This document shows, piece by piece, positions 1 to 64,000 of a DNA stretch of 64,000 nucleotides. Every line of letters starts with the position of its first letter. Position 1 is the stretch's first letter. The DNA is from Paracoccus sp. (in: a-proteobacteria). Lineage in GTDB: Bacteria > Pseudomonadota > Alphaproteobacteria > Rhodobacterales > Rhodobacteraceae. Below the pieces are notes generated by a model that saw only the letters and a list, made by a program, of their open reading frames with translations, was not told the origin of the DNA and searched no databases. A program made the translations under genes and the position numbers. The stretch spans positions 1 through 64,000 of the forward strand of contig NZ_JAUNTJ010000005.1 in assembly GCF_030538755.1 (NCBI RefSeq), in the 5' to 3' direction.

Positions 1-212
1 GCGTCGGGAAATATAAAAAGATCGCCGTGGGCGAGGAGTTCGTGATCGAATGTGGGGCATCAAAATTTATTATGCGAAATGACGGCAGCGTCATTATCCT
101 TGGGACAAATTTCAACTTCACCGCATCTGGGCCTGTTCAGATCAACGGCAGCGTGGTTGACCTGAACAAACCAGCATCAGCGCCTGCTCCAGAGCCAGAA
201 GATGCATCATGA
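1..212 (+). CDS. vgrG: VgrG C-terminal end (partial, 5' end outside window)
   Basis: The frame is open from the window edge (first complete codon at base 3) and ends at TGA 210-212. The roughly 70 visible residues are a short beta-rich repeat (EEFVIECGASKFIMRNDGSV, then IILGTNFNFTASGPVQINGS). This is the pattern of the C-terminal DUF2345-type tail of VgrG, the trimeric spike of the type VI secretion system. In this family the tail stacks onto a PAAR-type tip, and the next genes (DUF2169, DUF4150) supply such a tip. A GTG at 27 is internal, not the start. The tail ends in a short Pro/Ala-rich stretch. The stop overlaps the next ATG in an ATGA junction, suggesting translational coupling. The call rests on a short fragment plus its neighbours. 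Confidence 0.75.
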   Translation, partial: VGKYKKIAVGEEFVIECGASKFIMRNDGSVIILGTNFNFTASGPVQINGSVVDLNKPASAPAPEPEDAS

Positions 213-841
213 CCCCCTCTCTTAAATTCACACTCTCAGCACTACATCATATTTCAACAGGGCATCTATCCGCAGGCAAGCGGCACAAGGTATTTGGTGA
301 AACTATAAATTTAACCATGCCGCCGGATATAATAAAAAGCACAGCAGGCAGGGTTTTCACTGTAATTACACTTATTATGCACCTTTACCCTGCCATAACC
401 AGAGCGCAGTCCATCAATGAGACTCAGCCCACTTCCATCAAAAGACTTATCACTAAAATTTCCAAGATAACAGGGATCGACCCCGTCAAAACAGAGCATC
501 TGCTGAGCGCAACCTTCCTGCGACAGGACGAAATGCGGGCCTACGAACAACTCCGCACAATTCCATCCAGATTCGTAGAATTAAATATGGCAAGTATTGA
601 TCTGTCACGCCCTATTAAGGAAGGGGCGGCCACAACCGGGCCCAGCTTACGCATCTTGCTCTCGAACACCCAATTTGCCGCAAGACCGAAAGACATTCTC
701 GGCATCCACTCAGAAGCCACGTTATTTTCACCACCGCATCCAAATGACGCTCAGAAAATGACCGTCTGGCTGGTCGAGGCAACTCCAGAACTGGGATTTT
801 TCGGCACCCGCGCAGATTGCTTAAGCGGCGTCACATTATAA
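209..841 (+). CDS. Hypothetical protein of the T6SS effector operon
   Basis: This is a 210-residue protein I do not recognise. It overlaps the vgrG stop by 4 bases (ATGA), so it is almost certainly co-translated with vgrG, and it precedes the DUF2169 gene by 25 bases. A hydrophobic stretch lies around residues 45-65 (RVFTVITLIMHLYPAITRAQ). It may be an internal membrane segment, or a signal-like segment if translation starts later. The rest is soluble-looking, with a basic helical part (SIKRLITKISKITG) and no catalytic motif I can name. Position suggests a spike-associated adaptor or small effector, but nothing in the sequence proves it. Base composition is AT-richer than the housekeeping part of the window. 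Confidence 0.7.
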   Translation: MTPSLKFTLSALHHISTGHLSAGKRHKVFGETINLTMPPDIIKSTAGRVFTVITLIMHLYPAITRAQSINETQPTSIKRLITKISKITGIDPVKTEHLLSATFLRQDEMRAYEQLRTIPSRFVELNMASIDLSRPIKEGAATTGPSLRILLSNTQFAARPKDILGIHSEATLFSPPHPNDAQKMTVWLVEATPELGFFGTRADCLSGVTL

Positions 842-866
842 ACGATCAATTGGTAAAGCTGCACGA

Positions 867-1919
867 ATGTCACCCGTAAATCACACCCCCTTCCCGGCCA
901 TTGCATTTCGGCAGTATAATTTAGCCGGAAAAATGATGGGTGTTGTTGCGATGCGCGGCACATTCTTTCTGACGAGAGGCGGCCCTTTAACATTAGCCCG
1001 CGATCAGGCACCGCTTTGTTTTTCGGACACCTATGACGGCATCGACCCACACGCATCACAACTCGTTACACAAAGCGATCTGACCCCATTCAAACCCGCA
1101 ACAGATATTACATTTCTCGGAAGCTCATACACAGAAACGGGGAGAATTCAGCCAAGCTGGATATGCGGCCTGACAGTTGGCAATATAGAAAAGAATCTCC
1201 GCGTCCACGGCCCAAGGTCTTGGGTCAAGAAACGAACTCGGTCGGGAATTTTGCGCCGCGCATCAAATGAATGGGAGTTAACAGAGCCTGAATCTGTTAA
1301 TCATGTTCCACTCGGATGGGACAGGGCTTATGGTGGAAGCATTCCGGCGCCTGATAACGCACAGACGCAACCCTATGAGAAAAACCCTATCGGCTGCGGC
1401 ATTGCACCAGATATGGACACGGATAACTTTCCTGCACCGCAGATCGAGGCACCCGATGACCCGATCACAGATTGGCAAAAGTGCTACGAACCGCAAGGCT
1501 TAGGCCCAATTCCGCCGTTTTGGGAACAGCGATTAAAATATGCCGGAACTTATGACGAGGCATGGCAATCAAGACGCCATCCCTTGCTGCCAGAGGATTT
1601 TAACTTCAGGTTCTGGCAATGTGCCCATCCCGACTTGATCGCAGATGGCTGGCTAAAGGGCAACGAACATTTTGAATTAAGAAATCTGTTGCGGGGCTAT
1701 CCGACTTTTCAAGGGTGCCTGCCTGATATTCAGATGGAGATCCACTTACCTCGCCCCGAGGGCAAAGGCATAGCACCCTTTGTCTTGGACGGTGTGCATT
1801 TCGATATGCGCCCCGGCGTTGGCCGTGTCTTTCTAACGTGGCGCGCCGGGTTTCCGTGGCATGACGGACGAGGACAACCTATCATCGTCGCACGAAATCC
1901 AATCCCGGAGGGGGTATAA
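867..1919 (+). CDS. DUF2169 domain protein, T6SS effector accessory
   Basis: The 350-residue protein fits the DUF2169 family along its length: N-terminal FPAIAFRQYNLAGKMMGVVA and MRGTFFL, central VHGPRSWVKK, then VPLGWDRAYGG, and a C-terminal RVFLTWRAGFPW. DUF2169 proteins are commonly encoded beside VgrG and PAAR/DUF4150 effectors and are thought to help load the effector on the spike; the exact mechanism is not settled. Its stop (TAA 1917-1919) overlaps the effector's ATG in a TAATG junction, so the two are probably translationally coupled. The gene shows no damage. Family membership is firm; the adaptor role is inferred from context. Confidence 0.88.
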   Translation: MSPVNHTPFPAIAFRQYNLAGKMMGVVAMRGTFFLTRGGPLTLARDQAPLCFSDTYDGIDPHASQLVTQSDLTPFKPATDITFLGSSYTETGRIQPSWICGLTVGNIEKNLRVHGPRSWVKKRTRSGILRRASNEWELTEPESVNHVPLGWDRAYGGSIPAPDNAQTQPYEKNPIGCGIAPDMDTDNFPAPQIEAPDDPITDWQKCYEPQGLGPIPPFWEQRLKYAGTYDEAWQSRRHPLLPEDFNFRFWQCAHPDLIADGWLKGNEHFELRNLLRGYPTFQGCLPDIQMEIHLPRPEGKGIAPFVLDGVHFDMRPGVGRVFLTWRAGFPWHDGRGQPIIVARNPIPEGV

Positions 1920-3493
1920 TGGGACAGGATTTTAACTCCCCCGAAAACCCTGATATATTCGTGCTGCCGACAATTTATATTACGGCGGGCATTGACATTA
2001 CCGACCTTCCCGAAACAGCCGCAGCTTTGCGCCGCGCCGGCCTGCCAGCGGATGGAACGGTAATCTATCATAAAAACTCTGAGGAATTCACTTTTCATCA
2101 CGATATAGACGACGAAGGGCAGCAGTTCACAGACCCTGAACTTCTGGATGCCGCGATAAAGGCGCATGGCCCACCACCCCCGACTGCCCCAAATCCGCCG
2201 CCACCCGAGGTCATCCCCGATACGGCTGCCGCGATCGCGGTTTCGACATCGCCGGATGTGTGCCGTGCGCCGCGTCGGCCCTGTCCTTTCCCGGTCTATG
2301 GCCGGGCGAATGACGATCAGAATTATGCCAGTACCGTGCGATCTAACGGCCAGACCCTGATGACATGGGGCAGCCGCTTCACCACGACCTATGGTGACGA
2401 GGCGGGAACCGGCGGCGGTGTCATTTCGGGGACACGGGGCAGCATCGTTGCCCCGACCAGCCACTCCCCGCTGGTCTTTGCCGAAGGCCAGCCGTTGATC
2501 CGCCACCGCGACAGTTGCACCCTGAACTCTGGCAATTGTCCGGGTGAGTTCATTCACGTTGATTCAACGGCGACCCATCCGGCACCGGATGGGCGGGATC
2601 AGGCGCAAAAAAGCCGTTTGGATTCATTCAGAGACGGGTTTATGGGCGCCTCGGGGACGGCCCAGACAGGCGCTTCGATTCTGGACAAGGCGGGGGAATA
2701 TTGGGATGATCCGTCACAGATCGGGCGCGATGCGCAGGGTCTGTGGGACGCGCGGCCAAGCTGGAGCGATATTCAGGACGGCGCGCAGAATATCGCCTCG
2801 GGCGCGGCGGCGGTCGGGCGGCAGGTGGTCGACGACCCCCGCGGCTCGGCCGGGGCTGTATGGAACTGGGGTGCAGAAGGGCTTTCCGACGCGTGGAACG
2901 GGGTTGAAGGAGCGTGGGAAGACAATGGCTTGGCCGGTGCTGCCGGTGTTGTGGCCGGGCTTGGAGTTGACCTTATCAATCCGTTCCGCAAGGCAAAAGC
3001 GGCAGGAGAGGCCGCCGACGCCTTGGGAGACATCGGCGATGCCACCCGCGCAGGCGGGGCCACCAGGCGGCGGCGCAGGGATGAGGTTCGGGAGGAAGAG
3101 GATGGTAGGGATGGGGCGAGGAGTACGCGCCGGATCAGCTTGCGTGAGCAATATCTTGGACGCACACCGGGTAAAAACTCTCGAACCGGTCGAGAAGTTC
3201 GAGAAAGAATGCGGCAAGAGGGCACACTTAGAACTGACCGTCATGGAAGGGATGAGTTCTTGGGCGAGGATAATAGATGGTATCCTGTCGACAGCCCACA
3301 GACACATATGGGCCATCATCCGGTTGACGCAGTTGACTATTGGAACGAAACAGGGCGATTCCACGGTGCAAAATCACGAGAAGTGCGCGACTGGATGCTG
3401 GATTCAAGTAACTATAGATTTGAGTACGGACCTTTAAATTCAGCAAGAGGCGGCTCTACGAGCGCCAGATACCTTCCACCAGTAGAAAGATAG
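1919..3493 (+). CDS. PAAR-like (DUF4150) T6SS effector with HNH/Endo VII-type C-terminal toxin
   Basis: The protein has 524 residues. Residues 1-105 are an N-terminal extension ending in a Pro-rich hinge. Residues about 110-225 are a DUF4150 PAAR-like domain with Cys at PDVCRAPRRPCPFPVYG and a CTLNSGNCPG turn. Residues about 260-400 are a linker with a hydrophobic GAAGVVAGLGVDL helix and an Arg/Glu-rich low-complexity run. Residues about 404-524 form the toxin. The toxin has THMGHHPVDAVDYWN followed by NYRFEYGPLNSARGG. That His/Glu/Asn pattern resembles HNH/Endo VII superfamily toxins related to GH-E, so it probably cuts nucleic acid. Linker bases 2697-3127 recur three times downstream as heads of orphan cassettes. 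The immunity gene follows 6 bases after the stop. The toxin family name is tentative; the delivery role is well supported. Confidence 0.85.
   Translation: MGQDFNSPENPDIFVLPTIYITAGIDITDLPETAAALRRAGLPADGTVIYHKNSEEFTFHHDIDDEGQQFTDPELLDAAIKAHGPPPPTAPNPPPPEVIPDTAAAIAVSTSPDVCRAPRRPCPFPVYGRANDDQNYASTVRSNGQTLMTWGSRFTTTYGDEAGTGGGVISGTRGSIVAPTSHSPLVFAEGQPLIRHRDSCTLNSGNCPGEFIHVDSTATHPAPDGRDQAQKSRLDSFRDGFMGASGTAQTGASILDKAGEYWDDPSQIGRDAQGLWDARPSWSDIQDGAQNIASGAAAVGRQVVDDPRGSAGAVWNWGAEGLSDAWNGVEGAWEDNGLAGAAGVVAGLGVDLINPFRKAKAAGEAADALGDIGDATRAGGATRRRRRDEVREEEDGRDGARSTRRISLREQYLGRTPGKNSRTGREVRERMRQEGTLRTDRHGRDEFLGEDNRWYPVDSPQTHMGHHPVDAVDYWNETGRFHGAKSREVRDWMLDSSNYRFEYGPLNSARGGSTSARYLPPVER
2697..3127 (+). repeat. 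Anchor repeat copy 1 (inside the expressed effector)
   Basis: This is the pre-toxin linker of the full-length effector, from EYWDDPSQIG to the codons for DGARST. It recurs almost unchanged at 4465-4719, 5940-6371 and 7789-7998, always in frame with a different downstream toxin or toxin allele. Copies 1 and 3 share the full 430 bases, while copies 2 and 4 keep only the 3' 255 and 210 bases. It could serve as the homology arm for toxin replacement. Confidence 0.9.
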
Positions 3494-3499
3494 GACACG

Positions 3500-4378
3500 A
3501 TGAACAGAAAACCTGAGATACCCGAACCCACAAAAAGCGAGATTGACGAAATTCTAGCCGCCTCCGGCGATGCCTTTAGAGAAGGAGACCTTAGAAAATC
3601 ACATGAGATCGCGCTAATGGCATGGGATCTCATTCCAGAACCCAAAGAGCAATGGGACTACTACCCCCAAAGCCTTTCCCGAAGCTTCGTCGAAGATTTC
3701 GCCAAATTCGGAGATGAAAAAAATACCCATAAATGGGTGGAAGTCATGGCCCATATGTACAACGATCCAAATCATGAGGATCATTATGTTTTGAGCACAG
3801 AAGCATGGGCAATGATGGAACTTGGGAACAAAGAGCGTGCCCACTATGTCATTGGGAGAATTTTAGAGATATATGGGGAAAAGGGCTTCTCCGGACCCGA
3901 ACAAACCTCATGGCTTGATCTTTATAAAAAGGGAGAATGGCATCACAATGCCAGCGAACTTCCCGACAGAACACACGAAGAAATCGAACGACTTTCGGAA
4001 CTTGGAAATATTGAAATGGATGCAGGAAACGCAGATCGCGCCATTGCCTACTGGCGCGACGCTCTCGATCTGCTTCCCCAACCAGCCCACACATGGGAAG
4101 CCGCGCTTTGGCTATATGCGTCCATTGGGGATGCCCAAAGAGAGTTAGGTTTGCTAGAGGAAGCTCTCTCATCCTTCCGTTCAGCAGAAATATCGGATGA
4201 CGGCTACGCACATCCATTTGTCCAAATCGGCCTTGGCATGACTTTATACGACCTCGGACAGAAGGATGCAGCAACCGAACACTTGCTTCGCGCCTATATG
4301 GCAGAGGGCGCAGACATATTTCACCCAAATGGAGGCAAGTATCTCCAGCACCTCGCGGACAAAAATCTATTAAACTGA
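3500..4378 (+). CDS. TPR-like immunity protein for the expressed toxin
   Basis: This 292-residue, probably cytoplasmic, alpha-helical protein has no signal peptide. Residues 1-155 are one helical repeat module (EGDLRKSHEIALMAWDLIP; YVIGRILEIYGE). Residues 160-292 are a second, clearly TPR-like module (GNADRAIAYWRDALDLLP; GLLEEALSSFRSAE; GQKDAATEHLLRAY). It lies 6 bases after the effector stop, which is the usual place for the cognate immunity gene. The second half is almost base-for-base the same as 8819-9259, and the first half is a diverged allele of 8371-8829. Immunity function is inferred from position and from the same pairing being repeated downstream. Confidence 0.8.
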   Translation: MNRKPEIPEPTKSEIDEILAASGDAFREGDLRKSHEIALMAWDLIPEPKEQWDYYPQSLSRSFVEDFAKFGDEKNTHKWVEVMAHMYNDPNHEDHYVLSTEAWAMMELGNKERAHYVIGRILEIYGEKGFSGPEQTSWLDLYKKGEWHHNASELPDRTHEEIERLSELGNIEMDAGNADRAIAYWRDALDLLPQPAHTWEAALWLYASIGDAQRELGLLEEALSSFRSAEISDDGYAHPFVQIGLGMTLYDLGQKDAATEHLLRAYMAEGADIFHPNGGKYLQHLADKNLLN

Positions 4379-4464
4379 AACAAATAAGATATAAATCTAA
4401 CTACTCCACACGGCCAACGAAATCGTGACCCGATGAGTGGCGTTTAACGAAACTCCATATCCGC

Positions 4465-4719
4465 GTTGAAGGGCTTTCCGACGCGTGGAACGGGGTCGAA
4501 AGCGCGTGGGAAACCAATGGCTTGGTCGGTGCTGCCGGTGTTGTGGCCGGGCTTGGGGTTGACCTTATCAATCCGTTCCGCAAGGCAAAAGCGGCAGGAG
4601 AGGCCGCCGACGCCCTGGGAGACATCGGCGATGCCACCCGCGCAGGCGGGACCACCAGGCGGCGGCGCAGGGATGAGGATCGGGAGGAAGAGGATGGCAG
4701 GGATGGGGCGAGAAGCACC
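4465..4719 (+). repeat. Anchor repeat copy 2
   Basis: This copy corresponds to about 2871-3127 of the expressed effector, from VEGLSDAWNGV to DGARST. It begins 86 bases after the first immunity gene. The upstream bases are unrelated and contain an in-frame TGA at 4426-4428, with no ATG between that stop and the toxin. Confidence 0.88.
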
Positions 4720-5223
4720 GGGCGGGTGCTTCGGGTGCGCTGTTTCGATATGCCGCCGGGGCTTGATGCGGTAGAATATGACCGGCAATTGGCGGAACGG
4801 ATGAGCGTTATTAACAACATGACCGCCGATGACATGGGATATGCGCATTGGGTCTTGAACCGGATGCGGGAAGAGGGGCTGACGACGGATGCGTTAAGGG
4901 ATAAAACGGCGCAGAGCAGGCATCGGAAAGACTACAGACGACATCTGCAGGATAAAGAAGGAATATCTCGTTCCAAAGCACGAAGCCGCATGCGAGGGCT
5001 ACATGCAACTCATTTCCTTGACATGGTTGCCGGCGGCGATCCACGGTATTTTTCGCATGATGCGCAAGGTAATCCTGTTTTGGGTGGCGGTCCAGAAAAT
5101 TCGCATATCGGCAACCAGTGGACACACGGTGGTCGCGCCGATTCCCTTGGGCAGGAAGCAGAAAGAATGCGTAGATCAGGACGTGCTGGTGAAAAAATGC
5201 AAGTTGAACTGAGGAGGTGCTAA
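4465..5223 (+). pseudogene. Orphan toxin cassette: Ntox15-type DNase C-terminus without its own start
   Basis: The frame is open from 4429 to TAA 5221-5223. It starts with anchor copy 2 and has no ATG; TTG 4522 is the earliest usable start and would leave a toxin with no delivery domain. After DGARST comes a 170-residue toxin: RCFDMPPGLDAVEYDRQLAE, MSVINNMTADDMGYAHWVL, then GLHATHFLDMVAGG (an HxxD motif, HFLD) and SHIGNQW. This matches Ntox15, the DNase domain of Agrobacterium Tde effectors. The next gene is a GAD-like/DUF1851 protein, the known immunity type for that family, which strengthens the call. It looks like a silent module that would be expressed only after recombination into the effector at 1919-3493, not like decay, because the toxin part is intact. 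Confidence 0.82.
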
Positions 5224-5227
5224 AAAC

Positions 5228-5929
5228 ATGTCGGATGATCTTTTCGAACGCTGGCCAGACATCGCTGATACTTTCGAGCACGATGGCCCCGTTGAGCATA
5301 TGCGTAACGCTACACCGGATGAGCTTCGTGATCTAGAGAAGATACTGCCAGCCTCACTTTATGAGCTGATCCGAGACAAAGGCTATTGTCGTTTCCACGG
5401 CGGCAGCTTTACCATGGTCAACCCCATCGAAATGCGCCCCGTATCCGCGCAGATATTTGGTGCCGATCCTGATCTTGATCATCGCACCTGCCATATGATT
5501 GGCTATTCCGCATTTGGCGACTGTTATTTCTGGTCTGATCAACTCCACGATTTCAATGTGGAAATGGCTTTGGGCAGAGTATTCAGTCGAAGATTAACAC
5601 GGCCAGAGCAGACCCTTAACCCAAAAGTTTCACCTGCTCAACTTGCGTCGGGCATGATCCCACATCGCGATTCTTACGAATTTTACGATTACCTCGACCA
5701 GCCGATGCTCGACCGCTGCATCGAAGCCTACGGCATGCCCGCCCCCGGCGAAATCTATGGCTTTGTGCCCGCACTTAGCATTGCCGGGGTGGGTTCCATT
5801 TTCCAACGCGTCGAAAATATCAAACGCGTTTCCGCCCCGGAACATCTGTCGATCCTTGCCCAAATGGGCGACCGCTACCTGATGCGCCTCGTCCCCGGCG
5901 GTATTCAGCCCGTCCGAAAAATTGGTTAG
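5228..5929 (+). CDS. GAD-like / DUF1851 immunity protein for Ntox15 DNase (Tdi-type)
   Basis: The protein has 233 residues. The N-terminal 100 or so (HMRNATPDELRDLEKILPAS, LYELIRDKGYCRF, GGSFTMVNP) fit the GAD-like domain. The C-terminal part (MLDRCIEAYGMPAPGEIYGF, FVPALSIAGVGS, HLSILAQMGDRYLM) fits DUF1851. The same two-domain layout is known for Tdi immunity proteins that neutralise Tde/Ntox15 DNases, and an Ntox15 module lies directly upstream. A strong Shine-Dalgarno (GAGGAGG about 5210-5216) precedes ATG 5228. The immunity protein can therefore be made even though the toxin upstream has no start, which would protect the cell from kin that use this toxin. Confidence 0.85.
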   Translation: MSDDLFERWPDIADTFEHDGPVEHMRNATPDELRDLEKILPASLYELIRDKGYCRFHGGSFTMVNPIEMRPVSAQIFGADPDLDHRTCHMIGYSAFGDCYFWSDQLHDFNVEMALGRVFSRRLTRPEQTLNPKVSPAQLASGMIPHRDSYEFYDYLDQPMLDRCIEAYGMPAPGEIYGFVPALSIAGVGSIFQRVENIKRVSAPEHLSILAQMGDRYLMRLVPGGIQPVRKIG

Positions 5930-5939
5930 ATAATCTCGG

Positions 5940-6371
5940 GAATATTGGGATGATCCGTCACAGATCGGGCGCGATGCGCAGGGTCTGTGGGACGCGCGGC
6001 CAAGCTGGAGCGATATTCAGGACGGCGCGCAGAATATCGCCTCGGGCGCGGCGGCGGTCGGGCGGCAGGTGGTCGACGCCCCCCGCGGCTCGGTCGGGGC
6101 GGTATGGAACTGGGGTGCAGAAGGGCTTTCCGACGCGTGGAACGGGGTCGAAGGCGCGTGGGAAGACAATGGCTTAGCCGGTGCTGCCGGTGTTGTGGCC
6201 GGGCTTGGGGTTGACCTTCTCAATCCGTTCCGCAAGGCAAAAGCGGCAGGAGAGGCCGCCGACGCTCTGGGAGACATCGGCGATGCCACCCGCACAGGCG
6301 GGGCCACCAGGCGGCGGCGCAGGGGCGAGGATCGGGAGGAAGAGGATGGTAGGGATGGGGCGAGGAGTACG
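5940..6371 (+). repeat. Anchor repeat copy 3
   Basis: This is the longest silent copy. It matches 2697-3127 along its whole length with scattered substitutions (for example VDAPRGSVG instead of VDDPRGSAG). It begins about 10 bases after the previous immunity gene's stop, behind an in-frame TAA at 5931-5933, and ends at the DGARST codons. Confidence 0.9.
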
Positions 6372-6704
6372 AGAGAGAAGCCCTACAGAGATACAACTAG
6401 CCGGCCTAAATATGCACCAGGGCAAGTGGACTCCGTATGGGAAAATGCCAAGGATCGCCGCGGCAACGTTTATGACCCAAATACAGGCGAAAAATTAGAA
6501 TGGGATAGAAGCAGAAGCCGCTCGGGGCAGTGGGACATGGGACACAAGCCAGGACATGAGTATCGAAAACTGCACAAAGACTATATAGACGGGAAGATAT
6601 CAAAGGAAAAATCCCTTGACGAGTATCGGAACCCCAAAAACTATCAGCCAGAAAGCGTATCTGGAATAGAAGCCATCGATTCGAAGAGGAATGACTATGA
6701 CTGA
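5940..6704 (+). pseudogene. Orphan toxin cassette: GH-E family nuclease, frameshifted at the catalytic C-terminus
   Basis: Anchor copy 3 is followed by a GH-E-type (HNH/Endo VII superfamily) nuclease: VWENAKDRRGNVYDPNTGE, QWDMGHKPGHEYRKLH and NPKNYQPESVSG. The family continues with an N-R-S-H...E segment. Here the frame instead reads IEAIDSKRNDYD and stops at 6704. Adding one A near 6664-6667 restores NRSHRFEEE followed by TGA just before the next gene's start region. The cassette is therefore doubly silent: it has no start codon and the last catalytic motif is out of frame, unless the lost base is a sequencing error. The ankyrin immunity gene overlaps its end. Confidence 0.85.
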
Positions 6705-7149
6705 CTGGTTCCAAGAGATTAGAACGAACAAATCTTTAAACCTACAAGGTATAAAAAACCCAAGCCAAATCAGTGATGACAACCATACACTCCTTCAAGA
6801 AGCAATTGTATGGGCACCTCAATATGCAATAGCACTCATGGAACTCGGCACCCCGCTCGACCATCAGGACAACAATGGCCAGACAGCATTGCAGTATGCA
6901 ATTTCCAGGGACTACGAGGACATAGCCACAGCTATTATACAGTCCGGTGGAGATGTCAACATCTCTGATAGATACGGAAATGCAGCACTTTGGACAGCCG
7001 TCATGCAGCCAAACCCAAATTATAATATTATTAAATCCATTTTACATCACGGAGGCGACGCCTCAAAAGTAAATACCTCGGGGAAAACCCCAATAATTAT
7101 GGCAAAAATCAAAGGGGACGAGGAAATGATACAAATACTCAACGGATGA
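6691..7149 (+). CDS. Ankyrin-repeat immunity protein (for GH-E toxin)
   Basis: The 152-residue protein contains about three ankyrin repeats: HTLLQEAIVWAPQYAIALME, the consensus-like DNNGQTALQYAISRDYEDIA with GGDVNISDRYGNAALWTAV, and GGDASKVNTSGKTPIIMAK. It has no signal peptide and is probably cytoplasmic. The start is ATG 6691 or 6697. A GAAGAGGA stretch about 6681-6688 is a good ribosome site. The gene overlaps the end of the GH-E module, where cognate immunity genes sit, and ankyrin-type immunity proteins are known from polymorphic toxin loci. The pairing is inferred from position. The coding region looks intact although its partner toxin is broken. Confidence 0.75.
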   Translation: MTMTDWFQEIRTNKSLNLQGIKNPSQISDDNHTLLQEAIVWAPQYAIALMELGTPLDHQDNNGQTALQYAISRDYEDIATAIIQSGGDVNISDRYGNAALWTAVMQPNPNYNIIKSILHHGGDASKVNTSGKTPIIMAKIKGDEEMIQILNG

Positions 7150-7181
7150 ATTCTTAGTGCACACAAATTAAAAATTTCAGG

Positions 7182-7730
7182 ATGCGTGAGGAGCCTCCCA
7201 AATTAGCAGGAGGAATATTTACGGATCAAAGACTTAAACCCCCAAGGAAGCAAGCCGCGCCCATGGAACACTACCGCAGAGCAATATCACTACTGGAAAA
7301 GTGGGGGCGCTTGGATAGGCTCCAATCTCCGCAAACCAGTGATACAATAGATCTTTTAGAAGTTGCCCTCCAGGTTAAGCTCCCTCCATCCTACAGAGCT
7401 ATGCTTCAGGATTTTGGAATATTGATTTATCGAGGGGGTGAAATAATTTACGGCATCGGCCTTAACGGAGTAAAAGGAGAGGGCGGCTCTGGTGTCTGGT
7501 TTCAGACCGAAGTTGCACGCGCCCGTGGACAGATAAGCCAGACGATGGTGTGCATAATGAGTTCAGGATACGGACCGGAGTTCTGTATAGAATGTGCAGA
7601 ACGCCAGCCGAACGGAGAATCCCCTGTTTATCTGGTCCCCGCAGCTGGATATCCGGTCGGCCTTGAAAAGGTTGCGGATTCCTTTGGCGAGTTTTTGCTT
7701 AAGGAAGTTGAATTAAGCCTCGACGATTAA
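7182..7730 (+). CDS. SMI1/KNR4 (SUKH) family orphan immunity protein
   Basis: The C-terminal 150 residues carry SUKH features: SLLEKWGRL, a hallmark LPPSYRAMLQDFGILIYRGG, then FCIECAERQPNGESPVYLV and SFGEFLLKEVE. SUKH proteins are a large group of immunity proteins against diverse toxins. The start is uncertain: ATG 7182 gives 182 residues, while ATG 7263 (MEHYRRAISLLEKW) gives 155 and fits the domain better. No toxin module precedes it, because the upstream gene is itself an immunity gene. It is therefore an orphan immunity gene, either kept for protection or left behind after its toxin was exchanged. Confidence 0.75.
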   Translation: MREEPPKLAGGIFTDQRLKPPRKQAAPMEHYRRAISLLEKWGRLDRLQSPQTSDTIDLLEVALQVKLPPSYRAMLQDFGILIYRGGEIIYGIGLNGVKGEGGSGVWFQTEVARARGQISQTMVCIMSSGYGPEFCIECAERQPNGESPVYLVPAAGYPVGLEKVADSFGEFLLKEVELSLDD

Positions 7731-7788
7731 CATCTCAAAGAGGCCAAACCAACCCCACCACATATAGAGCTTCCACAAGGACTCGCAG

Positions 7789-7998
7789 GAAGACAATGGC
7801 TTAGCCGGTGCTGCCGGTGTTGTGGCCGGGCTTGGAGTTGACCTTCTCAATCCGTTCCGTAAGGCAAAAGCGGCAGGAGAGGCCGCCGACGCCTTGGGAG
7901 ACATCGGCGATGCCACCCGCGCAGGCGGGGCCACCAGGCGGCGGCGCAGGGATGAGGTTCGGGAGGAAGAGGATGGTAGGGATGGGGCGAGGAGTACG
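7789..7998 (+). repeat. Anchor repeat copy 4 (shortest)
   Basis: This copy matches 2918-3127 from EDNGLAGAAGVV to DGARST. It starts about 58 bases after the SUKH gene, behind an in-frame TAG at 7765-7767. Beyond its end, similarity to copy 1 continues into the same toxin family up to about 8122. Confidence 0.88.
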
Positions 7999-8364
7999 CG
8001 CCGGATCAGCTTGCGTGAGCAATATCTTGGACGCACACCGGGTAAAAACTCTCGAACCGGTCGAGAAGTTCGAGAAAGAATGCGGCAAGAGGGCACACTT
8101 AGAACTGACCGTCATGGAAGGGACCAATTTTTAGATGAGACCGGCACATGGCGATTTGTCGACTCCAGCGACACCCACATGGGCCATCATCCGGTTGACG
8201 CGGTTGACTATTGGAACGAAACAGGGCGATTTTACGGTGCAAAATCAAGAGAGGTTCGTGCCTGGATGTTGGATTCAAACAACTATAGGTTCGAGTATGG
8301 ACCTTTGAATTCAGCAAGGGGTGGCGCCACAAGTTCCAGATACCTTCCACCAGTAGAAAGATAG
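7789..8364 (+). pseudogene. Orphan toxin cassette: second allele of the HNH/Endo VII-type toxin
   Basis: Anchor copy 4 is followed by the same toxin type as the expressed effector. The segment LREQYLGRTPGKNSRTGREV through RTDRHGRD is identical. Residues then diverge (QFLDETGTWRFVDSSDTHMG instead of EFLGEDNRWYPVDSPQTHMG) before converging on HHPVDAVDYWNETGRF and NYRFEYGPLNSARGG. The toxin part is intact to TAG 8362-8364, but there is no delivery domain. TTG and GTG codons in the anchor could start a toxin-only protein. It is followed 6 bases later by a TPR-like immunity gene, the same order as at 1919-4378. It appears to be a duplicated, partly diverged toxin/immunity pair. Confidence 0.82.
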
Positions 8365-8370
8365 GACAAG

Positions 8371-8829
8371 ATGAACAGAAAACCTGAGATACCCGAACCT
8401 ATAAAAAGCAAGATTGACGAGATTTTAGCAGCATCCAGCGACGCCTTTAGAGAGGGAGACCTTAGAAAATCACATGAGATCGCGCTAATGGCATGGGATC
8501 TCATTCCAGAACCTAAAGAGCGATGGGACTACTACCCCCAAAGCCTATCAAGAAGCTTTGTTGAAGACTACATAAATTTCCGGGACGAGGCTGCCGCAAC
8601 AAAATGGGTAGAGATTACGGCAATTATGTTCAACGATCCAAATCACGAAGACCTTGAAGTATTAACCATAGAGGCTGAGGTAACATCTTCATTTGGCAAC
8701 ACCGAAAGGCTCCTATACATTATCAACAGGATAGTGGAGATATATGGGGAGCAGCCCCTTCGAGCACCAGAGCGCCAAAAGTGGCTGAAAATTTATCAAA
8801 GCGAAAAAGGGAAGTTTAATGCCCGGTGA
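8371..8829 (+). CDS. TPR-like immunity protein, N-terminal half (split gene, allele 2)
   Basis: The 152-residue protein matches residues 1-155 of the immunity protein at 3500-4378. The first 70 residues are nearly identical (EGDLRKSHEIALMAWDLIP) and the next 80 are diverged (DEAAATKWVEITAIMFNDPN, LLYIINRIVEIYGE). It ends at TGA 8827-8829. There the sequence has one extra base relative to allele 1 (GCCCGGTGACCTTCCC against GCCAGCGAACTTCCC), which breaks the long protein in two. The remainder restarts at ATG 8819 with an 11-base overlap, so both halves may still be made by coupled translation. The variable middle part tracks the variable part of the adjacent toxin, suggesting that this half sets specificity. 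Confidence 0.72.
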   Translation: MNRKPEIPEPIKSKIDEILAASSDAFREGDLRKSHEIALMAWDLIPEPKERWDYYPQSLSRSFVEDYINFRDEAAATKWVEITAIMFNDPNHEDLEVLTIEAEVTSSFGNTERLLYIINRIVEIYGEQPLRAPERQKWLKIYQSEKGKFNAR

Positions 8830-9259
8830 CCTTCCCGAAAAAATATACGAAGAAATCGAACGGCTTTCGGAACTTGGAAATATTGAAATGGATGCAGGAA
8901 ACGCAGATCGCGCCATTGCCTACTGGCGCGACGCTCTCGATCTGCTTCCCCAACCAGCCCACACATGGGAAGCCGCGCTTTGGCTATATGCGTCCATTGG
9001 GGATGCCCAAAGAGAGTTAGGTTTGCTAGAGGAAGCTCTCTCATCCTTCCGTTCAGCAGAAATATCGGATGACGGCTACGCACATCCATTTGTCCAAATC
9101 GGCCTTGGCATGACTTTATACGACCTCGGACAGAAGGATGCAGCAACCGAACACTTGCTTCGCGCCTATATGGCAGAGGGCGCAGACATATTTCACCCAA
9201 ATGGAGGTAAGTATCTCCAGCACCTCGCGGACAAAAATCTATTAAACCGAAACAAATAA
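8819..9259 (+). CDS. TPR-like immunity protein, C-terminal half (split gene, allele 2)
   Basis: The 146-residue protein is almost identical to residues 160-292 of the immunity protein at 3500-4378 (ELGNIEMDAGNADRAIAYW; GLLEEALSSFRSAEISDDG; HPNGGKYLQHLADKNLLN) and has two extra C-terminal residues. ATG 8819 overlaps the end of the N-terminal half by 11 bases. The near identity over 440 bases, against a diverged first half, points to recent duplication or gene conversion of this 3' part. It may act as a separate subunit or be an inert remnant. The downstream bases to about 9269 also match allele 1 and stop at the insertion element. Confidence 0.72.
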   Translation: MPGDLPEKIYEEIERLSELGNIEMDAGNADRAIAYWRDALDLLPQPAHTWEAALWLYASIGDAQRELGLLEEALSSFRSAEISDDGYAHPFVQIGLGMTLYDLGQKDAATEHLLRAYMAEGADIFHPNGGKYLQHLADKNLLNRNK

Positions 9260-9270
9260 GATATAAATCC

Positions 9271-9570
9271 AGGTCATGTTGACAAATGGCGGAGCCAGAG
9301 GCGGATGGAAGAGATGTCGATGAAGGCCAGGAAGCTTTCTGCTGTCTTGTCGTAGCGGGTAGCGACGCGGCGGGCATTCTTGAGCTTGTTGAAGCACCTT
9401 TCGACGAGGTTCCGCAGCCGGTAGAGGGTGCGGTCCACGGCGATGCGCAGCCTGCGGGACTTGTGCATCGGGATCACCGGGACGACGTTACGCACCTCCA
9501 TTGTTTTGCGGACCTTGTCGGAGTCATAGCCTCTATCCGCCTGTGGCTCCGCCATTTGTCAACATGACCT
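9271..9570 (-). mobile_element. Miniature IS5-type element with 36-bp inverted ends
   Basis: The two ends, AGGTCATGTTGACAAATGGC at 9271 and its reverse complement ending at 9570, match over 36 bases with one mismatch. Between them on the minus strand (9274-9555) is the C-terminal part of an IS5-family transposase: ADRGYDSDKVRK, then NLVERCFNKLKNARRVATRY and SFLAFIDISSIRLWL. The catalytic N-terminal half is missing, so the element cannot move on its own. Both inverted ends encode the same IRLWLRHLST tail, so the right end is an inverted copy of the transposase 3' end rather than a normal left end. No target duplication is visible. The element abuts the last bases of the duplicated immunity unit. 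Confidence 0.85.
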
Positions 9571-9768
9571 AGGGGAAAAAGATATTCGTCTTTTCCGCAC
9601 GGCGCTGTTCGTTGTTACAATCGTGACAGTGACAGGAATGAATATGGCTGCCACCGGCGGCGCATAAGAAACCAAGCCATATGGACCCGCCCGCGCAGGA
9701 CCATTTGCCCCCAACCACCCCAAGGGCGCAGACAATCCGCCCGCGCCCCGTTGTGATACGGCCTGAAC

Positions 9769-11457
9769 CTAGCCCCGCAGTTCCGCCGCCATCTGGTCGC
9801 GCATGACGAATTTCTGCGCCTTGCCGGTTACGGTCATCGGCAGTTCCGCCTTGAAGCGGATATAGCGCGGCACCTTGTAATGCGACATCAGGGTTTTGCA
9901 AAAATCGCGGATGTCATCCTCGGTGGCGCTTTGACCGGGTTTCAGCACGATCCAGGCGCAGACTTCTTCGCCGAATTTCGCGTCCGGCACGCCAAAGACC
10001 TGAACGGTCTGCACGGCGGGGTGGCGGAAGATATATTCCTCGATCTCGCGCGGGTAGATATTCTCGCCGCCGCGGATCAGCATATCCTTGACCCGGCCGA
10101 CGATGGCGCAATAGCCCTCGGCGTCAATGGTGGCCAGATCGCCGGTGTGCATCCAGCCGTCGTCATCCACCGCCTCGGCGGTTTTGCCCGGCTCGCCCCA
10201 GTAACCGCGCATGACGGAATAGCCACGGGTGCACAATTCGCCGGTTTCGCCAATACCGACGGTGCCGCCACGTTCGTTGACCAGCTTGACCTCAAGATGC
10301 GGATGGATGCGGCCCACGGTGGACACGCGCTTGTCCACCGGATCGTCGGTATGCGACTGGAACGACACCGGGCTGGTTTCGGTCATGCCATAGGCGATCG
10401 TCACCTCTTGCATGTGCATGTCGCGCTGAACGCGCTTCATCACCTCGATCGGGCAGGGCGCGCCGGCCATGATGCCGGTGCGCAGCGACGACAGATCGTG
10501 GCGCACAAAGCTTTCGGCATCCAGCATGGTGGAAAACATCGTCGGCACACCATACAGTCCGGTGCAGCGTTCATCGGCCACCGTCGCCAGCGTCGAATCG
10601 GGGTCAAAGCCTTCGCCGGGGAACACCATGGTCGCGCCCTTGGTGACGCAGCCCAGCACCCCCATCACCATGCCGAAACAGTGATACAGCGGCACCGGAA
10701 TGCACAGCCGGTCATCCTGGGTGAACTTGATCCGGGCCGAGACGAAATTGGCGTTGTTGACGATATTGGCATGGGTCAGCACTGCGCCTTTGGGCAGGCC
10801 GGTGGTGCCCGAGGTGAACTGGATATTGATCGAATCCTCGCGGTTCAGCATCGCGGTCAGCGTGTCCAGCCGCGCGGTATCGGCGGGGGTTGCGGCCAGA
10901 TCGGGAAAGTTCAGCATCCCCGGCGTTTTCGTATCCCCCATGCGCACCACCATGCGCAGATCGGGCAGCTTGGCCGAGACCAGCGCGCCGGGTGCCGATT
11001 GCGCCAGTTCCGGGCACAGATCCTGAAGGATACCGACATAGTAAGACGCCTTGAACTTGTCGGCCGTAATCAGACAGCGCACCCCGACATGGCGCAGCGC
11101 GAATTCCAGCTCGCCGATGCGATAGGCCGGGTTCACATTCACCAGAATCGCGCCGATGCGGGCGGTGGCGAATTGCGTCAGCACCCATTCGGGGCGGTTG
11201 GGCGACCAGATGCCCACGCGGTCGCCCCGCGCGATGCCAAGGTTCAGCAACCCGGTGGCCAGCCGGTCCACCGCGTCGGAAAATTCGCGCCAGGTCATGC
11301 GCAGGTCGCGGTCGGTAAAGACCAGCGCCTCGCCATCGGGGTTGGCGGCGACGGTGCGGGCCAGAATGTCGGGGATAGTGTCGCGCAGCAGCGGCTGATC
11401 GGTCGCGCCCTTGACCCTTGCCTCGCCGCCCGGACGTGGAGCTTCACCGTAGATCAT
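9769..11457 (-). CDS. AMP-binding acyl-CoA synthetase
   Basis: This is a 562-residue ANL-superfamily enzyme, predicted to activate a carboxylic (probably fatty) acid with ATP and load it on CoA. Motifs in order: the P-loop-like [39 protein letters not shown], the hinge [20 protein letters not shown], and the C-terminal catalytic Lys in [12 protein letters not shown]. It is close to medium/long-chain FadD-like synthetases; the substrate cannot be read from sequence. ATG 11457 (MIYGEAP) is chosen over an upstream ATG at 11484 because it fits family N-termini. The gene stands alone, and the 200 bases after its stop, up to the IS remnant, hold nothing I can name. Confidence 0.9.
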
Positions 11458-11519
11458 GGTCCCCCCCTTTGCTGATCCGGGCATATGCTTGGCCGAACGG
11501 CAGCAAAGTGCAAGGGGCC

Positions 11520-12263
11520 TCAGCCCGGCCCGCGCCGCATCAGGTAAATATCCATGATCCAGCCATGGCGGGCGCGCAGGTCAGCGCGGGTGGCGATGAT
11601 CTGCGGCCCGACTTCGGCCAGCGGTCCGGCGATCAGGCTTTCCTGCGCCATGCCGACATAGGCCCCCCACCAGATCTGAATGCCCGCCGGGTCCAGTGCC
11701 GAAAACGCCCCGCCCGCATCCAGCATCACCGCCACGCTGCCCGCGCCTTCGGGCCAGCCGTGATCGCGCAGCCGCCGCCCGGTGGTGATCGTCACCGCGC
11801 CGGCCAGCCCGTTCAGCGGCACGCAATGCGCCGCCGTCAACAGTTGCAGGCTGGTGATGCCGGGCACCACACTGACGCGCAGATCATCCAGCCGCGCCGC
11901 GATCCGCAGCGTGCTGTCATACAGCGACGGATCGCCCCAGACCAACAGCGCCGCGCGCCCGCCCTGCGGCAAATGTGCGCGCAGCGCCGCCAGCCAGCAT
12001 GCGGCGATCTGGTCGTGCCAGTCATCCACCGCACCCAGATAATCGGCGCGGGCATCGCGCTCGGGCATGTCGAACTCGGCCACCGGCACCGGCGCGGTCT
12101 GCACCGCAGCCAGCACCTGATGGCGCAGATCGGCCAGATCGCCCCGCTTGTCCGCCTTGCGCGGGATCAGGATCAGATCGGCGCCGTTGATGGCGGCAAT
12201 CGCCGCGCCGGTCAGATGATCGGGGGTGCCCATGCCGATCCCAATCAGCGCCAGTTCGATCAT
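11520..12263 (-). CDS. cobF: Precorrin-6A synthase (deacetylating) CobF
   Basis: The 247-residue protein is a SAM-dependent methyltransferase of the tetrapyrrole methylase fold. In the aerobic cobalamin pathway CobF methylates C1 of precorrin-5 with loss of acetate to give precorrin-6A. The N-terminus [19 protein letters not shown] and the central [20 protein letters not shown] with [11 protein letters not shown] fit CobF. ATG 12263 opens exactly at the family N-terminus; the frame extends upstream but only antisense to bluB. It is divergent from bluB, with 39 bases between the start codons, so their control regions must overlap. No riboswitch is visible here. Confidence 0.93.
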
Positions 12264-12302
12264 GACTTGCCCCTTGTGCTGCGCGGTCCTACCGTCCCCG
12301 CT

Positions 12303-12926
12303 ATGCAGTTCACCGACGCCGACCGCAACACCCTGTCCGACATCCTGCGCTGGCGCCGCGACATGCGCCATTTCCACCGCGACCCGGTGCCGGAACCCGT
12401 GCTGGACCGGCTGCGGGCGGCAATGGACATGGCGCCATCGGTAGGCAATGCGCGCCCCTGGCGGGTGATGCGGGTGCGCAGCCCGGCCCTGCGCACCGCC
12501 GTGACCGACGAGTTCACCCGCTGCAACGATCAGGCAGCGGCCCGCTATGACGATGCGACGCGCGCCGAATACCTGCGCCTGAAACTGGCCGGTCTGGTCG
12601 AAGCGCCCGAGCATCTTGCCATCTTCACCGAAACCGACCCAAGCGCCGGGCGCGGCCTTGGCCGGCAAACCATGCCCGAAACGCTGGCCTATTCCACGGT
12701 GATGGCGATCCATACCCTGTGGCTGGCAGCGCGGGCGGAAAACATCGGCCTGGGCTGGGTCTCGGCCCTCGATCCCGCGCGGATTACGGCGATCCTGAAC
12801 GCGCCCAGGGAATGGCGCTTTACCGCCTATCTCTGCCTCGGCTATCCCGAGCGGCAGGATGACACACCCCTGCTGCACCGTGTCGGCTGGCAGGAAAACG
12901 CGGCAACGGTGTGGAAACAGGTTTAA
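12303..12926 (+). CDS. bluB: 5,6-dimethylbenzimidazole synthase BluB
   Basis: This is a 207-residue nitroreductase-fold flavoenzyme that converts FMNH2 and oxygen to 5,6-dimethylbenzimidazole, the lower ligand of cobalamin. Diagnostic stretches: ILRWRRDMRHFHRDPVP, APSVGNARPWRVMRV, and ENIGLGWVSALDPARITAIL, ending LCLGYPE. ATG 12303 gives the standard N-terminus. Divergence from cobF fits a role in the same pathway. The 3' side carries the dispersed hairpin repeat, which probably ends transcription. Confidence 0.94.
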   Translation: MQFTDADRNTLSDILRWRRDMRHFHRDPVPEPVLDRLRAAMDMAPSVGNARPWRVMRVRSPALRTAVTDEFTRCNDQAAARYDDATRAEYLRLKLAGLVEAPEHLAIFTETDPSAGRGLGRQTMPETLAYSTVMAIHTLWLAARAENIGLGWVSALDPARITAILNAPREWRFTAYLCLGYPERQDDTPLLHRVGWQENAATVWKQV

Positions 12927-12955
12927 GCACGGCCTGATGCCACAACGACCGCCCA

Positions 12956-13096
12956 AAGGCCGGGGGTTTCACACCCCCGGACCCCCGTGGGATATTTAGG
13001 GACCAAAGATAAGACCCGGCGTTCGTCGGGGAAAAGGGCCACTGGACCTTTTCCTTATCCTCCTCACCCCGTGGGATATTTGCAGACCAAAGATGC
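12956..13096. repeat. Dispersed intergenic repeat copy 1 between convergent bluB and cbiM
   Basis: The stretch contains a G/C hairpin (CCGGGGGT 12960-12967 with ACCCCCGG 12973-12980), two copies of GTGGGATATTT...GACCAAAGAT, and a second hairpin (13032-13052, arms AAAAGGGCC and GGACCTTTT, with a T run). The same modules recur at 57176-57298, also between convergent genes, and in inverted partial form at 46826-46894. Acting as a two-way terminator is a reasonable inference. The remaining bases 13097-13222 show nothing else. Confidence 0.75.
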
Positions 13097-13222
13097 GGCC
13101 GCTTCCTGTTTGTCTAAATACGCAACTTTGGACGGCCACTGATAAGGTTGAAAACCGACAGCCACCCCACAAAAGCAAAACGGCGGCCCCTGCGGACCGC
13201 CGTTCAATCGTTTCAGCCCGGA

Positions 13223-13894
13223 TCAGGCGGCGCGGTGCAGACGGTCCACGAACAGACCCGAATCCTTGTGGCGGTGCAGGGTCTTGGCGATAGCCAGCGC
13301 GGCCAGATCGGCCAGCGGCTCGATCAGGATAACCAGCATATAGGCCGCGCCAAAGGACAGCACCTCTGACATCACGCCCGCACCCTGACCATACAGCGCC
13401 CAGAAGGCGACCCAGGCCACGATACCGCCCTGATAGGCCGCCGACAGTTTCAGCACATCGCCATAGCCCAGATCGACATAGGGTTTATGTGCCGGGATGA
13501 TACGGCGGGCGATCATGTGGATCGCGAACAGCGGGAACAGCAGCGTGGTGACGTTGACGAAATACATCGGCAGATCGGTGGGCGCAAAGAACAGCCCCTG
13601 CACCAGCAGACCGGCGGCCAGACCGACAGCCGCAGGCCCCGCGCCAAGGATCAGCAGCAGGGTGGTGCCAAGGATCAGGTGAACCTCGGACACGCCGACG
13701 GCGAAATGCGGCAGCACTTCAAAGCAGACAAAGGTGCCGATCAGCGCCAGAACCGAGCGCGCCGCAAAGGACGGCAGGCTGTGGGTTTTCAGATCATCCG
13801 CGATCAGTTTCAGCGACACGCCCGCAGCGGCGGCGGCAGTGCCGTAAGCCAGGGCCATTTTCGCGCCATCAACGACGCCGGGTTCGATATGCAT
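13223..13894 (-). CDS. cbiM: Cobalt ECF-transporter substrate-binding permease CbiM
   Basis: The 223-residue membrane protein has about six or seven hydrophobic segments (for example HLILGTTLLLILGAGPAAVG and YMLVILIEPLADLAALAIA). The N-terminus MHIEPGVVDGAKM keeps the His at position 2 that CbiM-type S-components use to bind Co(II). ATG 13894 is preceded by AAGGAG. A cobalamin riboswitch lies just upstream, which fits repression of cobalt uptake when B12 is plentiful. No cbiN, cbiQ or cbiO gene is adjacent, so it either works with components encoded elsewhere or alone. Confidence 0.88.
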   Translation of the reverse strand: MHIEPGVVDGAKMALAYGTAAAAAGVSLKLIADDLKTHSLPSFAARSVLALIGTFVCFEVLPHFAVGVSEVHLILGTTLLLILGAGPAAVGLAAGLLVQGLFFAPTDLPMYFVNVTTLLFPLFAIHMIARRIIPAHKPYVDLGYGDVLKLSAAYQGGIVAWVAFWALYGQGAGVMSEVLSFGAAYMLVILIEPLADLAALAIAKTLHRHKDSGLFVDRLHRAA

Positions 13895-13936
13895 CACGCT
13901 CTCCTTGCCGTCCCTCCGACGGCGGCTGGTGTTTCG

Positions 13937-14105
13937 GGCGTCGGGCCGGTCTCCTGGCTTGCGGGTCATGGCTGACTGCCGCCTTCCCACCCGATAAGGC
14001 AGTGGCATAATGGCAGCCCGCTGTCCGCATACAGTCGCGGGGGCGGCTGGGGATTCGGCGGATGCCTTGACCCCATTCCCGTTTAGCCCTTGCGGGCACC
14101 TGACA
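13937..14105 (-). promoter_or_regulatory. Cobalamin riboswitch upstream of cbiM
   Basis: On the minus strand the conserved elements occur in order: a GGTGCCC start near 14100, a GCCGCCCCCGCGACTGT core near 14030-14047, GCCACTGCC near 14000-14008, GGGAAGGCGGC near 13980-13990, and the AGCCAGGAGACCGGCC end near 13945-13960. It lies 40-210 bases before the cbiM ATG. AdoCbl binding is expected to shut off cbiM expression. Confidence 0.9.
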
Positions 14106-14135
14106 CACCAGCCTTGCCAGAAAGGCCCCGCCCGA

Positions 14136-15443
14136 TCAAGCCGCCGTGACAGGCGCGATCAGGTGAAAGAATGTCCCGGTCACGCTGCCACGATACGATC
14201 CGGTTTCAGGCACCATTGCGCCCTCGGCATCGGTGACGCGGGCCAGCGGCGGGTCGGGCTGGTCGATGATGGTGGAATAGTGGAACTCGTGCCCCGCCAG
14301 ATGCGCGCCCGCCGCATGGCCCGGCATCGGCGCGATCAGCGCCGCCCGGCGATAGCCCAGATGCATCCGCCGCCGCTCGTAACTGGTGACAAGGCCCAGC
14401 AGCCCCGCCATCTGGTGCCGCGTGCCGCCCGCGTCGATCAGCCCCTGCCCCAAGGCCATATAGCCGCCGCATTCGCCATGCACCGGGCGGGTTTCGGCGT
14501 GCCGGGCCAGCCCGGCGCGGAACCGCGCCGCCGCGGCCAGTCGTCCGGCGTGCAGTTCCGGGTATCCTCCGGGCAGCCAGACCAGATCGGCATCGGGGGG
14601 CGGCTGATCGGCCAGCGGCGAAAACGGGATGATCTCGGCCCCCGCTGCCCGCCAGCCCGCCAGCAGATGCGGATAGGCAAAGGAAAACGCCGCATCCTGT
14701 GCCATGGCGATGCGCTGCGCCGGAGGCGTCGGCAGCGCGCCCGGCACAGGCGGCGCGCTGGACCGTGCCGCCGCCCGGATCGCCGCCAGATCGACATGTT
14801 CGCGCAAAAATGCGGCATAGCCGGCGATGGCGGCATCCAGATCGGGGTGTTCCACCGCCTGCACCAGCCCAAGGTGACGTTCCGGCAGGGTCAGGTCTCC
14901 GCGCCGGGGCAGCGCGCCCAGAACCGGCAGGCCCGCCCGCTCCATCCCCAGCCGCACCAGCCGTTCGTGGCGCGGGCTGGCGACGCGGTTCAGGATCACG
15001 CCCGCAAAGGGCAGGTCGCGGCCATAGGCGGCAAAGCCCATCGCCACCGCCGCCGCCGATTGCGCCTGCCCCGACACGTCGATCACCAGCACCACCGGCC
15101 AGCCCATCATCGCGGCCAGTTCCGCGCTGGAGCCGCGCCCGGCCTGACCGGCGCGCGCCACACCGTCGTAAAGCCCCATCGAGCCTTCGGCCACGATCAC
15201 ATCGGCCCCAGCCGCCTGCGCCGCCACCGCGCCCAGCAGGCCCGGCCCCATCGCCCATGTGTCCAGATTGAACGATTCGCGCCCGCAGGCGGCGCGGTGA
15301 AAGGCCGGGTCGATGTAATCGGGGCCGCTTTTGAATGGTTGCACCGTGGCACCGTCATCGGCCAGCGCGCGCAAAAGACCTAGCATCACCGTGGTTTTGC
15401 CGGTGCCGGATGCGGGGGCGGAAATCATCAGGCCCGGTATCAT
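14136..15443 (-). CDS. cobB: Hydrogenobyrinate a,c-diamide synthase CobB
   Basis: This 435-residue glutamine-dependent amidase amidates the a and c side chains of hydrogenobyrinic acid. The N-terminal ATP-binding domain has the P-loop [11 protein letters not shown] and [12 protein letters not shown]. The C-terminal class I glutamine amidotransferase domain has the nucleophilic Cys in [12 protein letters not shown] and a late His in GHEFHYSTI. In the aerobic pathway the product is the substrate of CobNST. Its start overlaps the cobM stop by 4 bases, so it is the last gene of cobL-E-M-B. Confidence 0.95.
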
Positions 15444-16225
15444 TCGCGGCTGTCCTTATAGATGGAATCGGCGGTTTGCGGGCGAAAGCGGCGGTCGTAA
15501 TCGGGGGCGTAAAGGCTGCTTTCGGCAAAGCCCTCGGCCGCCAGTGCCGGGCCGACCAGAATCAGCGCGGTGCGTTCCATGCTGCCCGCCACCGCCTGTT
15601 CCGCCCCGGCCAGGGTGCTGCGGATGATGCGCTGGTCGGGCCAGCTTGCGCGCCAGACCACGGCGACGGGGCAATCGGCACCGTAATGCGGGATCAGATC
15701 GGCGGCGACCTGTGCCAGATTCTGGATCGACAGATGCACCGCCAGCGTCGCCCCGGTCGCGCCAAAGGCGGCCAGCGTTTCCCCCGACGGCATGGCGCTG
15801 GCCCGGCCCGGCGTGCGGGTCAGCACCACCGATTGCGCCACCTCTGGCAGGGTCAGTTCCGCCCCCAGGGCCGCCGCCGCCGCCGCGAAAGACGGCACGC
15901 CCGGCGTCACCGTATAAGGAATGCCCAGATCGCGCAGGCGGCGCAACTGTTCGCCCATGGCCGACCACACCGACAGATCGCCCGAATGCAGCCGCGCCAC
16001 ATCCTGCCCGGCCTGATGCGCGGCGCTGATTTCCGCGATGATCTGGTCCAGCGACAGGGGCGCGGTGTTCACGATCCGCGCGCCGGGGGGGCAATGGGTC
16101 AGCACCCCCGGCGGCACCAGCGATCCGGCGTAAAGGCAGACCGGGCAGGCGGCGATCAGATCGCGCCCGCGCAGGGTCAGCAGGTCGGGCGCGCCGGGTC
16201 CGGCGCCGATGAAATGCACGGTCAT
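15440..16225 (-). CDS. cobM: Precorrin-4 C11-methyltransferase CobM
   Basis: The 261-residue tetrapyrrole methylase starts with the hallmark [20 protein letters not shown], followed by [23 protein letters not shown] and [19 protein letters not shown]. It methylates C11 of precorrin-4 to give precorrin-5 using SAM. Overlaps of 4 bases with cobE upstream and cobB downstream show tight operon packing. Confidence 0.95.
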
Positions 16226-16569
16226 GGGCTGTCCTTCAGGGCTATGGCGCAGGTGGCGCGGCGGTCGGGCGAGACGACGCGCACTGCCGCCAGCCGTGCG
16301 CCGGGACCGGCGGCGGCAAGGGCTGCGGCCTCGGCCAGCGATCCGGTGGCGCGGGCGCGCAGGCTGGCGGCGGATTGCGTGGGCGTATCGGCGGGCAGGT
16401 CGGTCACGGCGATCACCGGCAGACCAAGAACAGCCAGCGCGGCGGCCTTGTCAGGCGCGGTGGCGGCATGGGTGGGCGTCAGGCCGGTGGCGGCGGTGGC
16501 GGCCTGCAACGCCCCGCGCAAGGACGCCACGCCGGCGGTTGAGGTAAAGCCGAACCCCGCCACGATCAC
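16222..16569 (-). CDS. cobE: Cobalamin biosynthesis protein CobE (CbiG C-terminal type)
   Basis: This 115-residue protein begins [20 protein letters not shown] and contains [20 protein letters not shown] and [12 protein letters not shown], the pattern of CobE and the C-terminal domain of CbiG. Its exact biochemical role in the aerobic pathway is unclear. GTG 16569 is preferred because it makes a GTGA overlap with the cobL stop, as in the rest of this operon. ATG 16584 is the alternative and would add five residues. Confidence 0.85.
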
Positions 16570-17759
16570 AGCAGCACCGACCATTGCACAATGGGATAGG
16601 CCGCGCGCCAGCCGCGCAACCGGCCCAAGGGCGCGGCCTCGGCCAGTTCCACCCGCAGCAGGCTGCCGCCATGCGCGGCCTGCGCCTGCGCCAGCAGCGC
16701 CTCGGATTCCAGCGTCACCGCATGGGCCACGATCCGGGTGCCGGGGCGCAGCGCCGCCAGCCGGTCCAGCAAAGCCGCCGACAGCCCGCCGCCGACGAAT
16801 ACCGCATCGGGGTCGGGCGCGCCGTCCAGCACCTGCGGCGCGCGGCCCTGCCGGATCTCCAGCCGGTCGGCACCCAAGGCATCGGCATTGGCGCGGGCAC
16901 GGGCGGCGCGGGCGGGGTCGGCCTCGAACCCGATGGCGCGGTTGGCCGGATGGGCCAGCAGCCACTCGATCCCGATTGAGCCAGACCCGGCACCGATGTC
17001 CCACAACAGCTCGCCCGCGCGGGGGGCCAGCGCAGACAAGGCCAGCGCGCGGACGGGGCGTTTGCTGATCTGGCCATCGTGATCGAACAGATCATCCGGC
17101 AGGCCGCTGGCGCACGGGATGACCGCCCCGCCGCCCGCCACCTGCACCGCCACGGCCACCGGATGCGCCGCATCCAGCGCGTAATCCGCCGCGCGGGCGT
17201 GCCGCAGCCGTTCGCGCGGACCGCCCAGAGCCTCCATCACCGTCAGGTCACTGTCGCCAAAGCCCCGCGCCACCAGCAGCGCCGCCAGATCACCCACCGC
17301 CGCGCCGTCACGCAGCAGCAGGATCAGCCGCGCGCCGGGGGCCAGATGCGGGCGCACCCGTGCCAGAGGCGCGGCGTGCAGGCCAAGGCAGGTAACGCTT
17401 TCCAACCCCCAGCCCATCCGCGCCGCCGCCAGCGACAAGCTGGACACCGCAGGCAGCGCCCGCCATTCGCCAGCGGGCAGATGCCGCGCCAGCACCGCGC
17501 CCGCGCCGAACCAGAACGGATCGCCGGATGCCAGCATCACCACCCGCCGCCCCCGATGCGCCAGCAGGCGCGGGATGCCATCGGCAAAGGGCACCGGCCA
17601 GACCAGCCGTTCGCCCGCGCCGATCCCGGCGATCAGATCCAGATGACGCGGCGCCCCGGCGATGATTTCGGCGCTTTCGATGGCGGCGCGGCTTGCGGGG
17701 GGCAGGCCGCCCGGTGCATCTTCACCGATACCGATGATGGTCAGCCACGGATCAGCCAT
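16566..17759 (-). CDS. cobL: Precorrin-6Y C5,15-methyltransferase (decarboxylating) CobL
   Basis: The 397-residue protein fuses two methyltransferases. The N-terminal half is tetrapyrrole-methylase-like (WLTIIGIGEDAPGGLPPASR, LASGDPFWFGAG). The C-terminal half is a class I SAM methyltransferase (LLWDIGAGSGSIGIEWLLAH, AVFVGGG). Together they methylate C5 and C15 and decarboxylate the C12 acetate, giving precorrin-8. ATG 17759 overlaps the divergent cobK start codon within a single CATG at 17757-17760, so no private promoter fits between them. Confidence 0.94.
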   Translation of the reverse strand: MADPWLTIIGIGEDAPGGLPPASRAAIESAEIIAGAPRHLDLIAGIGAGERLVWPVPFADGIPRLLAHRGRRVVMLASGDPFWFGAGAVLARHLPAGEWRALPAVSSLSLAAARMGWGLESVTCLGLHAAPLARVRPHLAPGARLILLLRDGAAVGDLAALLVARGFGDSDLTVMEALGGPRERLRHARAADYALDAAHPVAVAVQVAGGGAVIPCASGLPDDLFDHDGQISKRPVRALALSALAPRAGELLWDIGAGSGSIGIEWLLAHPANRAIGFEADPARAARARANADALGADRLEIRQGRAPQVLDGAPDPDAVFVGGGLSAALLDRLAALRPGTRIVAHAVTLESEALLAQAQAAHGGSLLRVELAEAAPLGRLRGWRAAYPIVQWSVLL

Positions 17760-18507
17760 GCAACGTATCCTCGTTCTGGGCGGCACAACCGAAGCCAGCG
17801 CACTGGCCGCCGCACTGGCCGGGCGCGGGGCCGATGTCGTGCTGTCCTATGCCGGGCGCACCCGCGCGCCGCGCGCGCAGCCGGTGCCGGTGCGCATCGG
17901 CGGCTTTGGCGGGGTGCAGGGGCTGGCCGATTACCTGCGCGGCCACGGGATCACGCATCTGATCGACGCCACCCACCCCTTTGCCGCCACGATCAGCCGC
18001 AATGCGGTGGCAGCGGCGCAGATCACCGGCACACCGCTGATCGCGCTGACCCGCCCGCCGTGGCAGCCCGGCCCCGGTGACGACTGGCACCATGTCCCCG
18101 ACATCGCCGCCGCCGTCACCGCGCTGAGCGGCCCGGCGCAGCGCGTCATGCTGGCCCTGGGGCGGATGCAACTGCCCGAATTCGCCGCGCAGCCGCAGCA
18201 TCATTACCTGCTGCGTCTGGTCGATCCGCCGGATCAGCCGCCGCCTCTGCCCCGCCATCAGGTGATCGTGGATCGCGGCCCCTTTACGACTGCGGGCGAC
18301 ATGGCGCTGATGCGCGACCATGGCACCCGGATCATCGTGGCCAAGAACGCAGGCGGCACAGGCGCGGATGCCAAGCTGGCCGCCGCCCGCGCGCTGCGCC
18401 TGCCGGTGATCCTGATCGACCGCCCCGCCCTGCCGCCGCGCCGGCAGGCGTTCAGCGTGGCCGAGGTGCTGGCCTGGCTGGATCATCCCGCCGACCTTGG
18501 GGTGTAA
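17758..18507 (+). CDS. cobK: Precorrin-6A reductase CobK
   Basis: This 249-residue NADPH-dependent enzyme reduces precorrin-6A. It has the nucleotide-binding start RILVLGGTTEASALAAALA, HLIDATHPFAATISRNA, RVMLALGRMQLPEF and HLIVAKN-like IIVAKNAGGTGADAKL. It lies on the opposite strand from the cob genes on both sides: its ATG overlaps the cobL start and its 3' end overlaps the cobJ 3' end by 25 bases. No clear Shine-Dalgarno is visible before ATG 17758. Confidence 0.94.
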   Translation: MQRILVLGGTTEASALAAALAGRGADVVLSYAGRTRAPRAQPVPVRIGGFGGVQGLADYLRGHGITHLIDATHPFAATISRNAVAAAQITGTPLIALTRPPWQPGPGDDWHHVPDIAAAVTALSGPAQRVMLALGRMQLPEFAAQPQHHYLLRLVDPPDQPPPLPRHQVIVDRGPFTTAGDMALMRDHGTRIIVAKNAGGTGADAKLAAARALRLPVILIDRPALPPRRQAFSVAEVLAWLDHPADLGV

Positions 18508-19226
18508 AGCCAGCGGCCCACCATCCGCGTCTGCGACGATCCGACGATGACCATAGTGCGCATATCCGCCATCTCGGGCCGGGCATCGGTCAGGGGGACG
18601 ACGCGCAATTCTTCGTCGGGTGTCGTCACCGCGCGGGCGAACAGCACCGGGCGGGCATCGGCGCATTCCTGCCGCAGAACATCCAGCGTGCGGGCGAACC
18701 CCTCAGGCCGGGATTTCGACCGGGGGTTGTAAAAGGCCATGGCGAAATCTGCCTGCGCGGCCAGCCGCAGGCGGCGCTCGATCAGCGCCCATGGTTTCAG
18801 GTTGTCCGACAGGTTGATGGCGCAGAAATCATGGCCCAAGGGCGCACCGGCCCGCGCCGCCGCCGCCAGCATTGCGGTGATGCCGGGCAGCACCCGCACA
18901 TCCAGATCGCGCCATTGCGGCGGACCGCCCTCGACCGCCTCGAACACGGCCGAGGCCATGGCGAAGACCCCCGGATCGCCCGAGGACACCACCACCACCC
19001 GCGCGCCCTCGGCCGCCAGTTGCAGGGCATGGGCGGCGCGGTCCAGCTCGACCCGGTTGTCGGTCGGGTGCAGGCGCAGCCCCGCGCGAGGGGCGACGCG
19101 GGCGACATAGGGGATATAGCCGATCACATCGGTTGCCTGCGCCAGCGCATCGGCCACCTGCGGCGTGACCAGCGCATCATCCCCCGGCCCAAGGCCCGCG
19201 ATGGCGACCCAGCCTGCCCCGCTCAT
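18483..19226 (-). CDS. cobJ: Precorrin-3B C17-methyltransferase CobJ
   Basis: This 247-residue SAM-dependent methylase performs ring contraction and C17 methylation, giving precorrin-4. Motifs: WVAIAGLGPGDDALVTPQVA, VIGYIPYVARVAP, VVSSGDPGVFAMASAVFEAV, VLPGITAMLAAAARAGAPLG, then FAMAFYNPRSKSRP. ATG 19226 overlaps the cobI stop by 4 bases. The 3' end runs 25 bases into the 3' end of cobK on the other strand. Confidence 0.95.
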   Translation of the reverse strand: MSGAGWVAIAGLGPGDDALVTPQVADALAQATDVIGYIPYVARVAPRAGLRLHPTDNRVELDRAAHALQLAAEGARVVVVSSGDPGVFAMASAVFEAVEGGPPQWRDLDVRVLPGITAMLAAAARAGAPLGHDFCAINLSDNLKPWALIERRLRLAAQADFAMAFYNPRSKSRPEGFARTLDVLRQECADARPVLFARAVTTPDEELRVVPLTDARPEMADMRTMVIVGSSQTRMVGRWLYTPRSAG

Positions 19227-20005
19227 GGTCGCCGCCCCTGACCGTGGATCAGCAGGATCGAGAAATAGGGCGCCGCGCCATCGACCTGCGCCAGCGGGCG
19301 CACGGTCTGGCCGGGCATCTGGGCGTATTCGATCAGCCAAGCCTGATCTGTCCGCCCCGCCGCCGCAATGGCGCGGCGCAGCTTGGGCAGGTTGCGGCCG
19401 ATCTTCATCACCACCAGCGCGTCGGTATCGGCGATGCGGCGGGTCAGTTCCGCTTCCGGCATGGTGCCCATGGCGACGGTCAGCACATCGTCGCCCCAGG
19501 TGATCGGCTGGCCGGTCGCCGTCCATGCGCCCGACATGCCGGTAATGCCCGGCACCACCTGCACCGGCACCAGATCGCGCAGCCGGGTGTAAAGATGCAT
19601 GAAGGAACCGTAAAAGAACGGATCACCCTCGCACAGCACCACCACATCCGCACCCGCCCGCGCCAGCCCGGCCAGCCGCTGCGCGCAATCGGCATAGAAC
19701 CCGGCCAAAGCGGCGTTATAGCGCGGATCGCTGACCGGGATTTCAGTGGTGACGGGGTATTCCATCGGATGTTCGGTCACGCCCGCATCCAGCATCCCGT
19801 CCACGATGCGCCGCGCCTGCCCCAAGGCACCCGCCTTGCGGAAATAGGCGACATGGCGCGCGCCCCGGATCAGGCGGTCGGCGCGCACGCTCATCAGATC
19901 GGCGGCACCGGGGCCAAGGCCGACGCCGTGAATGGTGCCCGCCGCCGGGGCGGGGGCCGGGCTGGCTGTCGGGGCGGGGGTCACGGTTGGGTCTTGCGCG
20001 CTCAT
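19223..20005 (-). CDS. cobI: Precorrin-2 C20-methyltransferase CobI
   Basis: The 260-residue protein methylates C20 of precorrin-2 to precorrin-3A, the committed step of the corrin branch. After an unusual 23-residue Ala/Pro-rich N-terminus come GTIHGVGLGPGAADLMSVRA, VAYFRKAG, VVLCEGDPFFYGSFMHLYTR and VVPGITGMSGAWTATG. ATG 20005 overlaps the cobH stop by 4 bases; a start closer to the domain cannot be excluded. Confidence 0.94.
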   Translation of the reverse strand: MSAQDPTVTPAPTASPAPAPAAGTIHGVGLGPGAADLMSVRADRLIRGARHVAYFRKAGALGQARRIVDGMLDAGVTEHPMEYPVTTEIPVSDPRYNAALAGFYADCAQRLAGLARAGADVVVLCEGDPFFYGSFMHLYTRLRDLVPVQVVPGITGMSGAWTATGQPITWGDDVLTVAMGTMPEAELTRRIADTDALVVMKIGRNLPKLRRAIAAAGRTDQAWLIEYAQMPGQTVRPLAQVDGAAPYFSILLIHGQGRRP

Positions 20006-20631
20006 TCCGCGCGGCTCGCCAGGGCGTTGACGGCGGCGACGGTGATGGCGCTGCCGCCCAGCCGTCCGCGCACGATGCAGCAGGGCACCGGCTGCGCCGC
20101 CCACAGCGCATCCTTGGATTCCGCCGCGCCGATAAAGCCCACCGGACAGCCGATGATGGCGGCGGGGCGCGGGCAGGCCGGGTCTTCCAGCATGTTCAGC
20201 AGGTGAAACAGCGCGGTGGGCGCATTGCCGATGGCGACCACGGCACCGGCCAGATGCGGGCGCCACAGCTCCAGCGCCGCAGCCGAGCGGGTGTTGCCCA
20301 TATCCGCCGCCAGTCCGGGCACCACCGGATCATGCAGCGTGCAGATGACGCGGTTATCGGCAGGCAGGCGCGGCCGCGTCACCCCTTCGGACACCATGCG
20401 CGCGTCGCACAGGATCGGCGCGCCCGCATTCAGCGCCCCGCGCGCCGCCGCCACGAAATCCGGCGACATGAACACATCCTGTTCCAGCCCGACCAGACCG
20501 GCGGCATGGATCATCCGCACCACGACCTGTTCCTGATCGGGGTCAAAGCGGGCCAGATCGGCCTCGGCCCGGATGGTGGCAAAGGACTGGCGATAGATGG
20601 CCGCGCCATCGGTTTCGTAGGTGTAAGGCAT
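20002..20631 (-). CDS. cobH: Precorrin-8X methylmutase CobH
   Basis: This 209-residue enzyme moves a methyl group from C11 to C12 to give hydrogenobyrinic acid. The catalytic His is in VVRMIHAAGLVGLEQDV. Also typical are APILCDARMVSEGVTRPRLP, AVVAIGNAPTALFHLLNML and AAIIGCPVGFIGAAESKDAL. Its ATG overlaps the cobG stop by one base (TGATG), so translation is probably coupled. Confidence 0.96.
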   Translation of the reverse strand: MPYTYETDGAAIYRQSFATIRAEADLARFDPDQEQVVVRMIHAAGLVGLEQDVFMSPDFVAAARGALNAGAPILCDARMVSEGVTRPRLPADNRVICTLHDPVVPGLAADMGNTRSAAALELWRPHLAGAVVAIGNAPTALFHLLNMLEDPACPRPAAIIGCPVGFIGAAESKDALWAAQPVPCCIVRGRLGGSAITVAAVNALASRAE

Positions 20632-21764
20632 CAGTCATCTCCGAAACGGGCAAGCACTTGGTCGGGCGTCAGACCCGTTTCCACGGGCGGATCGCATGGG
20701 CGGGCGTTGAAGGCCAGATCGAACGCGCCGTCGCGGCCCGTTAAAACGACATCGGCGGCGCGGGTGCGGGCGCAGCCCTTGGCGCAGCCCGACACATGCA
20801 GCCGCCCCTGAATATGCGGCGCCAGCGCCAGCGCCATGCCGCGCGTTTCCACGCTGGCCTGCGGGCAAAAGGGCGCGCCCGCGCAGGCATCGACGCGCAG
20901 CGCGGCCGCGCCGGGGCTGGCGAACAGGCCAAAGGGCATCGGCCCGGCATTGACCGCCGATTCCAGCACCATGATCCGCCACGGCGTGACCCGCAGCCCC
21001 ATGCAGACGCTGCGCGACATCATCGGGTTCAGCAATTCGGCCTCGATCTGGCCAAAGGCCGCGCCGATGGCCAGCCCGGCAGGCGTCAGCCCCGGAACCA
21101 TCACCGGCCGCGAGGGGCGGGGCCGCGCGCCGGTATCAGCCCAGACGGGCAGCGCGGCGCGGTGGCGCGCCATGCGCCCGGCCGCCTCGCCGCCGCTGTC
21201 CACGAACCAGCGGGCCAGCGCGATCAGGGCATCCACCTCGGCGCCTTTTGTCAGGGTGCAGCCGGTGGCCCGCCCCTCGGCCCGCAGGATCAGATCGCCG
21301 GTTTCGCCGCGCTCGATGCGGAAATCGGCGGAATCCTGCGCCAGAATCGGCGCGGAGCCGGCGTCGATGGCAAAGCCCACCTTGGCGGGCAGGCGCGGCA
21401 GTTCCGCCAGCCGCGCCATCAGCTCAACCGAGATGCGTTCGCTGTCGTCGCCCGGCACCCAGTCGGGCGCGGTCAGGATATTGCGGCGCATCTCGGTTTC
21501 GACATCCGGGTCCAGCAGGTCCAGCTCGGCCAGGGTTTCCTGCAATTGCGCCAGCCGGTCGGGCTGAACGCCGCGGATCTGCAAATTGGCGCGGCTGGTC
21601 AGGTCGATCAGCCCGACGCCATGCGTCCGCGCCGCCACCGCCAGCCAGCGCGCCTGCCGCCGCGACAGCCGCGCCAGACGCGGGCGCACCCGCACCACCA
21701 GCCCGTCGCCCGATGCCATGGGCCGCAGCGCGCCGGGGCACCAGCCCTTGACCACGCCGTTCAT
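20631..21764 (-). CDS. cobG: Precorrin-3B synthase CobG
   Basis: The 377-residue protein belongs to the nitrite/sulfite reductase-like family. It is an oxygen-dependent Fe-S enzyme that oxidises precorrin-3A to precorrin-3B. Its presence marks the aerobic route. The Fe-S ligand pattern is visible near the C-terminus: CAGAPFCPQASVETR, then HVSGCAKGCARTRAADVV. The N-terminus VVKGWCPGALRPMASGDGLV fits the family. ATG 21764 gives a 4-base ATGA overlap with cobN and is preferred over ATG 21806 inside cobN. Confidence 0.94.
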   Translation of the reverse strand: MNGVVKGWCPGALRPMASGDGLVVRVRPRLARLSRRQARWLAVAARTHGVGLIDLTSRANLQIRGVQPDRLAQLQETLAELDLLDPDVETEMRRNILTAPDWVPGDDSERISVELMARLAELPRLPAKVGFAIDAGSAPILAQDSADFRIERGETGDLILRAEGRATGCTLTKGAEVDALIALARWFVDSGGEAAGRMARHRAALPVWADTGARPRPSRPVMVPGLTPAGLAIGAAFGQIEAELLNPMMSRSVCMGLRVTPWRIMVLESAVNAGPMPFGLFASPGAAALRVDACAGAPFCPQASVETRGMALALAPHIQGRLHVSGCAKGCARTRAADVVLTGRDGAFDLAFNARPCDPPVETGLTPDQVLARFGDD

Positions 21765-24700
21765 CCCGACAGCCCCGCAATGATCGAGTTGCGGCGCGTC
21801 TGCCACAGCCCGGCCTGATGCAGCGCCGCAAACCGCGCGCGCATCGCGGCCAGAGCCTGCGGGTTGGCCTGTTCCAGAAAGGCAAGGATATCGGGATCGC
21901 CCAAGGTAGCCTCGTGATACAGATCGAACAGATGCGGCGGAACCGCCCCTGCCAAATGCGCAAAAGCCGCAAGATGTTCAAGCGTCGCCGCAATTTCCGC
22001 CGCGCCGCGAAACCCGTGCGGGATCATGCCGCGCAGCCATGCCGGATTGGCGGCGCGGGCGCGGGTGACGCGGGCGATTTCCTCGGTCAGGGTGCGGGCG
22101 CGGGGGTTGGCGGGGTCGCGCGCATCCATGTGATACAGCGCCGCCTGCCCGCCGGTCAGCGCCTGAGCGGCGGCAAAGCCCGCCTCGTGACCGGCGTAAT
22201 CGGCGGCCAGCAGCAGGTCGGTTTCGGGCAAATCCTGAATATGAACAAAGGCTTGCGCCGCCGCCACCCGTGCGGCAATGCCATCGGGGTCGGGCGCGGG
22301 CGCATCCACCGGCCAGCTTGACGCCGCCAGCCACGCCGCCCCCGCCTGCGCCCGGCCCGCATCGGAATAATCCTCGGCGGCATCGGCCATGCCCAGGCCA
22401 TAGGCCCCCGGTGCCGGGCCATAGACGCGCGGGCCGGGGGCGCGGGCATAGGGGTTCCAGTCGGGCGCTTCGTCCCGCGCGGCCAAAGCGCGCACCGCCT
22501 GTTCGAACAGCGCCGCAAGCTGGGGAAAAACGTCACGGAACAGGCCCGACACCCGCAGCGTTACATCCAGCCGGGGCCGGTCCAGTTCCGCAACCGGCAG
22601 GATTTCCACGCCCGAGACCCGTTCCGACCCCGCATCCCAGACCGGGCGCGCGCCGATCAGATGCAGGGCCATGGCGAATTCCTCGCCCGCGGTGCGCATG
22701 GTGGCGCTGCCCCACAGATCGACGATCAGCCTGCGCGGCCAGTCGCCGTGATCCTGCAAATGCCGCCGCACCAGCTCATCAGCCAGCCGCACGCCCTGCG
22801 CATGGGCCGACCGGCTGGGCACGCCGCGCGGATCGACGGAAAACAGGTTGCGCCCGGTCGGCACCACATCCCTCCGCCCCCGGTGCGGAGAACCCGACGG
22901 CCCCGGAGCCACCCGCCGCCCCGCCAGCGCGGCGCGCAGGCCTTCGGCCTCGCCTTGGGCGGTGCCATAGATATGCAGGCCCTGCCCGAACTGGCTGTCC
23001 TTGACGTCGCAGACGAAACGGTCGATCCGGGTGATGGCATCGGTCAGATCGGTGGCCGCGTCCAGCGCCAGATCGGTGGCAAGGCCCACGGCCTCGGCCT
23101 CGGCGCGGATGTCGGCTTGCAGCCGGTCGCGGCGCGCCGGGTCCAGCCCGTCGGCGTTCGAGAACTCGTCCAGCAGCGATTCCAGCCGCCACAGGCCCGC
23201 GCCCTGCCCCGCCGTGACCTGCGGCGGCGGGATATGGCCCAAGGTCACCGCGCCGATGCGGCGTTTCGCCTGCGCCGCCTCGCCGGGGTCGTTGACGATG
23301 AAAGGATAGATCACCGGCAGATCGCCAGTCAGCGCCTGCGGCCAGCAATCACCGGACAGCGCGACCGATTTCCCCGGCAGCCATTCCAGCGTGCCATGCG
23401 CGCCGATATGGATGATCGCATCCACGCCCCGCGCCCGCAGCCACAGGTAAAAGGCGACATAGGCATGGCGCGGCGCGCGGGTCAGGTCGTGATATTCGGC
23501 ATCGCGCGCCTGCGGGCGGCCGCGTTCGGGTTGCAGCGCCACCATCGCGCGCCCGGCAGGGATGGCGGCAAAGTGAAACGCCGCCCCGTCGCAATCCGGG
23601 TCATCCTCGGGCGCGCCCCAGATCTGCGCCAGATCATCGCGCAGCGCCTGCGGCAACCCCGCCAGCGCGGCGCGATAATCGGCCAGCGGCCATGCGATGC
23701 GGGCCGAGGCCAGCCCCGACAGATCGCCGGGGTCGGCCACATCATAGCCCTGCCCGGCCAGATCGCGCAGGATCGCGCGGGCGGATTCCGGCGCGTCCAG
23801 CCCCACCGCATGGGCCATGTTCCAGCCCTTGCCGGGATAGGTGGACAGGATCAGCGCCGGACGCCGCTGCACCGGCGGGGCCGCCAGCCGCAGCCAGCCG
23901 GTGACGCGATCGGCAATCGCGGTGATGCAGGCCGGATCGGGGCGGTGTTCGGCGCGGGCAAACTCCAGCGCGGCATCGCGCGGGGCCAGCCCCTTGAAGC
24001 TGGCCACCCCGGCAAAGATACGGCCATCCACCTCGGGCAGGACGACATGCATGGCCAGATCGGCGGGCGACAGGCCGCGCGCCGCGCCGTGCCAGCGGGC
24101 GCGGTCGTTGGTGGCCAGCGCGATCTGGAACACCGGCACCCCGGCCCCGTCCAGCGGCGTGGTGCCGGCATCGTCGCGGGCGGAAAAGGCGGTGGCGTTG
24201 ATGATCGCCGCCGGGCGCAGCCGCGCCACCCAATCCGCCAGCCAGCCACGCGCCTGCGGCTGTTTCAGCGACGGCACGAACAGCGACAACACGGCATAGC
24301 CGCGCGATTCCAGCTCGTTGGTCAGGGCGGCAAAGGGGGCGGTGTCGGCAGCGGCCAGATAGGCGCGGTAAAACACCAGCAGGATCAGCGGCTTGCCGTC
24401 TGACACGCCTTGGCTTGGGCAGATGACGCCGCTGGCCGGATGCCAGCCGCCCACATCGGCCAGCGCAGGCGGCGATGGCACCTGATCCCCGGCCAGCAGG
24501 TGCAGTGCGGCGCGGGCGGATTCGGCGCCGCCTGCCTCGCACAGCCGCGACAGCGCGCGCAGCATGGGCACCGGCAGCGTCGAGGCCGCATCAAGCTGGG
24601 CATCGGGCCGCCCGTCCGCAGGCAGCACCGCCAGCGCGATGCCGCGTTCCTTGGCCAGGGTCCGCACCACCTGCAACCCATAGGCCCAATAGGATTGCCC

Positions 24701-24958
24701 GCCGATCAGCCGGATCAGGATCGCCCGCGCATGGGCCAGCACCGTATCGGCATAGGTATCGACCGACAGCGGATGCGCCAGCACCGACAGGTTCAGCAGC
24801 CGCGTGGACGGCAGCCCCGACCCCTGCCAGCCTGCCGCGAAAGCCCCCAGATCGCTGTCGGAATAGGACAGCACCACCAGATCGGCGGGGGTTTGCCCCG
24901 GATCGGTGGGAACCGCCGTTTCCTCAAGCCCGTGGCTTTCGCGAAAGACGACATGCAT
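21761..24958 (-). CDS. cobN: Aerobic cobaltochelatase subunit CobN
   Basis: This is the 1,065-residue large subunit of CobNST, which inserts Co(II) into hydrogenobyrinate a,c-diamide at ATP cost. It starts with the typical MHVVFRESHGLEE. Recognisable blocks are AEYHDLTRAPRHAYVAFYLW, HIGAHGTLEWLPGKSVALSG, IVDLWGSATMRTAGEEFAMA and, near the end, AANPAWLRGMIPHGFRGAAE. It is slightly shorter than the usual 1,250-1,280 residues of CobN; gaps seem spread out rather than one clean deletion. cobS and cobT are not in the window. It starts 7 bases after the cobW stop. Confidence 0.95.
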   Translation of the reverse strand: MHVVFRESHGLEETAVPTDPGQTPADLVVLSYSDSDLGAFAAGWQGSGLPSTRLLNLSVLAHPLSVDTYADTVLAHARAILIRLIGGQSYWAYGLQVVRTLAKERGIALAVLPADGRPDAQLDAASTLPVPMLRALSRLCEAGGAESARAALHLLAGDQVPSPPALADVGGWHPASGVICPSQGVSDGKPLILLVFYRAYLAAADTAPFAALTNELESRGYAVLSLFVPSLKQPQARGWLADWVARLRPAAIINATAFSARDDAGTTPLDGAGVPVFQIALATNDRARWHGAARGLSPADLAMHVVLPEVDGRIFAGVASFKGLAPRDAALEFARAEHRPDPACITAIADRVTGWLRLAAPPVQRRPALILSTYPGKGWNMAHAVGLDAPESARAILRDLAGQGYDVADPGDLSGLASARIAWPLADYRAALAGLPQALRDDLAQIWGAPEDDPDCDGAAFHFAAIPAGRAMVALQPERGRPQARDAEYHDLTRAPRHAYVAFYLWLRARGVDAIIHIGAHGTLEWLPGKSVALSGDCWPQALTGDLPVIYPFIVNDPGEAAQAKRRIGAVTLGHIPPPQVTAGQGAGLWRLESLLDEFSNADGLDPARRDRLQADIRAEAEAVGLATDLALDAATDLTDAITRIDRFVCDVKDSQFGQGLHIYGTAQGEAEGLRAALAGRRVAPGPSGSPHRGRRDVVPTGRNLFSVDPRGVPSRSAHAQGVRLADELVRRHLQDHGDWPRRLIVDLWGSATMRTAGEEFAMALHLIGARPVWDAGSERVSGVEILPVAELDRPRLDVTLRVSGLFRDVFPQLAALFEQAVRALAARDEAPDWNPYARAPGPRVYGPAPGAYGLGMADAAEDYSDAGRAQAGAAWLAASSWPVDAPAPDPDGIAARVAAAQAFVHIQDLPETDLLLAADYAGHEAGFAAAQALTGGQAALYHMDARDPANPRARTLTEEIARVTRARAANPAWLRGMIPHGFRGAAEIAATLEHLAAFAHLAGAVPPHLFDLYHEATLGDPDILAFLEQANPQALAAMRARFAALHQAGLWQTRRNSIIAGLSG

Positions 24959-24965
24959 GGGCGGG

Positions 24966-26003
24966 TCAGGCCCCCAGCCCGGCGCGGATCGCGGCCTCGT
25001 CCACGCGGTCATGTTCGGCGATCACCACCAGCCGGGTGCGGCGCGGTTCATCGGCCGCCCAGGGCCGGTCAAACTGATAGCGGATGCGCGATCCGACCGC
25101 CTGCACCAACAGCCGCATCGGCTTGCCGGTGACGGCGGCATAGCCCTTGACCCGCAAAATATCGCGGGCGCGGGCCAGATCCTCGATGCGGCGGGTCAGA
25201 TCGGCGGGATCGGCGATTTCACCCATCTCGACCACCACGGTGTCGAAATCGTCGTGTTCGTGATCGTCATGGCCGTCGTGATGGCTGGGCCGGGCGTCCA
25301 GATCATCTTCGGCCGCGGCACCAAGGCCCAGCAGAACGCGCGGATCGGCGGCACCCTCGGCCACCTCGATCACCGGAACCTTGCGCTGCATTTCGGCCTC
25401 GATCACGGCGCGCGCCGCTGCCACGCCGTCAGGCCCGGCCAGATCGGGTTTCGTCAGCAGGATCAGGTCGGCGCAGGCGATCTGATCCTCGAACACCTCG
25501 GACAGCGGGGTTTCGTGGTCGATGCTGTCATCGGCGGCGCGCTGCGCATCCACCGCCGCCACATCGGGGGCAAAGCGGCCCGCCGCCACCGCCTCGGCAT
25601 CGGCCAGCGCCACCACACCGTCCACGGTGATGCGCGACCGGATCGCGGGCCAGTCAAAGGCGCGCAGCAGCGGCTTGGGCAGGGCCAGACCGGATGTCTC
25701 GATCAGGATGTGGTCGGGACGCGGGTCCAGCGCCAGCAGCGCCTCGACCGTGGGGATAAAGTCATCGGCGACGGTGCAGCAGATACAGCCATTGGCCAGC
25801 TCGACGATGTTTTCCGCCGGGCAATCGGGGATGGCGCAGCCCTTCAGGATTTCGCCGTCGACGCCCAGCGTGCCGAATTCATTCACCACGACAGCCAGCC
25901 GCCGCCCGCCGGAATTGCGGATCAGATTGCTGATAAGCGTCGTCTTGCCTGAACCAAGAAAGCCGGTGACGACGGTAACGGGGACTTTGGACAGATCGGA
26001 CAT
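24966..26003 (-). CDS. cobW: Cobalamin biosynthesis GTPase CobW
   Basis: This 345-residue G3E GTPase is thought to deliver cobalt to CobN. Walker A is VVTGFLGSGKTTLISNLIR. The metal-binding CxCC motif of the family is in LANGCICCTVADDF. A His/Asp-rich loop (SHHDGHDDHEHDDFD) lies before the C-terminal domain and may hold metal. ATG 26003 follows the DUF1636 stop by one base. It is second in the riboswitch-led transcript. Confidence 0.95.
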   Translation of the reverse strand: MSDLSKVPVTVVTGFLGSGKTTLISNLIRNSGGRRLAVVVNEFGTLGVDGEILKGCAIPDCPAENIVELANGCICCTVADDFIPTVEALLALDPRPDHILIETSGLALPKPLLRAFDWPAIRSRITVDGVVALADAEAVAAGRFAPDVAAVDAQRAADDSIDHETPLSEVFEDQIACADLILLTKPDLAGPDGVAAARAVIEAEMQRKVPVIEVAEGAADPRVLLGLGAAAEDDLDARPSHHDGHDDHEHDDFDTVVVEMGEIADPADLTRRIEDLARARDILRVKGYAAVTGKPMRLLVQAVGSRIRYQFDRPWAADEPRRTRLVVIAEHDRVDEAAIRAGLGA

Positions 26004-26004
26004 G

Positions 26005-26355
26005 TCAAACCTCTGGTGGGATACGGGCGATGCAGTGTTTGCGAAACAGAACCGGGCGGGCACGCCATGGCACCAGCCCGTCAGGCGTATCGGCATAGGC
26101 GGCGGCACCGGCCAGCAGATCGGGCAGATCCCGCGCCGGGTCGATGTCGCCGTAAACATAGGTCCAGCGCCCCGGCCCGCGCAGCGCAATGGTGCAGCCC
26201 CGGTTGCAGTTGGACAGGCAGTCCACGGCGGTCACGCGCACACCGGGCGGCGGCGCATCGGCCAGCGCCGCCAGCAGATCGGCACCCGGACGGGTTTCAC
26301 CGGCAAAGCCGGGGGTCTTGCAGGTGGCACAGACCAGAATTTCAACGCCGGACAT
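26005..26355 (-). CDS. DUF1636 metal-binding protein of the cob operon
   Basis: The 116-residue protein has a thioredoxin-like ferredoxin pattern: CATCK near the N-terminus and CLSNCNRGC later, four or five cysteines that could hold a [2Fe-2S] cluster or another metal. DUF1636 genes often precede cobW in Rhodobacterales and other alphaproteobacteria; the function is unknown. ATG 26355 (MSGVEILVCATC) is chosen because upstream residues are non-conserved, although the frame opens at 26403. It is the first gene after the second cobalamin riboswitch. Confidence 0.85.
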   Translation of the reverse strand: MSGVEILVCATCKTPGFAGETRPGADLLAALADAPPPGVRVTAVDCLSNCNRGCTIALRGPGRWTYVYGDIDPARDLPDLLAGAAAYADTPDGLVPWRARPVLFRKHCIARIPPEV

Positions 26356-26448
26356 GCGGCCCTCGGGGTCGGGGGACAAGGGGAACGATGGCGGGCGCCG
26401 CACAGGGAACGACCCGTCACCGGCACACCCCGTCCGGTTTGCGTCTTG

Positions 26449-26632
26449 CGCTGGCAGGTTTCCCGGCTTGCGGATTCAGGGGCGCATCTGCCCCAGCGGA
26501 TCGTCGCCTTCCCAGCCGGATGGCCAGTGGCCCGAAGATCCTCTCCGGTCACGGTCGCGGGGGCGGCCCGGCTGCGGGGAAACCCCGCGCCTGTTCCCTT
26601 TCCACCTGTCTGCGACAGGTCATGCGCCCGCA
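26449..26632 (-). promoter_or_regulatory. Cobalamin riboswitch upstream of DUF1636-cobW-cobN
   Basis: Read on the minus strand: AGGTGGAAAGGGAAC near 26617-26631, GCCGCCCCCGCGACCGTGAC near 26562-26582, GCCACTGGCC near 26525-26534, GGGAAGGCGACGATCC near 26505-26520, and AAGCCGGGAAACCTGCCAG ending near 26451. This is the full cobalamin aptamer order. It lies about 95 bases before the DUF1636 start and should repress the cob transcript when AdoCbl is present. Confidence 0.93.
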
Positions 26633-26689
26633 TTTTCTGCGCCGCCCCGGCGCCCGAGTCAAGCGCCGTCCACAGGGCAACCCGTGCGA

Positions 26690-27442
26690 TCAGCCGTCGC
26701 GCAGGGCGGGCAGGCCGACGCCGGTGGCTTCGAACCCGCCATCCGCCGCGATCACCTGCCCGGTGACATAGGCGGCGGCATCGGAACACAGAAACCCGAT
26801 CACCGCCGCAATTTCGCGTTCGGAGCCGTAACGGTTCAGCGGGATCGCATCGTGATAGGCGGCGCGGATGGCCGGGGTATGCACCGCCAGCGCCAGCTTG
26901 GTATCCACCGGCCCCGGCGCGACGCAATTGGCGCGGATGCCACGCTCGCCCAGCTCGGCCGCCTGCTGGCGGGTCAGGTGGATCACCGCCGCCTTGGAGG
27001 TGCCATAGGCCACCCGCAGCGTCGATGCCCGCAGCCCGCTGATCGAGGCGATGTTGACGATGGCCCCGCGCCCGTCGTTAAGGTGCGGGATCACAGCCTG
27101 CGAGGTCAGGAACACGCCGTCCAGATTGGTCTGCATCACGCTGCGCCAGATCTGGAAATCGGTCTGCGCCATGGGCCGGAAATCGGCCACTCCGGCATTG
27201 TTCACCAGCGCGTCGATGCGCCCGAAGGCCGCCACGACCTGCGCCACCATCGCCGCCACCTGATCGGGCTGCGATACGTCGCACAGGATGGGCAGCGCGC
27301 CATCCAGCCCCGCTGCCGCCTGTTCCAGCGCCGGGGCGTCGCGGTCGATCATGGCCACGCGCCGCCCCTGTTCCAGAAACAGCCTTGCGGTTGCCAGCCC
27401 GATCCCGCGCGCGGCCCCCGTGACAATAGCCGTCAGCGACAT
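26690..27442 (-). CDS. SDR-family oxidoreductase
   Basis: The 250-residue short-chain dehydrogenase/reductase has the NAD(P) motif TGAARGIGLATARLFLEQG, NNAG in ALVNNAGVADFRPM, the catalytic Ser in VNIASISG, and YxxxK in AYGTSKAAVIHL. The C-terminus (VTGQVIAADGGFEATG) is classical. Substrate unknown. It follows the TRAP transporter genes by one base, so it probably acts on the acid or polyol that the transporter brings in. Confidence 0.9.
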   Translation of the reverse strand: MSLTAIVTGAARGIGLATARLFLEQGRRVAMIDRDAPALEQAAAGLDGALPILCDVSQPDQVAAMVAQVVAAFGRIDALVNNAGVADFRPMAQTDFQIWRSVMQTNLDGVFLTSQAVIPHLNDGRGAIVNIASISGLRASTLRVAYGTSKAAVIHLTRQQAAELGERGIRANCVAPGPVDTKLALAVHTPAIRAAYHDAIPLNRYGSEREIAAVIGFLCSDAAAYVTGQVIAADGGFEATGVGLPALRDG

Positions 27443-27443
27443 G

Positions 27444-28778
27444 TCAGCCCCCTGTCCATCTTAGCAAAATCTGCGACATCTGCGGCACCAGGGCCACGCC
27501 GATCAGCCCGATCAGGCTGGCCAGCAAGAACGGCAGCGTGCCGCGCGCCACCCTTTCAATCGGCAGCCGGGTGACATTGGCGGCCACATACAGGTTGATG
27601 CCGACCGGCGGTGTAATCAGCCCGATGGCCAGATTGACCATCAGCAGCACTCCGAACCAGACCGGGTCCCAGCCCATCTGCCGCACGATGGGCAAAAAGA
27701 TCGGCAACGAGATGAACATCACCGTCACCGCATCCATGAACATGCCCGCAACCAGCAAGATCAGCATGATGACCAGCAGGATCACCCATTGGTTATCCGA
27801 CAGCCCCAGCAGCGCACCGGAATAGCTGCCGACCAGATCCTCGACCGTGACCACCCAGCCGAACAGGCTGGCATAGGCCACCACCAGCATCACCACCGCA
27901 GATGAGGCCGCCGCATCGCTCAGCGACTGATACAGCCCCCGCAGCGTCAGCGTGCGATAGACCAGCCCCCCGATCAGCAGCGCATAGACGGTGGCGACCA
28001 GCGCCGCCTCGGTCGGGGTAAAGACGCCGGAATAGATGCCGCCCAGAATCACCGCAGGCGTCATCAGCCCCCAGAAACTGCCGCAAAACGACCGCCACAG
28101 CCGCGCGCCATAGGGCAGCCCGGCCCATGGGTCGGGGCTGAGCCGGTCCAGCGCCGCCCGCCCCTGCCCGCCATGGCGGCGCGCGAACGGCAGCACCGCC
28201 AGCATCATCAGCCCCATGAAGATGCCCGGAATGATCGCCGCGATGAACAGCCGCGAAATCGAGGTTTCCGCGATCACCCCATAGATCACCAGCCCGATCG
28301 AGGGCGGGATGACGATGGAAAACGCCGCCCCCGTGCAGACCAGCCCGGCGGCGAAGGCGCGGTCATAGCCGTCTTCCTCCATCGCGCGGATCAGCATCGG
28401 GCCGATGGCCGCGACCGATGCCGGGCCAGACCCGCTGACCGCGCCCCAGAACAGGCAGACGATGGTGCCGACCACGCCCATCCCGCCCGGCAGATTGCCG
28501 ATCAGCACCCGGAAAAAGCGGATCATCCGTTCCGCAATGCCCAGACTGCCCATCAGCGCGCCGGCAAGGATAAAGAACGGAATGGCCAGCAGCGAATAGC
28601 GCGCGATCCCGGTAGCGATCAGATCACCCGCCAGATCAAAGCCGAAACCGATGACCCACATCGCCCAGATCGCCGACAGCCCCAGCGCAAAGGCCACCGG
28701 CAGGCCGATGGCCAGCAGCAGGAAAAAGGCCAGAACCATCTGCGTTCCGGCGGGGATATGGCCCAGCAGATCAAACAT
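27444..28778 (-). CDS. dctM: TRAP transporter large permease (DctM type)
   Basis: The 444-residue membrane protein has about a dozen hydrophobic segments in the DctM pattern: FLLLAIGLPVAFALGLSAIW, an early GSLGIAERMIRFFRVLIGNL, AFSIVIPPSIGLVIYGVIAE, FTPTEAALVATVYALLIGGL and LITPPVGINLYVAAN. It forms the ion-driven channel of a TRAP transporter for organic acids or sugar acids. ATG 28778 overlaps dctQ by 8 bases and is preferred over the longer frame. Confidence 0.93.
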   Translation of the reverse strand: MFDLLGHIPAGTQMVLAFFLLLAIGLPVAFALGLSAIWAMWVIGFGFDLAGDLIATGIARYSLLAIPFFILAGALMGSLGIAERMIRFFRVLIGNLPGGMGVVGTIVCLFWGAVSGSGPASVAAIGPMLIRAMEEDGYDRAFAAGLVCTGAAFSIVIPPSIGLVIYGVIAETSISRLFIAAIIPGIFMGLMMLAVLPFARRHGGQGRAALDRLSPDPWAGLPYGARLWRSFCGSFWGLMTPAVILGGIYSGVFTPTEAALVATVYALLIGGLVYRTLTLRGLYQSLSDAAASSAVVMLVVAYASLFGWVVTVEDLVGSYSGALLGLSDNQWVILLVIMLILLVAGMFMDAVTVMFISLPIFLPIVRQMGWDPVWFGVLLMVNLAIGLITPPVGINLYVAANVTRLPIERVARGTLPFLLASLIGLIGVALVPQMSQILLRWTGG

Positions 28779-29262
28779 CGGGCACCTCGCGCCGGGCGTG
28801 GTCGGGGTCGCGCAGCGCCTGCACCGCATGCTGGACATAGCGCAGCAGGATCAGCCCGAACCCAAAGGGCACCGCCGCCTGATAATACCACGCCGGAACC
28901 CCCAGCGCATAAGAGGTCATGCCATTGCGCAGCAAATTCGCCAGCACCTGCCACGAAAACCACGCCGACAGCGCCAGCAGCAGGCAGGACAGCGCCATCG
29001 CCAGCACCAGCACAACCTGCCGCAGCCGCCGCGGCAGCAGCCCGGCCAACAGCGTCACCGCCAGATGCTCACCCCGGCGCGCGGCAATGGCGGCGCCAAA
29101 GATGGTCAGCAGCAGAAAGCCGTTGGTCAGCAATTCCTCGCTGGCGGCCAGCGAATAATTGGTCAGATAGCGCACCACCACATTGGCAAAACCGACGGCG
29201 GTCATGCCCAGAAACAGCAGCGCACAGATGATCTTTTCCGCCTCGTTCAGCAGGAAACGCAT
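28771..29262 (-). CDS. dctQ: TRAP transporter small permease (DctQ type)
   Basis: The 163-residue protein has four transmembrane segments: IICALLFLGMTAVGFANVVV, LLTNGFLLLTIFGAAIAARR followed by GEHLAVTLL, VVLVLAMALSCLLLALSAWF, and AVPFGFGLILLRYVQ. This is typical of DctQ, the small membrane subunit. ATG 29262 fits the family N-terminus. It lies between dctP and dctM as in most TRAP operons. Confidence 0.9.
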   Translation of the reverse strand: MRFLLNEAEKIICALLFLGMTAVGFANVVVRYLTNYSLAASEELLTNGFLLLTIFGAAIAARRGEHLAVTLLAGLLPRRLRQVVLVLAMALSCLLLALSAWFSWQVLANLLRNGMTSYALGVPAWYYQAAVPFGFGLILLRYVQHAVQALRDPDHARREVPDV

Positions 29263-29319
29263 GGTTGGTTCTGTCCCCACGAGCGGCGGGCCAGCGCGGC
29301 CCGCCCGCATCAGACCGGC

Positions 29320-30315
29320 TCAGTTGACGGCGGCAACCGCATCCTGAAACGATTTCACCAGTTCCGGCCCGACCCGTTCGGCCCATGTGTCAAAGGCAGG
29401 CTGGGTCGCGGTGCGAAAGGCGGCCAGTTCCTCGGGCGTGGGTTCATACACCTCGACCCCCTGTTCGCGCAAAAAGGCCACGCCTTCGGCCGTGCCCTCG
29501 CGGCTGATCTTGCGCTGCCATGCCATCGCCTCGGTCGCGGCCTCTTGCATCTGCGCCTGCGTTTCGGCGTCCAGCGAATCCCATTTGGCGATGGAAATGC
29601 CCAGGAACAGCGGGTCATAGGAATAATGCCAGGTCGTCAGATATTTCTGCATCTCATAGACCTGCTGCGGGATGATGACCGCGCCGATGGGGTTTTCCTG
29701 CCCGTCCACCACGCCCTGCTGCAAGGCGGTCAGCGTTTCCGACCATTGCATCTGCTGCGGATTGGCCCCCAGCGCGTTCATCACGTCGATATACATCGGC
29801 CCGGCCACGCGCAGGTTCAGGCCGCGCATATCCTCGGGCGAGCGGACGGGCCGCGTGTTGTTGGTCAGTTCACGAAAGCCGTTTTCGCCCCATGCCAGCA
29901 CCTTGATGCCCTTGGACAGCAGGATTTCCTCGATCGGCCTGATCGCCTCGCCCTGGGTGGTGGCATCGACCTGATCGTAGTTCGCATACAGATAGGGCAG
30001 CGAAAACACCGCCAGTTCCGGGGCCAGCGGGGTGACGTTGATGGCCGATGTCACCACCAGATCCAGCGCGCCGCGCCCGACCATTTCAGCCTGCCGCATC
30101 TGGTCGCCACCCGACAGTTGCGCATTGGGGAACACCCGCACGTCATAGGCCCCGCCGGTCTTTTCCGACAGCAGCTCGCCGAATTTCTCGGCCCCCCTTT
30201 GCCATGTCGTCGTATCACCGACGTTATGCGACAGGCGCAGCGTTTCAGCCTGCGCGCCCAAGGCCATCAGGGTCCAGGCCGCCAGCGCGGCCAGACTGAT
30301 CCGGGTCATGTTCAT
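29320..30315 (-). CDS. dctP: TRAP transporter substrate-binding protein (DctP type)
   Basis: The 331-residue periplasmic binding protein has a signal peptide (SLAALAAWTLMALGAQA then ETLRLSHN). Typical DctP segments are MVGRGALDLVVTSAINVTPL, FRELTNNTRPVRSPEDMRGL with NLRVAG, and WSETLTALQQGVVDGQENPI. The Arg in LNLRVAG is the residue that usually binds the ligand carboxylate. The ligand cannot be named. First gene of dctP-dctQ-dctM-SDR. Confidence 0.92.
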   Translation of the reverse strand: MNMTRISLAALAAWTLMALGAQAETLRLSHNVGDTTTWQRGAEKFGELLSEKTGGAYDVRVFPNAQLSGGDQMRQAEMVGRGALDLVVTSAINVTPLAPELAVFSLPYLYANYDQVDATTQGEAIRPIEEILLSKGIKVLAWGENGFRELTNNTRPVRSPEDMRGLNLRVAGPMYIDVMNALGANPQQMQWSETLTALQQGVVDGQENPIGAVIIPQQVYEMQKYLTTWHYSYDPLFLGISIAKWDSLDAETQAQMQEAATEAMAWQRKISREGTAEGVAFLREQGVEVYEPTPEELAAFRTATQPAFDTWAERVGPELVKSFQDAVAAVN

Positions 30316-30421
30316 GTGGTTTTCCTCCCTCTTTGCGGCGCGTTCGCCAGCAGGCAGCATTCCCGATAGCAGCCCCGGCGACAAGCCGCAAAGATGCGAT
30401 CCGTCGCAGGCCGCGCCACAA

Positions 30422-31693
<1,272 letters not shown>

Positions 31694-31757
31694 TCAGGAT
31701 CGTTGCCTGACCGCGCGGCGGGGTGTATCCAGCGCGGATGGCAAATAAAGGGTCAAT

Positions 31758-32678
31758 ATGTTTTCCTTTTTCGATGCTCCGGGCCGGTTCTGGCGTGGCA
31801 ATCTGCATGGGCATTCCGACAGGTCCGACGGGCTGCTGTCCCCGGCCGAGGTCTGCCGCCGCTATGCCGCGCAGGGCTATGATTTCACCTGCGTGACCGA
31901 CCATTTCATCGGCTTTTTCGGCTATCCGATGACCGACACCACCGGGTTTCGCCACGACGGCTTTACCACCCTGATCGGGGCCGAGCTGCATTCCGGCGCG
32001 ATGGAAAACGGCGAGCTGTGGCACATTCTGGCCGTCGGCCTGCCGCCCGACTTCCCCCCGCCCGAGGCACCGGATTTTTCCGCCCATCCGGGGATGGAAA
32101 CCGGCCCGCAGATTGCGCGCCGCGCGCGCGAGGCGGGGGCCTTTGTCGCCATCGCCCATCCGCAATGGTCGGGGATGACGCTGGCGGATGCGCGCAGTCT
32201 GGAATCGGCTCATGCCGTGGAAATCTACAACCACGGCTGCGGCAATTGTCTGGATCGCGGCGATGGCGGCGGCATCGCCGATCTGCTGCTGTCCGAGGGG
32301 CGCGATGTCATGCTGATCGCCACCGATGACAGCCATTTCACCGAACCCGACCATTTCGGCGGCTGGGTCATGGTCAAGGCCGCCGAAAACACCCCCGAGG
32401 CGCTGCTGGCGGCGCTGAAAGCCGGGCATTTCTATGCCTCGCAAGGGCCGGAACTGCGCGGGATCAGCCTGTCGGATCAGGGCGTCACCGTGGAATGCAG
32501 CGCGGTGCGCAGCGTCATCGTGCAGGGGCAGGGCAGCACCGCCGCCGCCGTGCATGGCGACAGCCTGACCCGCGCCACGGTGCCGCTGTCACGGCTGCGC
32601 GGATCGGGCTGGCTGCGGGTAACGGTGATCGACGCCGCCGGGCGGCGGGCATGGTCGAACCCGTGGCGCCCGCAGTAA
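31758..32678 (+). CDS. PHP-domain metal-dependent phosphoesterase
   Basis: The 306-residue protein has PHP motifs: GNLHGHSDRSDGLLSPAEVC, CVTDHFIGF, a central AIAHPQWSGM and ATDDSHFTEP, which together give the His/Asp metal ligands. The C-terminal 80 residues (LRGISLSDQGVTVECSAVRS...) form a beta-rich tail seen in CehA/McbA-like members. It probably hydrolyses a phosphoester; the substrate is unknown. It is an isolated single gene on the plus strand. The 187 bases between glf and its start hold no feature I can name. Confidence 0.85.
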   Translation: MFSFFDAPGRFWRGNLHGHSDRSDGLLSPAEVCRRYAAQGYDFTCVTDHFIGFFGYPMTDTTGFRHDGFTTLIGAELHSGAMENGELWHILAVGLPPDFPPPEAPDFSAHPGMETGPQIARRAREAGAFVAIAHPQWSGMTLADARSLESAHAVEIYNHGCGNCLDRGDGGGIADLLLSEGRDVMLIATDDSHFTEPDHFGGWVMVKAAENTPEALLAALKAGHFYASQGPELRGISLSDQGVTVECSAVRSVIVQGQGSTAAAVHGDSLTRATVPLSRLRGSGWLRVTVIDAAGRRAWSNPWRPQ

Positions 32679-32773
32679 ACGGCATCACCGCAAAAATCGC
32701 CGCTTAACCGGATCGGGCGCGGCGGGCCAGACCATGGCACGGCCCGCGCGCCCGATCATCGCGCCCCCGCCCT

Positions 32774-33793
32774 TCAGACCGCCACAACCCGCGCCGCCGC
32801 ATCCCCCACCGGGCCAAGCGGCGCGGCAAAGCAGGCCGACACCCCGCCCGGCGTCGCGACCGGCGGCGGCAGGTCCACCCGGCAGCGGTCCATGACCAAG
32901 GGGCAGCGCGGGTGAAAGGCGCAGCCCGGCGGCGGGTCGATGGGGTTGGGGATCTCGCCGGTGACAGGCGTGCGCCGCTTGCCCGACATGGCCAGATCGG
33001 GCACCGCATCCAGCAGCATCCGCGTATAGGGGTGCTGCGGCGCGCGGAACAGTTCCTTGCCGCCCGACACCTCGACCAGACGGCCCAGATACAGCACGCC
33101 GATGCGGCTGGCCATGTGGCGCACCACCGACAGATCGTGGCTGATGAACAGATAGGTCAGCCCCAGTTCATCCTGCAAATCGCGCATCAGGTTCAGGATC
33201 TGCGCCTGAACCGACACGTCCAGCGCGCTGGTGGGTTCGTCGCAGACGATGAATTCCGGCTTTGACGACAGCGCGCGGGCAATGGCGATCCGCTGCCGCT
33301 GGCCGCCGCTGAATTCATGCGGGAATTTGGCGGCATCCGCTGCCGACAGGCCGACGGTTTCCAGCAGGCGGGCAACTTCGCGCCCGATTTCGGCGCCGTG
33401 GGCGGTGCCAAAGGTGCGCATGGGTTCGGCGATGATCCGGCCCACGCGCCAGCGCGGGTTCAGGCTGGCAAACGGGTCTTGGAAGATCATCTGGAACCGG
33501 CGGCGCAAGCGGCGCATCTGCGCGGGGCTGGCGGCGGTCAGGTCGTTGCCGTCAAAGACGATCCGCCCTTCGCTGGCCTTGACCAGACCGACCAGCATCT
33601 TGGCAATCGTCGATTTGCCCGAGCCGGATTCGCCCACCAGCGCGAATGTTTCGCCCTTGTTGATCTCGAACGACACATCGGCGGCGGCGGTCAGAAAGGC
33701 GCGGTCCTGCCGTTCCAGCACCCGGTTCAGCCACGGTTTCGACACGTCAAAGCGGCGGGTCAGCCCCTGCACCTGCAAAAGCGGCTTATCCAT
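32774..33793 (-). CDS. Dipeptide/oligopeptide ABC transporter ATPase (DppF/OppF type)
   Basis: The 339-residue ATPase has Walker A GESGSGKSTIAKMLVGL, signature SGGQRQRIAIARAL, Walker B FIVCDEPTSALD and the C-terminal peptide-transporter extension with a Cys-rich motif (PPGCAFHPRCPLVMDRC). Start ATG 33793 overlaps the stop of the partner ATPase by 8 bases. It is last in the five-gene transporter operon (binding protein, two permeases, two ATPases). Confidence 0.93.
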   Translation of the reverse strand: MDKPLLQVQGLTRRFDVSKPWLNRVLERQDRAFLTAAADVSFEINKGETFALVGESGSGKSTIAKMLVGLVKASEGRIVFDGNDLTAASPAQMRRLRRRFQMIFQDPFASLNPRWRVGRIIAEPMRTFGTAHGAEIGREVARLLETVGLSAADAAKFPHEFSGGQRQRIAIARALSSKPEFIVCDEPTSALDVSVQAQILNLMRDLQDELGLTYLFISHDLSVVRHMASRIGVLYLGRLVEVSGGKELFRAPQHPYTRMLLDAVPDLAMSGKRRTPVTGEIPNPIDPPPGCAFHPRCPLVMDRCRVDLPPPVATPGGVSACFAAPLGPVGDAAARVVAV

Positions 33794-34781
33794 TGCGCAC
33801 CTCGTCATAAAGCCAGCAGGCCACGCGGCGGCCATGGCCCCGCTCGATCGGGTCGGGGCGTTCGACGCGGCAGCGGTCGAACACCCGGTCGCAGCGCGGG
33901 TTAAAGGCGCAGCCGGGCGGGATCGCGTTCAGGCGCGGCATCGCGCCGGGGATCTGCACCAGCCGGTCGGATTCCTGCGCCAAGGTCGGGATCGAGCCCA
34001 TCAGCCCGCGCGTATAGGGATGTTCGGGCCGCTCGATCACGTCATGGACCGGGCCGATTTCCGCGATCCGGCCCGCATACAGCACCGCCACCCGGTCGGC
34101 GGTTTCGGCGATCACCCCCATGTCATGGGTAATCAGCATCACGCCTGCACCGCGTTCGGCTGTCACCTCTTTCAGCAGGTCGATGATCTGCGCCTGAACC
34201 GACACGTCCAGCGCGGTGGTGGGTTCGTCGGCGATCACCAGCTCCGGTTCGGCGGCCAGCGCCAGCGCGATCACCACCCGCTGCCGCATCCCGCCGGAAA
34301 AGTGATGCGGGTAATCGTCGATCCGCCGCGCCGCCGCCGGGATGCCGACGCGATCCAGCAGCGCAATGGCACGCTGCCGCGCCTCGGACGCCGAGACGGG
34401 CAGATGGGTGCGGATGGTTTCCGTCAACTGCCGCGCCACGGTATAAAGCGGGTTCAGGCTGGTCAGCGGGTCTTGAAACACCATGCCGATGCGGCGGCCA
34501 CGCAGGCGGCGCATCGCCTCGGGCGGCAGGTTGTCGATGCGCTCGCCTTGCAAGTGGATTTCGCCGCCCGCGACACGGCCCGGCGGCTCCAGCAGGCCGA
34601 TGATGGCCGCGCCGGTCAGCGATTTGCCCGCCCCGGATTCGCCGACGACGCCCAGCACCTCGCCCGCGGCAATATCAAAGGACACGCCGTCGATGGCGCG
34701 CAGGATACCGCGGCGGGTCGGGAATTCCACCACCAGATCACGGACCGACAACAGCGGCGTGGTTTTTGCGGACTCAGACAT
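33786..34781 (-). CDS. Dipeptide/oligopeptide ABC transporter ATPase (DppD/OppD type)
   Basis: The 331-residue ATPase has Walker A GVVGESGAGKSLTGAAIIGL, signature SGGMRQRVVIALAL, Walker B LVIADEPTTALD and the C-terminal PPGCAFNPRCDRVFDRC motif. Such Cys clusters bind Fe-S in some members. ATG 34781 shares one base with the permease stop (TGATG type). It works as a heterodimer with the 32774-33793 protein. Confidence 0.93.
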   Translation of the reverse strand: MSESAKTTPLLSVRDLVVEFPTRRGILRAIDGVSFDIAAGEVLGVVGESGAGKSLTGAAIIGLLEPPGRVAGGEIHLQGERIDNLPPEAMRRLRGRRIGMVFQDPLTSLNPLYTVARQLTETIRTHLPVSASEARQRAIALLDRVGIPAAARRIDDYPHHFSGGMRQRVVIALALAAEPELVIADEPTTALDVSVQAQIIDLLKEVTAERGAGVMLITHDMGVIAETADRVAVLYAGRIAEIGPVHDVIERPEHPYTRGLMGSIPTLAQESDRLVQIPGAMPRLNAIPPGCAFNPRCDRVFDRCRVERPDPIERGHGRRVACWLYDEVRNG

Positions 34782-35704
34782 CAGCGCAACCTCGGGTTCA
34801 GGGCATCGCGCAGCCAGTCGCCCAGCAGGTTGACCGACAGCGACAGCGCCAGCAAGGCCAGCGCCGGGAACAGCAGAATCCACCACTCGCCCGAGAACAG
34901 ATAGCCCTGCCCGACCCGGATCAGCGTCCCAAGGCTGGGCTGCGTGGGCGGCACGCCGACGCCAAGGAAGGACAGCGTGGCCTCGGCGATGATGGCCAGC
35001 GCAAGGCCGATGGTGGCGATCACCAGCACCGGGCCCATGACATTGGGCAGGATATGCGTCACCGCGATGCGGGCGGGATGCACGCCGATGACGCGGGCGG
35101 CCTGAATATATTCCTTGTTCTTTTCCACCATGGTCGCGCCACGCACGACGCGGGCGAACTGCACCCAGTCGGACAGGCCGATGGACACGATCAGCACCCA
35201 GATCGCCATCTGATCGCGCATCGCAGGCGGAATAAAGCCGCGCGCCACGCCAAAGATCAGCAGCGCAATCAGGATCGAGGGGAAAGACAATTGCACATCG
35301 GCGATCCGCATCAGCAGGTTATCCACCCAGCCGCCGCGAAAACCCGCGATCAGCCCCAGCCCGATGCCCAGCACCATGGCAAACAGCACCGCCGCAAAGC
35401 CGACGAACAGCGAAATCCGCGCGCCGTAAAGGATAGTGGACAGGATGTCGCGGCCCTGATTGTCGGTGCCCATGATATAGGTGTTGCCGGTGAACTCGTT
35501 CGGTTGCATCGGGCGGCTGAACCCGTCCATCAGGTTCAGGCTGGCGGGGTTGAACGGGTCATGCGGCGCGATCCACGGCGCCAGCACGGCGGCCAGAATG
35601 ATCGCCACCGCCACCAGCGCCGCCATGATCGCCACCGGCGAATGCCGGAACGACCACATCACATCGCTGTCCCACATGCGGGCAAGTCGGGATTGTTCGG
35701 ACAT
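34781..35704 (-). CDS. Dipeptide/oligopeptide ABC transporter permease (DppC type)
   Basis: The 307-residue inner-membrane permease has an N-terminal segment with VAIMAALVAVAIILAAVLAP, the NTYIMGTDNQGRDILSTILY motif of DppC/OppC, and the EAA loop in YIQAARVIGVHPARIAVTHI followed by LPNV. About six transmembrane segments are visible. It pairs with the DppB-type gene 9 bases upstream. Confidence 0.94.
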   Translation of the reverse strand: MSEQSRLARMWDSDVMWSFRHSPVAIMAALVAVAIILAAVLAPWIAPHDPFNPASLNLMDGFSRPMQPNEFTGNTYIMGTDNQGRDILSTILYGARISLFVGFAAVLFAMVLGIGLGLIAGFRGGWVDNLLMRIADVQLSFPSILIALLIFGVARGFIPPAMRDQMAIWVLIVSIGLSDWVQFARVVRGATMVEKNKEYIQAARVIGVHPARIAVTHILPNVMGPVLVIATIGLALAIIAEATLSFLGVGVPPTQPSLGTLIRVGQGYLFSGEWWILLFPALALLALSLSVNLLGDWLRDALNPRLR

Positions 35705-35713
35705 CTTGCCCCC

Positions 35714-36694
35714 TTAATGCGCTGACGCGCGATCCACGCGCAGGCGCGGATCGACGGCGTAATACAGCATGTCAACGATCAGGTTGATGACGACGAACAC
35801 CAGCGCAATCATCATCAGATAGGCCGCCATCACCGGCACATCCACCGCCTGAACCGAGTTGATGAACAGCGCCCCCACCCCCGGCCATTGGAACACGGTT
35901 TCGGTGATGATGGAAAAGGCGATGATCGACCCCAGTTGCAGCCCGGTGATGGTGATGACCGGCACCAGCGTGTTCTTCAGCGCATGGCCGAAATGGATCG
36001 CGCGCTGCGACAAGCCGCGCGCGCGGGCGAATTTGACGTAATCGGTGCGCAGCACCTCCAGCATTTCGGCGCGCACAAGCCGCATGATTAACGTCATCTG
36101 ATACAGGCCCAGCGTAATCGCCGGCAAAATCAGCGAGGCCCGCCCGGATGGCGTCAGAAAGCCGGTCGTCCACCAGCCCAGCCGCACGGTTTCACCCCGG
36201 CCAAAGCTGGGCAGCCATTGCAGTTCCACCGCAAAGACCCAGATCAGCAGCACCCCGATCAGAAATGTCGGCAGCGACACCCCGATCAGCGAAACCGTCA
36301 TAATCAGGTTCGACAGCCAGCCCTTGCGGCGCAGCGCCGTATAGATGCCAAACCCCACCCCGCCAAGAAACGCCGCCGTGCCTGACACCAGCGCCAGTTC
36401 CAGCGTGGCGGGCAGGCGCGACAGGATCAGCGGCAGCACCGGTTCGCGCAGCCGATAGGAAATGCCGAAATCCCCCTGCACGGCGCGGGTGATAAAGTGC
36501 CAGAACTGCACGACAAACGGATCGTTCAGCCCCAGCTGGTCGCGCAGCGCGGCACGGTCGGCGGCGGATGCCTCTTGTCCCAGCATGGTGGCGACCGGAT
36601 CGCCGACAAAGCGGAACAGCGCAAAGGCCACCAGCGCGACGGCCAGCATGACCAGAACGGATTGCGCCAGCCGCCGGAGGGTAAATGCAAGCAT
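35714..36694 (-). CDS. Dipeptide/oligopeptide ABC transporter permease (DppB type)
   Basis: The 326-residue permease starts LAFTLRRLAQSVLVMLAVAL with RFVGDPV and RDQLGLNDPFVVQFWHFI, as DppB does. The EAA loop is in YVKFARARGLSQRAIHFGHA followed by LKNTLVPV, with a late GVGALFINSVQAVDVPVM. It has six transmembrane segments. It sits between the binding-protein gene and the DppC-type gene. Confidence 0.94.
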   Translation of the reverse strand: MLAFTLRRLAQSVLVMLAVALVAFALFRFVGDPVATMLGQEASAADRAALRDQLGLNDPFVVQFWHFITRAVQGDFGISYRLREPVLPLILSRLPATLELALVSGTAAFLGGVGFGIYTALRRKGWLSNLIMTVSLIGVSLPTFLIGVLLIWVFAVELQWLPSFGRGETVRLGWWTTGFLTPSGRASLILPAITLGLYQMTLIMRLVRAEMLEVLRTDYVKFARARGLSQRAIHFGHALKNTLVPVITITGLQLGSIIAFSIITETVFQWPGVGALFINSVQAVDVPVMAAYLMMIALVFVVINLIVDMLYYAVDPRLRVDRASAH

Positions 36695-36756
36695 GGATGC
36701 CTCGGATCAGAAAGGGGGCCACGCGGCGGTGGCCCCGTTCGCCTGGGTATCAGGTC

Positions 36757-38334
36757 TTAGTCAAAGGAAACCGCTGGAATCCGCGGCTGGTTTTCAGGAT
36801 GAACGGCGATATTGACGCCCTTGCGGGTCGCATAGGCCAGCACCTGATTATGCACATTCAGCAACACCCGGTCTTCCTGAACCTTGTTCCAGATCTCGTT
36901 GATGGTGTTGTTGCGGTGCGCCTCGTCCACGTCCGAGGACAGGCTGTCGATCTTTGCATCCACATCCGCATCGGAATAGTTCGAGGCGTTCCAGCCACCC
37001 AGTTGGTCGGTCTTGCTGTGGATCAGGAAGTCGAACACATATTGGCTGTCGAACGGCGGCACACCCCAGCCCATCATGAAGAAATCGGCCTCGCCATTCT
37101 GGACGACGGGGAAATGCAGGCTGCGGTTTTGGGCAACCAGATTGGCGCGCACGCCGATGCGGCCCAACATGCCGACATAGGCCTGACAGATCGCCTCGTC
37201 GTTCAGATAGCGGTCGTTGGGGCAATGCAGATCAAGGCTGAACCCGTTGGGATAGCCCGCATCGGCCAGCAACTGCTTGGCGCGGTCGTAATCCGGTGCC
37301 GCATAGGCGTTCAGTTCCTCGGTCCAGCCGTTGGCAAAGGGCGGCACGGCAACGCCCGAAGGATCGCTTTGCCCGCGCATCACCACCTGCCTGATCGCAT
37401 CACGATCCAGCGCCAGCCAAAAGGCTTCGCGCACCTCGGGCTTTTTGAACGGGTTTTCCGTGGTATCGCCCGAACGCAGCTTGTCCGACCCCATGTCATA
37501 GCTGAAATAGATCGAACGGTTTTCCGGCCCGGTGGTCACGGTCACGCTGTCGGTCTGTTCCAGACGCTGGATGTCCTGCACCGGCACATCCTGCACAAAG
37601 TCGATCTCGCCCGACAGCAGGGCGGCGACGCGGGTCGCGGCCTCTTTGATCGGGGTATAGACGATTTCCGTCACCGCGGGCGTTTCGTCCCAGTGACCGT
37701 CGAAATGGGCCAGGACGGTGCGCACCTCGGGGTCGCGGCTGACCAGCCTGTAGGGGCCGGTGCCGTTGGTGTTGCGGACGGCAAAGTTATCCTCGCCGGC
37801 GGCAAAGTTCTGCGGCGCGACGACGTTGTTTGCCTCGGTCCAGCCCTGATCCACCATGAAGGTGTTGGTCAGGTTCTGCGGATAGATCGGCGCGGGGCCG
37901 TTCATCCTGATGCGAACGGTGTAATCGCCATCCGCCTCGACGCTTTCCACGGCAGCGTGCAGCGCCTTGAAGTCAGAGGTTTCAGCCTTGGCCCGGTTCA
38001 GCGAAAACACCACATCCTCGGCGGTGAAATCGGCGCCATCGTGGAATTTCACCCCCTCGCGCAGCTTGAACACCCAGATCGACGGGTCTTCCGGGTCCAC
38101 CGACCATTCCGTCGCCAGACGCGGGGTCAGCGTGCCGTCCACATCGCGGCCCAGCAGCGTTTCATAGACATTGTGCAGCAGGGTCAGCGTCGGGCCTTCG
38201 TTCTGGGCGTGCGGGTCCATGGTCAGCGCATCGGCGCTGCGCGCCCAGCGCAGCGTTTCGGCCTGCGCGGCCCCCAGCGTCAGCGCCAGAGCGACCGCCG
38301 TCGATGCGGCCATGCGCGCGGATATGGTCATCAT
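36757..38334 (-). CDS. Family 5 extracellular solute-binding protein of the peptide-type ABC transporter
   Basis: The 525-residue periplasmic protein has a signal peptide (MAASTAVALALTLGAAQA, then ETLRWARSADALTMDPHAQN). It contains LKLREGVKFHDGADFTAEDV-like FKLREGVKFHDGADFTAEDV and LFSYD-type IYFSYDMGSDKL, typical of DppA/OppA family 5. The ligand (peptide, opine, glutathione or similar) cannot be told. The adjacent proline catabolism genes make amino-acid-containing substrates plausible but not proven. Confidence 0.92.
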   Translation of the reverse strand: MMTISARMAASTAVALALTLGAAQAETLRWARSADALTMDPHAQNEGPTLTLLHNVYETLLGRDVDGTLTPRLATEWSVDPEDPSIWVFKLREGVKFHDGADFTAEDVVFSLNRAKAETSDFKALHAAVESVEADGDYTVRIRMNGPAPIYPQNLTNTFMVDQGWTEANNVVAPQNFAAGEDNFAVRNTNGTGPYRLVSRDPEVRTVLAHFDGHWDETPAVTEIVYTPIKEAATRVAALLSGEIDFVQDVPVQDIQRLEQTDSVTVTTGPENRSIYFSYDMGSDKLRSGDTTENPFKKPEVREAFWLALDRDAIRQVVMRGQSDPSGVAVPPFANGWTEELNAYAAPDYDRAKQLLADAGYPNGFSLDLHCPNDRYLNDEAICQAYVGMLGRIGVRANLVAQNRSLHFPVVQNGEADFFMMGWGVPPFDSQYVFDFLIHSKTDQLGGWNASNYSDADVDAKIDSLSSDVDEAHRNNTINEIWNKVQEDRVLLNVHNQVLAYATRKGVNIAVHPENQPRIPAVSFD

Positions 38335-38423
38335 TTCCTGTTTTCCCTGTTGTTTGTTTACGCAACCGTCATGCTAGGCCCAAAGTGCCATCCGGGCAAG
38401 CAGGCGGGCCACGTTCCCGCGCG

Positions 38424-38888
38424 TCAGGCGCTGGTCCAGCCCTGTTCCACCACCGCCTCCATCGCGACGAAACTGGAACTGGCGGCGACATGCGGCAGGG
38501 CCGAGATCTTTTCGGCCATCACCTGCCGGAATTGCGCCATATCGTGCGACCGCACCTTCAGCAGGTAATCAAAGCCGCCCGCGATCATGTAACATTCCTC
38601 GATTTCCGCGATCCGGCGCACCTGTTCGTTGAACTGCGCCAGCGCCTTTTCGCGGGTGTCGCTTAGCCGGACCTGCATAAAGGTGACATGGGTCAGCCCC
38701 AGCTTCAGCGGCGACAGCATGGCGCGATAGCCGGTTATCAGGCCCATCTCCTCTAGCTGGCGGATGCGCAGGGCGACGGGGGTTTTCGACAGGCCGACCT
38801 TGCGCGCCAGCTCGCTGATCGGGATGCGGGCATTGGCGACCAGTTCGGCCAGAATCTTGCGGTTGGTCGGGTCAAGCTGGTCGGTCAT
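38424..38888 (-). CDS. putR: Lrp/AsnC-family regulator, probably PutR
   Basis: The 154-residue protein has an N-terminal helix-turn-helix (LDPTNRKILAELVANARIPI, SELARKVGLSKTPVALRIRQ) and a C-terminal RAM ligand-sensing domain (THVTFMQVRLSDTREKALAQ, CYMIAGGFDYLLKVRSHDMA). It is divergent from putA, as in Rhodobacter and Agrobacterium where PutR activates putA with proline. PutA here has no ribbon-helix-helix, consistent with control by a separate regulator. The specific identity is inferred from position. Confidence 0.85.
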   Translation of the reverse strand: MTDQLDPTNRKILAELVANARIPISELARKVGLSKTPVALRIRQLEEMGLITGYRAMLSPLKLGLTHVTFMQVRLSDTREKALAQFNEQVRRIAEIEECYMIAGGFDYLLKVRSHDMAQFRQVMAEKISALPHVAASSSFVAMEAVVEQGWTSA

Positions 38889-38994
38889 GGCTGAAAATGC
38901 CCGTAATTATGGTTGGTTCGACTGCAATAATGGCCCGCTTTGGTCACATCGTCCAGCCATGCCGCGCTATTGTGTCGCAAACGGGGAACCTGCC
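38889..38994. promoter_or_regulatory. putR-putA divergent control region
   Basis: These 106 bases are the only space for both promoters and PutR sites. The AT-rich part at 38902-38937 contains two similar words, GTAATTATGG and GCAATAATGG, about 24 bases apart (roughly two helical turns). They may be Lrp-type half-sites. A GGGGAA stretch (about 38982-38987) is the putA ribosome site. Confidence 0.45.
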
Positions 38995-41900
38995 ATGACC
39001 GATCTTGCCGCCTTTACTCTTGATGCCAAATTCCGCGACGAACCGGCGCTGCTGGATGATCTGATCGCCCGCGCCGCCCTGCCCGCCGATCTGCGCGCCC
39101 GCATATCGGCCCGCGGCGCCGATCTGGTCCGCCGCATCCGGGCCGAGGCAAAACCGACGCTGATGGAACATTTCCTGGCCGAATACGGCCTGTCCACCCG
39201 CGAAGGCGTGGCGCTGATGTGCCTGGCCGAGGCGATGCTGCGCGTCCCCGACGCCAGCACCATCGACGCGCTGATCGAGGACAAGATCGCCCCCTCTGAC
39301 TGGGGCCGCCATCTGGGCAGCGCGTCATCGTCGCTGGTGAATGCCTCGACATGGGCCTTGATGCTGACCGGCAAGGTGCTGGACGACGACCAGCCCGGCA
39401 TCGCGGGCACGCTGCGCGGCGCGATCCGGCGGCTGGGCGAACCCGTGATCCGCACCGCCGTCGGCCGCGCCATGCGGGAAATGGGGCGGCAGTTCGTGCT
39501 GGGCCAGACCATCACCGACGCGCTGACCCGCGCCCGATCGCGCGAGGCGCAGGGCTTTACCTACAGCTACGACATGCTGGGCGAGGCGGCGATGACCGCC
39601 GATGACGCCGCCCGCTATGCCCGCGATTACGCCGATGCCATCGCCGCCATCGCGCGGGCCTGCGACAAAGGCTCGGTTCAGGCCAACCCCGGCATCTCGA
39701 TCAAGCTGTCGGCCCTGCATCCCCGATACGAGGTGGCGCAGGAACCCCGCGTCATGGCCGAGCTGGTGCCGGTGGTGCTGAGGCTGGCGCAGCAGGCCAG
39801 GGCGGCGGGCATGGGCCTGAACATCGACGCCGAGGAACAGGACCGGCTGGTGCTGTCGCTGCGGGTGATCCGGGCGGTGCTGGCCGACCCCTCGCTGGCG
39901 GGCTGGGACGGGTTCGGCGTCGTGGTGCAGGCCTATGGCAAGCGCGCCGGGCAGGTGATCGACTGGCTGCACGCCACCGCCACCCGGCTGGACCGCCGCA
40001 TCATGGTGCGGCTGGTCAAGGGCGCCTATTGGGACACCGAAATCAAGCGCGCCCAGGTCGAGGGCCTGCCGGGCTTTGCCCTGTTCACCAGCAAGACCGC
40101 CACCGATGTCAGCTATATCGCGCTGGCGAAACGGCTGCTGGGCTATGCCGACCGCATCTATCCGCAATTCGCCACCCATAACGCCCATACCGTCGCCGCC
40201 GTGCTGGAAATGGCGGGCGACACGGCGTTCGAATTTCAGCGCCTGCATGGCATGGGCGAACGGCTGCATGACATCGTGCTGGCGGAAACCGGCGGGCGCT
40301 GCCGCATCTATGCGCCGGTGGGGGCGCATCGCGATCTGCTGGCCTATCTGGTGCGCCGCCTGCTGGAAAACGGCGCGAACAGCAGTTTCGTGCATCAGAT
40401 CGTCGATGAAACGGTCAGCCCCGACACCATCGCCGCCGATCCCTTTGCCGCGCTGGCGGATGCCCGCCCCCCCGCCAGCCTGCGCGCGCCCGATGCGATC
40501 TTTGGCGCAGAGCGGTGCAATTCGGCGGGCTTTGACCTGACCGACGCCGACACGCTGGCGCGGATCAACGCCGCCTGCGACGTGGCCATCCCCGATGCCG
40601 CGCCGGTCACGGTGACGCCGGCGCAGGGCCAGCCGCGCCCGGTCGTGAACCCCGCCACCGGCGCGGTGGTGGCGCAGGTGCAGGATGCGACGGCGGATCA
40701 GGCGGCGCAGGCCATCGCCGACGCCCGCCCGTGGGATGCCGCCCCCGCCGATCGCGCCGCCGTTCTGCGCCGCGCCGCCGATCTGTATCAGGAAAACTTT
40801 GGCCCGATCTTCGCCGCCCTGACCGCCGAGGCGGGCAAGACCCTGCCCGACGCCGTGGGCGAGCTGCGCGAGGCGGTGGATTTCCTGCGCTATTACGCCG
40901 CCCAAGGCACCGCGGGCGGCACCGGCACGCCGCGCGGCATCATCACGGCGATCAGCCCGTGGAACTTTCCTCTGGCGATCTTCACCGGCCAGATCGCGGC
41001 GGCGCTGATGGCGGGCAATGCCGTGCTGGCCAAACCGGCCGAGCAAACCCCGCTGATCGCCGCCATCGCCGTGCGGCTGCTGCATCAGGCCGGAGTGCCC
41101 GCCCCCGCGCTGCAACTGTTGCCCGGCGAGGGCGCGACGGTGGGCGCGGCGCTGACCGGCGATGCGCGGATCGGGGGCGTGGTGTTCACCGGCTCGACCG
41201 AAACGGCGCAGACCATCGCCCGCAGCATGGCCGACCACATGGCCCCCGGCACGCCGCTGATCGCGGAAACCGGCGGGCTGAACGCGATGATCGTGGACAG
41301 CACCGCCCTGCCCGAACAGGCGGTGCGCGATGTGGTGGCCTCGGCCTTCCGCTCTGCCGGGCAACGCTGCTCGGCCCTGCGCTGCCTGTATGTGCAGGAC
41401 GACATCGCCCCGCAGTTGATCGACATGATCCGCGGCGCGATGGAGGAACTGCGCCTCGGCGATCCGCGCGATCTGGCCACCGATGTCGGCCCGGTGATCG
41501 ACGCGGCCGCGCAGGCCGACATCGCCGCCTATCTGAGCGCGCAATCGGGCCGGGTGCTGCACCAGATCACCGCGCCCGCGCAGGAACAGGGCCATTTCAT
41601 CGCCCCCACCCTGCTGCGCGTGGATGGCATCGACGATCTGACCCGCGAAGTCTTTGGCCCGGTCCTGCATGTCGCCCGCTTTCGCGCCGGTGATCTGCCG
41701 CGCGTGATCGCCGCGATCAACGCGCGCGGCTATGGGCTGACCTTCGGGCTGCACAGCCGCATCGACACCCGCGTGCAGCAGATCGCCGAGGCGGTGCATT
41801 GCGGCAATATCTACGTCAACCGCAACCAGATCGGCGCGGTGGTCGGCAGCCAGCCCTTTGGCGGCGAGGGGCTGTCGGGGACCGGGCCAAAGGCGGGCGG

Positions 41901-42435
41901 GCCGCTGTATCTGCCGCAGTTCAGCGCCCCCGATACGGCCCCCGCCCTTGACCCGACCCCCGCCCCCGATGCGACCACGACAGGCGGCTGGACAACAGAT
42001 GCCGACCTGGGCGCACTGGCCGCCCGCCTGACCGGCGGCGACCCGCCGCGCCTGTCCGAAACCCTGATGCCCGGCCCCACGGGCGAGCTGAACCGGCTGG
42101 CCACCTATGCCCGCCCGCCGGTGCTGTGCCTTGGCCCCGGCCCGCAGATGGCAGCGGCGCAGGCGCAGGCGGTGCGCGATCTGGGCGGGCAGGCGGTGAC
42201 GGCGGATGGCGCGATCCCGCCGCAGGCGCTGCGCGATCTGCCCGGCCTGTCGGCGGCGATCTGGTGGGGCGACACCGCGCAAGCCCGCGCCTATGCGCAG
42301 GCACTGGCCGCGCGTCAGGGTGCCATCACGCAACTGCTGACCACCGCCCCGACCCCGGCGCAGGTGCTGCACGAACGGCATCTCTGCGTCGATACCACCG
42401 CCGCAGGCGGCAACGCGGCGCTGCTGGCGGGTTAG
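38995..42435 (+). CDS. putA: Bifunctional proline dehydrogenase / L-glutamate-gamma-semialdehyde dehydrogenase PutA
   Basis: This 1,146-residue flavoenzyme oxidises proline to glutamate in two channelled steps. Residues about 60-450 form the proline dehydrogenase barrel (QGFTYSYDMLGEAAMTADDA, NPGISIKLSALHPRYE, MGLNIDAEEQDRL, MVRLVKGAYWDTEIKRAQ, ATHNAHTVAAVLEMA). Residues about 550-980 form the aldehyde dehydrogenase (ISPWNFPLAIFTGQIAAAL, VVFTGSTETAQTIARSM, catalytic Glu in LIAETGGLNAMIV, catalytic Cys in FRSAGQRCSALRCLYVQ). A C-terminal ALDH-like domain follows to residue 1146. No N-terminal DNA-binding domain is present. ATG 38995 with GGGGAA upstream is chosen over the longer frame into putR. 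Confidence 0.96.
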   Translation: MTDLAAFTLDAKFRDEPALLDDLIARAALPADLRARISARGADLVRRIRAEAKPTLMEHFLAEYGLSTREGVALMCLAEAMLRVPDASTIDALIEDKIAPSDWGRHLGSASSSLVNASTWALMLTGKVLDDDQPGIAGTLRGAIRRLGEPVIRTAVGRAMREMGRQFVLGQTITDALTRARSREAQGFTYSYDMLGEAAMTADDAARYARDYADAIAAIARACDKGSVQANPGISIKLSALHPRYEVAQEPRVMAELVPVVLRLAQQARAAGMGLNIDAEEQDRLVLSLRVIRAVLADPSLAGWDGFGVVVQAYGKRAGQVIDWLHATATRLDRRIMVRLVKGAYWDTEIKRAQVEGLPGFALFTSKTATDVSYIALAKRLLGYADRIYPQFATHNAHTVAAVLEMAGDTAFEFQRLHGMGERLHDIVLAETGGRCRIYAPVGAHRDLLAYLVRRLLENGANSSFVHQIVDETVSPDTIAADPFAALADARPPASLRAPDAIFGAERCNSAGFDLTDADTLARINAACDVAIPDAAPVTVTPAQGQPRPVVNPATGAVVAQVQDATADQAAQAIADARPWDAAPADRAAVLRRAADLYQENFGPIFAALTAEAGKTLPDAVGELREAVDFLRYYAAQGTAGGTGTPRGIITAISPWNFPLAIFTGQIAAALMAGNAVLAKPAEQTPLIAAIAVRLLHQAGVPAPALQLLPGEGATVGAALTGDARIGGVVFTGSTETAQTIARSMADHMAPGTPLIAETGGLNAMIVDSTALPEQAVRDVVASAFRSAGQRCSALRCLYVQDDIAPQLIDMIRGAMEELRLGDPRDLATDVGPVIDAAAQADIAAYLSAQSGRVLHQITAPAQEQGHFIAPTLLRVDGIDDLTREVFGPVLHVARFRAGDLPRVIAAINARGYGLTFGLHSRIDTRVQQIAEAVHCGNIYVNRNQIGAVVGSQPFGGEGLSGTGPKAGGPLYLPQFSAPDTAPALDPTPAPDATTTGGWTTDADLGALAARLTGGDPPRLSETLMPGPTGELNRLATYARPPVLCLGPGPQMAAAQAQAVRDLGGQAVTADGAIPPQALRDLPGLSAAIWWGDTAQARAYAQALAARQGAITQLLTTAPTPAQVLHERHLCVDTTAAGGNAALLAG

Positions 42436-42438
42436 CGG

Positions 42439-42485
42439 TTGCAACGGGGCATCTCAGGCAAATCGCCCGCGATGCCCCGCTGCAA
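42439..42485 (+). terminator. Hairpin after putA
   Basis: Arms TTGCAACGGGGCATC (42439-42453) and GATGCCCCGCTGCAA (42471-42485) pair over 15 bases with one mismatch around a 17-base loop, starting 3 bases after the putA stop. It is followed by an A run, not a T run, so it is not a canonical intrinsic terminator. It may stabilise the putA 3' end. Confidence 0.5.
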
Positions 42486-42508
42486 TAAAAAATCATGGTA
42501 TCAATAGC

Positions 42509-42871
42509 TTAAATCAGCCCGAAACAACGCCCGGCAGCCATATAGTGGATGCGCCGCACCGCGACGGTATCGGCCAGATGATGGTCGAACCGCGCCGTGC
42601 GGCATTCATCGGCCAGACAGGGCACACCCTTGTCCGCATCACGGCCCCGCGTCTGTTCGACCACATCGAAATAGCGGCACCCCAGCCGCGCCGCCATCTG
42701 CGCCAGCCGGTCGTTAAAGGCCAGATGCATCCGGTTCTGTTCGGCTTCGGTCAGGATCATCGGCAGAACCCGCCTTTCGGCATGTGCCCGCCGGATCGTC
42801 CCGGCATCGCTGATGATCCGCGACACATAGCGGGCCGCAAAACCGCACGGGTGCAGCGCGGTCAGGTTCAT
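42509..42871 (-). CDS. Short unknown ORF abutting the CRISPR array, probably a gene remnant
   Basis: This 120-residue frame starts at ATG 42871, three bases from the first CRISPR repeat. I do not recognise it. The sequence looks like real protein rather than a shadow (RVLPMILTEAEQNRMHLAFN, DRLAQMAARLGCRYFDVVEQ, RFDHHLADTVAVRRIHYMAA). It begins abruptly at the array edge. It may be the C-terminal end of a longer gene whose 5' part was lost when the CRISPR locus formed or was rearranged here. No promoter or ribosome site is evident, since the upstream bases are CRISPR repeats. Confidence 0.4.
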   Translation of the reverse strand: MNLTALHPCGFAARYVSRIISDAGTIRRAHAERRVLPMILTEAEQNRMHLAFNDRLAQMAARLGCRYFDVVEQTRGRDADKGVPCLADECRTARFDHHLADTVAVRRIHYMAAGRCFGLI

Positions 42872-42874
42872 GCC

Positions 42875-43391
42875 CGGTTCATCCCCGCGTGTGCGGGGAA
42901 CAGGAACCCATTCCCGAAGGGTGGTATAACGTCGCCGGTTCATCCCCGCGTGTGCGGGGAACAGCATCCCCGATGCGTCCGCGACCACCAGGGCTTCGGT
43001 TCATCCCCGCGTGTGCGGGGAACAGATTGACTGTGAAGACCCCAAAGGGTTCCACGTCGGTTCATCCCCGCGTGTGCGGGGAACAGAAAGGTTCGTGACC
43101 TGTCGCGCCTGTCCATTCCGGTTCATCCCCGCGTGTGCGGGGAACAGGCGCCAAGGAACAGCCCAAGCCCCGTTGCCAACGGTTCATCCCCGCGTGTGCG
43201 GGGAACAGTTCCTCCGGGCCGATGCTGACCTCCAGGTTGGCGGTTCATCCCCGCGTGTGCGGGGAACAGAGCAAACCCGCCGCCGCCGTCAAATCCGCCC
43301 CCGGTTCATCCCCGCGTGTGCGGGGAACAGCGCAGCCAGAGTTTTTTCAGATCAGAGCAGACCGGTTCATCCCCGCGTGTGCGGGGAACAG
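42875..43391 (-). CRISPR. Type I-E CRISPR array, 9 repeats and 8 spacers
   Basis: A 29-base repeat (plus strand starts CGGTTCATCCCCGCG, ends GTGCGGGGAACAG) occurs at 42875, 42936, 42997, 43058, 43119, 43180, 43241, 43302 and 43363 with an exact 61-base period, so each of the eight spacers is 32 bases. All repeats appear identical. The repeat is the subtype I-E family (E. coli-like GTTCCCC...GGGGAT...ACCG stem). By comparison with known I-E repeats the transcribed strand is the minus strand, so the leader should lie to the right of 43391. No cas gene is visible in the window. The spacers do not resemble other parts of the window on reading. Apparent proteins across the array are artefacts of the repeat. 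Confidence 0.97.
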
Positions 43392-43460
43392 ACTTCCCAT
43401 AAGCGACTGATTATCATCAACTAACACAACACCTCGAATAGCACCAGATAAATGACCCCT
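43392..43460 (-). promoter_or_regulatory. Probable CRISPR leader
   Basis: The 69 bases right of the last repeat are clearly AT-richer than their surroundings (for example ATAAGCGACTGATTATCATC). They lie on the side where the leader of an array transcribed on the minus strand should be. If so, the spacer at 43331-43362 is the newest. The left side lacks such a stretch. Confidence 0.55.
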
Positions 43461-43583
43461 TATACCTCGCCGACAAACACCACCCCTTTTCGGCGTCGTA
43501 GCCCAGGCTGGGGCAGATTGTGCTGTCGTCCATTACAGGGCAGAGCGTTAAGGTGGTGCGGCGCCAGTCGGGCCAATCTTGGG

Positions 43584-43898
43584 TCAAGGCGGCGATCTCG
43601 GGGGTGGATTGATCGGGCAGGTCCAGCCCGTGCTGGCCGCGGCCTGTTCAAAGTCGGGCACCATCGCCCGGCACGGCCCGCACCACGGTGCCCAGAAATC
43701 CACCAGCAGCGGCAGATCATCGCCCCGCGCCGCCTTGCCCGGCGTGGCGAAATCCACCGCCACCGAACAGGCCGGGATCAGCGCCGCCCAGCAGACCCCG
43801 CATTTCGGCCCCTGCGCCAGCCGATCATCCGGCACCCGGTTGGCCTGCGCGCAATCCAGACAGATCAGCGTTTTCGGCTGTGACGTGGCACCCCCCGT
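43584..43898 (-). pseudogene. trxC: Truncated thioredoxin TrxC remnant
   Basis: On the minus strand the frame reads [40 protein letters not shown], then [32 protein letters not shown]. This is thioredoxin 2 (TrxC): N-terminal zinc finger with two CxxC motifs and the WCGPC active site. It is broken at both ends. No ATG, GTG or TTG lies between the upstream in-frame stop (43899-43901) and the first CxxC. After FEQAAAS the thioredoxin fold stops and unrelated sequence follows to TGA near 43584. The next 120 bases toward the CRISPR array show another short protein-like fragment (PDWRRTTLTLCPVMDDSTIC) that I cannot place, also frameshifted. Confidence 0.75.
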
Positions 43899-43958
43899 TC
43901 AGCGCAGCCAGCCTCTGCCCTGCAACGCCGCAGCCCGGCGCAACGTTGCAAGGCCCGC

Positions 43959-46790
43959 TCAGCTTTCCGCATAATCCGCGACCGGCGGACAGGTGCAGAC
44001 CAGATTGCGGTCGCCATAGGCGTTGTCCACCCGCCCGACCGGCGGCCAGTATTTGTCCACCCGGAACGCGCCCGGCGGGAAACAGCCCTGTTCGCGTGAA
44101 TAGGCCCGGTCCCATTCCGCCACCAGATCCTCGACCGTATGCGGCGCGTGGCGCAGAGGGCTGTCCGCCGCGTCGATGCGCCCCTCGGCCACCTCGGTGA
44201 TCTCGTCACGGATCGCCAGCAGCGCGGTGATAAAGCGGTCGATCTCGGCCTTGGTCTCGCTTTCGGTCGGTTCCACCATCAAGGTGCCAGCCACCGGCCA
44301 GCTCATCGTGGGGGCGTGGAAACCGTTGTCGATCAGGCGCTTGGCAATGTCATCCACCGTGACGCCATGTTCGGCAAAGGGGCGGGTGTCCAGAATGCAC
44401 TCATGCGCGACGCGGCCCCGGTTGCCCATGAACAGCACCGGATAGGCCCCGGCCAGACGGCTGGCGATATAGTTGGCGTTCAGGATCGCCACGCGCGTCG
44501 CCTGCGTCAGCCCCTCGCCGCCCATCATCAGGATATAGGCCCATGAAATCAGCAGGATCGAGGCGCTGCCGAACGGAGCCGCCGACACCGCGCCCCCGTC
44601 CAGATCGCGCGGATCGCCGGGCAGATAGGGGGCCAGATGCGCCTTGACGCCGATCGGCCCCATCCCCGGCCCACCACCGCCATGCGGAATGGCAAAGGTC
44701 TTGTGCAGGTTCAGGTGGCTGACATCGCCGCCGATCTGACCCGGCTGCACCAGCCCGACCAGAGCGTTCATATTCGCCCCGTCGATATAAACCTGCCCGC
44801 CGTGGTCATGGGTGATCTGGCACACCTCGCGCACGGTGTCCTCGAACACGCCATGGGTCGAGGGATAGGTAATCATCACCGCCGCCAGCCGGTCGCCCGC
44901 CTGCGCGGCCTTGTCGCGGAAATCCTCCAGATCAATGTCGCCATTGGGGGCGGATTTCACCACCACCACCTTCATCCCGCACATCTGCGCACTGGCCGGG
45001 TTGGTGCCATGGGCAGAAACCGGGATCAGGCAGATGTCGCGATCCTCGCCCCGCGCGCGGTGATAGGCGGCAATCGTCAGCAGCCCGGCATATTCCCCCT
45101 GCGCGCCACTGTTGGGCTGCATGGAAAACGCGTCATAGCCGGTGATCCGGCACAGCTTGTCGGTCAGATCGGCAATCGCCTCGGCATAGCCCTGCGCCTG
45201 ATCGGCAGGGGCAAAAGGATGCAGCGCGCCAAATTCGGGCCAGGTGATCGGCATCATCTCGGCGGCCGCGTTCAGCTTCATCGTGCAGGACCCCAGCGGG
45301 ATCATCGCCCGGTCCAGCGCCAGATCGCGATCCGACAGCCGCCGCATATAGCGCATCATCTCGGATTCCGCCCGGTTCATGTGGAACACCGGATGGGTCA
45401 GATAATCGCTGTCGCGCAGCAGTTCCGCCGGAATCGCCGGTTCGGTCGCCGCATCGGGCGCGGCCTCGATGCCGAACGCATCCAGCAACCGCGCGATCAC
45501 GCCCGCGTCGGTGGTTTCATCCACGCTGATACCCACGCGGTCGCGGCCCACGCGGCGCAGGTTCAGCCCGCGCTGTTCAGCGGCGGCCATGATGCCCTGC
45601 TGGCCCACACCCACGCGCACGGTGATGGTGTCGAAAAACGCCTCGGGTTCGACCTCGGCCCCGGCGGCACGCAGCGCACCCGCCACCGTCACCGCGTTCA
45701 GATGCACCCGCTGCGCAATCGCCCGCAGCCCGACCGGCCCGTGAAACACCGCATAGAACGACGCCATCACCGCCAGCAAAGCCTGCGCCGTGCACACATT
45801 GCTGGTGGCCTTTTCGCGGCGGATATGCTGTTCGCGCGTCTGCAACGACAGGCGATAGGCCATGCGCCCCGCCGCATCGACCGACACGCCGACGATCCGC
45901 CCCGGCATGGCCCGCTTCAGATCGTCGCGGCAGGCCATAAAGGCCGCATGTGGCCCGCCATAGCCCATCGGCACCCCGAACCGCTGCGACGACCCGATGG
46001 CAATATCCGCCCCCATCGCCCCCGGCTCTTTCAGAATGCACAGCGCCAGCAGATCGGTGGCCACCACGGCCAAGGCCCCGACCGCGTGCAGCGCCTTTAT
46101 ATCCGCGCTCAGATCACGCACATGACCATAGGTGCCGGGATACTGGAAAATCGCCCCGAACACCGCGCCGGGGTCCAGCGCCTCGGGTGCGCCCACGATC
46201 ACCTCAACCCCCAGCGGAGCGGCCCGCGTTTGCAGCACGGCAATCGTCTGCGGATGCAGGTTCTCATCGACGAAAAACGCCCGCGCCCTGGCCTTGGCCG
46301 ACCGCAAGGCCATGGCCATCGCCTCGGCCGCCGCCGTCGCCTCGTCCAGCAGGCTGGCATTGGCCACCGGCAGCCCGGTCAGATCGGCCACCATGGTCTG
46401 ATAATTCAACAGCGCCTCAAGCCGCCCCTGCGCAATCTCGGGCTGATACGGGGTATAGGCCGTGTACCACGCCGGATTTTCCAGAATATTACGCTGAATC
46501 GCAGGCGGAGTGACGGTGCCGTAATAGCCCTGCCCGATCAGACTGGTCATCACCCGGTTCTTGCCCGCCACCTCGCGCATCCGCGCCAACAGCGCCGATT
46601 CCGACAAGGCAGGCCAGTCCAGCGGCCTTTCCTGCCGGATCGCCGCAGGCACCGTCTGCCCGATCAACTCATCCAAAGTCCCCGCCCCGACCACGCGCAG
46701 CATCTCCTCCATCTCGGCAGGGCTGGGACCGATATGACGGCGGTTCGCAAAATCATCGGGGTTATAGTCGGTAAGGGTCCAGCGGGTCAT
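43959..46790 (-). CDS. gcvP: Glycine dehydrogenase (decarboxylating), P-protein
   Basis: The 943-residue PLP enzyme decarboxylates glycine and passes the aminomethyl group to the lipoyl arm of GcvH. It is the fused, full-length type. N-terminal half: [53 protein letters not shown]-terminal half: HTRAESE-like [37 protein letters not shown], and the PLP-Lys site [20 protein letters not shown]. It is the last gene of gcvT-gcvH-gcvP, with about 115 bases carrying an intergenic repeat between gcvH and gcvP. Confidence 0.97.
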
Positions 46791-46825
46791 TCATCAACTC
46801 CTGAAAACCCGGCCGCCACAGCAAC

Positions 46826-46894
46826 CGGAATGGGCATCTTTGGTCCTTAAATATCCCGGGGTCCGGGGCAGCGCCCCGGCCTTCGGGGGCAACC
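46826..46894 (-). repeat. Dispersed intergenic repeat copy 3 (partial, inverted) between gcvH and gcvP
   Basis: On the minus strand it reads a CCCCGAAGGCCGGGGCGCTG hairpin, then CCCCGGGATATTTAAGGACC and AAAGATG, the same order as the copies at 12956-13096 and 57176-57298 but shorter and without the AAAAGG/CCTTTT hairpin. It lies within an operon rather than between convergent genes. Confidence 0.7.
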
Positions 46895-46904
46895 GCACAA
46901 CCCG

Positions 46905-47264
46905 TCAGCCGATCATCGCCTGATAACCGGCCTCGTCCATGAACCCATCCAGATCGGTGCCCCCGGCAGGCTTGATGCGGAAAAACCACGCCGCCATCGG
47001 ATCGGCATTCACATCGCCGGGCGCGTCAGCCAAAGGCGCGTTCACGGCGGTAATCACCCCCGCCACCGGCGCGACAATATCCGATGCCGCCTTGACCGAT
47101 TCGATCACCACGATCTCCTCGCCCGCCGCAACCTCGCGCCCGACCTCGGGCAGTTCGATGAACACGACATCGCCCAGTTGCTCGCTGGCGTGGCGGGTGA
47201 TGCCGACCACGATTTCATCGCCCTCGGCGCGCAGCCATTCGTGATCCTGGGTATATTTCAGCAT
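46905..47264 (-). CDS. gcvH: Glycine cleavage system H protein
   Basis: This 119-residue lipoyl carrier shuttles the aminomethyl intermediate between GcvP, GcvT and Lpd. It starts MLKYTQDHEWLRAEGDEIVV, then GITRHASEQLGDVVFIELPE. The lipoylated Lys is in VVIESVKAASDIVAPVAG, and NADPMAAWFFRIKPA follows. Complete. It lies 11 bases after gcvT. Confidence 0.97.
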   Translation of the reverse strand: MLKYTQDHEWLRAEGDEIVVGITRHASEQLGDVVFIELPEVGREVAAGEEIVVIESVKAASDIVAPVAGVITAVNAPLADAPGDVNADPMAAWFFRIKPAGGTDLDGFMDEAGYQAMIG

Positions 47265-47275
47265 GGGTTCGCTCC

Positions 47276-48400
47276 TCAGCGTTTATAGGTGGTCTTGACG
47301 AAAGGCATCGGGCTGATGGCCACCGGAATGCGCTTGCCGCGCAACTCGGCCCACAGGCGCGTGCCCTCGGGCAGTTCGGGGTCAAGGATGGCGACGGCGA
47401 TCGGCCCGCCCACCGACGGCCCGAACCCGCCCGAGCGGACCCGCCCAAGGCTGCGGCCCTCGGTTTCGGCGTCGAACAGCTCGACCCCTTCGCGGATCGG
47501 GGCGCGGCCTTCGGGGCGCAGGCCACGGCGGGCACGCGACGGACCTTCCTCAAGCTCCATCAGCACGCCGCCCGCACCGGGAAAGCCGCCCTCGCGCGCG
47601 CCACCGCGACGGCGCACCCTGGGGATCGACCAGCCCAGCGACGCCTCGGCAGGGCTGACGGTTTCGTCCATGTCGTGCCCATACAGCGGCAAGCCCGCCT
47701 CCAGCCGCAGACTGTCGCGCGCGCCCAGACCGGCGGGGGCCACCTCGGGCTGATCCAGCAGCGCCTCGGCCAGCGCGGTGACATGCGTATCGGGCACCGA
47801 AATCTCGAACCCGTCCTCGCCGGTATAGCCGGATCGCGACACCCACAGTTCCACGCCCTGCCAGTCCAGCGCGCGCATATCCATGAATTTCATCGCCGCC
47901 ACATCGGGCAGCAGCCGGGCCAGCGCCTGTTCGGCCTCGGGGCCTTGCAGCGCGATCAGCCCGCGATCCGTCACCGGCCTGACCTCGACGCCCTCAAGGC
48001 TTTGCAGATGCGCCAGATCGGCGGCGGCACAGGCGGCGTTGACCACCAGATAAAAGTGATCGCCCCGGTTGGCGATCATCAGATCGTCCAGAATCCCGCC
48101 TTCCTCATCGGTGAACAGCCCATAGCGTTGCCGCCCCGGCGCCAGCCCCAGCAGATCGGCGGGGATCAGCGTTTCCAGCGCCAGCGCCGCCGCCTCGATC
48201 CCGCCATCGGCGGGGATCACCAGCACCTGCCCCATATGCCCCACATCGAACAGCGAGGCATGGGCGCGGGTATGCAGATGTTCCCCCAGCACGCCGGTGG
48301 TGTAATGCACCGGCATATCCCAGCCGGCAAAGGGCACCATGCGCGCCCCTTCGGCGATGTGAAAATCGTAAAGCCCCGTTCGCCGCGAATCATCGGCCAT
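47276..48400 (-). CDS. gcvT: Glycine cleavage system aminomethyltransferase, T protein
   Basis: The 374-residue protein transfers the methylene group to tetrahydrofolate and releases ammonia. Motifs: MVPFAGWDMPVHYTTGVLGE, ASLFDVGHMGQVLV, WVSRSGYTGEDGFEISVP, ARDSLRLEAGLPLYGHDMD and PAEASLGWSIP. An Arg/Gly-rich insertion (RVRRRGGAREGGFPGAGGV) follows. First gene of the operon, led by a glycine riboswitch. Confidence 0.96.
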   Translation of the reverse strand: MADDSRRTGLYDFHIAEGARMVPFAGWDMPVHYTTGVLGEHLHTRAHASLFDVGHMGQVLVIPADGGIEAAALALETLIPADLLGLAPGRQRYGLFTDEEGGILDDLMIANRGDHFYLVVNAACAAADLAHLQSLEGVEVRPVTDRGLIALQGPEAEQALARLLPDVAAMKFMDMRALDWQGVELWVSRSGYTGEDGFEISVPDTHVTALAEALLDQPEVAPAGLGARDSLRLEAGLPLYGHDMDETVSPAEASLGWSIPRVRRRGGAREGGFPGAGGVLMELEEGPSRARRGLRPEGRAPIREGVELFDAETEGRSLGRVRSGGFGPSVGGPIAVAILDPELPEGTRLWAELRGKRIPVAISPMPFVKTTYKR

Positions 48401-48467
48401 GTCGTCCCCCTGTCACAGCCGCCGATGCGGCATCGTTACCCCGCCGGTCAGGCGACCAGCCGCGTCG

Positions 48468-48640
48468 ATGCCCCCTCTGTCCCTGCCCCGTGGGGGCGCC
48501 TGAGATCGTTATCCCTTCGGCGGGCGCGAGCGCCACTCTCCAGAGTTTATGGGAACGCGGTCTTTCCGCCTGAGAGTTTACCGGGGCGGTTGCTCCTTCG
48601 GCACAGGCCCGCATTGGGCCAGCTTCTCCCGTCGTTCCGA
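48468..48640 (-). promoter_or_regulatory. Tandem glycine riboswitch upstream of gcvT
   Basis: The minus strand shows two consecutive aptamers. The first has CGGGAGAAGCTGG, GTGCCGAAGGAGCAA and AAACTCTCAGGCGGAAAGAC (48632 to about 48548). The second has CTGGAGAGTGGCGC, CGCCGAAGGGATAACGATCT with CAGGC, and GGACAGAGGGGGC (about 48546 to 48469). This two-aptamer layout is characteristic of glycine riboswitches that switch on gcv operons when glycine is abundant. Confidence 0.93.
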
Positions 48641-48751
48641 CCAAAGTGCTAGCGGGTGGCCGCGCGGCTGGCAACAGTTTTATGATCGGCTGATGGCGCA
48701 ACCATGCCGCGAACCACTCGATTTTGCGGCGGGGATCGGCTAGGGCGGGGC

Positions 48752-50101
48752 ATGGATTCACGCTGCGCATTCCTGACCCCTGCCCTGCTGGGTGCCGCGA
48801 TCACCGCCGCACCCGTGGCGGCGGCTGCGCAGCAGGATGCGCCGGACGGGGCAGCGGCGCGGGTGGCCGTGACCATGGCCTTTCACGGCACGCAACAGGA
48901 ACCGGGGCAAAGCGCCGCCGATGCGCTGGCCGTCAGCCGGGCGGCGCTGGCGGCGGGCTTTGATGTGCGGCGGCTGGAATATCCCACCGCCCTGCCCGAA
49001 GCGCCCGCCACCGCGCCGCAGGTGGCGCTGGTGTTTCTGTCCGGCGATGCCGATGGCGGCGCGCCGGGCGGCTGGCCGCTGGAGCGGATCGCCGCGCAAT
49101 GGCAGGGGGCCGGGGCGCTGATCGTGGTCGCCGAAAGCTGCCCGGCCACGCCCGGCACCGCCCCGCTTGCCACCCTGCCCGATCCGCCGCCGCGCGCCCT
49201 GCTGGCCGCGCCCGCCGATTGCAGCGCCACGCCGCGCCTGACCGATGCGCTGACCACCGCGCTGACCCGGCCGGGGGCCGAAATCGCCGCCACCCTGCGC
49301 GCGGCGGGCATGGCGCTGCGTCAGGGGGCCGACTGGCCCGGCCTGACCGCAACCCCGGCAACCGCCCCGGCCAGCCCCCCCGCCGACACCCCCGCAGATA
49401 CGCTGATCCTTGCCGCGCCGCTGCAACCCGTGCCGCCGCCACCCGCCGCCGCCCCGGTGCCCATGGCTCTGCCCACAGCGGCCCTGCCGCAGGATCGCGC
49501 CGCGCGCCCGACAGCGCCGGGCCTGCCCGAACCCTCGGTCATCATCGGCGATCCGGTGGACGACACGCCCGACACCGCCGCTGCCGTCACCGTGGTTCAA
49601 GGCCAGCCCCTGTCCACCGGCTTTGACGAACGCGAACGGTTGCGCAGCACCGATGCGGCGCTGTTCGCCAGCCTGCTGGACGCGGGGGCCTTTGACCCGG
49701 CCCCGGCGGAACAGGTCAGCGCCATCCAGGCTGAACTGGCGCGGATGGGCTGTTACACCGGCACGGTCGATGGCCAATGGGGGGCCGGGTCGCGCGCGGC
49801 GGCGCAGCGTTACTTTGCGCAGGCCGGAACCGCCGCGCCCACGCTGGCCCCCGAAACCGCGCTGTTCCGCGCGCTGGCCGCCCGCCCCGATCTGCGCTGC
49901 CCGCCCCCCGCGCCGCAGCCGGTGGCGCAGCCCGCCCCGCGCGCCACGCCAGCCCCCGCCGCCCCGCGCGCCACGGCACCCGCGGCGCAGCCCCGCCAGC
50001 CGTTCGCCCGCCAGCCCGCACCTGCCCCCGCGCCGCCCGCCGCCACCCCGGCCCCGCGCCGGATCGACCCGAATGCGATCGGATCGGGTGTTTTCCGCTG
50101 A
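48752..50101 (+). CDS. Exported degenerate caspase-like protein with peptidoglycan-binding domain
   Basis: The 449-residue protein has a signal peptide (FLTPALLGAAITAAPVAAAA, then QQDAPDG). Residues about 35-195 follow the caspase/peptidase C14 pattern in outline: AVSRAALAAGFDVRRLEYPT, VALVFLSGDADGGAPGGWPL where active enzymes have FYYSGHG, and ALIVVAESCPATPGTAPLAT where they have a DACR/C motif. The His position reads Asp, so protease activity is doubtful. Residues about 320-370 are a PG_binding_1 domain (EQVSAIQAELARMGCYTGTV, DGQWGAGSRAAAQRYFAQAG). The rest is Pro/Ala-rich. ATG 48752 is chosen for the signal peptide. The peptidoglycan-binding part is firm; the caspase relation is an inference. 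Confidence 0.72.
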   Translation: MDSRCAFLTPALLGAAITAAPVAAAAQQDAPDGAAARVAVTMAFHGTQQEPGQSAADALAVSRAALAAGFDVRRLEYPTALPEAPATAPQVALVFLSGDADGGAPGGWPLERIAAQWQGAGALIVVAESCPATPGTAPLATLPDPPPRALLAAPADCSATPRLTDALTTALTRPGAEIAATLRAAGMALRQGADWPGLTATPATAPASPPADTPADTLILAAPLQPVPPPPAAAPVPMALPTAALPQDRAARPTAPGLPEPSVIIGDPVDDTPDTAAAVTVVQGQPLSTGFDERERLRSTDAALFASLLDAGAFDPAPAEQVSAIQAELARMGCYTGTVDGQWGAGSRAAAQRYFAQAGTAAPTLAPETALFRALAARPDLRCPPPAPQPVAQPAPRATPAPAAPRATAPAAQPRQPFARQPAPAPAPPAATPAPRRIDPNAIGSGVFR

Positions 50102-50198
50102 CCGGGCAAAAGCGAACCGGCTTTCCACGTTGAATGGATTGCTTTTTATCATCCACCCCCTAGGATCACGCCGCGAACCACCGAACAGGAGCAATGCC

Positions 50199-50540
50199 AT
50201 GAGCCGCCGCGACGAACTAATCGCCAAATACGCCTCTGACATGGAAGCCAAGCTGGGCATGAAACCCGATATGGACCTGCTGACCAAGGTCACGATCGGC
50301 TGCGGCCCCTCGATCTATCGGCCCGACAGCGAAACCGTCGCATCAGGCGACCCCGAGGAAATGGCCCGCGTGCGCCAGAACTTTCTGGTGAAAAAGCTGG
50401 GCCTGACCGATGGCCCCGAACTGGATGCCGCGCTGGACGCCGTGATCGAGCGTTACGGCCGCTCGAACCGCAGCAAATACCGCCCGGTGGTCTATTACCT
50501 GCTGTGCGAACATTTCGGCAAACAGTCGGTTTACGGCTGA
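50199..50540 (+). CDS. DUF2853 family protein
   Basis: The 113-residue protein has DUF2853 hallmarks: RRDELIAKYASDMEAKLGMK, IGCGPSIYRPDSETVASGDP, LVKKLGL and SKYRPVVYYLLCEHFGKQSV. It is probably cytoplasmic; the function is not known to me. ATG 50199 follows an ACAGGAG ribosome site (about 50184-50190). It appears monocistronic. Confidence 0.88.
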   Translation: MSRRDELIAKYASDMEAKLGMKPDMDLLTKVTIGCGPSIYRPDSETVASGDPEEMARVRQNFLVKKLGLTDGPELDAALDAVIERYGRSNRSKYRPVVYYLLCEHFGKQSVYG

Positions 50541-50597
50541 TGCCCCCGCCCCCGGAGCCGCGCCGGCTCCGGGGGCCTGCCGCACGGCCCTGCCGGG

Positions 50598-51140
50598 TCA
50601 CGGCCAGACCGGCGCGTGATCCAGCCCGGCGGTTTCCGGCCACCCGCCGATCAGATAGGCGCTCTGCCCCGCCGCCCCATCGCAATCACCAGATCGCGCC
50701 GGACCGGCGGCATGGCTGACAAAGGCAGGATTGCAGCCGCTGGCCCCTCTGGCCTGCGGCGGCGCATCGCTCACGCGCACAAAACCCCGCTCTGCATAAA
50801 TCCGCCGCGCACCATCGAGATCAGATGCGGCGTAAAACCACCCCGGCACCGCCGCCACCCACGCCCGCCAGATGCGCGATGGCGGTGGCGATTTCGGGCA
50901 TATGGACATGCTGCAACGGCTTGCAAGGCTGCACGTTTCCATTGCTGTCGGCAAAGCCCAGGGTGCCGCCCCCGGCCCCGCCAGCACCCCGGCCAAAGCC
51001 CTCGTCGGCAATACAGCACATCCAGTTGCGGCAATCGCGCCGCATCCCAATGCTGGATCACCAGATCCACCAGCCGCGACGACACAGCGGGAAAGCGATC
51101 CGCCAAGCGGCTGCCCGCGCTGCTGTCCCCGGCGACATAG
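50598..51140 (-). pseudogene. Decayed protein-coding remnant
   Basis: The minus strand shows protein-like stretches in different frames: VAGDSSAGSRLADRFPAVSS with DLVIQHWDAARLPQLDVLYC, then DEGFGRGAGGAGGGTLGFAD with VQPCKPLQHVHMPEIATAIA, then ASDLDGARRIYAERGFVRVS. The order on one strand suggests a single gene broken by several frameshifts, ending at TGA near 50598. The last stretch recalls the end of a GNAT acetyltransferase, but I cannot assign the family. No intact gene is supported here. Confidence 0.4.
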
Positions 51141-51449
51141 ACCATCTCACAAAAGATGCCCGGCAATCAGCCGCTTCACCCCTCCAAAGCCGCTGATCCC
51201 GACAATACCGACCCGAATGGCGATGGCGACGACGCCCTGTTTCACGAAAACGCCGGTTCATGGCACGCCGATATGCGGGGGCAAACAGCACATCGCCACC
51301 GGGCAAGGCCCGATGCAGCGCCAAGCCATGCGATAACGCCCCGGCTTCGGCAAGATGCCCCGCAGATATGCGGCGGCAAACAGCGCGACCGCGCAACCCG
51401 GCGCAGCCCCAAGCCTCACGGCAGCGCCGCCAAAATGCCGGGCCATTCC

Positions 51450-51825
51450 GTCCTGCCGGACAGCGACCAGACAGCGCGGCGATGATCTGTTCAGCCGTTT
51501 CCAAAGGGCTTATCGAATACTGGCAGCCTTGTTTCTGATAACCGCGCACACCGCCACCGGGTCGGTCCTGCCGCAGCCCAAAGCCACATAGCGATGCGCC
51601 CTGCCCCGGCAAAACGCCGATTCAGGCTGCCCGCCGGGTTCCGGGTCTGTCATGCGCCGTCACCATACAAACCCGCTGCGGTTCAAAGCCACATGGCGAT
51701 GCCCCTGCACCGGCCAATGCTGGCTCTATCCCGCCCTGCCGGACAGCGTGGTGATGACAAGTTCAACAATTTCTGCAAGCGGGTCGAAGGCTGGCGGGTC
51801 TCGTTCCTGATAACCGCACCCGCCG
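51450..51825. repeat. Degenerate direct repeats in a gene-poor stretch
   Basis: A block at about 51450-51545 (CCTGCCGGACAGCG ... GATGAT ... TTTCTGATAACCGC) recurs in diverged form at about 51735-51817 (CCTGCCGGACAGCG ... GATGAC ... GTTCCTGATAACCGC), lacking about 9 bases. A second word, CAAAGCCACATAGCGATG at about 51578, recurs as CAAAGCCACATGGCGATG at about 51684. No convincing open frame runs through either copy. This belongs to the 1.58-kb interval 50541-52121 that holds no intact gene. Confidence 0.55.
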
Positions 51826-51932
51826 CCATTGCCGCGCTGATGCGGCGTCCGGCGGGTGGTGGTGTGTCGTCGCCGTGCAGGATCGCCGGGTCAGCCCGCT
51901 CTGCGGTTCAAACCCGGAAAATCCGCCCCGGC

Positions 51933-51987
51933 TGTGCACAGCTTGTGTACGCTCTGTGCACAGGCTGTGCATGGGTTGTGCGGCCCG
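51933..51987. repeat. Five tandem 11-bp units with TGTG(C/T)A core
   Basis: Five consecutive 11-base units begin at 51933, 51944, 51955, 51966 and 51977: TGTGCACAGCT, TGTGTACGCTC, TGTGCACAGGC, TGTGCATGGGT and TGTGCGGCCCG. The core is conserved and the last five bases vary, as in protein-binding iterons spaced by about one helical turn. They lie in otherwise gene-free DNA. Confidence 0.7.
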
Positions 51988-52121
51988 AAGCCCTGCAAAT
52001 GCTGGTCGTAACCCGCCCGGCGTTGCGCCGCGCGCCTTATGCCGCGCGCGGTGGTGTTGCGTCACCCGCCGCAAAGGCCGGGCGCCCCTTTGGCGCGGCC
52101 TCGGGATGGCCGCGTGGCGCC

Positions 52122-52736
52122 CTATTCCGTCATCGCCTTGATCGCGGCGACGTGGCGGGCGCTGGCGGTCAGGCAATCGGCCGCCAGTTCGCGCGCCTGA
52201 CCCAGCGGATCGTCGCTGATGCGGTCGATCAGCCCCCAGGACAGCGCCTCGGGCGATTCGATCCGCGCGCCCGCCATCAGGATCATCCGCGTGCGCGACG
52301 GCCCGATCAGCCGCGCCATCCGCCCCGGATCGCTGGGCTGCGGCAGAAACCCCAGCCGCATCACCGGGTAAAAGAACCGCGCCCCCGGCACCGCCACGCG
52401 CAGATCGCAGGCCAGCACCATGCCAAAGGCTCCGCCCGCCAGCGTGCCGTTCAGGGCTGCAATCGTCAGGCAGGGCATGGCCGCCACCTGCCCCGACAGC
52501 GCCTCCCATTCGGGGGCGATGGCCAGCCCGGCGCGGGCCTCGTCGATGTCGGCCCCGGCGGAAAACACCTTGCCTGCCCCGGTCAAGATCACCGCCCGCA
52601 CCGGATCGGGCCGGTCGGCGATGCGCACCAGATGCCCGGTCAGATCCCGCAGCATAGCGCGGGTCAGCGAATTGGCCTTGTCCTGCCGGTCGATGGTCAA
52701 AATCGCCAGACCCTCGGTTTCGGTGCAGTGGATCAC
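52122..52736 (-). CDS. Enoyl-CoA hydratase/isomerase-family protein
   Basis: The 204-residue crotonase-fold protein has LAILTIDRQDKANSLTRAML, the oxyanion loop AGKVFSAGADIDEARAG, and LNGTLAGGAFGMVLACDLRV with GARFFYPVMRLGFLPQPSDP. It is about 50 residues shorter than typical members, ending soon after the core (HVAAIKAMTE), so the C-terminal helices that shape the active site and trimer are reduced. Substrate unknown. It is divergent from the DUF2125 gene, 80 bases away. Confidence 0.85.
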   Translation of the reverse strand: MIHCTETEGLAILTIDRQDKANSLTRAMLRDLTGHLVRIADRPDPVRAVILTGAGKVFSAGADIDEARAGLAIAPEWEALSGQVAAMPCLTIAALNGTLAGGAFGMVLACDLRVAVPGARFFYPVMRLGFLPQPSDPGRMARLIGPSRTRMILMAGARIESPEALSWGLIDRISDDPLGQARELAADCLTASARHVAAIKAMTE

Positions 52737-52816
52737 GGATTTGCTCCTTTTCCTTGGGCGGTCATTATGCCATCACTCTTGCGAATTTTGCCGAATGTCC
52801 CGGAAAGGTATCAGGT

Positions 52817-54445
52817 ATGATCCGTCTTCTTTCAACCTCGACCGCCGCGCTGATTGTTGCGGCAGCCCCCGTTTTCGCCGAAGTCACCCCGGTTCAGGTC
52901 TGGGATGCCCTTGTCCAGCAGTATCGCGAAAGCGGCCTGAGCCTGAACGAAGGCAGCCGCGAACAGGCCGGTGACACGCTGACCATCAGCGATGTGACCA
53001 TTGATGGCAGCAACATGATGCCGATGCCCGTGGACGAAGGGCAGGCGCAGGCTGAATTCACGCTGCAAATCCCGCGCGTGGTGCTGTCCACCACCGGCGA
53101 CGGCAATGTGCGCACCGTTTTCGAAGGCGACTGGACCGGCGAACTGAAAGCCCCCGACCCCGAGGGGAATCAGGGCACGCCCATCACGCTGAGCCTGACC
53201 ATGCCGGGCAACGAGATGGTGACGTCGGGCACGCCCGAGGCGATGAACCACAACCTGAACTATCCCGAGATGAGCGGCACCATCACCATGCGCGACCCGA
53301 AAGGGAACGAAGTGCCGGTGAATTTCGCCGTGACCGACACCAGGGGCAGCTATAACACCAGCGGCACCCCGGCCACCGGCACGCAATCCGACTATAACAT
53401 GACCAGCGCCGGGGCCACGCTTAACATCGACAGCGCCATCCCCGAAAGCGACGGGCAGCCGGCCGGCCATATCAAGGCCGATCTGGCGGTGAAGGAAATG
53501 ACCGGCACCGGCACGCTGAACATGCCCGCAGGCGATCACGACATGGGCAAAGCCATGAACGCGGCGCTGCGCGCAGGTGCGGAACTGACCGGCGACCTGA
53601 CCTTTGCCGGCTACGAAGGCTCGGTCGATTTCTCGGGTCAGGACGAAGACGGCGCCGACCAGTCGGGCAATATCAACTTTACCGCCGGCAAGGGCGCGCT
53701 GGCTGTCAGCATGAACAGTCAGGCCGTCAGCTATCGCGGCAATGCCGAATCCGCCGCGGTGGATCTGACGATCAGCACCATGCCCTTCCCCATGTCCTAT
53801 GCTGTCGGGCCGCAAAGCTTTGACGTGACGCTGCCGGTGATGCAATCGGATACGGCGCAGCCCTTCAGCGTGAAATACGCGCTGGAAGGTCTGACCCTGG
53901 GCGATGCGATCTGGGGCCTGTTCGATCCGACCGCGCAACTGCCGCGCGATCCGGCCAGCCTGACGGTGGATGTCTCGGGCGATCTGATGGTCACGCGCGA
54001 CCTGATGGACCCGGAATTCGAACAGCGCATGATCGCGGCCACCACGCCGCAGGGCGACGCCACCGAACTGAGCGCCGAACAACTGGCCGAACTGGAAGCC
54101 CTGCAAGACGAGGCCGTGCCGTTCCAGCCGGTGAAACTGGCGCTGAACCAGATCGCGCTGCGCGCCATTGGCGCCACGGCAGACGTCAAGGGCGAACTGA
54201 CCGCAGGCCCCGACGGCGATTTCAGCCAGCCCGTCGGCAATATCGAGGGCAGCTTTACCGGCGTGAATACGCTGATCGACCGGCTGGCCACCCTTGGCCT
54301 GATCCCGCAGGAACAGGTCGCGGGCGCGCGGATGATGCTGATGATCTTTGCCAAGCCCGTCGCCGGTCAGGATGACGCGCTGGAAACCCATATCGAAATG
54401 CGCGAGGATGGCTCGGTCTTTGCGAACGGGCAGCAGATGCAATAA
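52817..54445 (+). CDS. DUF2125 exported protein
   Basis: The 542-residue protein has a signal peptide (MIRLLSTSTAALIVAAAPVF then AEVTPVQVWDALVQQYRESG). It is beta-rich with many short turns (DGSNMMPMPVDEGQAQAEFT; GQDEDGADQSGNINFTAGKG; YAVGPQSFDVTLPVMQSDTA) and a C-terminal LIPQEQVAGARMMLMIFAKP. These match the DUF2125 family, common in Rhodobacterales and of unknown function, probably periplasmic or outer-membrane associated. ATG 52817 is preceded by GAAAGG and is preferred over the longer frame from 52754. Confidence 0.82.
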   Translation: MIRLLSTSTAALIVAAAPVFAEVTPVQVWDALVQQYRESGLSLNEGSREQAGDTLTISDVTIDGSNMMPMPVDEGQAQAEFTLQIPRVVLSTTGDGNVRTVFEGDWTGELKAPDPEGNQGTPITLSLTMPGNEMVTSGTPEAMNHNLNYPEMSGTITMRDPKGNEVPVNFAVTDTRGSYNTSGTPATGTQSDYNMTSAGATLNIDSAIPESDGQPAGHIKADLAVKEMTGTGTLNMPAGDHDMGKAMNAALRAGAELTGDLTFAGYEGSVDFSGQDEDGADQSGNINFTAGKGALAVSMNSQAVSYRGNAESAAVDLTISTMPFPMSYAVGPQSFDVTLPVMQSDTAQPFSVKYALEGLTLGDAIWGLFDPTAQLPRDPASLTVDVSGDLMVTRDLMDPEFEQRMIAATTPQGDATELSAEQLAELEALQDEAVPFQPVKLALNQIALRAIGATADVKGELTAGPDGDFSQPVGNIEGSFTGVNTLIDRLATLGLIPQEQVAGARMMLMIFAKPVAGQDDALETHIEMREDGSVFANGQQMQ

Positions 54446-54537
54446 GCAAACCCGCACAGGCCGCCCGTGAACGCGGGCGGCGGGCGGGCCGGGCCGGGTG
54501 TCGCATCCCGGCCCTTTGCGTATCGGACAGCAGGCAT

Positions 54538-55902
54538 ATGGCGGGACGAATGACGGATCAGGCAGAACTGGATCGGCTGACGGGCGCTTTGCTGACAGCC
54601 GCGCGGCGGGCGGGGGCCGAACAGGCCGATGCCATGGCGGTGCGCGGGCAGTCGGTGTCGGTCGATGTGCGCGGCGGGGCGCTGGAACATGCCGAACGGG
54701 CCGAGGGCACGGAAATCGGCCTGCGGGTGCTGATCGGCGGGCGTCAGGCCAGCGTGTCGGCCTCGGACCTGTCGGATGACACGATCCGGCAGATGGCCGA
54801 ACGCGCCGTCGCCATGGCGCAAGAGGCCCCGGTCGATGATTACGCCGGGCTGGCCGACCCCGATCAACTGGCCCCCCTGCGCGATGCCCGCGCGCTGGAA
54901 CTGGCCGATACCGCCCCCGACCCCAGCCCCGACACGCTGGCCGAACTGGCCCTGCGCGCCGAAGCGGCGGCACTGGCCCATAGCGGCATCACCCAGGTCG
55001 AGGCCGCCAATGCCAGCTTTTCGCGCCGCGATTTTCATCTGGCGGCGACCAACGGGTTCAGCGGCGGATACAGCCGCACATCGCACGGCATATCGGCGGT
55101 GGCGATCACCGGCGAAGGTCTGGGGATGGAGCGTGATTACGCCGGCGAAGGCCGGGTCTGGGCCGCCGATCTGCCCGACCCGGAATGGATCGGCGATCTG
55201 GCCGCCACGCGCACGCTGGCCCGCGCCGGATCGCGCAAGCCGCCGACGGGGGCCTTTCCGATCCTCTATGATCGCCGGGTGGCGGGCGGGCTGATCGGGC
55301 ATCTGCTGGCCGCGATCAACGGCACCGCCATTTCGCGCGGGGCCAGCTGGCTGCTGCGCGCCATGGACGAACCCGTGCTGCCCGCCGGTCTGGACCTGAC
55401 CGAAAACCCGCATCTGCCGCGCTATCCCGGCTCGCGCCTGTTCGACGCCGAGGGGTTGCCGACCGCGCGCCGGGCCATCGTCGCCGATGGCGTGCTGCGC
55501 GGCTGGCTGCTGGATCTGGCCACCGGGCGCAAGCTGGGCCTGCCCAGCACCGCATCGGCGGCGCGGGGGATGACCTCGCCGCCGTCGCCCTCGCCGGGGA
55601 ACATGGCGCTGACGCAGGGCGCTGACAGCCCCGACGACCTGATCGCGCAGATGGGGCGCGGGCTGATCGTGACCTCGATGCTGGGGGCCTCGGTGAATGC
55701 GACCACGGGCGATTATTCGCGCGGGGCCGCCGGGTTCTGGGTGGAAAACGGTCGCATCGCCTATCCGGTGAACGAATGCACCATCGCGGGCAATCTGCGC
55801 GACATGCTGATGACGATCCGCCCCGCCAACGATGCCGAGGACTGGCGCAGCCTGCGCGTGCCCAGCCTGCTGGTTCAGGGCATGACGGTGGCCGGTGCCT
55901 GA
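54538..55902 (+). CDS. pmbA: TldD/PmbA-family metalloprotease subunit (PmbA/TldE)
   Basis: The 454-residue protein has TldD/PmbA features: RAEGTEIGLRVLIGGRQASV, SGGYSRTSHGISAVAITGEG, FPILYDRRVAGGLIGHLLAA, DLTENPHLPRYPGSRLFDAE, STASAARG and GIIVTSMLGASVN-like GLIVTSMLGASVNATTGDYS. In the TldD/TldE pair this type lacks the zinc site and partners TldD. It takes part in peptide processing such as microcin maturation. Start is ATG 54538 or 54550. The stop overlaps the next gene by 8 bases. Confidence 0.92.
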   Translation: MAGRMTDQAELDRLTGALLTAARRAGAEQADAMAVRGQSVSVDVRGGALEHAERAEGTEIGLRVLIGGRQASVSASDLSDDTIRQMAERAVAMAQEAPVDDYAGLADPDQLAPLRDARALELADTAPDPSPDTLAELALRAEAAALAHSGITQVEAANASFSRRDFHLAATNGFSGGYSRTSHGISAVAITGEGLGMERDYAGEGRVWAADLPDPEWIGDLAATRTLARAGSRKPPTGAFPILYDRRVAGGLIGHLLAAINGTAISRGASWLLRAMDEPVLPAGLDLTENPHLPRYPGSRLFDAEGLPTARRAIVADGVLRGWLLDLATGRKLGLPSTASAARGMTSPPSPSPGNMALTQGADSPDDLIAQMGRGLIVTSMLGASVNATTGDYSRGAAGFWVENGRIAYPVNECTIAGNLRDMLMTIRPANDAEDWRSLRVPSLLVQGMTVAGA

Positions 55903-56707
55903 GGGCGCGCGCGACGACAGCGCCGATCTGGCGCTGCTGGAACAGGCCGCGCAGGCAGCGGGGCAGATCGCCCGCCGCTTTTGGGGGCAAAGCCCGCAGG
56001 TCTGGGACAAGGGCGGCGATGCCGGCCCCGTGACCGAGGCCGATCTGGCCGTCAACGATCACCTGTCATCAGTGCTGCGCGCCGCCCGCCCCGGCTATGG
56101 CTGGCTGTCCGAGGAGGACGAGCAGGAACCGGCGCGGCTGGAGGCGCGGCAGGTGTTCATCATCGACCCGATCGACGGCACCCGCGCCTTTATCGACGGA
56201 CAAAAGGACTTCGCCCATTCGCTGGCCGTCGCCACCGGCGGGCAGGTGACGGCGGCAGTGGTGCATCTGCCCTTGCGCGGGCTGACCTATATCGCCACCG
56301 CCGCTGGCCCCGCGCTGCTGAACGGCCAGCCCATTGCGCCGCGCGACCACGGGATCGAGGGCGCGCGCATCCTGACCTCGCGCCCCAGTATGGACCCGCA
56401 GCATTGGCGCGGCGGTCAGGTGCCGGGTTTTCGGCGCGAGTTCCGCTCGTCTCTGGCGTGGCGGCTGTGTCTGGCGGCCGAGGGGCGCTTTGACGCAGCC
56501 CTGTCGCTGCGCCCCGCCTGGGAATGGGACATCGCCGCCGGTGCGCTGATCGCGCAGCGCGCGGGCTGTGCGGTGTCGGACCGGCACGGCGGGCAGATGC
56601 GGTTCAACAATCAGGGCGCGATGGTGGACGGGCTGGTGATCGCGGCCCCGCGCCTGCACGGGCAGATCATGGACGCCCTGGCCCAAAGCGGGCTAGAACG
56701 GCGCTGA
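55895..56707 (+). CDS. Inositol monophosphatase-family phosphatase, CysQ-like
   Basis: The 270-residue enzyme carries the Mg-dependent phosphatase motifs: GYGWLSEEDEQEPARL, IDPIDGTRAFIDGQKDFAHS, and WEWDIAAGALIAQRAGCAVS. Lithium-sensitive members with this arrangement hydrolyse 3'-phosphoadenosine 5'-phosphate (CysQ) or inositol phosphate. The WLSEED and GTRAFI variants lean towards CysQ. GTG 55895 starts within the last codons of pmbA, with translational coupling likely. Confidence 0.88.
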   Translation: MPEGARDDSADLALLEQAAQAAGQIARRFWGQSPQVWDKGGDAGPVTEADLAVNDHLSSVLRAARPGYGWLSEEDEQEPARLEARQVFIIDPIDGTRAFIDGQKDFAHSLAVATGGQVTAAVVHLPLRGLTYIATAAGPALLNGQPIAPRDHGIEGARILTSRPSMDPQHWRGGQVPGFRREFRSSLAWRLCLAAEGRFDAALSLRPAWEWDIAAGALIAQRAGCAVSDRHGGQMRFNNQGAMVDGLVIAAPRLHGQIMDALAQSGLERR

Positions 56708-56725
56708 CACGAGGAGGCGACACGC

Positions 56726-57166
56726 ATGAATATCCTGATCCTGAACGGTCCCAACCTGAACCGTCTGGGCAAGCGCCAGCCCGAGATTTACGGCGCCACC
56801 ACCCTGCCCCAGGTCGAAGAGATGTGCCGCGATGCGGCCAAGGTTCTGGGCCTGTCCGCCGACTGTTTCCAGACCAATCACGAAGGCCAGATGATCGACC
56901 GCATCCACGCCGCCTGCGATGGCGCGGCGGACGGAATCATCATCAACCCCGGCGCATGGACGCATACCTCGGTCGCGGTTCTGGATGCGCTGAACAGCTT
57001 TGACGGGCCGGTGATCGAGGTTCACATCAGCAATATCCACAAGCGCGAAGCGTTCCGGCATCATTCTTATGTCAGCGGTCGCGCCGATGCGGTGATCGCC
57101 GGGTGCGGGGTGCAGGGCTATCAATTCGCGGTGGCGCGGCTGGCGGCGCTGTTGGGGCAGCGGTAA
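56726..57166 (+). CDS. aroQ: Type II 3-dehydroquinate dehydratase AroQ
   Basis: This 146-residue enzyme of the shikimate pathway converts 3-dehydroquinate to 3-dehydroshikimate. Motifs are complete: [18 protein letters not shown] (catalytic Arg/Tyr loop), [38 protein letters not shown] and [23 protein letters not shown] 56726 follows GAGGAGG at 56711-56717. It lies 18 bases after the CysQ-like gene. Confidence 0.96.
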
Positions 57167-57175
57167 GGTTTGCGC

Positions 57176-57298
57176 CCCAAGGCCGGGGGTTTTACCCCCC
57201 AGCCCGGCCCAAGGGCCGGGCGTTCGTCGGGGAAAAGGTCCACTGGACCTTTTCCTGACCCTCCTCACCCCCCAGGATATTTCCGGACCAAAGATGCG
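57176..57298. repeat. Dispersed intergenic repeat copy 2 between convergent aroQ and the formamidase gene
   Basis: It repeats the modules seen at 12956-13096: GGCCGGGGGTTTTACCCCCC hairpin, GGGCGTTCGTCGGGGAAAAG, a perfect hairpin AAAAGGTCC-ACT-GGACCTTTT (57233-57253), CCTCCTCACCCC, and GGATATTTCCGGACCAAAGA. It sits between gene ends that face each other, so it is probably a shared terminator. Confidence 0.8.
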
Positions 57299-57318
57299 GG
57301 CGTGCCGCTGTGTCGGGA

Positions 57319-58275
57319 TCAGTCGAAGACGATGCGGGGGAAATAGAAGCTGACCACCCAGTTCGGCATATCGACGATTTCCGAGATGCGCAGGTCGCCG
57401 CAGACGGAACACAGCATATAGGCATCGACCGCCGCCAGCCCGCGCGTGGCGCCGAGGTGATCGACCATGGCCGCCACCGCGTCGCGCGCCGCTGTCATCA
57501 GGTCGGGACCGATGCCGGTCGTGACCTCGTATCCTGCGGCGTCCAGATGCCGGGTGACGGGGCCGGGGGTGGTGAAGCGCGGGGTTTTCAGGTTGGCGCC
57601 CTTGACCAGATCGAGGGTCAGCACGGCGTCCATCGGGGCCTCGATCGCGGTGCCGCAGACCTCGCCATCGCCCTGGGCGGCATGGGTGTCGCCGATGGAA
57701 AACAGCGCGCCTTCGACCTCGACCGGCAGATAGAGGGTCGCGCCGGCGGCCAGATCGCGGATGTCGAGGTTGCCGCCCATCCGGCGGGGCGGCACCACCG
57801 AATGCAGCCCCGGTTCCGCCGGGGCCACGCCGATGGTTCCGGCAAAGGGTTTCAGCGGCACCCGCGCATGGTCGCCGAACAGCGCCGGGGCCATGCTGGC
57901 CGGGTCATAGCGCCAGACATGCAGCGCCGGATCGGGGAACTGGTCGGCCAGCAGGCCAAAGCCGGGGATATTCGCCGTCCAGCCAAAGCCACCGTCCGTG
58001 TTGCGCGGCTGAAAGGCGTCCAGCGTGATTTTCAGCGCGTCGCCGGGCTGCGCGCCCTCGACCCAGACCGGGCCGTTCACCGGGTTCACGCGGCCGAAAT
58101 CCAGCGTTGCGACATCGGCCACGGTCGAGCCGGGGCGGAACTGGCCGCCGGAACTGTCCTGGCATTCGAAGCGGATCGTCTGCCCCGGATCGACCCGCAG
58201 CACCGGGGCAATCGTGTTATCCCAGCCAAAGTGATGCTGCGCGCCGTGGATGGTGTAATCGCAGGCCTTGCACAT
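57319..58275 (-). CDS. fmdA: Formamidase/acetamidase family amidase
   Basis: The 318-residue FmdA/AmdA-type protein has YTIHGAQHHFGWDNTIAPVL, VNPVNGPVWVEGAQPGDALK, FAGTIGVAPAEPG, GGNLDIRDLAAGATLYLPVE, FSIGDTHAAQGDGEVCGTAI and a C-terminal VDAYMLCSVCGDLRISEIVD. Known members hydrolyse formamide or acetamide to acid plus ammonia. The gene lies downstream of urtABCDE on the same strand, suggesting that it processes a transported amide. ATG 58275 is the usual start. Confidence 0.92.
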   Translation of the reverse strand: MCKACDYTIHGAQHHFGWDNTIAPVLRVDPGQTIRFECQDSSGGQFRPGSTVADVATLDFGRVNPVNGPVWVEGAQPGDALKITLDAFQPRNTDGGFGWTANIPGFGLLADQFPDPALHVWRYDPASMAPALFGDHARVPLKPFAGTIGVAPAEPGLHSVVPPRRMGGNLDIRDLAAGATLYLPVEVEGALFSIGDTHAAQGDGEVCGTAIEAPMDAVLTLDLVKGANLKTPRFTTPGPVTRHLDAAGYEVTTGIGPDLMTAARDAVAAMVDHLGATRGLAAVDAYMLCSVCGDLRISEIVDMPNWVVSFYFPRIVFD

Positions 58276-58330
58276 GATGTTCCCCCCTTGCTGCGGCCAG
58301 CCTAGCGCAACGGATGCGCCATGTCAGCCG

Positions 58331-59038
58331 TCAGGCGGCGGCAAAACCGGCCAGCAGCGCGTGGACATCGGACCGCGCCACGCTGCCCCGCGCCCCTTGC
58401 AGCAGCACCTTGCCGCGTTCCAGCACGGTAAAGCTGTCGCCCAGATCCCATGCAAAGTCGAAATATTGTTCGACCAGCACCACGGCCATTTCGCCCTGAT
58501 CGCGCAGCGCGGCGATGACGCGGCCGATCTGGGCGATGATGTTGGGCTGGATGCCCTCGGTCGGTTCGTCCATCAGCAGCACCCTGGGGCGGATCACCAG
58601 CGCACGGGCGATGGCCAGTTGCTGTTGCTGCCCGCCCGACAGGTCGCCGCCGCGCCGGTGGGCCATATCGGCCAGCACCGGAAAGCTGTCATAGATCGCA
58701 TCGGGCACCTTGCGCGCCCCGCGCGGCAGGCAGCCAAAGCCGGTTTCCAGATTCTCGCGCACGCTGAGCATGGGAAAGATCGCGCGGCCCTGCGGCACAT
58801 AGGCGACGCCGCGGCGCGCCATCTCTTGTGCGGTGACGCGGCCAAGGCGTTCGCCCATCAGCCGCAATTCCCCGCCCGAGCGGGGATGCCGCCCGGCCAG
58901 CAGGTTCAGCAGGCTGGTCTTGCCGACGCCGTTATTGCCCATGACACATGTCACCTGCCCCGGTGTCGCCGTCAGCGACACCTCGTGCAGGATCTGCGAG
59001 CCGCCATAGTGAAGGGTGACGTTTTCAGCCTCGATCAT
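58331..59038 (-). CDS. urtE: Urea-type ABC transporter ATPase UrtE
   Basis: The 235-residue LivF-like ATPase has Walker A GNNGVGKTSLLNLLAGRHPR, AYVPQGRAIFPMLSVRENLE, signature LSGGQQQQLAIARAL and VLLMDEPTEGIQPNIIAQIG. The QGR/EGIQPNI variant is typical of UrtE. It lies 3 bases after urtD. Confidence 0.94.
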   Translation of the reverse strand: MIEAENVTLHYGGSQILHEVSLTATPGQVTCVMGNNGVGKTSLLNLLAGRHPRSGGELRLMGERLGRVTAQEMARRGVAYVPQGRAIFPMLSVRENLETGFGCLPRGARKVPDAIYDSFPVLADMAHRRGGDLSGGQQQQLAIARALVIRPRVLLMDEPTEGIQPNIIAQIGRVIAALRDQGEMAVVLVEQYFDFAWDLGDSFTVLERGKVLLQGARGSVARSDVHALLAGFAAA

Positions 59039-59041
59039 CGC

Positions 59042-59782
59042 TCAGCGCCCCAGATAAACTTCGATCACGTCAGGATTGGCGGACACATGGTCCAGCGAGC
59101 CTTCGGCCAGCACGCTGCCCTGATGCAGCACGGTGACGCGGCAGTTCAGGCGGCGCACGAATTCCATATCATGTTCGACCACCACCACGGCGCGGGTCTG
59201 CGCCAGCCGGGACAGCAGCGCGGTGGTCGCCTCGCGTTCGGCCACGGTCATTCCGGCGGCGGGTTCATCGACCAGCAGCAGGCGCGGTTCCTGCGCCAGC
59301 AGCATTCCGATTTCCAGCCATTGTTTCTGGCCGTGCGACAGCTCGCCCGCCTTGCGGTGCAGATGGTCGGCCAGGCCGACCTCGGCCGCCAGTTCGGCGA
59401 CGCGCGCGTGGCTGGTGGCATCGGGGCGCCAGCGCAGCACCGCCAGCGGGCCGCGCGGGGCGCGCAGGGCCATGGTCAGGTTGTCGTGGACCGACTGATC
59501 CTCGAACACGGTGGGGCGCTGGAACTTGCGGCCGATCCCGGCGCGGGCGATCTGCGCCTCGGACAGTTTCAGCAGCGAGACCGAGTTTTCGCCCCACAGC
59601 ACATCGCCGCTGTCGGGGCGGGTCTTGCCGGTCACGATGTCCATGAAGGTGGTCTTGCCCGCGCCATTGGGGCCGATCACCGCGCGCAATTCGGCGGGGC
59701 CGATTTCAAAGGACAGGTTGTTGATGGCGCGGAACCCGTCAAAGGTTTTCGACACGCCCGAAACTTCCAGCAATGCGGTCAT
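59042..59782 (-). CDS. urtD: Urea-type ABC transporter ATPase UrtD
   Basis: The 246-residue LivG-like ATPase has Walker A VIGPNGAGKTTFMDIVTGKT, signature LSHGQKQWLEIGMLLAQEPR, Walker B LLLVDEPAAGM and VVVEHDMEFVRRL. The LSHGQKQWLEIGM variant is diagnostic of UrtD. It overlaps the urtC stop by 4 bases. Confidence 0.95.
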   Translation of the reverse strand: MTALLEVSGVSKTFDGFRAINNLSFEIGPAELRAVIGPNGAGKTTFMDIVTGKTRPDSGDVLWGENSVSLLKLSEAQIARAGIGRKFQRPTVFEDQSVHDNLTMALRAPRGPLAVLRWRPDATSHARVAELAAEVGLADHLHRKAGELSHGQKQWLEIGMLLAQEPRLLLVDEPAAGMTVAEREATTALLSRLAQTRAVVVVEHDMEFVRRLNCRVTVLHQGSVLAEGSLDHVSANPDVIEVYLGR

Positions 59783-61002
59783 GGCTGGGCCTCCTTTTCC
59801 TGCAAGGCGCCAAGGTCGGGGCCAAGATCGCGCCCGTGCCGGTCGGGGCGGCGCATCCCGGCCAGCAGGTCAAAGACCGACGACAGCCCGCGCGGCGCGA
59901 ACAGCGTCACGCAGACAAAGCCCAGCCCCAGCAGCACCTGCCACCAGTCGATCCACTGGATGCGGTAAAAGCCAAGGTCCAGATCGGGTGCCCGCCCGCC
60001 GGTGAACCAGCTTGACAGCAGCGACACCACGATGGCCCCGGCCACCGCGCCATAAATCCGCCCGCGCCCGCCGATGGCGACCCAGACCGCCAGATAGATC
60101 GAGGCGATCGGCATCAGTTCCGCCGGGTTGATGATGCCCGCCTGCGGGTAATACAGCGCCCCGGCGATGGCGCAGATCATGACGGTCAGGGTAAAGATGG
60201 TCAGCTTGTAGGTTTCGACCGAATAACCCAGAAAGCGCACCCGGCTTTCATCGTCGCGGATGGCGCGGATCACGCTGCCGAACTTGCCCCGCGTCAGCCC
60301 TGTGGCCAGCACGAAACCCAGTGCCAGCGCCACGGCCGAGGCCCACAGAAACCAGACCGAGATCACCGCCTGCGGCTGATCGGTCAGGCCGGGGATGTTT
60401 TGCAGGCCCGACAGCCCGTTATTGCCGCGAAAGCCGCTGTCGTTCTGAAACAGCCACAGCGCAAGGGCCAGCGTCATCGCCTGGGTCAGGATCGACAGGT
60501 AAACCCCGTTGACGCGCGACCGGAAGGCCAGCCAGCCAAACAGGAACGCGAACACCCCCGGCACCGCCAGCACCAGCAGCAATTGCATCGGCAGGCTGCC
60601 CGCAAAGGCCCATGTCCACGGCAGTTCCGTCGATCCGACCACGCCGAACACCTGCCCGGCGATGCCCTGGCGGATTTCTTCGGCACTGGCCGGGATGGGC
60701 GAGTTGGCCAGCGTGGCGGCGACGATTTCCCCGGTGCGGGCATACATCAGCCACATGCCGATCATATAGCCGCCAAGGGCGAAAAACGCCATGTGGCCCA
60801 GCGACAGGATACCGGCATAGCCCCAGACCAGATCCATCGCCAGTGCCGCCAGCGCAAGGCACAGGGTCTTGCCCAGCGTCTTGACCATGGATGTGGGGAT
60901 AGCGCCCGAGCCATAGGCCTCGGACATCAGGGTGGCGGCCAGCGTGAACAGCGCCAGCAGGACCAGCGCGGCCAGAAGGGCGGGGTATTTGCGGATCAGC
61001 AT
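59779..61002 (-). CDS. urtC: Urea-type ABC transporter permease UrtC
   Basis: The 407-residue LivM-like permease has about ten membrane segments: CLALAALAMDLVWGYAGILS, LGHMAFFALGGYMIGMWLMY, NDSGFRGNNGLSGLQNIPGL (diagnostic NDSGFGGNNG-like segment), DDESRVRFLGYSVETYKLTI and WVAIGGRGRIYGAVAGAIVV. It lies 3 bases after urtB. Confidence 0.94.
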   Translation of the reverse strand: MLIRKYPALLAALVLLALFTLAATLMSEAYGSGAIPTSMVKTLGKTLCLALAALAMDLVWGYAGILSLGHMAFFALGGYMIGMWLMYARTGEIVAATLANSPIPASAEEIRQGIAGQVFGVVGSTELPWTWAFAGSLPMQLLLVLAVPGVFAFLFGWLAFRSRVNGVYLSILTQAMTLALALWLFQNDSGFRGNNGLSGLQNIPGLTDQPQAVISVWFLWASAVALALGFVLATGLTRGKFGSVIRAIRDDESRVRFLGYSVETYKLTIFTLTVMICAIAGALYYPQAGIINPAELMPIASIYLAVWVAIGGRGRIYGAVAGAIVVSLLSSWFTGGRAPDLDLGFYRIQWIDWWQVLLGLGFVCVTLFAPRGLSSVFDLLAGMRRPDRHGRDLGPDLGALQEKEAQP

Positions 61003-61005
61003 GGC

Positions 61006-62919
61006 TTACACCTCGGCGGCGCGGCCCTTTTGCGGCATGATGCCGCGCGGCCGGAACTGGATAAAGATGATGATGAACAGGATCATCCACGTCTGCGCGG
61101 CCAGCGTATTGGCCGGGTTCAGAACCTCGATGCCCTTTTGCAGCCCGCCGATCAGCGCAGCACCCGCCAGCGTGCCCCAGATATTGCCGACGCCGCCGAC
61201 CACCACGGTCATGAAGGATTGCACGATATAGCCCTGCCCCAGTTCCGACGTGACCTGCGCGAACAGGCCGATGGCCACGCCCGCGATCCCGGCGATGCCC
61301 GAACCAAGGCCAAAGGTCATCATGGCGATACGCCCCGGATTGATGCCCATGCTGGCGGCCATGCCGGGGTTCTGGGTGACGGCCCGCACCTCCAGCCCCA
61401 GCCGGGTGCGGCGCATGATGAACAGAAACAGCGCCAGAAAGATCAGCGCCAGCACAAAGATCGCCACCCGGATGGACGAGATGCCGACGATTTCCCCCCA
61501 CCCGACCGAGCCTTGCAGCCAGTCGGGCGCGGTCAGCGGGCGGGCCTGCGTGCCAAAGATGTTCTTGGCCAGCTGTTGCAGCGCAATCGACACCCCGAAG
61601 GTGGCCAGCAGCGTTTCCAGCGGGCGGCGGGCCAGATGGCGGATCACCAGCAGATACAGCACCACCCCGGCGGCGAATGTCACCGCGAAAGCCGCCGGCA
61701 GCGCCACGATCAGCGACAGCGTGCGGTCGGAAATCAGCCCCTGCACGACATAGCCGGTATAGGCGCCCATCATGATGAATTCGCCATGCGCCATGTTGAT
61801 GACGCCCATCACCCCAAAGGTGATCGCCAGACCGATGGCCGCCAGAAAATAGATCGAGGCCAGCGACAGCGCATCCAGCGCCAGATCCACGCCGGTCAGC
61901 GCATTCTGGCGCAGCGCGATGGCATTCAGCGCCGATTGCGCGGCTGCGGTCACGGCCGGGTCGGGTTCGGCATAGATGTCGGCAAAGACGTGGCGGGCCA
62001 GCGCGGCGTCCACCTCGTCCGTGGTGGCGGCCAGCGGCACAAGGCCCTGACGCTCCAGCGCGGACCAGGCGCGGTCGCGGGCCGCCGGGTCGGACAGATC
62101 GGCCAAGGGCACGCCCCCCACCATACCGTCGCGGATCTGCGCCGCCAGCGCCGCCTTTTGATCCGCGCCGCTCAGCGGGGCCTGCGCCAGACCGCCACGC
62201 ACCAGCAGCGCATAGGCTTCATCGCGCGCAAGATCGTCGCCCGGCGTCAGGCTGCGGGCGATATTGGCCCCCTGCGGCAAGGTCAGCCCGGCAAAGCGGG
62301 TGGTGGCCAGCAGCGGATTCAGCGCCCCCTGAAAATCAGCCCCGGTCGAGCCGGACAGATCCCCGATGGCCGCCACCCGCGCGGCGCTGTCGGGGTCAAA
62401 GCGGATGGTCAGCAGCCGTTCCAGCCGCAGCTTGCGGGCGGCCAGTTCCGGGTCGGGGTCGGGCGGGGCCGCGCGCAGCGCCGCCAGATGATCGGCATTG
62501 CCGTCGCGGGCGATGGCATCCAGCGCAGCCGCGCGGCGGGCCGGGTCGGGATCGGCGATCTGCCCGGCCACCAGCGCCCCGGCGATCAGCCCCCGCACGC
62601 CTGAATTGGGCCGCAGCGCACGGGCCTGCCCCGGCACCTCTGCCCCGGTCACGGCATCGCGCAGCACATCGCCCTGAATAATGACCAGCCGCCCGTCATC
62701 GGCCTGCCCCAGCCGCCGGTCGGCCCATGCCGCCAGCAGAGCCGCCCCCTGCGGCCCGGTCTCGGCCAGCGCCTCGATCACCGGGGCGATGGTCTGGCGC
62801 GAGGGATTGGCGATCTGGTCGCGGTGCCGGTCGATCACCGCGCCCAGATCCTGTGACTGAGCAGGGGCAGCAGACCACGCTGCGATCATCACCAGAAAAC
62901 AGAACAGAACATGTCGCAT
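61006..62919 (-). CDS. urtB: Urea-type ABC transporter permease UrtB
   Basis: The 637-residue protein has a signal-like N-terminus (HVLFCFLVMIAAWSAAPAQS). A roughly 300-residue helical, HEAT-like periplasmic domain follows (RRAAALDAIARDGNADHLAA; AARKLRLERLLTIRFDPDSA). The C-terminal LivH-like permease has GLAITFGVMGVINMAHGEFI, MMGAYTGYVVQ, LLATFGVSIALQQLAKNIFG and IWGTLAGAALIGGLQKGIEV. The long N-terminal domain separates UrtB from amino-acid LivH. ATG 62919 is chosen for the signal sequence. Confidence 0.94.
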   Translation of the reverse strand: MRHVLFCFLVMIAAWSAAPAQSQDLGAVIDRHRDQIANPSRQTIAPVIEALAETGPQGAALLAAWADRRLGQADDGRLVIIQGDVLRDAVTGAEVPGQARALRPNSGVRGLIAGALVAGQIADPDPARRAAALDAIARDGNADHLAALRAAPPDPDPELAARKLRLERLLTIRFDPDSAARVAAIGDLSGSTGADFQGALNPLLATTRFAGLTLPQGANIARSLTPGDDLARDEAYALLVRGGLAQAPLSGADQKAALAAQIRDGMVGGVPLADLSDPAARDRAWSALERQGLVPLAATTDEVDAALARHVFADIYAEPDPAVTAAAQSALNAIALRQNALTGVDLALDALSLASIYFLAAIGLAITFGVMGVINMAHGEFIMMGAYTGYVVQGLISDRTLSLIVALPAAFAVTFAAGVVLYLLVIRHLARRPLETLLATFGVSIALQQLAKNIFGTQARPLTAPDWLQGSVGWGEIVGISSIRVAIFVLALIFLALFLFIMRRTRLGLEVRAVTQNPGMAASMGINPGRIAMMTFGLGSGIAGIAGVAIGLFAQVTSELGQGYIVQSFMTVVVGGVGNIWGTLAGAALIGGLQKGIEVLNPANTLAAQTWMILFIIIFIQFRPRGIMPQKGRAAEV

Positions 62920-62976
62920 AGGTTTCGCCCCCGTCCAGCCATTCATCGGGGCGGCGCAGGGCCGCCCCGCATCGCG

Positions 62977-64000
62977 TCAATAATTCGACTGAATCTGCAC
63001 GCAGCTTTCGGTCTGGCTGTTCCACATGCCACAGCCCTTGCCCGGCCAGTCCGAGGTCAGCACGGCCGAGGCAGGCAGGTAATCGGTCCAGGCATCGCCC
63101 GGAACCGGGTCGGTCTGGCTGACGATATCGAACTGGCCGTCCTCGCGGATTTCACCGATCAGCACCGGCTTGGTCAGGTGGTGGTTGGGCAGCACGGTGG
63201 CGGTGCCGCCGGTCAGGTTGGGCACCTCGACCCCGACGATGGCATCCAGCACCGCATCGGTGTCGGTGGTGCCGGCCTTTTCCACCGCCGCGACCCACGC
63301 CTGAAAGCCGATCATCGTCGCCTCCATCGGGTCGTTGGTCACGCGGCTTGCATCGCCGGTAAACTGCTGCCAGCCCTGAATGAAGGCGGCGTTTTCGGGC
63401 GTGTCGGCGCTTTCGAAATAGTTCCACGCCGCCAGATGGCCGACAAGATTGGCGGTATCCAGCCCCGACAGTTCCTCTTCGCCGACGGAAAAGGCCATGA
63501 CGGGGATGTCATCGGCGCTGATACCCGCCGCCGCCAGTTCCTTGTAAAAGCCGACATTCGCATCGCCGTTGATGGTGGACACCACGCCCACCCGCTTGCC
63601 GTCGCGCCCCAGCGCAACCACATCCGCCACGATCCGCGACCAGTCAGAATGCCCAAAGGGGGTATAGTTCACGAAAATATCGCCGCCAGCGACGCCCTTG
63701 CCCGCCAGATAGCTTTCCAGAATCGTGTTCGTGGTGCGCGGATAGACATAATCGGTGCCCAGCAGCGCCCATTTTTCCACGCCCAGCTCATCGGCCATGT
63801 AATCCACCGCCGGGATCGCCTGCTGGTTCGGGGCCGCGCCGGTATAGATGACGTTTTTCGACGATTCCTCGCCCTCGTATTGCACGGGATAGAACAGCAG
63901 GCCGTTCAGTTCCTCGACCACCGGCAGCACCGCCTTGCGGCTGACGCTGGTCCAGCAGCCAAAGATGGCATCCACGCCCTGATCGGAAATCAGCTCGCGC
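62977..64000 (-). CDS. urtA: Urea-type ABC transporter substrate-binding protein UrtA (partial, N-terminus outside window)
   Basis: The frame is open to the window edge; about 341 C-terminal residues are present. They match UrtA: VDAIFGCWTSVSRKAVLPVV, NGLLFYPVQYEGEESSKNVI with YTGAAPNQQAIPAVDYM, LGTDYVYPRTTNTILESYLA, and the late GGTATVLPNHHLTKPVLIGE. In the family it binds urea or related short amides in the periplasm. The N-terminal signal peptide and promoter lie beyond base 64000. Confidence 0.95.
   Translation of the reverse strand, partial: RELISDQGVDAIFGCWTSVSRKAVLPVVEELNGLLFYPVQYEGEESSKNVIYTGAAPNQQAIPAVDYMADELGVEKWALLGTDYVYPRTTNTILESYLAGKGVAGGDIFVNYTPFGHSDWSRIVADVVALGRDGKRVGVVSTINGDANVGFYKELAAAGISADDIPVMAFSVGEEELSGLDTANLVGHLAAWNYFESADTPENAAFIQGWQQFTGDASRVTNDPMEATMIGFQAWVAAVEKAGTTDTDAVLDAIVGVEVPNLTGGTATVLPNHHLTKPVLIGEIREDGQFDIVSQTDPVPGDAWTDYLPASAVLTSDWPGKGCGMWNSQTESCVQIQSNY

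What the first reader, a model, noticed from the sequence alone, without database searches (positions are those of the whole stretch)
1919..9269. A T6SS effector followed by three start-less toxin/immunity cassettes that share its pre-toxin segment
Seen: the linker of the DUF4150 effector (2697-3127) is repeated at 4465-4719, 5940-6371 and 7789-7998. Each copy ends at the same DGARST codons, is in frame with a different toxin or toxin allele, and is closed by its own immunity gene. None of the repeats has an upstream delivery domain or ATG. Known: orphan C-terminal modules feed rhs and cdiA genes by homologous recombination. Inference: this locus is an equivalent library for a PAAR-like (DUF4150) effector, with the anchor as the crossover arm and immunity genes kept expressed.
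Basis: partly seen in the sequence, partly recalled or inferred. Interest (0 to 1): 0.85.

Follow-up and report, generated by a model that had tools for sequence, protein, structure and literature searches.

The report
Spare toxin cassettes behind T6SS effector
A Paracoccus bacterium carries, behind one contact-delivered antibacterial toxin gene, three silent-looking spare toxin and antidote modules that share its connector sequence, and relatives show such modules being swapped in at exactly that connector's end.

Summary
The linker of a DUF2169/PAAR-like T6SS effector (1919-3493) recurs at 4465-4719, 5938-6371 and 7788-7998 (93-99% identical), always ending in DGARST. Each copy is in frame with a toxin (Ntox15, GH-E, or an allele of the effector's own weakly GH-E-like toxin), lacks an evident start, and is followed by immunity genes.

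Best reading: displaced effector C-termini, as known for Rhs, CdiA and MafB, here on a small non-Rhs PAAR-like effector. Effector and cassette 4 share flanks at dS about 0.02 but differ in toxin core and immA at dS about 1, a recombination mosaic.

Neorhizobium galegae VafX2 and HAMBI 540 share 8.9 kb ending 2 bp past GARST, then carry different toxins; both keep an ankyrin immunity gene. Rhizobium NXC24 and CB3060 also differ from GARST onward. GARST precedes five toxin types on three linker types; its codons vary synonymously.

Against: Paracoccus copies whose toxin is visible all carry one toxin type; a G132 remnant is decayed. Silence, immunity expression and switching are untested. Perfect 263 and 344 bp repeats leave room for assembly error. 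Arrays: 1 of 43 testable loci.

The parts
1..212 (+). C-terminal end of a VgrG spike gene, cut by the contig start
   Evidence: frame open at the 5' end; by eye it matches the end of the long vgrG-like frame of G132 (L038); the name VgrG is recalled, not searched
867..1919 (+). DUF2169 adaptor gene
   Evidence: PF09937 2.5e-85
1919..3493 (+). T6SS effector: PAAR-like domain (2240-2545), linker (2576-3127), GH-E-like toxin 'tox1' (3128-3493)
   Evidence: ATG with GGAGG 7 nt upstream
3113..3127 (+). GARST boundary codons of the effector
3500..4378 (+). TPR immunity gene of the effector (immA and immB fused in one 292-aa frame)
   Evidence: AGGA 4 nt upstream; protection not tested
4465..5223 (+). 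cassette 2: linker copy 4465-4719, Ntox15 toxin 4720-5223, no evident start signal
5228..5929 (+). cassette 2 immunity, GAD-like/Tdi1_C
   Evidence: AGGAGGTG 8 nt before the ATG; a GAD-like gene follows Ntox15 in 5 of 5 other genomes of the genus with an Ntox15 match (125 genomes searched)
5938..6704 (+). cassette 3: linker copy 5938-6371, GH-E nuclease toxin 6372-6704
   Evidence: 71% identical to the toxin of a DUF4150 effector in Neorhizobium galegae
6691..7149 (+). cassette 3 immunity, ankyrin repeats
   Evidence: the same GH-E/ankyrin pair in N. galegae
7182..7730 (+). SUKH (SMI1/KNR4) gene, probably an orphan or second immunity
   Evidence: toxin partner not identified
7788..8364 (+). 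cassette 4: linker copy 7788-7998, toxin allele 'tox4' 7999-8364
8371..8829 (+). cassette 4 immA
8819..9259 (+). cassette 4 immB (TPR), the 3' homology arm with about 3973-4397
9271..9570 (.). 300-bp element with 46-nt inverted ends that closes the array; transposase-like by eye, not searched

Best explanation
The locus is a vgrG-linked PAAR-like (DUF2169/DUF4150) T6SS effector of a Paracoccus, followed by three displaced C-terminal toxin/immunity modules. New modules enter behind the delivery half by recombination in the linker. The older module, with a piece of linker, toxin and immunity genes, is pushed downstream and loses its start. The end of the linker, the conserved GARST codons, is the fixed boundary that keeps any incoming toxin in frame. 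Shown: repeat anatomy, a recombination mosaic between effector and cassette 4 (as assembled), incompatible site patterns among linkers, and different toxins from GARST onward on near-identical backbones in related bacteria. Inferred: the insertion history, that the cassettes are translationally silent, that their immunity genes are expressed, and that crossover between linker copies can put a cassette toxin back on the effector.
For: (1) Four linker copies at 93-99% identity, against 65-69% to the same linker in two other Paracoccus. (2) All cassette toxin types occur fused to PAAR-like effectors elsewhere. (3) Effector vs cassette 4 dS: left arm 0.023 (111 codons), toxin core 0.94 (80), immA 1.14 (146), immB 0.022 (138). 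Mismatches 3/336, 171/681 and 3/423. (4) Linker sites 2932 and 2975 group cassettes 3+4; sites 2965, 3023 and 3087 group effector+cassette 4. (5) N. galegae VafX2 vs HAMBI 540: 91.9% over 8,903 bp ending 2 bp after GARST, then different toxins; an ankyrin immunity gene follows in both (91.7% over 447 bp). Rhizobium NXC24 vs CB3060: 98.4% over 2,649 bp ending 3 bp after GARST, then different toxins, homology resuming at the end of immB. (6) GARST before tox1, Ntox15, GH-E, LHH and a weakly GmrSD_C-like toxin (plus one unassigned) on three linker types, codons varying synonymously. (7) A GAD immunity followed by a linker piece starting at the same EY codon exists, decayed, in G132. (8) Linkers 66-68% GC, rest of the window 67.6%, toxins and immunities 43-54%. 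(9) VipB/TssC-type sheath genes on another contig of the genome.
Against: No toxin swap is seen within Paracoccus: window, G132 C191 and G020 (cut short) have the tox1 type, and a second G132 effector cannot be read past its contig end. The G132 cassette remnant is decayed. The array is seen in only 1 of 43 testable loci. Perfect repeats of 263 and 344 bp could let an assembler exchange the two toxin/immunity cores or misorder the array; no reads or second strain are available. Low GC is not special to the tips: the vgrG end, the 210-aa frame and DUF2169 are 48-52% too. The start criterion is weak, since DUF2169 also lacks an SD match. Promoter-like sites are not above shuffles (11 vs 8.2, sd 2.5).
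Confidence: 0.78

Rival explanations
1. Immunity bank (overlaps with the best explanation, so the odds do not add to one): the array arose by displacement, but only the immunity genes matter. Displaced toxins are baggage on the way to decay, and the array protects against kin that still use the old toxins, as proposed for Vibrio cholerae.
For: Immunity genes of the same types stand without a matching toxin hit in rhizobia: SUKH and ankyrin behind Ntox15-GAD in HAMBI 540, GAD plus TPR pair in R. beringeri, three GAD-like hits in R. leguminosarum Norway. The G132 cassette is decayed. imm2 has a strong Shine-Dalgarno.
Against: All three cassette toxin frames and linkers in the window are open and in frame. 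Linker differences from the effector copy show fewer amino-acid changes than neutral (12 of 28, pooled p about 4e-4; singly 0.04, 0.01 and 0.17, sharing one sequence), though donors could have supplied them.
Confidence: 0.45
2. Assembly artefact: a short-read metagenome assembly strung alleles from several strains into one contig.
For: The related genomes are titled metagenome assemblies. Repeats of 263 and 344 bp are perfect, and the genome is 86.8% complete in 50 contigs.
Against: Cassettes 2 and 3 have their own content; the longest exact run they share with the effector is 141 bp for cassette 3, and none of 60 bp or more for cassette 2 (runs between cassettes were not measured). The GAD-to-linker junction recurs in G132. 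The rhizobial records with the swaps are titled complete sequences, but they hold single modules, not arrays.
Confidence: 0.1
3. Plain tandem duplication of the effector 3' end with divergence.
For: Effector and cassette 4 are homologous through linker, toxin and both immunity genes.
Against: Cassettes 2 and 3 carry toxins of other families. dS jumps about 40-fold at sharp borders, which divergence of a duplicate does not give.
Confidence: 0.03

Closest known systems
Rhs displaced C-terminal tips / orphan rhs-CT-rhsI modules (Jackson 2009 PMC2935791; Koskiniemi 2014 PMC3967940)
   Same: Downstream fragments with varying lengths of core repeat, different toxins, mostly no start, own immunity genes and low-GC tips. 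In evolved Salmonella the authors give evidence that recombination over 522 bp at 95% identity fused an orphan toxin to the main gene (passages seen).
   Different: Here the carrier is a 524-aa PAAR-like effector without an Rhs family match, and the boundary is GARST instead of DPxGL. No fusion event has been observed.
MafB class 3 silent cassettes in Neisseria (PMC4287609)
   Same: mafB-CT fragments without start codon, followed by mafI immunity genes, sharing a short motif with the full gene (passages seen).
   Different: Different N-terminal domain and export route, described for Neisseria.
Orphan immunity arrays by effector displacement in Vibrio cholerae T6SS (Kirchberger 2017 PMC5361080)
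   Same: Serial displacement behind a T6SS effector, with immunity genes retained (passages seen).
   Different: There the immunity genes remain; here toxin frames and linker copies remain as well.
vgrG/tap2/DUF4150 effector loci of agrobacteria (PMC8546570)
   Same: DUF2169 adaptor plus DUF4150 effector with polymorphic C-terminus, recombination hot spots and orphan immunities (passages seen).
   Different: In the passages seen, neither a linker-repeat cassette array nor the GARST boundary is described.

Membership tests
PAAR-like (DUF4150/Tox-PAAR-like) specialised T6SS effector | N-terminal PAAR-like domain | tested here: met
   PF13665 5.3e-24, score 84.9, cut-off 31 bits
PAAR-like (DUF4150/Tox-PAAR-like) specialised T6SS effector | encoded beside vgrG and a DUF2169 adaptor, T6SS machine in the genome | tested here: met
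   DUF2169 2.5e-85, VipB/TssC-type sheath genes on G000:C22; the vgrG end was recognised by eye only
PAAR-like (DUF4150/Tox-PAAR-like) specialised T6SS effector | T6SS-dependent delivery and killing | not testable with these tools
   needs an experiment
orphan/displaced polymorphic-toxin C-terminal module | toxin fragment downstream of the full gene, in frame with a partial copy of its conserved region | tested here: met
orphan/displaced polymorphic-toxin C-terminal module | no translation start of its own | tested here: inconclusive
   no ATG and at most a 4-nt SD match before the boundary, but DUF2169 and SUKH also lack an SD match, so the sequence criterion is weak
orphan/displaced polymorphic-toxin C-terminal module | cognate immunity gene directly downstream | tested here: met
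   the pairings Ntox15-GAD, GH-E-ankyrin and tox1-TPR recur elsewhere; protection not tested
orphan/displaced polymorphic-toxin C-terminal module | recombination with the main gene | tested here: inconclusive
   mosaic within the window, subject to assembly; swaps at the boundary in relatives; no fusion seen in this species
Rhs effector | Rhs/YD repeats and DPxGL boundary | tested here: not met
   no Rhs family among the Pfam or NCBIfam matches of the 524-aa effector; the boundary is GARST; DPxGL looked for by eye only

The most novel reading that the evidence does not exclude
GARST is the exchange boundary of a whole class of small PAAR-like effectors shared by Paracoccus and Rhizobiaceae, the counterpart of DPxGL in Rhs and VENN in CdiA, possibly also a cleavage site. 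The Paracoccus array is a living reservoir whose linkers are kept alike by gene conversion, so that a single crossover changes the toxin and its immunity together.
Probability: 0.4. Interest if true: 0.68.

Novelty: new variant of a known kind. Interest (0 to 1): 0.52.

Why it matters
It carries the orphan-module principle of large Rhs and CdiA toxins over to compact PAAR-like effectors. It supplies a boundary motif by which such effectors can be split into delivery and toxin halves, and natural pairs with near-identical backbones (N. galegae VafX2 and HAMBI 540, Rhizobium NXC24 and CB3060) in which toxin exchange and retained immunity can be tested directly.

Tried and rejected
Plain duplication with divergence was rejected on the dS mosaic. 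GARST as a DNA-level recombination site was rejected because all five codons vary synonymously, so any constraint is on the protein.

Survey for more arrays. One search had 38 entries: 32 loci L049-L080 (20 of the 32 PF13665 places, the short frames and the window's own left out, and 12 places of the genus search), the window, and L018, L038, L040, L044, L045. Other, mostly weak or short, genus hits were not fetched or not tested. Seven entries were not testable (6 with under 25 aa after the PAAR domain; L040 because my coordinate fell in a wrong frame), so 31 were tested including the window. One search covered 14 loci; two (L091, L092) are the same places as L038 and L018, so 12 more. Only the window has linker copies without a delivery domain. 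L077 gave one weak 36% hit over 52 residues. The two tandem effectors of L082 hit each other beside their own PAAR domains. Several loci are short contigs, and repeats break assemblies, so absence is weak evidence.

First genome-contig scan empty; the second found G132 and G020 as Paracoccus metagenome assemblies. Class-level PF13665 search rang in 3 of 385 genomes including the own one. Order-level search around G646 empty (0 of 31). NCBIfam gave nothing over a cut-off for the ten window proteins. Promoter scan not above shuffles; terminator-like hits (19 vs 11.5, sd 3.0) include 8 from the repeated linker read on the minus strand. Structure prediction of the tox1 family never started because the machine was busy.

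Eight paper searches showed, in the listings and the passages I opened, no description of a start-less cassette array on a non-Rhs PAAR-like effector or of GARST as a boundary motif. Passages were seen for PMC8546570, PMC5361080, PMC10210955, PMC8263058, PMC3967940, PMC4287609, PMC2935791, PMC3482391, PMC10539506 and PMC10902643; for PMC13392607 the outline with abstract and start of the introduction; no paper was read whole. The six GARST hits were judged by title and abstract start. The held library lacks most subscription papers. DPxGL is named in a passage seen. VENN as the CdiA boundary, and the idea that GARST might be cleaved, come from recall and inference.
Full report
Setting. The window is the start of a 177.6-kb contig of a 3.0-Mb draft genome, 86.8% complete. 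Its relatives G132 and G020, in the same genus by the search, are titled Paracoccus metagenome assemblies. The contig begins in what looks by eye like the end of a vgrG gene, followed by a 210-aa frame, a DUF2169 adaptor, and the effector at 1919-3493. T6SS sheath genes are on another contig.

Observation. A linker between PAAR-like domain and toxin is repeated three times downstream. The copies start at different linker positions (equivalent to about 2694, 2877 and 2917) but all end at DGARST. The toxins behind are Ntox15, GH-E, and an allele of the effector's own toxin, whose GH-E match is below cut-off. Before the boundary no cassette toxin frame has an ATG or a start with more than a 4-nt Shine-Dalgarno match, while the effector has GGAGG and imm2 has AGGAGGTG; but DUF2169 and SUKH have no match either, so this criterion is weak. 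Linkers have genome-like GC (66-68%, rest of window 67.6%); toxins and immunities have 43-54%. The vgrG end, 210-aa frame and DUF2169 are 48-52% as well, so low GC is not special to the tips.

Origin of the cassettes. Among 103 loci held, the delivery backbone is closest to Paracoccus (DUF2169 67%, N-terminal part 79%). The cassette 2 and 3 contents are closer to plasmid genes, mostly rhizobial: Ntox15 47% vs 32%, GAD 45% vs 31%, GH-E 71% with no hit among the Rhodobacteraceae loci (matches over 60% of the query). GH-E was found in 1 of 125 genomes of the genus, the window's own. Ntox15 was found in 6 of 125 including the own one, and in the other five it stands next to a GAD-like gene. In N. 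galegae VafX2 the GH-E/ankyrin pair is attached to a DUF2169-DUF4150 effector, annotated there as two overlapping reading frames.

Recombination inside the window. Effector and cassette 4 are almost identical from 2917 to 3252 and from about 3973 to 4397, and strongly diverged between. Synonymous divergence is 0.023, 0.94, 1.14 and 0.022 for linker arm, toxin core, immA and immB. Selection on amino acids does not make such steps, so the toxin core and first immunity gene were exchanged between conserved arms. Five informative linker sites support two incompatible groupings, which means exchange among copies or repeated mutation. Differences from the effector linker are depleted in amino-acid changes (12 of 28 pooled, p about 4e-4; singly 0.04, 0.01, 0.17; the comparisons share one sequence), so they arose in functional genes or were rewritten from one. 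Caution: perfect repeats of 263 and 344 bp flank the exchanged core. A short-read assembly could have exchanged the two cores, although both alleles and both contexts would still exist.

A shared old junction. In G132 a GAD immunity end (61% over 44 aa) is followed by a linker piece that begins at the same EY codon as cassette 3. That piece is decayed. Its longest matches are to the G020 linker (172 bp at 76%, 51 bp at 82%); matches to the window effector (52 bp at 79%, 44 bp at 77%) and to G132's own effector (38 bp at 84%, 54 bp at 74%) are shorter. Cassette 3 is 97% identical to the window effector. Either the junction is inherited and the window copy was kept like its effector by conversion, or the same junction arose twice. 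This is suggestive only.

Swaps at GARST in relatives. N. galegae VafX2 and HAMBI 540 align at 91.9% over 8,903 bp that end 2 bp after the GARST codons. VafX2 continues with GH-E, HAMBI 540 with Ntox15, GAD and a SUKH-like gene, and the ankyrin immunity gene follows in both at 91.7%. Rhizobium NXC24 and CB3060 align at 98.4% over 2,649 bp up to 3 bp after GARST, then carry tox1-type and LHH toxins, and homology resumes at the end of immB. GARST stands before the toxin in the window (4 copies), G132, G020 and 10 rhizobial plasmid records; two of these share one protein, and in one, R. tumorigenes 1078 L083, it lies in another frame than the PAAR-like domain. It sits on three linker types and before five toxin types plus one unassigned; tox1 (weakly), GH-E and LHH belong to the HNH/ENDO VII superfamily, and the GmrSD_C match is weak. 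Its codons vary synonymously at all five positions. Outside these effectors the scan showed one exact GARST, in an unrelated frame of L061 (frames of 120 aa or more); a companion count gave about 1.02 million 5-mers in frames of 100 aa or more, effectors included. G140, G082 and Rhodobacteraceae S2214 have TGRVTR or TARVTR at the same place. The other DUF4150 effectors held showed no GARST.

What is not shown. No switch has been seen in Paracoccus: window, G132 C191 and G020 have the tox1 type, the G020 copy being cut after about 30 residues by unrelated sequence; a second G132 effector (C63) ends in its linker. No expression data exist. Arrays with linker copies were found in 1 of 43 testable loci (31 with the window, 12 more); what was left out is told under tried and rejected.

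Comparison with the known. Rhs tips in Serratia and E. coli (Jackson 2009, passages seen) show the same anatomy: repeats of varying length, different tips, mostly without starts. Koskiniemi 2014 (passages) gives evidence for fusion of an orphan over 522 bp of 95% identity in Salmonella; the linker arms here are 211-434 bp at 94-99%, or 336 bp for cassette 4 with the toxin start. MafB class 3 loci have start-less cassettes with immunity genes (passages). Zhang 2012 describes standalone cassettes as general (passages). Kirchberger 2017 describes serial displacement with retained immunity genes (passages). Hagan 2023 shows an orphan immunity protecting in Serratia (passages). The principle is therefore known. 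The carrier type, the GARST boundary and the rhizobial swap pairs appear new within the searches made.

Verdict. Real feature, correctly observed. It is a displaced-module array of a known kind on a new kind of carrier, with a boundary motif that generalises beyond the window.

Noticed in passing
window 3500-4378 vs 8371-9259: The effector's TPR immunity is one 292-aa frame, whereas cassette 4, G132, G140, G082, Rhizobium NXC24 and R. beringeri have two separate genes (immA, immB); the window gene looks like a fusion at the recombination border.
   Followed up: partly
window 209-841: A low-GC 210-aa frame without a Pfam match lies between the vgrG end and the DUF2169 adaptor; in G132 the adaptor follows the vgrG-like frame directly.
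   Followed up: no
window 9271-9570: A 300-bp element, transposase-like by eye, with 46-nt inverted ends (89% complementary) begins within a few bases of the end of the immB repeat and closes the array.
   Followed up: partly
L044, L085, L090, L094, L113: DUF4150 effectors or toxin frames without GARST show another short string before the toxin (VRI/VRV, in three of these five VR[IV]DED..RRC-like), perhaps the boundary motif of a second subclass; seen by eye.
   Followed up: no
L082 14001-25700 (Rhizobium beringeri): Two tandem DUF4150 effectors followed by a row of small genes including GAD-like and TPR immunity types, apparently an orphan immunity bank of the same types as in the window.
   Followed up: partly
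L039 (G132:C63) 7319-8043: A second PAAR-like effector in G132 whose contig ends in the linker just before the EY codon where cassette 3 begins.
   Followed up: partly
window 7182-7730: A SUKH gene between the ankyrin immunity and cassette 4; in N. galegae HAMBI 540 a SUKH-like gene likewise sits beside the ankyrin gene, so the two may travel together.
   Followed up: partly
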